25,878 nucleotides of DNA, from positions 1 through 25,878 of IMG/VR virus record IMGVR_UViG_3300014720_000165, one strand, 5' to 3'. The position numbers and the translations under genes are program-made. Positions 1-25,878 of the stretch are shown here, piece by piece. Each line of letters begins with the position of its first letter. Positions within the stretch are counted from its first letter, which is position 1. This stretch comes from a virus. Below the pieces are notes generated by a model. The model searched no databases and was not told the DNA's origin. It saw only the letters and a program-made list of their open reading frames with translations.

Positions 1-144
1 AAAAGAATACCTGCTGCTGCGAGATTACAAAAAGCAAGAAAATTAAAACAATCATGGAAAACAACTAGACGGGCTCAATTACGGAGAACATTAATGAAAC
101 GGAAAATGTCCATGCGTAGACGGGCTTCGATGGGGTTAAGATAA
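1..144 (+). CDS. C-terminal end of a basic protein, possibly prohead core (partial)
   Basis: Only the last 47 codons are in the window, in frame 1, ending at TAA 142-144. The visible tail is extremely basic, with many Arg and Lys and repeated Met (for example MKRKMSMRRRASMGLR at the end) and almost no acidic residues. It lies two genes upstream of the gp21 protease. In T4 the small prohead core proteins gp67 and gp68 sit between portal gp20 and gp21, so a core or scaffold protein is a reasonable guess from position. I cannot identify it by sequence. The next gene starts one base after the stop (ATG 146), so the two are translationally linked. Confidence 0.6.
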   Translation, partial: KRIPAAARLQKARKLKQSWKTTRRAQLRRTLMKRKMSMRRRASMGLR

Positions 145-145
145 A

Positions 146-526
146 ATGCCAACTACAATTACTAATTCAAAAAGATCCAAATCTGTAATTCGTATTACAG
201 GTAACACTTCTACTCGCATCAATTTAAGTGAGTTGTCCACAAATACAACAACTGAATTGGTGGCTAATGCTGAAATTACACACGTTACATCTTCTACCGA
301 TGGTAAGTGGATCGTATACCGTGGTAATGATGCTACAGGTGAAAAAGTGCTTTCATTGTTCGGTGAAAATGATGTACCTTTTGCTCAGTATGATGTATCA
401 ATTGCTGGCGCAAATACTGGTGCTAATTTATTTTTCACTAATTCTGGCACTGATGGCACAATTCTTATCATACTCAGCAAAACAGCCACATATACTATTG
501 ATCCCGACACTGGAGCAGTAATATGA
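146..526 (+). CDS. Hypothetical protein upstream of gp21, possibly structural
   Basis: A 126-residue protein I do not recognise. It is rich in Thr, Ser, Asn and Gly with regular beta-strand-like stretches (WIVYRGND, VLSLFGEND, GTILIILS) and no Cys, signal peptide or membrane segment, as in many phage virion beta proteins. It starts one base after the preceding stop, and its own stop overlaps the gp21 start (ATGA at 523-526). It therefore belongs to the head-assembly operon. There is no clear Shine-Dalgarno, only a G-rich stretch about 10 bases upstream, so translational coupling is likely. A minor capsid or decoration protein would fit, but this rests only on position and composition. Confidence 0.75.
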   Translation: MPTTITNSKRSKSVIRITGNTSTRINLSELSTNTTTELVANAEITHVTSSTDGKWIVYRGNDATGEKVLSLFGENDVPFAQYDVSIAGANTGANLFFTNSGTDGTILIILSKTATYTIDPDTGAVI

Positions 527-1173
527 AACTAATTAGAGAATCTGTTGAACAAGTAAAGTGCCTCACTGAAACTACCGAGAACGGCAAAAAACGCCTGTTC
601 ATTGAAGGTACATTTTTGGTTGGTGATACTGTAAATCGTAACAATCGCATGTATAAAATGGACACACTTCGTCGTGAGGTTGGCCGTTACAATGATGAAT
701 ACATTACTACTAATCGTGCGCTTGGAGAACTTGGTCATCCAGATACCCCAACATTAAACTTAGAAAGAGTGTCCCATAAAATTGTATCCCTCGCTGAAGA
801 TGGCAATACATTTTATGGTAAAGCTTTAATACTTGAAACTCCATATGGTCAAATTGTTAAGAACTTTATTGAAAATGATGTGAGTATCGGTGTTTCTTCA
901 AGAGCCTTAGGTTCACTCGTTCAAACAAAAGAAGGTTATAATTTAGTACAAGATGATTTGAGACTAGCGACAGCTGCTGACATTGTTGCCGATCCATCTG
1001 CTCCTGGTGCCTTTGTTCAAGGTATTATGGAAAATAAAGAATGGATGTTAGTTGATGGAAAATTTGTTGAGGCTGACATTGACTTCGCTAAAAAACAAAT
1101 TAAGCAAGCATCTTCACGGCAAATAGAAGAAGTTGCTTTAAAGTTATTTGAAAATTACCTACGAAAACTTTAA
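523..1173 (+). CDS. 21: Prohead core scaffold protein and protease (gp21)
   Basis: 216 residues, close to T4 gp21. This serine-type prohead protease sits inside the core and cleaves scaffold and capsid proteins after Glu in (L/I)-x-E sites during head maturation. Family signatures are visible: a GELGHPDTP block around residue 66 with the likely catalytic His, the VSIGVSSRALGS block around residues 121-132 with the likely nucleophile Ser, and DIVADPSAPGAF near residues 153-164. It is followed by gp22 and gp23, its natural substrates, in T4 order. A Shine-Dalgarno GGAG at 512-515 lies 7 bases before the ATG, which overlaps the previous stop. The T4 name is assigned by motif plus synteny. Confidence 0.93.
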   Translation: MKLIRESVEQVKCLTETTENGKKRLFIEGTFLVGDTVNRNNRMYKMDTLRREVGRYNDEYITTNRALGELGHPDTPTLNLERVSHKIVSLAEDGNTFYGKALILETPYGQIVKNFIENDVSIGVSSRALGSLVQTKEGYNLVQDDLRLATAADIVADPSAPGAFVQGIMENKEWMLVDGKFVEADIDFAKKQIKQASSRQIEEVALKLFENYLRKL

Positions 1174-1177
1174 TTTT

Positions 1178-1185
1178 TATAAATA
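1178..1185 (+). promoter_or_regulatory. T4-type late promoter upstream of gp22
   Basis: An exact TATAAATA octamer, the T4 late promoter -10 element read by gp55 sigma with the gp45 clamp, lies between gp21 and gp22. It is 22 bases upstream of the gp22 ATG, leaving room for a short leader with AAGGAG at 1195-1200. It would drive gp22 and gp23, which has no promoter of its own. A gp55 homologue is encoded at 7593, so the reader is present. Confidence 0.8.
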
Positions 1186-1207
1186 AGAAATCATAAGGAG
1201 ATTCCTA

Positions 1208-2272
1208 ATGGCATCAAATAAATTAATGGAAGCAGCAGCTGACATTCTTGCAGGAAGCAAGTCTAAAGCCCCTGCTATGCCACCAGAAAAACTACCAGGT
1301 GAACAAGAAGATTTGGGCGGTCCAACACCACAAAACTTCAAATCAACTGACGATTCTACAAAAATTCATGCAGCTGCTAAAGCACCAGACAACTCTGGTA
1401 AAAACAAAGCTTCTATTTCTACAAAGCCATCAGCCGCTTCACCAGACACTCAACTTCGTATGAACAGAGAAGAGTCTGAAATTGAAGATGAAGATGAAGA
1501 ATTGCTTGACGAAAAGTCACACATGGACATGATGAAAAAGAAAATGAAAGAAGATGTTGACGCACTTTTTGCTGACGATTCTACAATTTCTGAAGACTTT
1601 AGAAACAAAGCTGCAACAATTTTTGAAGCTCGTGTTCTAGATCGTGTATCACAAATTCAAGAAGAACTTGAAGGCCAATATGCTTCAATGCTTGAAGAAG
1701 CCGTTGAAGATATTAAAAACGACCTTACAGAAAAGGTTGATGACTATCTTTCTTACGTCGTTGAACAATGGATTGAGCAAAACGAAATTGCTATTGAATC
1801 CGGCCTTCGTGCTGAACTTACCGAAGAATTCATTGCAGGTCTTCGTAATCTATTCGCAGAACATCATATTGATGTTCCAACCGAAAAAGTTGACCTCGTT
1901 GATGAACTTGCCACTAAGGTTGAAGAACTTGAAGGCAAACTCAATGAAGAGATTGAGCGTGGCATTGAACTAAACAAATCTTTAGTTGAATCACACAAAT
2001 TAGAAGTTACCCGTGCTGTTTGCGAGGGTCTCACCGCTACTCAAGTTGAAAAAATCAAGTCGCTCGCAGAGAGTGTAGACTTTTCCACAGAGGAAGAATA
2101 CAAAGAAAAACTTGAAACTATTCGTGAGAACTACTTCCCATCTGGCGTTAAAAAGGCCGATGTTGCACAACTGCATGAACAAGTAGAAGACGCCGACGAA
2201 AAGAAGACTGTCATTACAGATCCATTCGTTGCCGCAGTCTCACAAGCTATATCAAAAACTAAGTTACAATAA
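1208..2272 (+). CDS. 22: Prohead core scaffolding protein (gp22)
   Basis: 354 residues, very acidic and Glu/Lys-rich, mostly predicted helix and coiled coil after a low-complexity Ala/Pro/Lys N-terminal third (residues 1-75). This is the expected make-up of T4-like major scaffold gp22, which fills the prohead and is degraded by gp21. Several (L/I)-x-E stretches suitable for gp21 cleavage are present (for example LLDE and IQEE). It lies between gp21 and gp23 as in T4, with Shine-Dalgarno AAGGAG at 1195-1200, 7 bases before the ATG, and a late promoter just upstream. The identification rests on composition, size and order; no short catalytic motif exists. Confidence 0.9.
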   Translation: MASNKLMEAAADILAGSKSKAPAMPPEKLPGEQEDLGGPTPQNFKSTDDSTKIHAAAKAPDNSGKNKASISTKPSAASPDTQLRMNREESEIEDEDEELLDEKSHMDMMKKKMKEDVDALFADDSTISEDFRNKAATIFEARVLDRVSQIQEELEGQYASMLEEAVEDIKNDLTEKVDDYLSYVVEQWIEQNEIAIESGLRAELTEEFIAGLRNLFAEHHIDVPTEKVDLVDELATKVEELEGKLNEEIERGIELNKSLVESHKLEVTRAVCEGLTATQVEKIKSLAESVDFSTEEEYKEKLETIRENYFPSGVKKADVAQLHEQVEDADEKKTVITDPFVAAVSQAISKTKLQ

Positions 2273-2288
2273 TTAAGGAGATTTTCTA

Positions 2289-3632
2289 ATGTATCTTTCC
2301 GAACAACTACAAAGCAAGTGGGCAGGTGTTCTGGATCACCCAGACCTTGCTCCAATTAAGGATCCATATCGTAAGGCCGTTACAGCTGTTGTGCTTGAAA
2401 ACCAAGCTCAAGAGATGATGAAGGCAGGACAGATTCTTAACGAAGCAGTTCCAACAATGTCAGCTTCTGCTGGTCTTGGTTCAGCTGGTGCTGCCGGTTT
2501 CTCTGGTTCAGCATCTTCACCAGTTGCTGGTTTTGATCCAATTCTTATCTCGTTGGTTCGTCGTTCCCTTCCTAACCTGATTGCGTATGATATTTGCGGT
2601 GTTCAACCAATGACTGGTCCTACTGGTCTTATCTTTGCAATGCGCTCACGTTACAGCAATCAAACAAGTGGTACAGAAGCTTTCTATGATGAGGCCAACA
2701 CTGGTTTCTCAGGTCTTGGTACAGCTCAAACAGCTCTTGCTGTAGGTGCTGCAGCTGCTAATACATTTGTTGCGAACGGTGCTGGTGTTGCTGCTATGTC
2801 AACAGCACGTGCTGAAGCTCTTGGTGACGGTTCTAACACCTTCCAAGAAATGGCATTCTCAATCGAAAAAGTTACTGTTACTGCTAAGACTCGTGCTCTA
2901 AAGGCAGAATACTCAATTGAACTTGCACAGGACCTTAAGGCTGTTCACGGTCTTGATGCTGAAACAGAATTAAGCAACATTCTTTCTTCTGAAATTCTCG
3001 CTGAAATTAACCGTGAAGTTATTCGTACCATTTACGCCGTCGCTAAGACAGGCGCTCAAGTAGGTACAACAGCTGCTGGTACATTCAACCTTGATACCGA
3101 TTCTAACGGTCGCTGGATGGTTGAAAAAGTTAAAGGTCTTGCTTTCCAAATCGAGCGTGAAGCGAATACAATCGCCAAGCAAACTCGTCGTGGTAAAGGT
3201 AACATCATGATTTGTTCTTCAGATGTTGCTTCTGCACTTGCCATGGCTGGTATCCTTGACTATAACTCAGCACTTCAGTCACAAGTTAACCTAACAGTTG
3301 ATGACACAGGTAATACATTTGCTGGTACAATGTTTGGCCGTATCAAGGTCTACATTGATCCATATTTCCCAGCAGGTTCAACATCTGAGTTTGCTGTTGT
3401 GGGTTATAAGGGATCTAACGCTTATGACGCTGGTATCTTCTACTGCCCATACGTTCCATTACAAATGGTTCGTGCTGTAGATACTGGTACATTCCAGCCA
3501 AAGATTGGTTTCAAGACTCGTTACGGTCTTGTTGCTAACCCATTTGCTGAAGGTACTACAGCAGGTGCTGGTACTCTAACCAACCTTGCTAACGTATATT
3601 ACAGAGCTTTCAAAATCGCAAATCTGATGTAA
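2289..3632 (+). CDS. 23: Major capsid protein (gp23)
   Basis: 447 residues, HK97-fold major head protein of T4-like phages. The core block FDPILISLVRRSLPNLIAYD (about residues 81-100) and GPTGLIFAMRSRY (about 108-120) are hallmarks of gp23. The N-terminal region ends with I-L-N-E|A at residues 49-53, which fits the (L/I)-x-E rule of the gp21 protease, so maturation probably removes residues 1-52. A Gly/Ala/Ser-rich stretch follows the predicted cut. Shine-Dalgarno AAGGAG (2275-2280) lies 8 bases before the ATG. Codon choice looks more GC-rich and uniform than in the accessory genes, as expected for a very highly expressed late protein. Transcription would come from the late promoter before gp22 and end at the terminators at 3635-3686. 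Confidence 0.97.
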   Translation: MYLSEQLQSKWAGVLDHPDLAPIKDPYRKAVTAVVLENQAQEMMKAGQILNEAVPTMSASAGLGSAGAAGFSGSASSPVAGFDPILISLVRRSLPNLIAYDICGVQPMTGPTGLIFAMRSRYSNQTSGTEAFYDEANTGFSGLGTAQTALAVGAAAANTFVANGAGVAAMSTARAEALGDGSNTFQEMAFSIEKVTVTAKTRALKAEYSIELAQDLKAVHGLDAETELSNILSSEILAEINREVIRTIYAVAKTGAQVGTTAAGTFNLDTDSNGRWMVEKVKGLAFQIEREANTIAKQTRRGKGNIMICSSDVASALAMAGILDYNSALQSQVNLTVDDTGNTFAGTMFGRIKVYIDPYFPAGSTSEFAVVGYKGSNAYDAGIFYCPYVPLQMVRAVDTGTFQPKIGFKTRYGLVANPFAEGTTAGAGTLTNLANVYYRAFKIANLM

Positions 3633-3634
3633 TT

Positions 3635-3656
3635 AAACCCCACTAAGAGGGTTTTT
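3635..3656 (+). terminator. First hairpin of tandem terminator after gp23
   Basis: AAACCC at 3635-3640 can pair with GGGTTT at 3649-3654 around an 8-base loop, and T residues follow. It begins three bases after the gp23 stop and is followed at once by a second, stronger hairpin. Confidence 0.55.
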
Positions 3657-3658
3657 AG

Positions 3659-3686
3659 AGAGGGACAGAAATGTCCCTCTTTTTTT
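3659..3686 (+). terminator. Strong intrinsic terminator after gp23
   Basis: AGAGGGACA (3659-3667) pairs perfectly with TGTCCCTCT (3672-3680) around a GAAA tetraloop (GNRA type), followed by an unbroken T run to 3686. This is a textbook intrinsic terminator closing the capsid operon. The 3' arm contains an ATG (3671) in frame with the next gene, which is unlikely to be its real start. Confidence 0.9.
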
Positions 3687-3687
3687 A

Positions 3688-3695
3688 TATAAATA
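3688..3695 (+). promoter_or_regulatory. T4-type late promoter abutting the tail-tube-fold gene
   Basis: An exact TATAAATA begins two bases after the terminator T run. Its last base is only 5 bases before the ATG at 3701. T4 late transcripts start a few bases downstream of the octamer, so the transcript would start at or near the start codon and be leaderless or nearly so. Confidence 0.75.
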
Positions 3696-3700
3696 CCATT

Positions 3701-4228
3701 ATGACAGCCTTCACACGAAACCCAACCAATCCTAATTTTCTACAACCCAACAAGTTTATATTGAACTTTACACGGGCACCAGCACTTCGTTATTTTTGTC
3801 AGACTGTAACTGTGCCTGGTGTGGCCACAACTGAAGTACCACAGACCAATCCATTTGTTGAATTATATGTACCAGGTGAGAAGCCAGTTTATGATGTATT
3901 AAATATTACGTTTATGGTTGATGAAAAACTGGAATCATGGAGAGAAATACATGATTGGATTCGTGCGATGACTTTCCCGTATTCGTATGCCGAGTATCGT
4001 TCATTATCCAATTTGAACCCATATACTCAAAAACAACCGCAATACTCCGATGCCACTTTGGTTTTACTTTCATCGGCAAATAATCCTATACTTGAGTTTA
4101 AGTTTTACGATGTTTTCCCAATTTCTATAGGTTCTTTTGTCATGTCTTCTACCGATAGTCCCGATAGTATCATTACCTCAGACGCCACTTTTAGGTATTC
4201 TTTATACGACCTGGTTGTTCCTGAATAA
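3701..4228 (+). CDS. Tail-tube-fold structural protein (gp3/gp19/gp54-like)
   Basis: 175 residues from ATG 3701. The pattern NKFILNFTRAP near the N-terminus, VPGEKPVYDVLNITFMVD in the middle, DWIRAMTFP, and a C-terminal block (FPISIGSF through TFRYSLYDL) matches the T4 tail-tube family; T4 gp54 has a similar run of beta strands and a W-based helix. In T4-like cyanophages the gene after gp23 is usually named gp3 (tail completion), which is my preferred label by position. gp19 or gp54 paralogy is possible. An in-frame ATG at 3671 sits inside the terminator hairpin and would add ten residues from the T run and promoter. I prefer 3701, which lacks a Shine-Dalgarno but lies right at the predicted late transcript start. 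Confidence 0.8.
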   Translation: MTAFTRNPTNPNFLQPNKFILNFTRAPALRYFCQTVTVPGVATTEVPQTNPFVELYVPGEKPVYDVLNITFMVDEKLESWREIHDWIRAMTFPYSYAEYRSLSNLNPYTQKQPQYSDATLVLLSSANNPILEFKFYDVFPISIGSFVMSSTDSPDSIITSDATFRYSLYDLVVPE

Positions 4229-4243
4229 AAAATGTGATATACT
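4215..4243 (+). promoter_or_regulatory. Probable sigma70-type promoter for uvsY
   Basis: -35-like TTGTTC (4215-4220), a 17-base spacer and -10 TATACT (4238-4243) preceded by TG one base upstream (extended -10). The leader carries AGGAGG (4252-4257) and uvsY starts at 4265. The -35 lies inside the end of the upstream gene. Only the -10 is strong. Confidence 0.55.
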
Positions 4244-4264
4244 CTCCGCATAGGAGGATTTGAA

Positions 4265-4699
4265 ATGAGTAAGCTTGATGATTTGTTGGCCATGTGGTCT
4301 AAAGATTCTGAAATAGACCGCACCGAACCAGGTAAGGCTCTACTTGACATTCCCAAACTTCATAGTAAGTATCTTAACATACTTTCAAACCACCGTCTAC
4401 TCATCCGTGAATGTGAGTTTAAATATAACCGAATGAAAAAGATTAAGTGGGAATACTATACTGGTAAAATGGATGATGAAGCGCTTAAGAAACATGGCTG
4501 GGAACCATTTCCATACATACTTAAATCCGATATTACTACATATATGGAAGCCGATGAAGATATGAATCGTTATCTGGCTCAAAAGATGTTGCATGAAGAA
4601 ATTGTTGATGTTTGTAATTCTATACTTAAAGAACTTAACTCTCGTACATATCAGTTAAGGTCTTTTATTGATTGGGAAAAATTTATACAAGGAGTTTAA
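4265..4699 (+). CDS. uvsY: UvsY recombination mediator
   Basis: 144 residues; T4 UvsY has 137. UvsY loads the UvsX recombinase onto gp32-coated single-stranded DNA during recombination-dependent replication and repair. The pattern of an acidic N-terminus, a central K-x-x-x-x-x-YYTGKMDDE segment (T4 has DYYSGRGDGDE at the same place), the block ILKSDITTYMEADEDMNRY (T4: VLSADKDVLKVDTSLQYW) and a C-terminal helical region supports the call. A strong Shine-Dalgarno AGGAGG lies 7 bases before the ATG. In T4 uvsY and uvsW are direct neighbours; here an AT-rich oxygenase gene is wedged between them. Confidence 0.88.
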   Translation: MSKLDDLLAMWSKDSEIDRTEPGKALLDIPKLHSKYLNILSNHRLLIRECEFKYNRMKKIKWEYYTGKMDDEALKKHGWEPFPYILKSDITTYMEADEDMNRYLAQKMLHEEIVDVCNSILKELNSRTYQLRSFIDWEKFIQGV

Positions 4700-4700
4700 T

Positions 4701-5243
4701 GTGTGGTGGATAGATAACAAAATATTAATAACAAACATATCTAATTTACCAATTGATAAAAAATATTGGTATAATAAAATTGTTTTTAAACATAAAAATA
4801 ATGTTTATGATTCAATTGGAATTAATTTTATGTTAACAAAAGAATTTGAAGAATTAACTACTACATTAATTAACACTTTTCACAGTATTACGAAGAAAGA
4901 ATATAGTAAAGTTTTTGGTGATTATAAATTATTGAAAGAAAATAAAAATATTTGTTGGGCTTATGTTAGAAATAAAAATGATTTTGATACTTGTATACAT
5001 CATCATATAAAAACTTCAACCATAAATTCGGTTTTTTATTTAAATGTGCCATCTAAAAAAACTGGTGGTATAACTTTTTATAGAAATATAGATAATAAAT
5101 TTTTAACATATTATCCTAATGATTTTGATTTAATAATTTTTCCTAATTATTTGTTACATGAACCAGAAAAATCAGAATCGGAAGAGTATAGAATAGCGAT
5201 AAATATGGAAATAATTTGTGAGCGTGTCCAATCTAGTTCTTAA
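4701..5243 (+). CDS. 2OG-Fe(II) oxygenase-like protein (AT-rich insert)
   Basis: 180 residues from GTG 4701, which has AGGAG 6 bases upstream; the overlapping ATG at 4699 is out of frame and the longer in-frame ATG (4668) lies deep in uvsY. The C-terminal half carries a cupin-type double-stranded beta-helix pattern: H-x-H in TCIHHHIKTS (H100, H102), SVFYLNVP, GGITFYRN, DLIIFPNYLLHEPE (H153) and YRIAINMEI (R164). This is the metal- and 2-oxoglutarate-binding layout of the PF13759-type oxygenases common in cyanophages. The substrate is unknown. The gene is far more AT-rich than its neighbours (8 and 11 G+C in the two 60-base lines from 4741) and looks like a recent insert between uvsY and uvsW. 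Confidence 0.75.
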   Translation: MWWIDNKILITNISNLPIDKKYWYNKIVFKHKNNVYDSIGINFMLTKEFEELTTTLINTFHSITKKEYSKVFGDYKLLKENKNICWAYVRNKNDFDTCIHHHIKTSTINSVFYLNVPSKKTGGITFYRNIDNKFLTYYPNDFDLIIFPNYLLHEPEKSESEEYRIAINMEIICERVQSSS

Positions 5244-6687
5244 ATCACTAAATGAAGTATACATTAAGTTTGAATGTGAAAGAAGTTTAGCACAAGAACT
5301 TTCAGAATACTTTACATTTTTTGTACCAGGTTATCAGTTTACTCCACAATATAAATCTCGTGTCTGGGATGGTAAGATACGCCTGGCAGACCTACGCACG
5401 TTTACCATTTACCGTGGTCTTCTGCCTTATATTGAAAAGTTTGCGGCCGAACGTAGTTATAGTTTAGATATAGATGACAACTTAAATGTCACCGATGAGT
5501 TTGCTCTAAAAGAAGCCATAGAGTTTATAGGGTCACTCAGTCTACCCTTTGAAGCCCGTGACTATCAAATCAAATCGTTTGTACATGCCATAAGAAATCG
5601 CCGTATGTTATTGCTTTCTCCAACGGCATCCGGTAAATCACTTATCATTTATCTTATCATACGTTATTTTCAAGAGATTGGTCTTAAACGTGGACTTCTA
5701 ATTGTACCTAACATATCTCTTGTGGCACAAATGTATAAAGATTTTGAATCGTATGGTTATGATTCGTTGGAGAACTGTCACACCATACATCAAGGCCGTG
5801 ACAAACAGGCTAAAAAGTTTTTGTTTATTTCCACGTGGCAATCCATTTACACACAATCAAATGAATACTTTGAACAATTTGATTTTGTGATTGGAGATGA
5901 GGCACATTCCTTCAAGGCCAAATCTTTAGCCACAATAATGACTGGTTGTATCAATTCTAAATACCGTATAGGTTGTACAGGCACATTAGATGGCACACAA
6001 ACTCATCGCCTTGTGCTTGAAGGATTATTTGGTCCAGTATATCAATCAACATCAACATCTGAACTGATTGAAAAGAAACAACTGGCTGAGTTTAAGATTA
6101 AATGTTTGATACTGAAATACCCAGAACTTATATGTAAAGAGAGTAAAAAATGGGATTATCAGACAGAGTTAGATTACATCGTGTCTAATTCAAGACGCAA
6201 TGATTTTATTAAGAATCTGGTATTATCACTAGAAGGTAATACACTAATTCTTTTCCAACTTGTGGAGAGACATGGTAAAAAATTATTCCAATTTATTCAA
6301 GAGCATGCTAAAAATAGACATGTGTTTTTTGTGTTTGGTGGGTCTGATATTGAAGCCCGTGAATCTGTTCGTGCAATCACTGAAAAAGAATCTAATGCTA
6401 TTATTGTGGCTTCTTATGGTGTTTATAGCACTGGTGTCAACATACGGAATCTCCATAATATTATCTTCGCATCACCATCCAAATCTAGGATTCGTAATCT
6501 TCAATCAATAGGCCGTGTGCTTCGTCTAGGTGAAAACAAACAAGAAGCCACACTCTTTGATATTGTTGATGACTTTAGATCCGGCAAACACGCCAATTAT
6601 ACATTGAAACATTTCCTTGAACGTGTTAAAATATACGATAGTGAAAAGTTCAATTACAAATTTTACAATATAGAGTTTAAGCCATGA
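5218..6687 (+). CDS. uvsW: UvsW DNA/RNA helicase
   Basis: 489 residues, superfamily 2 helicase like T4 UvsW, which unwinds R-loops and branched DNA and switches replication from origin-dependent to recombination-dependent. The N-terminal UvsW-type domain (residues 1-100, including PQYKSRVWDGKIRL) is followed by the ARDYQ motif (about 113-117), Walker A SPTASGKS (134-141), DEAH box (227-230), IGCTGT (motif III), and C-terminal motifs ASYGVYSTGVNI and QSIGRVLRLG (motif VI). Start is GTG 5218, overlapping the previous gene by 26 bases; a GTG two codons later (5224) is an alternative. The overlap with an apparently foreign gene suggests translational coupling after insertion. Confidence 0.95.
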   Translation: MSVSNLVLKSLNEVYIKFECERSLAQELSEYFTFFVPGYQFTPQYKSRVWDGKIRLADLRTFTIYRGLLPYIEKFAAERSYSLDIDDNLNVTDEFALKEAIEFIGSLSLPFEARDYQIKSFVHAIRNRRMLLLSPTASGKSLIIYLIIRYFQEIGLKRGLLIVPNISLVAQMYKDFESYGYDSLENCHTIHQGRDKQAKKFLFISTWQSIYTQSNEYFEQFDFVIGDEAHSFKAKSLATIMTGCINSKYRIGCTGTLDGTQTHRLVLEGLFGPVYQSTSTSELIEKKQLAEFKIKCLILKYPELICKESKKWDYQTELDYIVSNSRRNDFIKNLVLSLEGNTLILFQLVERHGKKLFQFIQEHAKNRHVFFVFGGSDIEARESVRAITEKESNAIIVASYGVYSTGVNIRNLHNIIFASPSKSRIRNLQSIGRVLRLGENKQEATLFDIVDDFRSGKHANYTLKHFLERVKIYDSEKFNYKFYNIEFKP

Positions 6688-7103
6688 CCGAACAAGCCGA
6701 AGTCCAAATAAAAATACTCCGATTAAATACAGGTGAAGACATTATAGGTTGTTGCTTAATGGATGATGAGCATGGGTGTGTAAGTGTGGAAAATCCCATG
6801 AAAGTATTTGTTCGTAGAAGTCAATCTGTTGGTCAATCAATGTTGTTTATTTTACCATGGTTACCATTAGAGATTGTTGAAGACAACTTTGCTACAATTA
6901 ATTATGACGATATAATTACTGTTATTGAACCAAAACAATCATTTGTTGAATACTATAACGATGCTGTAGAACAAATTGAAGCCAAAGAACTTGAAGAGAA
7001 ATTAAACACTGAAGAAGAAGACGGTGATGAAGAAGAAGATGTAGAAAACATGCAGGAGATGTTAAATGCTCTTCGTGAATCTAAAAAGAATAGGTTGCAT
7101 TGA
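6684..7103 (+). CDS. Sm-like small beta-barrel protein with acidic tail
   Basis: 139 residues. The N-terminal part (residues 7-82) has the strand pattern of a small Sm/Hfq-like barrel: VQIKILRLNTGEDIIGCCL is the typical strand-turn-strand with G-E, and YDDIITVIEP closes it. Residues 90-139 form an acidic helical tail ending in a Lys/Arg patch. Similar proteins occur beside uvsW or gp55 in marine T4-like phages, but I know no proven function; RNA binding is only suggested by the fold. It overlaps uvsW by 4 bases (ATGA) and the next gene by TGATG, so it is in the uvsW operon. Confidence 0.7.
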   Translation: MTEQAEVQIKILRLNTGEDIIGCCLMDDEHGCVSVENPMKVFVRRSQSVGQSMLFILPWLPLEIVEDNFATINYDDIITVIEPKQSFVEYYNDAVEQIEAKELEEKLNTEEEDGDEEEDVENMQEMLNALRESKKNRLH

Positions 7104-7504
7104 TGGATTATAATGAAGATAATTTGAAACTGGTCATATCATCAATCAAAAACAATCTAACACCAGACTTATTACCTAAAAAATGGATTGAAAGAAACGG
7201 TACAAATCCAATGTTTGGTCATTGTCATACATCCTCGGCTTGCCTTCAGAAGGTATTTGGTAGTAAAATAATACGTCTTTGGAGAGGTCTTGATGATGAA
7301 GGTATCTGGCATTGGTGGGCAGTAGATATGAATGGTAATCTAATTGATATAACATCTGAACAATACACATCTGTAGGTAGAATACCACCATATAACGTTG
7401 GTATGAAAGCTTCTATGTTAGGTTTTGATTATCGTAAAAGAGTATTGAAACTACTGGATAAGGTAACTAAAGAATTATCATCAAACGGAACACCGCCAAT
7501 GTAA
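7103..7504 (+). CDS. YunG-like hypothetical protein
   Basis: 133 residues from ATG 7103, which overlaps the previous stop (TGATG); TTG 7100 is the other option. The middle resembles the YunG family: GHCHTSSACLQKVFG (C41, C47), then IWHWWAVDMNGNLIDITSEQY (H70, D75, D82), matching the family's H-W plus G-x-x-ID(L/I)T-x-x-Q(F/Y) layout. A Cys-His-Asp arrangement suggests a papain-like fold, but activity is not established and I infer no substrate. The last gene of the uvsW cluster; no clear terminator follows. Confidence 0.65.
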   Translation: MDYNEDNLKLVISSIKNNLTPDLLPKKWIERNGTNPMFGHCHTSSACLQKVFGSKIIRLWRGLDDEGIWHWWAVDMNGNLIDITSEQYTSVGRIPPYNVGMKASMLGFDYRKRVLKLLDKVTKELSSNGTPPM

Positions 7505-7556
7505 CACTTGTCAAGAGCAAAAACAAGGCCCTATTAGGCAAATGTGATGAAGACTA

Positions 7557-7583
7557 TTGACACCCAACCCTTTTTAGTATAAT
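7557..7583 (+). promoter_or_regulatory. Consensus sigma70-type promoter directly in front of gp55
   Basis: Perfect TTGACA (7557-7562) and perfect TATAAT (7578-7583), spaced 15 bases, two shorter than ideal. Only 9 bases separate the -10 from the gp55 ATG at 7593, so the predicted transcript starts 2-4 bases before the start codon and carries no Shine-Dalgarno. Confidence 0.7.
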
Positions 7584-7592
7584 ATTAAATTT

Positions 7593-8150
7593 ATGACAAA
7601 GAAAACCAACCACTATATAAACAATGCCGATTTTCTAAAGGCATTGATTGATTACAAAGAACTTTGTGACACTGCCGAAAAAGAAAAGAAACCCGAACCA
7701 GCTATACCAAATTATATCGGTGAATGTTTTTTAAAGATTGCTGACCATTTATCCCGTAAGCCAAATTTTGTATCATATTCTTTCCGTGATGAAATGATTT
7801 CAGATGGTATTGAAAACTGTCTCATGTACTTTAAGAATTTTGATCCAACCAAATCAAAGAATCCATTTGCCTACTTTACACAAATCATTTACTATGCTTT
7901 TCTTCGCCGTATTATGAAAGAAAAGAAACAACTATATGTTAAATACAAGGCCACTGAACAGTTCGGTATTTTTGATGAACACGAAATGTTTGAAGATTCT
8001 GATGGTAATATGAGACAATTTCAGTTGTATGATAACATATCCGAATTCATACAAACATTTGAAGAAAACAAACGGAATAAAAAACGTAGTAAAATTAAAA
8101 CCCTTGATGATTTAGGAGCAGACTTAGATGACGAACTCACAAGAAATTGA
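7593..8150 (+). CDS. 55: Late-transcription sigma factor (gp55)
   Basis: 185 residues, the same length as T4 gp55. This small sigma factor replaces host sigma on RNA polymerase and recognises TATAAATA, with the gp45 clamp as activator. The region SYSFRDEMISDGIENCLMYFKNFDP through NPFAYFTQIIYYAFLRRIMKEKKQ (about residues 62-117) is the sigma region-2 core, with the NPFAYFTQI block diagnostic. The lysine-rich C-terminal tail fits the coactivator and clamp-binding end. It has a consensus host-type promoter immediately upstream and no ribosome-binding site, so it may be translated from a leaderless transcript. Its last 23 bases overlap the next small gene. Confidence 0.95.
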   Translation: MTKKTNHYINNADFLKALIDYKELCDTAEKEKKPEPAIPNYIGECFLKIADHLSRKPNFVSYSFRDEMISDGIENCLMYFKNFDPTKSKNPFAYFTQIIYYAFLRRIMKEKKQLYVKYKATEQFGIFDEHEMFEDSDGNMRQFQLYDNISEFIQTFEENKRNKKRSKIKTLDDLGADLDDELTRN

Positions 8151-8307
8151 AAACAAAATTAGTATTCTAGAAGCACGCCATGAAATGTTTGAATCTGAAA
8201 TTGCCCGTGTAGAAAGTTCACACCGAAATGAAATGATGATTATAGATTTGAAAAAGAAAAAATTAAAAATCAAAGATGAAATTGAGGCCCTAAAAAAACT
8301 GTTATGA
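8128..8307 (+). CDS. Small coiled-coil protein between gp55 and gp47
   Basis: 59 residues (starts MTNSQEIENK, ends EALKKLL). Almost entirely Glu/Lys/Arg/Leu/Ile with heptad-like spacing, so a single long coiled coil is likely, similar in style to small DUF465/SlyX-type proteins. Shine-Dalgarno AGGAG (8114-8118) lies 9 bases before the ATG. It overlaps gp55 by 23 bases and its stop overlaps the gp47 start (ATGA at 8304-8307), which makes it a convincing real gene despite its size. T4-like cyanophages often have a small gene here. Function unknown. Confidence 0.8.
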   Translation: MTNSQEIENKISILEARHEMFESEIARVESSHRNEMMIIDLKKKKLKIKDEIEALKKLL

Positions 8308-9368
8308 GGATTTGTATACTTGGTGACACACACTTCGGAGCCCGTGGTGATTCGTTAGACTTTCATAAGTATTTTGAAAAGTTCTACCGTGATATATTGT
8401 TTCCTTATTTGAAAGAACATAATATTAAAACAATATTTCAAATGGGTGATTTGTTTGACCGAAGAAAGTTCATCAATTTTAATTCACTGTACCTAGCTCG
8501 TAAGTATTTCTTTGATGAGTTGGTTGCCAATGATATAGTAATGTATACACTCATTGGCAACCATGATGTGGCTTTCAAAAATACTCTTGAAGTTAATTCA
8601 CCATCTTTAATTATTGGTGATTACGAAAACATTAAAGTGATACAGGACTTTACAACGCTTGGTTTTGATAACACCTTGATTGATGTTGTTCCTTGGATTT
8701 GTGATGCGAATGAAGAAGAAATATTTAAGAAAATGAAATCATCCAAGTCTGACATTTGTTTTGGCCATTTTGAGATTATGGGTTTTGAGATGGACAAAGG
8801 TAATGTTTGTGAGACAGGTATTGACAAGAAGCTACTTTCCAGATATGATATGGTTTTATCTGGACATTTTCATCACAAGTCTACCGATGGCAATATTACT
8901 TATGTGGGTACTCCTTATGAAATGACATGGTCCGACTATGCCGATTTGAAGGGTTTCCATATCTTTAATACCGAAGAACGTAGTATGTCATTCGTACTAA
9001 ATCCTTATACGATGTTCCACAAAGTTGTTTATGATGATAGTGAAACAAACTTTGAACACTGGAAGGGTTATGATTATGGCAAACACACCGATTCTTATGT
9101 CAAAGTGGTTGTAGTGAACAAACAAAATCCATACCTGTTTGACCATGTTATAGATAATTTGTATAAGGCTTCATGTGCTGATATTGCTATCGTTGAGGAC
9201 TTTACCGATGTGACAATTGATGATGAAATTGTTGACCAGGCTGAAGATACAATGACAATTCTTTCTAAGTATATTGATGCTCTTGAACTTGATGTTGAAA
9301 ATGATAAACTGAAAAAGATAATGCGAGAACTTTACGTTGAGGCATTGAACACCGAAGTTGCTGATTAA
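8304..9368 (+). CDS. 47: Recombination endonuclease subunit gp47 (Mre11-like)
   Basis: 354 residues; T4 gp47 has 339. Mre11-type nuclease that with gp46 resects DNA ends for recombination and helps degrade host DNA. The metallophosphoesterase motifs are complete: GDTHFGARGD (D8, H10), MGDLFDRR (D49), GNHD (N86-D88), CFGHFE (H155) and LSGHFHHKS (H188, H190). The C-terminal third is helical and would contact gp46. The start overlaps the preceding stop (ATGA) and the stop overlaps gp46 (TAATG), so the two subunits are translated together. Confidence 0.96.
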   Translation: MRICILGDTHFGARGDSLDFHKYFEKFYRDILFPYLKEHNIKTIFQMGDLFDRRKFINFNSLYLARKYFFDELVANDIVMYTLIGNHDVAFKNTLEVNSPSLIIGDYENIKVIQDFTTLGFDNTLIDVVPWICDANEEEIFKKMKSSKSDICFGHFEIMGFEMDKGNVCETGIDKKLLSRYDMVLSGHFHHKSTDGNITYVGTPYEMTWSDYADLKGFHIFNTEERSMSFVLNPYTMFHKVVYDDSETNFEHWKGYDYGKHTDSYVKVVVVNKQNPYLFDHVIDNLYKASCADIAIVEDFTDVTIDDEIVDQAEDTMTILSKYIDALELDVENDKLKKIMRELYVEALNTEVAD

Positions 9369-11080
9369 TGATATTATTCCGAAAAATCCGTTGGAAGAAT
9401 TTACTTTCAACGGGTAATCACTTCACAGAAATCAATCTATCTACAAACACCAACACATTGATAGTTGGTGAAAATGGATCTGGCAAGTCTACATTGCTAG
9501 ATGCTATGTGTTTTGCTTTGTTTGGTAAGGCATTTCGTTCAATCAATAAGCCACAGTTGTTGAATAGTATCAATCAAAAAGACTGTGTGGTTGAGGTTGA
9601 GTTTGATACCAACAACAAGTCATACAAAATTATTCGTGGTATTAAACCAAATGTTTTTGAGATTCACTGCAATGGCCAGTTGTTAAATCAAGAAGCCGCA
9701 TCAAAGGACTATCAAGAACATTTAGAGAAGTTTATACTGAAACTAAATTACAAATCATTCACACAGATTGTAATTCTTGGTTCGGCTTCATTCACACCGT
9801 TCATGCAGTTGTCGGCATCGGATCGTCGTGCTATCATTGAAGATTTGCTTGACATACAAATCTTTTCCACTATGAATGGCCTGGTCAGAGAACGCTTATC
9901 AACAAATAAAGAAACAACCATATCTAACAAACATCAAATAGACTTGGTGACCAAAGAATATGACCTAAAAAAGAAACACATTGAAGAATTGAAAAAGTCT
10001 AATGATGATGAGATAAAAAGATATGAAGAAGAGATACAAAACAATCTACAAATCATATCAGAATTACTAGCGAACAATAATATACTGAACGCTAGAACTG
10101 AAGAGTTGAATTTACAGGTATCAAATAAACTTGACAGTGAAACTAAGATTAAGAAGATTGTAAAATTAGAAACACAAATTGAAAACAACCTTGGCAAGTA
10201 TAATAAAGATATAGAATTCTTTAGAAGCCACGATGACTGTCCAACATGCCGTCAGTCTATTGCTTTGGAGTTTAAGGAAGAACAAATTGAATCTTTAGAT
10301 ACCCGTGTGAATGATTCTAAACAGGCTCTTGAACAACTTAAAAAGAAACTGACTGAAGAACAAGAAAAATTAAATTCTATCAATGAAACACAATCTTTGA
10401 TTCAGACATTTGTTGTAAAGATTGCAACCAACAACACCTCAATCAACGAAACAAACAAGTATATTACTAAGATTCAAAAGAAGATTGTAGAGCTTAGATC
10501 ATCAAAGGCAGGGACAGACCAAGAAGACAACAACCTAAAAGTATTACAGGACTCTCTGTCTCAACTACAAGCAGGGTTAAAAGAATTAATAGAAGAAAAA
10601 TCATATCTTGAGGCCGCTTCAGCATTATTGAAAGACACTGGTATCAAAACAAAGATTGTGAGACAGTATCTTCCAGTGATTAACAAACTGGTCAATAAGT
10701 ATTTAGCGTCTTTAGATTTCTTTGTAAACTTTAATCTTGATGAATCGTTCAAAGAAACCATCAAGTCAAGGCACCGTGATGATTTTTCTTACAACAATTT
10801 TTCTGAAGGTGAGAAGCAGAGAATTGATATGGCTCTCATGTTGACTTGGCGTGCTGTTGCTAAGTTGAAGAATTCGGCCAATACCAATCTATTGATACTT
10901 GATGAAACGTTTGATTCAAGTTTAGATGCCAATGGAACCGACTATCTAATGACGGTACTACATACATTAGAAGGTGTGAACTTATTTGTTATATCACATA
11001 AGGGTGATGTTCTACAAGATAAGTTTGAAAATGTTATACGATTTGTTAAGGAAAAGAATTTCTCAAAGGTGATAAAATGA
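9368..11080 (+). CDS. 46: Recombination endonuclease subunit gp46 (Rad50-like SMC ATPase)
   Basis: 570 residues; T4 gp46 has 560. The ATPase partner of gp47. Walker A GENGSGKST (residues 34-42), a long coiled coil interrupted by a zinc hook CPTC (C291, C294), ABC signature FSEGEKQR (about 478-485) and Walker B LLILDETFDSSLD (about 512-524). All Rad50-family elements are intact and in order. TAATG overlap with gp47 and ATGA overlap with the deformylase gene place it mid-operon. Confidence 0.97.
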   Translation: MILFRKIRWKNLLSTGNHFTEINLSTNTNTLIVGENGSGKSTLLDAMCFALFGKAFRSINKPQLLNSINQKDCVVEVEFDTNNKSYKIIRGIKPNVFEIHCNGQLLNQEAASKDYQEHLEKFILKLNYKSFTQIVILGSASFTPFMQLSASDRRAIIEDLLDIQIFSTMNGLVRERLSTNKETTISNKHQIDLVTKEYDLKKKHIEELKKSNDDEIKRYEEEIQNNLQIISELLANNNILNARTEELNLQVSNKLDSETKIKKIVKLETQIENNLGKYNKDIEFFRSHDDCPTCRQSIALEFKEEQIESLDTRVNDSKQALEQLKKKLTEEQEKLNSINETQSLIQTFVVKIATNNTSINETNKYITKIQKKIVELRSSKAGTDQEDNNLKVLQDSLSQLQAGLKELIEEKSYLEAASALLKDTGIKTKIVRQYLPVINKLVNKYLASLDFFVNFNLDESFKETIKSRHRDDFSYNNFSEGEKQRIDMALMLTWRAVAKLKNSANTNLLILDETFDSSLDANGTDYLMTVLHTLEGVNLFVISHKGDVLQDKFENVIRFVKEKNFSKVIK

Positions 11081-11667
11081 GTGACGAAGTTTTAGTTATT
11101 AATACGGGACAAGATTTACCCAAACCAAAACCATTAGAACCACTGCCATTGTATGATGAAAATTATTACATGCTTCAACAAACAATGCCTGAATATAAAG
11201 AGGCCTTGCCAAATGCCTATATGAATAATTTGGTAACTAGAATGCAAATGACCATGAAGAAGTTTTCTGGTATTGGTCTATCAGCAAATCAATGTGGTGT
11301 TATGGCAAGAGTATTCATTATCGGGCATGAAGATTTTTCTATTGTTTGTATCAATCCTAGAGTCATAGGCCAATCGGTTGAAATGATAAAAACTGAAGAA
11401 GGTTGCCTCTCTTTCCCTGGTTTATTCTGTAAGATTGATAGGCCTGTTTGGGTTGATGTTGCTTTTGTAAATGAAAAGGGCCAACCAATACAAACAAGAC
11501 TTGAAGGCGTAACTGCTCGTTGTTTTCTCCATGAACTTGACCATATGAATGGTGTAAAGTTTGTGAAGCATGTTGGTCCTGTGGCTTTGAAAATGGCAAG
11601 AGAGAAACAAAACAAACGTATCAAATTAACCAAAAGACGAATGAAAAATAATGAGTTACTCGTTTGA
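11077..11667 (+). CDS. def: Peptide deformylase
   Basis: 196 residues. Removes the formyl group from nascent proteins using a metal ion. All three family motifs are intact: GIGLSANQ (65-72), EGCLS (108-112, with the metal-binding Cys) and HELDHMNG (152-159, two His ligands and catalytic Glu). The N-terminus has a Pro-rich extension (PKPKPLEPLPL, residues 16-26) and the end is a basic helix (residues 172-190). Peptide deformylase is a known auxiliary gene of cyanophages and other marine T4-like phages, where it may sustain processing of phage-era proteins. It overlaps gp46 by 4 bases and the next gene by 17 bases. Confidence 0.94.
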   Translation: MSDEVLVINTGQDLPKPKPLEPLPLYDENYYMLQQTMPEYKEALPNAYMNNLVTRMQMTMKKFSGIGLSANQCGVMARVFIIGHEDFSIVCINPRVIGQSVEMIKTEEGCLSFPGLFCKIDRPVWVDVAFVNEKGQPIQTRLEGVTARCFLHELDHMNGVKFVKHVGPVALKMAREKQNKRIKLTKRRMKNNELLV

Positions 11668-12928
11668 TAAAAATGATGATGTAGAAACGCAGTGGAAAAA
11701 ATGGCGTGATTCTGGTCTAAAATTTGAAAACATTGATGAGAATGAATTAAGAACTCGTGTCATTGAAGAGTTGACCTACGTTTCAAAGATGGATGTCAAA
11801 GAGTACACATTATACCAAAAATGGTGTGAGGTGCAAGAAAGATATCCATCAATAATTGTCAATGATTTGTGGGAAGGGGAGATGTGTGTCCTACAAGATG
11901 AAGAACAAAGGCGTGCCATCGCTGAGGTTAAACATAATTTTTGGATACCAGAATCACCAGAGGCCTATGAAGCATTAGATCCTGAACTTGTCTACACCAA
12001 TAAAGATAAAGACTTGCCTGAATTGTGGAACTGTATACGCACTTTTTCTTCTACAATGAAAAACAATTCAAACATTGGTCGTAATCTAAACTTTATTGTT
12101 CGTGACAGACACACCAGAAAATATCTTGGTGTCATTTGTATTTCTTCAGACTTTTTAGACCTAACACCAAGAGATAGATACATTGGTTGGACAAAAGAAT
12201 TAAAGACTCAAGGAGGTATGATTAATCACACAGCCATTGGTTCTACGATTGTACCACTTCAACCACTTGGTTTTAATTATGTTGGTGGTAAATTATTGGC
12301 TCTTCTTTGCCTTTCGGATCCAATACAAGAACTATGGGAAAAACTCTATGGTGATAAGTTGGTCTCTATTACCACCACATCACTCTACGGCAAAACGAAG
12401 GCGGATGGTCTATCCCAGTATGATAACCTAGACTACTGGCAGAAAATGGGATTCATTTCGGGTTCCGTGTCGTATGAGCCAACAAGTACCACTCGTTATA
12501 TGATTCGTGAATGGCTGAAGACTAATTATACACGCCGATATTTTGATTGGTATGTAGCGAAGAAACCATCTGGTCAACCACATAAACGTGACCACAAGAA
12601 TCGTTCATTGACCTTTGCGTATTCTAAACTGAATGTGCCAAAAGAACTCATTAAGTCTGACCATGCTCGTGGTATCTATTGGTGTCCTTTGTATGCCGAA
12701 ACTGTAGAATTTCTTCGTGGTGAAATTGACGGCAAAAATATGAAGAAATGCTTTGATACATCGGTCGGACACCTAAGTAGGATATGGAAAGAAAAACATG
12801 CGAAGCCCCGAATCAAACAGTTGGTGAAGAAAGGACGTGTTTCAAGTGAGACTCTTTTCTATGACAATCTGGCAACATTAAGTTGGCAAAAAGCAAAAGA
12901 CTTATATTTGCCACAAGTAGGGCGCTGA
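11651..12928 (+). CDS. DUF4338/DruA-like protein
   Basis: 425 residues. The central block resembles DUF4338, the domain of DruA from Druantia anti-phage systems: NIGRNLNFIVRD (142-152), YLGVICISSDFLDLTPRDRYIGW (158-180, with the RDxxIGW signature), a hydrophobic region LGFNYVGGKLLALLCLSDPIQELWEKLYG (206-234) and TTTSLYGKTKADGLSQYDNLDYWQKMGF (241-268), equivalent to the family's closing stretch. The C-terminal 150 residues are basic and not assigned. Similar proteins are found in marine T4-like phages; their role is unknown, and no other Druantia gene is nearby. It overlaps the deformylase gene and ends the gp55-gp46 operon. Family assignment is from remembered motifs. Confidence 0.7.
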   Translation: MSYSFDKNDDVETQWKKWRDSGLKFENIDENELRTRVIEELTYVSKMDVKEYTLYQKWCEVQERYPSIIVNDLWEGEMCVLQDEEQRRAIAEVKHNFWIPESPEAYEALDPELVYTNKDKDLPELWNCIRTFSSTMKNNSNIGRNLNFIVRDRHTRKYLGVICISSDFLDLTPRDRYIGWTKELKTQGGMINHTAIGSTIVPLQPLGFNYVGGKLLALLCLSDPIQELWEKLYGDKLVSITTTSLYGKTKADGLSQYDNLDYWQKMGFISGSVSYEPTSTTRYMIREWLKTNYTRRYFDWYVAKKPSGQPHKRDHKNRSLTFAYSKLNVPKELIKSDHARGIYWCPLYAETVEFLRGEIDGKNMKKCFDTSVGHLSRIWKEKHAKPRIKQLVKKGRVSSETLFYDNLATLSWQKAKDLYLPQVGR

Positions 12929-12949
12929 TTACTATATACTCCTTTATAT

Positions 12950-13012
12950 GCGGTGAGTCCGAGACAACCTACCCCCGTAGGTAGAGAGGTTTAACTCCTC
13001 TTAACCGCTCCA
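12950..13012 (+). ncRNA. tRNA-like folded element ending in CCA (candidate)
   Basis: A 63-base cloverleaf-like fold can be drawn. The 5' arm GCGGTGA (12950-12956) pairs with TAACCGC (13002-13008), with one G-A mismatch. The stem AGAGG/CCTCT (12985-12989/12997-13001) encloses a 7-base loop TTTAACT, like a T arm with T in place of C56. It is followed by T and CCA (13009-13012). The middle is reduced to GTC-CGA-GAC (12957-12965) and a perfect 6-bp hairpin ACCTAC/GTAGGT with a CCCC loop (12967-12982), so there is no 7-base anticodon loop and it cannot be a normal tRNA. It could be a decayed tRNA, a tRNA mimic or simply stacked hairpins. Confidence 0.4.
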
Positions 13013-13016
13013 CTTC

Positions 13017-13034
13017 TGTTGTTTTTTCGCAACA
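13017..13034 (+). repeat. 18-base hairpin repeat, copy 1
   Basis: TGTTG (13017-13021) pairs with CAACA (13030-13034) around TTTTTTCG. A copy at 15491-15508 matches in 16 of 18 positions. Both lie between a gene end and a consensus promoter. Confidence 0.5.
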
Positions 13035-13069
13035 AAAAACACCAATGAAATCAATAACTTACGAAGCGC

Positions 13070-13098
13070 TTGACAAACCACTGTGGCCAGAGTATAAT
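13070..13098 (+). promoter_or_regulatory. Perfect sigma70-type promoter for the CobT-like gene
   Basis: TTGACA (13070-13075), 17-base spacer, TATAAT (13093-13098), followed by GG. The predicted start is near 13105, giving a leader of about 22 bases. The spacer contains the palindrome CCACTGTGG (13079-13087). Confidence 0.85.
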
Positions 13099-13126
13099 GG
13101 ACACATAAATTGTTACGGATATTGAT

Positions 13127-15490
13127 ATGTCTTTTACAGCTGAACAAAAATCGCAACTTGCCAAACTGATGGCAACCGAGAATCTTACGGTACAACACCA
13201 AAAGATTCATACCGCTAAGTTTGACCCGGTCAACCGTATACTCTACTTGCCAATTTGGCAAGATATGTCAGGCCACCTCTATGACCTTTTGACAGGCCAT
13301 GAAGTTGGTCATGCACTTTACACTCCTGCCGACGGCTGGCACTCTGCCGCTTCTGACAAAACCAAGCCTTCAAGCTACAAGAATTTTTTGAATGTAGTTG
13401 AAGATGCTCGTATTGAAAAGAAAGTAAAGCGCCGTTACCCTGGTCTTAAAACCCCATTTCAAAAAGCATACAAAGAGCTATTTGAAAAAGACTTTTTTGG
13501 TATTGGTTCCAGGAAAGTTTCTGACATGGCCTTTATTGACCGTTTAAACATTTACAGCAAATCACAATACACAGCGAACTGGATTACATTCAACGCTGAA
13601 GAAAGTGTTTTTGTGGATAAAATTCAATTGCTTGAAACATGGGAAGATGTTGTCAAATTAACTGATGAAATCTTTGCATATTCAAAAGATGAGCAGTTTG
13701 AATTAAAACCAAATGACATTGAAATTGGTGAAGATGGTGATGAGTATGCTTCCGAAGGTGATGGCTATGATTCCGATGGCGATGACTCAGAGAATGAAGA
13801 TGGTCCTGAGCAAAAGTCCAAAAACTCTAAGTCTGGTAAAAATGAAGAAGGTGATTCGGACAAAGATACCGGTGGTGCTGACGGTGAGCCTGAGTCGGAT
13901 AAACTGAGTGAAAGTAATGAAGATGGCAACAAGATTTCACGCCATAAGGAATCAAATGTTGCTGATAAGAACATGTTTAATCCTAAATGTGTCACCGATG
14001 AACAGTACCGTAAAAATGAATTGGCTTTGCTTGATGAACAAAGCAAACCTTATTTGTACCTGAACATTCCTAAATTCAATGTAAAACTAGGTGTCACTCC
14101 CGCTAAGCGAGTGATTGAGCAAATTAACGAATATTACTTTAAGGCTGGTTCATTGTATGATGAAGCCATTATATCAGCTCAAGATGCTAAGAAAATGGTC
14201 AGTGATTTTAAAACCAGAAATGAGCGTTACATTGGTTTGTTAGTGAAAGAATTTGAAATGCGTAAGGCAGCCAAAGCTTTCAGTAAGTCCCGCTTGTCGG
14301 AAACAGGTGGCATTGACATTAACAAGTTGTCAAGCTACAAGTTTGATGATAACATTTTCCGCAAAGTGATGCTTACGCCAAAAGGTAAGAATCATGGTCT
14401 CATTCTTTTGCTTGACAAATCCGGTTCAATGGGACAGAACATGCCAGGGTCTATTGAGCAGATTTTGATTCTCGCCACGTTTTGCCGCAAAGTGAATATT
14501 CCGTTTGCGGTGTATGGTTTTTCAAATTCCGACCGTTCATTCAAGTTAGATCACAGCCTAAAAGATTATTCTGGTGTTCGTATGGATAAAATCTGGTCTG
14601 CTGATGAAAACGAACTTAGTTTAAGTCCGGTACAATTGCGTGAGTACCTAAACTCTTCAATGAGCAATGTAGAATTTTCTTTGGCTACCAAGGCTCTTCT
14701 TGCTTTGAAGTCTTCGTATGATGGTTCACGCCGTTTTGCGGGTCAACCTAGGTCTGAAGAATTGACCAATACTCCATTGATTGAGGCTGTAATTGCTTCG
14801 GGTTATCTGATGAAACAGTTTCGCCAAAAGTATGGTCTAGACCTTTCAAGTTTGATTATTGTACATGACGGTGATTCTGATATGGTGAATCGTTATCATT
14901 ACACTTATGAAGTTTATAGTGACAGAGAAAAGAAATATGAAAAGATTTCACGCACTTCACATTTCAGTTTATTTGAATCAAATGTATGTATTCAAGACAC
15001 TGCATTGAACTTTTCTCGCAAGCTTGAAAAAAGAAAAAACTATGATGAGATGTTGATTGTTGCTTTAGACTGGTTTCGCCGAGTTAGCCAATCAAAAGTG
15101 TTTGGCTTCTTTTTGGCTCCCGATAATCGTGGTGGTGCAAAAAATGCTTTGTATAATCGTTATGTGTTTGAAGACGGTGAGCATTTTGACACCAAGAGAT
15201 TCGTTTTTCATCGTCAATCAAATCAAAGTGGTCTTAATGATATGGATGTTCAACTTGATAAGATTGTGAAAAAGTTTAAGCAAGACAAGTTTATTGCTTG
15301 TAAGCCTTTTGGTTATGATGAGTTTTACATTGTTGCTGGTGGTACCGATTTGGTCACTGACAACGAAGAATTAGAAATTGAAGGTAAGGCAACACCAAGT
15401 AAATTGAAAACTGCCTTTCTTAAGTTGAACAAAAAGAAGGCAATCAATCGTGTTTTGGTGTCCCGTTTCATCCAAGGCATTGCCGCCTAG
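13127..15490 (+). CDS. CobT-like protein: putative zincin plus VWA domain
   Basis: 787 residues. N-terminal region with HEVGH (58-62), a HExxH zinc-protease motif, and NVVEDARIE (89-97), a likely site for the third zinc ligand. Residues about 200-275 are a highly acidic Asp/Glu/Ser/Gly linker. A C-terminal von Willebrand A domain has a complete MIDAS D-x-S-x-S (D430, S432, S434). This zincin/acidic linker/VWA layout, followed by an AAA+ CobS-like gene, is the CobS-CobT arrangement also seen in marine T4-like phages. In bacteria CobST helps CobN insert cobalt in cobalamin synthesis; with no CobN here and a protease motif present, a substrate-remodelling ATPase/adaptor pair is at least as likely. 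The Shine-Dalgarno is weak (ACGGAT, about 10 bases upstream). Confidence 0.85.
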   Translation: MSFTAEQKSQLAKLMATENLTVQHQKIHTAKFDPVNRILYLPIWQDMSGHLYDLLTGHEVGHALYTPADGWHSAASDKTKPSSYKNFLNVVEDARIEKKVKRRYPGLKTPFQKAYKELFEKDFFGIGSRKVSDMAFIDRLNIYSKSQYTANWITFNAEESVFVDKIQLLETWEDVVKLTDEIFAYSKDEQFELKPNDIEIGEDGDEYASEGDGYDSDGDDSENEDGPEQKSKNSKSGKNEEGDSDKDTGGADGEPESDKLSESNEDGNKISRHKESNVADKNMFNPKCVTDEQYRKNELALLDEQSKPYLYLNIPKFNVKLGVTPAKRVIEQINEYYFKAGSLYDEAIISAQDAKKMVSDFKTRNERYIGLLVKEFEMRKAAKAFSKSRLSETGGIDINKLSSYKFDDNIFRKVMLTPKGKNHGLILLLDKSGSMGQNMPGSIEQILILATFCRKVNIPFAVYGFSNSDRSFKLDHSLKDYSGVRMDKIWSADENELSLSPVQLREYLNSSMSNVEFSLATKALLALKSSYDGSRRFAGQPRSEELTNTPLIEAVIASGYLMKQFRQKYGLDLSSLIIVHDGDSDMVNRYHYTYEVYSDREKKYEKISRTSHFSLFESNVCIQDTALNFSRKLEKRKNYDEMLIVALDWFRRVSQSKVFGFFLAPDNRGGAKNALYNRYVFEDGEHFDTKRFVFHRQSNQSGLNDMDVQLDKIVKKFKQDKFIACKPFGYDEFYIVAGGTDLVTDNEELEIEGKATPSKLKTAFLKLNKKKAINRVLVSRFIQGIAA

Positions 15491-15508
15491 TGTTGTTTTA
15501 TTGCAACA
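15491..15508 (+). repeat. 18-base hairpin repeat, copy 2
   Basis: TGTTG (15491-15495) and CAACA (15504-15508) around an 8-base loop; 16 of 18 bases equal the copy at 13017. It starts directly after the CobT-like stop and ends 4 bases before the TTGACA of the next promoter. Confidence 0.5.
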
Positions 15509-15512
15509 GGGC

Positions 15513-15541
15513 TTGACAACAGGCCCTGCCTATTATATAAT
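15513..15541 (+). promoter_or_regulatory. Perfect sigma70-type promoter for the CobS-like gene
   Basis: TTGACA (15513-15518), 17-base spacer, TATAAT (15536-15541), followed by GG. The -35 lies exactly in the loop of an inverted repeat CAGGGC (15507-15512)/GCCCTG (15523-15528). The predicted transcript starts near 15548. Confidence 0.87.
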
Positions 15542-15570
15542 GGTTGTATTGTGTGATGAGGACTTTGATT

Positions 15571-16740
15571 ATGACTACTCGTACTGAACTTCGCCAGAAA
15601 TTTCTTGACGCTCTAACAGCACTGAACAAACCTTTAGTCTCCCGGACTGAAGTGAAAAAAATCTCCACTGAATTGGGTATGACCAGTTTACAGTGGTTTA
15701 CCAAACCCAACCGTGTAAGCCGTGGAATGTACAAAATGCCTGGTACTGCAGCACCAATAAGTATGGTTGCTCAAGTCCTTCCCATGGTCAAACCAATGGA
15801 AAAATCTGATAATAAAATCCAAAACGTTTCTACCGATCTGGAAGAAACTGACCTTGTGCCTACGGTTTATAAAAATTATGTACCGTTTGGCAACTTTGAG
15901 GATGTACTTTCAATTGTTCAAAGCAATCGGTTCTTTCCTGTGTTTATCTCAGGTCACTCTGGTAACGGTAAGACCATGTCAGTTGAACAGGCTTGTGCCA
16001 AAGCGAAGCGCAAGTTTATTTGTATTTCAATGACACCTGAAACCGATGAAAGTGATTTACTTGGTAACTATGTGCTCATCAACGGTAACATGGAATGGCG
16101 TGATGGTCCCGTGACCACTGCCGCTCGTCAAGGTGCTGTACTCTGTATTGATGAGATTGACTATGGTGCTCAGAACCTCTCAAGTCTTCAGCGTGTACTT
16201 GAAGGCAAACCATTCATGCTCAAGAAAAAAGGTGAATTGATTACACCTGCGCCTGGTTTTACCGTGTTCGCTACGGCTAATACCAAAGGTAAAGGCTCTG
16301 ATGATGGTCGTTATATGTTTACCAATGTCTTGAACGAAGCATTTCTTGAGCGTTTTCGTAACACCATGGAACAAGAATGGCCTCCAGTTGCTATTGAGCG
16401 TAAGATTGTCCGTAAGGAACTTTCTTCGGTCGGTTGTGAAGATGAAGATTTCGCTGAGAAATTGGTTACTTGGGCTGATGTTATTCGTAAAACATTCGCT
16501 GACGGTGGTTGTGATGAAGTGATTTCTACTCGGCGCCTTGTGCATATTGTAGAAACCTTCGGCATCTTCAATGATAAGATGAAGGCCATTCGTATGTGCT
16601 TGAACCGCTTTGATGATGACACCAAGGCTTCGTTTCTTGACCTCTATACCAAGGTTGATTCTGGTGCTACTGCTGAACAGATTCTCACACCACCCGAAGA
16701 GAAGCCGGTAGCTCAAACAGATGATGAAATTCCGTTTTAA
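15571..16740 (+). CDS. CobS-like AAA+ ATPase
   Basis: 389 residues from ATG 15571, which has a GAGG about 9 bases upstream; an in-frame ATG at 15544 lies at or before the predicted transcript start. MoxR/CobS-type AAA+ protein: Walker A GHSGNGKT (about 128-135), Walker B VLCIDEID (about 190-197), sensor 1 FATANT (about 232-237), and ERFRNT with a probable arginine finger. An N-terminal domain (residues 1-60) looks like a small helical DNA- or protein-binding module. CobS-like genes are widespread in cyanophages and are often annotated as cobalamin genes. Partnered here with the VWA/zincin gene just upstream, as ATPase and adaptor. A clear terminator follows. Confidence 0.88.
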   Translation: MTTRTELRQKFLDALTALNKPLVSRTEVKKISTELGMTSLQWFTKPNRVSRGMYKMPGTAAPISMVAQVLPMVKPMEKSDNKIQNVSTDLEETDLVPTVYKNYVPFGNFEDVLSIVQSNRFFPVFISGHSGNGKTMSVEQACAKAKRKFICISMTPETDESDLLGNYVLINGNMEWRDGPVTTAARQGAVLCIDEIDYGAQNLSSLQRVLEGKPFMLKKKGELITPAPGFTVFATANTKGKGSDDGRYMFTNVLNEAFLERFRNTMEQEWPPVAIERKIVRKELSSVGCEDEDFAEKLVTWADVIRKTFADGGCDEVISTRRLVHIVETFGIFNDKMKAIRMCLNRFDDDTKASFLDLYTKVDSGATAEQILTPPEEKPVAQTDDEIPF

Positions 16741-16746
16741 TTTTCC

Positions 16747-16773
16747 GCCTAAATTTTTTTAGGCTTTTATTTT
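16747..16773 (+). terminator. Intrinsic terminator after the CobS-like gene
   Basis: GCCTAAA (16747-16753) pairs with TTTAGGC (16758-16764) around TTTT, followed by TTTTATTTT. It starts 6 bases after the stop codon. Confidence 0.85.
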
Positions 16774-16791
16774 CCTTTTTAGGAGATTTTT

Positions 16792-18246
16792 GTGAGTGCT
16801 CATGTAAGTTGGTATACTAAAGAAGTTGATGTTACTACTTTTTACGGTATGTTGAGTCCAACATCTAATGAATTGATTGATTGTGATCCTGTAGGCCAAA
16901 GGCCCGATATTGAATCAATGGGTAAACGACAAGGCATTTTAGATACTTTATTTCGTGGCTATGATATTGGTGAATTGAAGTTGAGGGAAATAGCAGTTGG
17001 CCGTTATAAATTTAGATCAATTGATGGAGGTCATAGAAAACGAACTATTCGTGATTATATGAAAGGTAAATTTAAAACTCATAAAAATACAATTTGTTAT
17101 GTCGGAGATCAAATTTTTAAAATCGGTAATATGTATTATAATGATTTGCCAATTGAAGTAAAAGAATATTTGCTTCATTATAAAATCAGATTTACAATTT
17201 ATGATAAATCAATGACAGATGAGCAAGCAGGTGAAATTTTCCGACGGACGAATATTAGTACCGATGTTAATTGGCAAGAAATGCTTAATTCATATGAAGA
17301 TAATTTGGTAGCAAAATTTATTCGTGAAATTTCAAGGCCCATTCGGGAACTGAATAATAAGTATCATCCTTTGTTTGAATATCGTGATTTGTCTCCAGAA
17401 AAGAGAAAACAATGTTGGTTTCAATCACCTTCAACTAGATTGCGGGATGATGAATTTGTTACACGGTTACTTACTGTATTGACAAAAACACCAAAAGATA
17501 AAAATTGGATGACATGTTCAAACAAAGAGACAGAAGCTTGTTTTATTAGATTGGGTGATAAAGAGAATGGTAGTTGGGTGAATAATCCAAATCAAGCAAA
17601 AAAAGACCAAAATATGGTAATTGAAGGTTTAGATTTTATGTTAAATTATGTTAACGCAAAAAAATCCAAATCTAGACAAGTTTTTAGCACACAAGAATTT
17701 ACTGTTGTTTCTCGTTTTTATACATATTTAATTAGAACGTTTGGCCGAAATGGTTTTAAAGTTGAAAATTGGAATGATTTATATATTTCAATCAGAAATT
17801 CTATGGACCGTTTTGTTGGAAAAAATGAAAAATATTTACGAACTGACACACATAAAGATAATAAAGGTCTTCGTCTTGTTTGTGAATGTTTTCGTCAATA
17901 TTTAACTGTACATGACGATCAAACAAGGTGTGAACAGTCTATAAAATGGTTGCTTGAAGAAATGGATATCAATAATTGTGGTATTGTATTTCTGGACTCA
18001 AATCGTGTTTTTTCTTCAGAAATTGTAGAGCAGGTTTTGCGTAATCAAAATTATAAGTGTTGGGTTACAGGTGAAAACTTGAGTATCAAAGATGCCGTTG
18101 GCGGTCATATTGTAGCTCATTCAGTCGGCGGTAAAACAACTATTGAAAATTGTATGGTTTGTCATAAAAGTGAAAATAAAAAAATGGGTTCAATGGATGC
18201 GGTTCTTTATCGTTCTATGCGCCAAAAAGAATTATTAATTGCCTGA
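16792..18246 (+). CDS. DUF262 domain plus HNH nuclease protein (AT-rich insert)
   Basis: 484 residues from GTG 16792, with AGGAGA (16781-16786) 5 bases upstream. The N-terminal part is DUF262-like (ParB/GmrS-related): QRPDI near residue 36, GYDIGELKL and FRSIDGGHRKRTI (74-86), the D-G-G-x-R nucleotide-binding or hydrolysis motif. The C-terminal 65 residues are an HNH nuclease: YKCWVTGENL (C423), GGHIVAHSVGG (H439, H443) and N453/N462 with ENKKMG. This is the GmrSD/DUF262-HNH architecture found in modification-dependent restriction and in mobile nucleases. Its base content is low (13 G+C in the 60 bases from 17041) compared with flanking genes. It could be anti-competitor, defence or mobile; I cannot choose. 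Confidence 0.8.
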   Translation: MSAHVSWYTKEVDVTTFYGMLSPTSNELIDCDPVGQRPDIESMGKRQGILDTLFRGYDIGELKLREIAVGRYKFRSIDGGHRKRTIRDYMKGKFKTHKNTICYVGDQIFKIGNMYYNDLPIEVKEYLLHYKIRFTIYDKSMTDEQAGEIFRRTNISTDVNWQEMLNSYEDNLVAKFIREISRPIRELNNKYHPLFEYRDLSPEKRKQCWFQSPSTRLRDDEFVTRLLTVLTKTPKDKNWMTCSNKETEACFIRLGDKENGSWVNNPNQAKKDQNMVIEGLDFMLNYVNAKKSKSRQVFSTQEFTVVSRFYTYLIRTFGRNGFKVENWNDLYISIRNSMDRFVGKNEKYLRTDTHKDNKGLRLVCECFRQYLTVHDDQTRCEQSIKWLLEEMDINNCGIVFLDSNRVFSSEIVEQVLRNQNYKCWVTGENLSIKDAVGGHIVAHSVGGKTTIENCMVCHKSENKKMGSMDAVLYRSMRQKELLIA

Positions 18247-18253
18247 ATAATGG

Positions 18254-18282
18254 TTGACATGGGCTTCGGCCTATGTCATACT
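18254..18282 (+). promoter_or_regulatory. Sigma70-type promoter inside a UUCG hairpin
   Basis: TTGACA (18254-18259), 17-base spacer, -10-like CATACT (18277-18282). The promoter is overlaid by a 10-bp stem, 18255-18264 with 18269-18278, with a TTCG tetraloop and one G-T pair. The hairpin could end or process transcripts of the upstream HNH gene, although no T run follows. Confidence 0.65.
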
Positions 18283-18285
18283 GTG

Positions 18286-18331
18286 ACCTGCTGAGATAAC
18301 GGTCGCATCTCGGTAGGTAATTTGTGCGACC
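18286..18331 (+). ncRNA. Structured 5' leader with predicted pseudoknot (candidate regulatory RNA)
   Basis: A continuous 12-bp helix pairs 18286-18297 with 18307-18318 (two G-T wobbles, no mismatch). Its 9-base loop contains GGTCGC (18301-18306), fully complementary to GCGACC (18326-18331) just downstream, so an H-type pseudoknot can form. It ends 6 bases before the Shine-Dalgarno GGAGA (18338-18342) of the winged-helix gene. It lies at the start of the transcript from the 18254 promoter. Candidate cis-regulatory element; the ligand or binding protein is unknown, and autoregulation by the encoded protein is one option. Confidence 0.6.
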
Positions 18332-18351
18332 AAATATGGAGAAAATTTGTA

Positions 18352-18624
18352 ATGTCTGCAAAACAAAAAGTCTTAGACTATCTTTCAAAAACTGGTTCTT
18401 ATAACACTCTAACTGCCAATAAAATGCAGAAAATGTTTGGTGTTAAGAACCCTTCCGCAACCATCAACGAACTTCGCAATGAAGGTCATGCTATTTACCT
18501 GAACACTCGCAAAACTTCTAGCGGTGACAAGGTATCTTTCTACCGTCTTGGTACTCCTACCAGACGTATGGTTGCTGCTGGTATCGCCGCACTTCGCTCA
18601 GGCGGCCGGCGTGCTTTTGCCTAA
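18352..18624 (+). CDS. Small winged-helix DNA-binding protein
   Basis: 90 residues from ATG 18352, which has GGAGA 9 bases upstream; an earlier in-frame start (18322) lies within the structured leader. Residues about 5-65 read as a winged-helix domain: helix KVLDYLSKTG, helix-turn-helix LTANKMQKMFGVKNPSATINELRNEG (20-45) and a wing with strands AIYLNTRK and KVSFYRLG. A basic, Ala/Gly/Arg-rich tail ends in GGRRAFA. Proteins like this occur in cyanophages as unnamed HTH proteins. It has its own promoter, a folded leader and a strong terminator, so it is a single-gene unit, as expected for a regulator. The first terminator hairpin overlaps its stop. Confidence 0.8.
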   Translation: MSAKQKVLDYLSKTGSYNTLTANKMQKMFGVKNPSATINELRNEGHAIYLNTRKTSSGDKVSFYRLGTPTRRMVAAGIAALRSGGRRAFA

Positions 18625-18680
18625 TCTCACCTAAATTAGGCTTTGAGGAGAGATATATAATTATGTCTCTCCTCTTTTTT
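18619..18680 (+). terminator. Double hairpin terminator after the winged-helix gene
   Basis: GCCTAA (18619-18624) pairs with TTAGGC (18636-18641), overlapping the stop codon. Then a 13-bp stem (18645-18657 with 18662-18674, one G-T pair, loop TAAT) is followed by six T. The second hairpin is the strongest terminator in the window. Confidence 0.92.
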
Positions 18681-18696
18681 ATTTTATGGGCACATT

Positions 18697-19512
18697 ATGG
18701 AAATACAAGTAAAACTTGATGAATTGAGAAAGGCTAAAGTCTTCGTAGCCACTCCAATGTATGGTGGTATGGCTCACGGCTTGTATGTTAAGTCCTGCCT
18801 TGACCTTCAAGCCATGCTATCAAAGTATGGTGTTGAAACTAAATTCTCTTTTCTCTTCAACGAATCTTTGATTACAAGAGCTCGCAACTATTTGGTTGAT
18901 GAGTTTCTTAGAACAGATTACACACACTTATTGTTTATTGATTCTGATATTCATTATCATGCACAGGATGTTGTGGCACTCCTTGCGCTTGATAAAGACG
19001 TAATTGGTGGCCCATATCCTAAAAAGGCTATCAATTGGCAAAATGTTATTGATGCTGCAAGAAAACATCCTGACTTAGAAGCGGGTGAACTAGAGAAGCT
19101 TGTAGGCCAATATGTGTTCAATGTTGTAAAAGGTACCAAGCAATTTTCTGTAACCGAACCACTTGAAGTTTTGGAAATTGGAACAGGTTACATGTTAATC
19201 AAACGGCATGTCTTTGATAAAATGAAAGACGCATACCCTATGATTCATTACAAACCTGACCATGTGGGACAAGCCAACTTTGATGGTACTCGGTACATCC
19301 ATGCGTACTTTGATACCGTGATTGACGCCAAGGGTAGTATCACAGACGGTGGGACTGATCGCTATCTAAGTGAAGATTACATGTTTTGCCAAATGTGGCG
19401 TAAGATTGGCGGTCAAATCTTCTTGTGTCCTTGGATGAAAACGCAACATGTAGGAAGTTACGCATTTACCGGAGATATGCCAGCTGTGGCTAATTATGCA
19501 GGAAAATTATGA
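18697..19512 (+). CDS. Family-2-like glycosyltransferase
   Basis: 271 residues. GT-A fold: KVFVATPMYGGMAHGLY at the N-terminus, RARNYLVDEFL (61-71), and LLFIDSDIHYH with the D-x-D metal/nucleotide-sugar site (D82, D84). GGPYPKK, then EIGTGYMLIKR and LSEDYMFCQMWRKIGG in the acceptor half. Such cytosolic glycosyltransferases are common in cyanophages and may modify DNA bases, virion proteins or lipopolysaccharide; the substrate cannot be read from sequence. No Shine-Dalgarno is seen before the ATG and no clear promoter follows the terminator. Its stop overlaps the next gene (ATGA at 19509-19512). Confidence 0.85.
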   Translation: MEIQVKLDELRKAKVFVATPMYGGMAHGLYVKSCLDLQAMLSKYGVETKFSFLFNESLITRARNYLVDEFLRTDYTHLLFIDSDIHYHAQDVVALLALDKDVIGGPYPKKAINWQNVIDAARKHPDLEAGELEKLVGQYVFNVVKGTKQFSVTEPLEVLEIGTGYMLIKRHVFDKMKDAYPMIHYKPDHVGQANFDGTRYIHAYFDTVIDAKGSITDGGTDRYLSEDYMFCQMWRKIGGQIFLCPWMKTQHVGSYAFTGDMPAVANYAGKL

Positions 19513-20174
19513 TAATTTATTATGGTACAATGAATAATTTATTTTGTCATAAACCTGAATTGTTAAGTTCTTGTTTGCTTGAAAAAATAAAGGTGGTTCC
19601 TGAATATGTAAAATGTCCGGCTTTACAAGATTTTATAAAAAATACTTTTGTAATTCGTTCATCTTATGATTATGAATTCAACTGTAATTGTGAAACTACT
19701 GAAATTAACAGTAAAATTTATAATCAAGAATTTTTTGATAATCAAATTATAGTTAGAGACATATCAAAAGGTTTTCTTTCATATAAAGAACCTGAAATTA
19801 TTTTTTTTGCGGAAAAAAGTTTAGAAATGGAACAGTTTTCCGCTTTTTTTCACAATACTTTTAAACATCATATTGTAATTCCAGGTAAATATAACATAGG
19901 AAAACATTTTAGAAAATTAGAGTGTGCTTTACAACTTTTTAATTCAGATGTAATAACAATTAGAGAAAAAGATCCTTTATATTACGTCAGATTTTTTACT
20001 GATGAAAAGATAATTTTTAAAAAGTTTTTTCTTACTCCAAAATTGCTTTTAATTATGAGAAGTAATTTAAACAAAAAAAATTTTACTAAAAGTAAAATAC
20101 CTTTACAATGGTATTATGAAAATAATTACACGAAAACAATTCTCAATGAGATAAAAAATAATTTGTTAGAGTAA
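19509..20174 (+). CDS. Hypothetical AT-rich protein
   Basis: 221 residues that I do not recognise. No signal peptide or membrane helix. It is rich in Lys, Asn, Phe, Ile and Tyr, with a C-N-C at residues 58-60 (FNCNCETTE) and a possible nucleoside- or sugar-binding pattern not strong enough to name. It overlaps the glycosyltransferase by ATGA, so a linked role in sugar chemistry is conceivable. Base content is low (14 G+C in the 60 bases from 19741), like the oxygenase and HNH genes, which suggests acquisition. Confidence 0.7.
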   Translation: MIIYYGTMNNLFCHKPELLSSCLLEKIKVVPEYVKCPALQDFIKNTFVIRSSYDYEFNCNCETTEINSKIYNQEFFDNQIIVRDISKGFLSYKEPEIIFFAEKSLEMEQFSAFFHNTFKHHIVIPGKYNIGKHFRKLECALQLFNSDVITIREKDPLYYVRFFTDEKIIFKKFFLTPKLLLIMRSNLNKKNFTKSKIPLQWYYENNYTKTILNEIKNNLLE

Positions 20175-20176
20175 AA

Positions 20177-20473
20177 ATGAATCATATAAATTATAAATAT
20201 AGTGAAGATCGATTGCTTGAGGAACTTCGCAAATACATTGATGACACCTACGAAGGACATTATTCACAAAATCAATTTCAAGCAACAGAATTTATCATGG
20301 ACTCCGGACATGGTGATGGGTTTTGTATCGGTAATATCATTAAGTATGCCCAAAGATACGGTAAAAAAGATGGTTATAACCGCAAAGACCTTCTAAAAGT
20401 GTTACACTATGGCATTATGGCTTTACATAATCACGATATGACAAGAGGTAATCGTAATGAAACTTTCAAGTGA
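20177..20473 (+). CDS. DUF3310-like protein
   Basis: 98 residues. The block QATEFIMDSGHGDGFCIGNIIKYAQRYGKKDGYNRKDLLKVLHYGIMALH (about 35-85) matches the DUF3310 pattern (F-x-x-GN-x-x-KY-x-x-R-x-G-K ... DL-x-K-x-x-Y). This family is common in phages and often called a nucleotide kinase-like protein, although the activity is not proven. The start is two bases after the preceding stop, and the gene overlaps gp45 by 17 bases, so it is likely co-translated with the clamp. Confidence 0.75.
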   Translation: MNHINYKYSEDRLLEELRKYIDDTYEGHYSQNQFQATEFIMDSGHGDGFCIGNIIKYAQRYGKKDGYNRKDLLKVLHYGIMALHNHDMTRGNRNETFK

Positions 20474-21143
20474 GACAATTGGTGTATTAAAAAACTTTGG
20501 TAGCATTAACTCAGGTATTTTCCTGAAGAAAGGTAAGACAGTAAAGACCGTTTCTTCACATAAAAATATTCTGGCTCAGGCTACCATTCCTGATGAGATT
20601 CCTGCCGACTTTGGTATCTATGACCTGAATGAGTTTCTTTCGGTCGTTTCTCTACACAAAGACGATTTGAATCTTGAGTTTGATTCTAAAAATGTTGTAA
20701 TTTCTGGTCTGAAAGGCCGTAGTAAAATCAAGTATCGTTCTTGTGATGCTACAATGGTTGTTTCTCCGCCAGACAAAGCTCTAGCACTGAATGATCCAGA
20801 AATTCAGTTTGACTTAAGTGCTGAGGACTTCCGTTGGATTCTTGATGCTGCAAATGTTCTTGGTAGTCCACAAATTTCGGTTGAGTCTGATGGTACCAAA
20901 ATTACACTGAATACAATTGATGTATCCAACGATTCAGCTCACACCGAATCTTTGGAACTAGATGTAGTGGGTTCTGGTAACAAATATAAAATGGTTTTCA
21001 AGACCGAAAACATCTCTAAGATTCTTTCGGGTTTTTATGAAGTGAAAATTTCTTCAAAAGGCATCTCACATTTCAAGAACAAGAAAACAGCTCTTGAATA
21101 TTGGATTACCACTGAAGTTGGTTCAACCTTTCAGAAGGCTTAA
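20457..21143 (+). CDS. 45: Sliding clamp / processivity factor (gp45)
   Basis: 228 residues, the same length as T4 gp45, with clear N-terminal match: MKLSSETIGVLKNFGSINSGI against T4's MKLSKDTTALLKNFATINSGI, and IYDLNEFLSVVSL against IYDLNGFLGILSL. Forms a trimeric ring that tethers the DNA polymerase and also activates late transcription with gp55 and gp33. Two clamp domains are visible as repeated beta-rich halves. It lies upstream of the clamp loader genes as in T4. Confidence 0.96.
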   Translation: MKLSSETIGVLKNFGSINSGIFLKKGKTVKTVSSHKNILAQATIPDEIPADFGIYDLNEFLSVVSLHKDDLNLEFDSKNVVISGLKGRSKIKYRSCDATMVVSPPDKALALNDPEIQFDLSAEDFRWILDAANVLGSPQISVESDGTKITLNTIDVSNDSAHTESLELDVVGSGNKYKMVFKTENISKILSGFYEVKISSKGISHFKNKKTALEYWITTEVGSTFQKA

Positions 21144-21145
21144 TT

Positions 21146-21334
21146 ATGGTTATTCTAAATGATATAGATACAAAACTGGAAATCGCTATCAATCCAGATA
21201 CAGTTAAATGGATTCGTTTAGCTCCAGGTCTAGGTACACGAATAACTTTTGTTGACAATAGCTATGTCCTAGTGGGAGAGTCAATGCAAACCTGTTTAGA
21301 GAAGATTACTAAAAAACCTGTTAAAGAAAAATGA
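21146..21334 (+). CDS. Small FlbD-like hypothetical protein
   Basis: 62 residues: INPDTVKWIRLAPGLGTRITFVDNSYVLVGES (15-46) then a helix MQTCLEKI. The strand pattern with N-P-D and a V-x-V-x-E-S end resembles the tiny FlbD family (and related KTSC-like folds), but the match is loose. It starts two bases after the gp45 stop and overlaps the next gene by ATGA. Function unknown. Confidence 0.65.
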   Translation: MVILNDIDTKLEIAINPDTVKWIRLAPGLGTRITFVDNSYVLVGESMQTCLEKITKKPVKEK

Positions 21335-21894
21335 TTGAAGAACGTTGGTTTTCATATCCAATTTGGTACACATCGACGCAGTATAAATTTCACGATGAAC
21401 TATTGAAATATTGTTTACTTCGCAAAGCTTATGATGATGGAAACATAAAATCAAACAGAGGTGGTTGGCAAAGTTCTGATTTACATTCAAAAACAGATGA
21501 GGTAATAAGTAACTTTTGTTTGTTTTTACAACCTTATTTGGATTTTGTTGGCAAAAAATACAAGAAAAAATTTTCAATTTTAAATTTGTGGATTAATATA
21601 AATGGTTATAATACCTTGAATGAAACACATACACATCCAGGAAGTTATATTTCTGGAGTTTTCTATGTTAGAGGTGGAGATAAACAAGGAGATATTTGTT
21701 TTGAGAATCCTTTAAAATATATAAATCAATATATTTATGGTGTGCCTTCATTTTTTGAATTTGATATTAATTATAAACCAGAAACAGGAAAATTATTATT
21801 GTTTCCATCATCTTTACCACATTCTGTTTTACCAAATGAAACAAATATTGATAGAATATCAATAGCCTTTAATGCTAGTGTTATAAGTGAATAA
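21331..21894 (+). CDS. 2OG-Fe(II) oxygenase (PF13759-type)
   Basis: 187 residues. Clear family signature: LNLWININGYNTLNETHTHPGSYISGVFYV (84-113) with the metal-binding H100-x-H102, GDICFENP (120-127), TGKLLLFPSSLPHSVLPNE (152-170) with H164, and R175 in IDRISIAF, the likely 2-oxoglutarate anchor. The family is typical of cyanophages; the substrate (protein, nucleotide or sugar) is not known. It is AT-rich (17 G+C in the 60 bases from 21781) and sits between gp45 and gp44, which are neighbours in T4. It appears intact with all metal ligands. Confidence 0.88.
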   Translation: MIEERWFSYPIWYTSTQYKFHDELLKYCLLRKAYDDGNIKSNRGGWQSSDLHSKTDEVISNFCLFLQPYLDFVGKKYKKKFSILNLWININGYNTLNETHTHPGSYISGVFYVRGGDKQGDICFENPLKYINQYIYGVPSFFEFDINYKPETGKLLLFPSSLPHSVLPNETNIDRISIAFNASVISE

Positions 21895-21911
21895 CGTGAG
21901 GAATTTATATT

Positions 21912-22844
21912 ATGGATCATCTTCTTTGGGTGGAGTCACATCGTCCGAAAACAATTCAGGACTGTATCCTACCAGAGCGTCTAAAGAAACCATTTCAGGA
22001 GTATGTAAACCAGAAAACTATTCCCAATCTTCTTCTTGCTGGTGGTCCAGGAGTAGGCAAGACCACAGTGGCCAAAGCCATGTGCAACGAAGTGGGATGC
22101 GACTTTCTAGTAATCAATGGTTCTGACGAATCTGGTATTGATACCTTTCGTGTAAAGATTAAGAACTACGCTTCTTCAATGTCATTATCCGGTGGTCGTA
22201 AGGTCATCATTATTGACGAAGCTGATTATCTCAATCCTAATTCTACACAACCTGCTCTTCGTAATGCTATTGAAGAGTTTGCTGGTAATTGTTCTTTTAT
22301 TTTCACATGTAACTATAAGAATCGTATCATTGAACCTCTTCATTCTCGGTGTGCAGTTATTGATTTCTCACTGAAAGGTAATGAGAAGGCACAAATGGCC
22401 AAAGACTTTTTTGGTCGTATCAAACAAATTTTGCGAAGCGAATCGGTTGACTTTGATGACAAGGTTGTTGCTGAACTAGTCAAGAAACACTTTCCAGATT
22501 TTCGCCGTGTCATCAATGAACTACAAAGATACTCACAGTTTGGTAAGATTGATTCAGGTGTTCTCACTCAAATTGCTAACGTTTCAATTACAGAAATCGT
22601 AAAGCATATGAAAGAGAAAGATTTTGGTGCGATTCGTAAGTGGGTAGCATCAGGAGATTATGATGCAAATATGGTGTTTAGGCAGACTTATGATGCCTTA
22701 TATGATATATTAAAACCACAATCAATACCACAGGCTGTTTTGATTCTTGCTGACTATCAATACAAGCAAGCGTTTGTTGCTGATGGTGAAATCAATCTTG
22801 TGGCATGTCTGATTGAACTGATGGGTAACTGTGAGTTTGTATGA
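21912..22844 (+). CDS. 44: Clamp loader large subunit (gp44)
   Basis: 310 residues; T4 gp44 has 319. Four gp44 copies with one gp62 load gp45 onto DNA using ATP. Walker A GGPGVGKT (44-51), Walker B with DEAD (IIIDEADY, 99-106), sensor 1 FTCN (131-134) and the SRC arginine finger (145-147). The segment CILPERLKKPF, and KKHFPDFRRVINELQRYS, match T4 almost residue by residue. The start has GTGAGGAATTTATATT before the ATG, which resembles the RegA target at T4 gene 44. Its stop overlaps the next gene (ATGA). Confidence 0.96.
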   Translation: MDHLLWVESHRPKTIQDCILPERLKKPFQEYVNQKTIPNLLLAGGPGVGKTTVAKAMCNEVGCDFLVINGSDESGIDTFRVKIKNYASSMSLSGGRKVIIIDEADYLNPNSTQPALRNAIEEFAGNCSFIFTCNYKNRIIEPLHSRCAVIDFSLKGNEKAQMAKDFFGRIKQILRSESVDFDDKVVAELVKKHFPDFRRVINELQRYSQFGKIDSGVLTQIANVSITEIVKHMKEKDFGAIRKWVASGDYDANMVFRQTYDALYDILKPQSIPQAVLILADYQYKQAFVADGEINLVACLIELMGNCEFV

Positions 22845-23977
22845 ATGAAATTGATAGATTATTAAGTGGATTAACAAGGCCTGTTTTTGTGAGAAGAAAA
22901 TTTAAGGGTATCAAAAGAGCAACCCGAAAAAGAAGTGATAGAAAATATGAAGAAGGTGCAGCTATGGATGAAATAACACAATCGGAATACTTTTTAAGTG
23001 CCTCATCATTGAATGACCACTATATCTCTAAGTGCCTTTCTAAAAGAATTGAATCTGGTCTTACCACAATTTCATCAAAAGAAAGCTTCATTTGCAGTCA
23101 AAAAGAGTGGCATGATTACATTCGCAACCATTTGAGTGAATATCCAAATCAACTAATGGAGTTTGGACATTCAACTGGTATGATTGTGGACACCATCACC
23201 AATGACTTCACTGATTATACTGTGAACTCTAATCTCGTTGAAGTGAAACTCTTCGGCTCAAAAGAGTATGTTCAAAAAATGTATCAACAACTTGGTGGAG
23301 TTTTTGATGTAGCGACCTGTTATATTGAATGGGTTCATGGTTCTAATGGTGAATCAGTAACTATTCCTCTTTTACCAGAAAAACTTCCTATTTCTGAAAT
23401 GTATCCGTTTCTTGATGGTGAAACCATTGAACAATACTATAATCGTTTTCTAGAATCATCGGCTGCGATTCTTCTTTTAATAGGACCACCAGGCACAGGT
23501 AAAACCACATTTATCCGTGGTTTGCTTCATCACGCTGGTAAAAATGCTATCGTTACCTATGATGATAAGATTTTAGACCGTGATTATATCTTTGCTCGTT
23601 TCATTGAAGATGATATGGATGTAATGGTGATTGAGGACGCTGATAACTTCCTCAAATCAAGAGCGGATGGTAATACCATGATGCACCGTTTTCTGAACGT
23701 GGGTGATGGTCTTATCTCAACAAAAGGTAAGAAGCTTATTTTTTCTACCAATCTACCATCGGTTAGTGATGTTGATGATGCACTGATTCGTCCTGGTCGT
23801 TGTTTTGATATTGTAAACTTTGAAAACTACAATAAAGAACAAGCAGTGGCTCTCAGTCAAAAACTTGGTCTTGGATTTACAGTAAAAGGAACTGGCGATA
23901 CATATTCTTTGGCTGAAATATTTCACCAGCAAAAGAACGCCAATCCAAAACAGAAGAGAAAAATGGGATTTGTATGA
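22841..23977 (+). CDS. AAA+ ATPase of BCS1/FtsH-like type, between clamp loader genes
   Basis: 378 residues. Walker A GPPGTGKT (215-222), Walker B VMVIEDAD (261-268, E-D in place of D-E), sensor 1 FSTN (301-304) and ALIRPGRCFDI (314-323) with paired arginines, typical of the classic AAA clade (BCS1, FtsH, spastin). The first 200 residues hold a basic N-terminal tail and a mixed alpha/beta domain that may bind a substrate. It is clearly not gp44. It overlaps gp44 by ATGA and gp62 by ATGA, so the three AAA-related genes are one translational unit. The role is unknown; protein disassembly or remodelling is likely from the clade. Confidence 0.85.
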   Translation: MNEIDRLLSGLTRPVFVRRKFKGIKRATRKRSDRKYEEGAAMDEITQSEYFLSASSLNDHYISKCLSKRIESGLTTISSKESFICSQKEWHDYIRNHLSEYPNQLMEFGHSTGMIVDTITNDFTDYTVNSNLVEVKLFGSKEYVQKMYQQLGGVFDVATCYIEWVHGSNGESVTIPLLPEKLPISEMYPFLDGETIEQYYNRFLESSAAILLLIGPPGTGKTTFIRGLLHHAGKNAIVTYDDKILDRDYIFARFIEDDMDVMVIEDADNFLKSRADGNTMMHRFLNVGDGLISTKGKKLIFSTNLPSVSDVDDALIRPGRCFDIVNFENYNKEQAVALSQKLGLGFTVKGTGDTYSLAEIFHQQKNANPKQKRKMGFV

Positions 23978-24360
23978 GTAACCCTTTTGATTATGTGAAT
24001 CAGATTACCTATGGTAAAAAAAATCTGATTGTTGATGCTCAAACTGAGAAAGATTACAATCCATTTCTGGTAAACAGGGCTCTTTCGTATCATTATGATT
24101 GTGTCTTGTTTGCTAATGAGATGAATCAGAGGCATTTCCTTGATAAAAAGTTACAAAATTCGTTTCTTATAAATACCGTCAGGTCTCGGAAAAGGCCTTT
24201 TGCTAAGTGGGTTAAGTCTGAACGAAGTGAAGATTTAGAATGTATCAAAAAATACTTCAACTATTCAGATGCTAGAGCTATTGAAGCTCTTTCTCTGCTC
24301 AGTAAAGAACAAATCCAAGAACTAAAAGAAAAAACCGAAACCGGTGGATTGAGGAAATGA
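23974..24360 (+). CDS. 62: Clamp loader small subunit (gp62)
   Basis: 128 residues, shorter than T4 gp62 (187) but typical of cyanophage-type gp62. Recognisable blocks: NPFDYVNQITYGKKNL at the start, YNPFLVNRALSYHYDCVLFANEMNQRHF (27-54) and RSRKRPFAKWVKSE (70-83), the last equivalent to T4's GKRYGKWAKL. With four gp44 it forms the clamp loader. Position upstream of regA also matches T4 (44-62-regA). Confidence 0.88.
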   Translation: MSNPFDYVNQITYGKKNLIVDAQTEKDYNPFLVNRALSYHYDCVLFANEMNQRHFLDKKLQNSFLINTVRSRKRPFAKWVKSERSEDLECIKKYFNYSDARAIEALSLLSKEQIQELKEKTETGGLRK

Positions 24361-24361
24361 T

Positions 24362-24778
24362 ATGTCTGATATATTCAAAGGAGTCGGAGTTGAAATAACA
24401 CTTGACGATGAGGATGCTTTCCTCAAGGTTCGTGAGACACTGACAAGAATTGGTGTCTCTTCTCGCAAAGAAAAGGTGTTGTATCAATCCTGCCACATAC
24501 TCCACAAACAAGGTCGTTATGTAATTTTACACTTCAAAGAATTATTTGCTTTAGATGGTAAACCATCCACGATTACGGACAACGATTTACAACGAAGAAA
24601 TGCTATTGCTAACCTGCTAGAAGAATGGGGGCTACTAAAGATTCTTAAAGATGAAAAAGAAAAGATTGAAGGTAATTTGGCACCACTTCATCAAATCAAA
24701 ATCATTTCATATAAAGAAAAAGATGATTGGGAGTTGGTAAGTAAATACACAATAGGAAAGAAGAAAGTTGAGTATTAA
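24362..24778 (+). CDS. regA: Translational repressor RegA
   Basis: 138 residues; T4 RegA has 122. VEITLDDEDAFLKVRETLTRIGVSSRKEKVLYQSCHILHKQGRYVILHFKELFALDG matches T4 in most positions, as do RRNAIANLLEEWGLLKI and the end ISYKEKDDWELVSKYTIG. RegA binds mRNA start regions of early genes (44, 62, its own) and blocks translation. It has an N-terminal extension of about eight residues and a lysine-rich insert near residue 98 compared with T4. Start ATG 24362 has GAGG at 24351-24354. Confidence 0.96.
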   Translation: MSDIFKGVGVEITLDDEDAFLKVRETLTRIGVSSRKEKVLYQSCHILHKQGRYVILHFKELFALDGKPSTITDNDLQRRNAIANLLEEWGLLKILKDEKEKIEGNLAPLHQIKIISYKEKDDWELVSKYTIGKKKVEY

Positions 24779-24780
24779 AA

Positions 24781-24954
24781 ATGAAAATTGTGAAATTAAA
24801 GAACATCTATACGAAAGAGATAGTCTTTACGGAAAACTATGAGAAGACCGTCAAGAAAGATGAACTAGAATTCATTTATGTATATAAGGAAGAAACGCCT
24901 CAACGAAAGTATCTTGCCAATAAAAACGCTTTCGAAATACTAAATAACAAATGA
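24781..24954 (+). CDS. Small hypothetical protein after RegA
   Basis: 57 residues starting MKIVKLKNIYTKEIVFTENY and ending EILNNK. Charged, Lys/Glu-rich, with short beta strands near the start and FIYVYKEE in the middle. It begins two bases after the regA stop. No known family. Accepted because of the tight spacing, ATG start and typical composition; a hairpin overlapping its stop codon (24949-24979) may end the operon. Confidence 0.65.
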   Translation: MKIVKLKNIYTKEIVFTENYEKTVKKDELEFIYVYKEETPQRKYLANKNAFEILNNK

Positions 24955-24979
24955 CCGGTGCCTAAAGGGCTGGTCATTC
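24949..24979 (+). terminator. Hairpin at end of the regA operon
   Basis: AATGACCGG... pairs with ...CTGGTCATT (one G-T pair), around a loop that can itself close GCC with GGC. No T run follows, so termination is uncertain; it could be an RNA stabiliser or processing hairpin. Confidence 0.45.
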
Positions 24980-25004
24980 TAACTTGCTTAATAAGGAGAA
25001 AACT

Positions 25005-25490
25005 ATGTCTACAATGACAGGCTTTACATTACGTCCGCTTCACTACACAACCCTTGGTTTTGAACGTTTCTTTAATGATGTTGAAAGACTTATGAAAGAT
25101 GATGTTCATAACAAGGCCTCTAATTTCCCACCACACAATATCATTCGGCTAGATGACAATCGTTATGTTGTTGAAATGGCTGTTGCTGGTTTTGCCAAAG
25201 ATGAGATTGATATTACGATTGAAGATGGTAGTTTGATTGTGAAGGGAAACAAAAAAGAAGGTGATACCAATATTCAATATGTACATCGTGGAATTGGTAC
25301 ACGTTCTTTCACCAAAACATTCACTGTTGCTGAAACGATTGAAGTTCGTGGTGCCGAGTTCAAAGATGGTATTCTTCGTATTGGTCTAGAAAATATTATT
25401 CCAGAACATAAGAAGCCACGCAAAGTTGAAATCGGCGGTAGTCTTGAGGCATTTAAGCCTCAACTGCTGCAAGAACAAAAAGCGGCATAA
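25005..25490 (+). CDS. Hsp20-type small heat shock protein
   Basis: 161 residues from ATG 25005, with AAGGAG (24993-24998) 6 bases upstream. IbpA-like: N-terminal FTLRPLHYTTLGFERFFND, alpha-crystallin domain from PHNIIRLDDNRYVVEMAVAGFAKDEIDI (about 43-70) through LIVKGNK, GIGTRSFTKTFTVAE and GAEFKDGILRIGLE with the G-x-L motif near the end. The chaperone holds unfolded proteins. Hsp20 genes are a core accessory of cyanophage-type T4-like phages. A combined terminator/promoter lies directly after its stop. Confidence 0.94.
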   Translation: MSTMTGFTLRPLHYTTLGFERFFNDVERLMKDDVHNKASNFPPHNIIRLDDNRYVVEMAVAGFAKDEIDITIEDGSLIVKGNKKEGDTNIQYVHRGIGTRSFTKTFTVAETIEVRGAEFKDGILRIGLENIIPEHKKPRKVEIGGSLEAFKPQLLQEQKAA

Positions 25491-25495
25491 GTGAT

Positions 25496-25522
25496 AGGGA
25501 GAGCTTGACTCTCCCTTGTTTT
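25496..25522 (+). terminator. Terminator hairpin after hsp20 with a promoter -35 in its loop
   Basis: AGGGAGAG (25496-25503) pairs perfectly with CTCTCCCT (25509-25516) around CTTGA, followed by TTGTTTT. The loop and first stem bases make up TTGACT, the -35 of the next promoter. Confidence 0.85.
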
Positions 25523-25533
25523 CACTATATAAT
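25505..25533 (+). promoter_or_regulatory. Sigma70-type promoter for the metallophosphoesterase gene
   Basis: TTGACT (25505-25510), 17-base spacer, perfect TATAAT (25528-25533) followed by GG. Exactly 9 bases separate the -10 from the ATG at 25543, as at gp55, so the mRNA is probably leaderless or nearly so. Confidence 0.85.
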
Positions 25534-25542
25534 GGATCTACT

Positions 25543-25878
25543 ATGAAATTAGCACTTGTATCCGATGTTCATTTAGAATTCGCTGATTGGTACCCATGTA
25601 ATCCCGATCAAGCCGATGTTTTGCTTTTGGCCGGTGATATTATGCTTGCCTCTGATTTAAACGGCACATATAAGTCAGAACGGTTTAAAGAGTTTCTCAC
25701 CAACTGTAAGAGAGAATATAAAGATGTGATTTATATTATGGGTAACCATGAACATTACAATGGTGACTTTGCAACCTCACATGAGTTACTCCGTGAGGCT
25801 TGTGATATAAACTCTATTGATTTTCTGGATAAAGAAGTTGCTACAATCAACAATGTAACTTTTATTGGTGGTACTCTT
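25543..25878 (+). CDS. Metallophosphoesterase (partial, N-terminal part)
   Basis: 112 codons are visible, open to the window end. Calcineurin-like phosphoesterase motifs in order: SDVHLEF (D8, H10), LLLAGDI (G31-D32) and IMGNHEHY (N68, H69, E70). A second MPE besides gp47, more like the small cyanophage phosphoesterases of unknown substrate; there is no sign of a gp47-like start. No Shine-Dalgarno precedes the ATG. The C-terminal His motifs (GH, GHxH) lie beyond the window. Confidence 0.88.
   Translation, partial: MKLALVSDVHLEFADWYPCNPDQADVLLLAGDIMLASDLNGTYKSERFKEFLTNCKREYKDVIYIMGNHEHYNGDFATSHELLREACDINSIDFLDKEVATINNVTFIGGTL

What the first reader, a model, noticed from the sequence alone, without database searches (positions are those of the whole stretch)
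18286..18342. Predicted pseudoknot leader controlling a winged-helix gene
The sequence shows an uninterrupted 12-bp helix (two G-T pairs) whose loop bases GGTCGC (18301-18306) are fully complementary to GCGACC (18326-18331). The second helix ends 6 bases before the Shine-Dalgarno. The element fills most of the leader between a sigma70-type promoter and a single-gene regulator. H-type pseudoknots this close to a ribosome site often act as riboswitches or translational operators. I know no described family with this sequence. Function is inferred.
Basis: partly seen in the sequence, partly recalled or inferred. Interest (0 to 1): 0.72.

Follow-up and report, generated by a model that had tools for sequence, protein, structure and literature searches.

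The report
Conserved pseudoknot before a phage gene
Many T4-like phages known from environmental sequence fold the start of one small gene's messenger RNA into the same knotted shape although its letters change freely, so the shape itself is under selection and probably controls how much of a small DNA/RNA-binding protein is made.

Summary
The H-type pseudoknot at 18286-18331 is the best in the window, and none of 2,000 shuffles reaches it. Relatives of the winged-helix gene carry it in 86 of 86 distinct window-type leaders and 56 of 56 distinct pelagiphage-like leaders. All 16 tested pairs of the window-type group show compensatory changes. G-U pairs outnumber A-C by 43 to 4, so it works as sense-strand RNA. 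It occurs once per phage contig, always before this gene, and no Rfam family matches.

In the window-type group it starts at about +1 of a sigma70-type transcript. In the other group it fills the gap between a ribosomal-protein bS21 gene and the winged-helix gene. The Methylophilales-phage branch lost helix 2, and some leaders there lost both helices.

Loops are not conserved, which argues against a riboswitch. Best explanation: a shape-recognised cis element at the edge of the 30S footprint, most likely an autogenous translational operator of the T4 gene 32 kind. Rival: a 5'-end stabiliser. No ligand or function is shown. In passing, the window's hsp20 leader resembles a ROSE thermometer.

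The parts
18254..18282 (+). sigma70-type promoter: TTGACA (18254-18259), 17-nt spacer, CATACT (18277-18282)
   Evidence: sequence; 85 of 85 window-type relatives have a promoter with <=4/12 mismatches, spacer 17 in 82
18255..18278 (+). 10-bp hairpin with cUUCGg loop inside the promoter, probably the 3' end/terminator of the upstream transcript
   Evidence: fold z -5.5; the overlap of -35 and upstream hairpin recurs in relatives
18286..18297 (+). P1 5' arm of the pseudoknot (outer 3-4 nt possibly upstream of the transcription start)
18298..18300 (+). loop 1 (AAC), crosses P2
   Evidence: length 1-5 nt and sequence variable in relatives
18301..18306 (+). P2 5' arm GGUCGC
18307..18318 (+). P1 3' arm
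18319..18325 (+). loop 3, A/U-rich
   Evidence: relatives mean 12 nt, 78% A+U
18326..18331 (+). P2 3' arm GCGACC, 20 nt before the AUG (edge of the 30S footprint)
18332..18341 (+). A/U linker and Shine-Dalgarno GGAG (18338-18341)
   Evidence: linker 95% A+U in relatives
18352..18624 (+). winged-helix gene (90 aa; HTH_39, phrog_4973)
   Evidence: PF14090 E 1.7e-5; AlphaFold2 model pLDDT 82, HHH-EE-H; ORF
18645..18680 (+). intrinsic terminator: 13-bp stem followed by T6
   Evidence: z -6.2

Best explanation
It is a conserved H-type pseudoknot in the mRNA of a small winged-helix protein of T4-like phages. It acts in cis on that gene only. It stands just upstream of the 30S footprint and leaves an unpaired A/U-rich linker, the Shine-Dalgarno and the start codon free. 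The most likely mechanism is autogenous translational control of the T4 gene 32 type. When the protein is in excess it recognises the coaxially stacked pseudoknot by shape rather than by letters and blocks the 30S subunit. In the window-type group the pseudoknot lies at the 5' end of the transcript and may also shield the mRNA from 5'-end-dependent decay. Shown: structure, covariation, strand, exclusive linkage, position. Inferred: that a protein binds it, that this protein is the gene's own product, and that binding represses translation.
For: Structure: 91.8% of cells paired against 75.8% shuffled and 36-44% when slid; all 16 pairs have double changes; P2 also covaries in the pelagiphage-like group. 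Sense-strand RNA: 43 G-U against 4 A-C. Linked only to this gene: all 61 full-length cases found by a P1-only DNA pattern have the pseudoknot, plus 3 truncated or mis-started copies; one strong hit per contig in 14 of 14 large contigs. Of 329 other gene starts in the same loci only 5 reach -18, against 85 of 86 and 51 of 56 here. Position: P2 end to AUG is 18-24 nt in 76 of 85 window-type leaders and 19-28 in 52 pelagiphage-like leaders. It persists in two transcript contexts, as a 5'-terminal leader and as the bS21-winged-helix intergenic gap, as expected if it acts on the downstream start. The product has a nucleic-acid-binding fold. Precedent: the gene 32 pseudoknot (PMC3014915).
Against: No binding or repression data. 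The Shine-Dalgarno is not itself sequestered. P1 and P2 letters change while the protein stays about 80% identical, so recognition would have to be by shape. One related branch (Methylophilales-phage type) lives with a simple hairpin or no helix. A 5'-protective role needs no ligand and fits the +1 placement equally well in the window-type group.
Confidence: 0.48

Rival explanations
1. 5'-terminal stabiliser/insulator: the pseudoknot is a structured 5' end that keeps RppH/RNase E (or a 5'-3' exonuclease) off the mRNA and keeps upstream sequence from pairing with the ribosome site. No ligand is needed.
For: P1 starts 7-8 nt after the -10 in 52 of 85 leaders, i.e. at about +1. Sequence is free while shape is kept. 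The Methylophilales-phage branch has a plain hairpin at the same 5' position, which would serve the same end. T4 gene 32 mRNA, also carrying a pseudoknot, is the most stable T4 mRNA (PMC3014915).
Against: In 46 of 52 pelagiphage-like leaders the pseudoknot is intergenic after bS21, starting 7-10 nt behind its stop codon in 35, with no consensus promoter, so there it is not a primary 5' end. A pseudoknot rather than a hairpin is kept in two diverged groups. P2-to-AUG distance is held within a few nt.
Confidence: 0.3
2. Operator for another protein: bS21 (its gene lies upstream in pelagiphage-like genomes), a host ribosomal protein or another phage RNA-binding protein binds the pseudoknot and sets winged-helix expression.
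For: Pseudoknots are ribosomal-protein operators in bacteria (S15/rpsO, named in PMC3014915). bS21 is directly upstream with P1 7-10 nt behind its stop codon.
Against: The window and window-type loci have other genes upstream, yet keep the pseudoknot. No Rfam r-protein leader matches.
Confidence: 0.12
3. Riboswitch: the pseudoknot is a metabolite aptamer like preQ1-I or SAM-II.
For: Same topology, close to the ribosome site.
Against: No conserved unpaired nucleotides; loops vary in length and letters. No conserved anti-SD alternative. The gene is a regulator, not a metabolic gene. No Rfam match. A published Riboswitch Scanner search found none in pelagimyophages or cyanomyophages (PMC7029224).
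Confidence: 0.04
4. DNA-level feature or chance: overlapping palindromes used as operators, no RNA role.
For: The promoter region is rich in inverted repeats, and the protein is a winged helix.
Against: Compensatory changes in every pair and strand-asymmetric G-U tolerance are RNA signatures; a sequence-reading DNA operator would keep its letters.
Confidence: 0.02

Closest known systems
T4 / T2 / RB69 gene 32 mRNA pseudoknot (translational operator for gp32)
   Same: T4-like phage; H-type pseudoknot with stacked stems upstream of an A/U-rich unpaired stretch and the ribosome site of a nucleic-acid-binding protein's gene; shape recognition plausible
   Different: Different gene (winged helix, not the ssDNA-binding protein); longer P1 with G/C-containing P2; pseudoknot ends about 20 nt, not tens of nt, before AUG; begins at the promoter start or behind bS21; autoregulation not shown
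E. coli rpsO (S15) operator pseudoknot
   Same: H-type pseudoknot next to the ribosome site of a small RNA-binding protein's gene
   Different: From general knowledge, the S15 pseudoknot includes the ribosome site and traps the 30S; here the Shine-Dalgarno is outside. Not homologous, no Rfam match
preQ1-I / SAM-II H-type pseudoknot riboswitches
   Same: Topology and closeness to the Shine-Dalgarno
   Different: No conserved aptamer nucleotides, no conserved Shine-Dalgarno sequestration
ompA / T7 gene 10 type 5' stem-loop leaders (mRNA stabilisers; from general knowledge)
   Same: Stable structure at the very 5' end followed by an A/U-rich linker and strong Shine-Dalgarno
   Different: Pseudoknot rather than hairpin, kept also in an intergenic position

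Membership tests
Any Rfam 15 family | score at or above the curated threshold | tested here: not met
   Searches (window; six related loci): no match to this leader; best hits at E 0.3-5 do not fit its structure
H-type RNA pseudoknot | two helices, loop of the first pairs downstream; both covary on the sense strand | tested here: met
T4 gene 32 pseudoknot operator | precedes the gp32 (ssDNA-binding protein) gene | tested here: not met
   downstream gene is HTH_39 / phrog_4973
T4 gene 32 pseudoknot operator | pseudoknot upstream of an A/U-rich unpaired stretch and ribosome site | tested here: met
   linker 95% A+U in window-type, 74% in pelagiphage-like leaders
Autogenous translational operator (general) | gene product binds the leader and represses translation | not testable with these tools
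   needs binding and reporter assays
Riboswitch (preQ1-I, SAM-II type) | conserved unpaired ligand-binding nucleotides | tested here: not met
   loops not conserved
5'-terminal mRNA stabiliser | structure begins within a few nt of the transcription start | tested here: inconclusive
   met by inference from -10 spacing in the window-type group, not met in the bS21-linked group; no transcript ends measured
Type III toxin-antitoxin RNA pseudoknot | tandem short pseudoknot repeats before an endoribonuclease toxin gene | tested here: not met
   single copy per contig; product is a winged helix

The most novel reading that the evidence does not exclude
An undescribed RNA family, spread through aquatic T4-like phages, in which a small winged-helix protein reads the shape of a pseudoknot on its own mRNA. 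In pelagiphages this is a built-in valve inside a phage ribosomal-protein bS21 operon. It would be a second, independent viral case of pseudoknot-based translational autoregulation.
Probability: 0.35. Interest if true: 0.75.

Novelty: new variant of a known kind. Interest (0 to 1): 0.62.

Why it matters
A 2010 review called the gene 32 pseudoknot possibly the only viral example used in translational autoregulation (PMC3014915). Here is a second conserved pseudoknot leader in T4-like phages, with a different gene and strong covariation, in phages that are hard to culture. It gives a direct handle on how such phages control a conserved but unnamed winged-helix protein, and on how a phage bS21 operon is organised. 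The prediction can be tested in an ordinary E. coli reporter.

Tried and rejected
Rfam at curated and loose thresholds: nothing relevant at this site. BLASTN of the leader against phage records: no match. PDB sequence search: nothing. Foldseek against PDB gave only generic winged helices, all E > 0.008, so the fold does not name a function. Anti-SD switching: no conserved CUCC. A use before other genes: pattern and covariance-model searches found none. The model's weak second hits lie about 365 nt further down, where the gene's terminator, with similar GAGGAGAG/CTCTCCTC letters, is expected. High-scoring 'pseudoknots' at other gene starts proved to be coding sequence or promoter/terminator overlaps; apparent ones in L283, L285, L291 and L292 come from the upstream terminator, not the leader. 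MAFFT misaligned P2 in two pelagiphage-like rows, so that group's P1 was checked by parsing each leader separately. Ancestral origin versus convergence of the pseudoknot in the two groups could not be settled with a roughly 90-aa protein tree.

Full report
What the window is. The 25.9-kb window is part of a T4-like myovirus genome: head protease, scaffold and major head protein, UvsW-type helicase, late sigma factor, sliding clamp, clamp loader and Hsp20. The finding lies between a 484-aa gene and a 90-aa winged-helix gene (HTH_39, PF14090, E 1.7e-5; phrog_4973).

The observation. A stacking-energy search for H-type pseudoknots ranks it first in the whole window on either strand (-34.9; next -24.5), and none of 2,000 dinucleotide shuffles of the leader reaches it. 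One correction: with the -10 at 18277-18282 the transcript probably starts near 18289-18290, so the outer 3-4 pairs of the 12-bp helix may not exist in the RNA.

Relatives. A protein search of viral contigs gave 452 relatives, of which the best 80 were held; further scans with diverged members brought about 310 more loci, partly overlapping. I split them into three groups by protein similarity; the group names are mine, and hosts or habitats were not tested. Window-type: 86 distinct leaders, 85 with an uninterrupted pseudoknot by the search (in L009, L012 and L023 the natural P2 carries one mismatch) and one (L166) with a one-base bulge in P1. Pelagiphage-like (cultured relatives 47-52% identical): 56 of 56 distinct leaders. 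Methylophilales-phage-like (Melnitz): only a hairpin at the same place, and in a few leaders no helix. The cultured phages HTVC008M, Mosig and DLP6 show no convincing pseudoknot, although the true start codon is uncertain in the first two.

Covariation. On a MAFFT alignment of 47 representative window-type leaders (less than 90% identical), 91.8% of cells pair against 75.8% after shuffling and 36-44% when the 3' side is slid by 1-3 columns. All 16 pairs show changes on both sides; 125 cells are doubly changed against 39 (0 of 500 shuffles on every measure). P2 of the pelagiphage-like group covaries too (93.1% paired against 84.3% shuffled). Per leader there are 35 P1 and 25 P2 variants in the first group and 30 and 18 in the second, while loop letters are not conserved. 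In the 13 inner pairs G-U occurs 43 times and A-C, which would be G-U on the other strand, 4 times. The selected object is therefore RNA transcribed in the direction of the gene.

Exclusive linkage. A pattern holding only P1 and part of P2 5', blind to the protein and to P2 3', found 81 sites in viral contigs: 61 precede a full-length relative of the gene and all 61 have the pseudoknot; three more (L346, L385, L389) precede truncated or mis-started copies; the rest are unrelated hairpins. A covariance model (P1 only, because the tool takes no pseudoknots) gives one strong hit in each of 14 large phage contigs. Of 329 other gene starts in these loci only 5 score -18 or better, and those examined overlap coding sequence, promoters or terminators.

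Two transcript contexts. In the window-type group all 85 leaders have a sigma70-type promoter (spacer 17 in 82) and P1 starts 7-8 nt after the -10 in 52, which is about +1. In the pelagiphage-like group 46 of 52 leaders lie behind a bS21 gene (PF01165, E 5e-14 for one tested), with P1 starting 7-10 nt after its stop codon in 35 and no consensus promoter; five of the six without bS21 have a perfect TTGACA-17-TATAAT. So the pseudoknot stays with the winged-helix start codon, not with a particular transcript start. P2 ends 18-24 nt (76 of 85) or 19-28 nt (52 of 52) before the AUG, at the upstream edge of the 30S footprint (the footprint size is general knowledge). The linker to the Shine-Dalgarno is 95% or 74% A+U.

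Mechanism. Free letters with a fixed shape, exclusive linkage to a nucleic-acid-binding protein, placement at the 30S edge and an unpaired A/U linker are what the T4 gene 32 operator looks like (PMC3014915). I therefore favour autogenous translational repression, about even odds. A 5'-protective role is the main rival, strong for the window-type group and weak for the bS21-linked one. A riboswitch is unlikely. No tool here can show binding, repression or stability.

The protein. The model (pLDDT 82) is a winged helix with a conserved YRxGxPxK turn and C-terminal helix. PDB neighbours are generic DNA-binding winged helices at weak E-values.

Limits. Most sequences are metagenomic contigs. The covariation test shares one alignment and related sequences, so the shuffle counts are not probabilities; the slide control, the strand asymmetry and the independent second group are the safeguards. 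Transcript starts are inferred from promoter spacing.

Noticed in passing
window 24952-25010 (+), leader of the hsp20 gene: Matches the Rfam ROSE_3 RNA thermometer (RF02523): 28.1 bits, E 1.9e-4, below the curated 43. The same layout (often a TATAAATA late-type promoter, a hairpin with a bulged G, then near-invariant AACU(U/C)GCUUA...AGGAG) stands before the gene in 69 distinct leaders of related phages, 64 clearly hsp20 and 5 with hsp20-like starts. A ROSE-like thermometer in T4-like phages would be worth its own study.
   Followed up: partly
window 18255-18278 and relatives (L008, L016, L053, L240, L257): The -35 of the winged-helix promoter lies inside the terminator-like hairpin of the upstream gene (here a 10-bp stem with cUUCGg loop); the hairpin arms differ by compensatory changes between relatives (L239 against L262).
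   Followed up: partly
L458 1206-1412 and about 45 similar loci: Phage-encoded ribosomal protein bS21 gene directly upstream of the winged-helix gene, with only the pseudoknot between them; not mentioned in the passages I looked up in three papers on phage bS21 and pelagimyophages (PMC6375957, PMC7029224, PMC9723584).
   Followed up: yes
L294, L302, L314 leaders: Possible miniature pseudoknots (4-bp P2) in intermediate relatives, e.g. UGUG/CACA in L302 against UGCA/UGCA in L314; too short to judge.
   Followed up: no
window 12920-13130: Long non-coding stretch with several hairpins and an inverted-repeat pair (CUACC.../GGUAG, GAGAGG/CCUCU) before the next promoter; not analysed.
   Followed up: no
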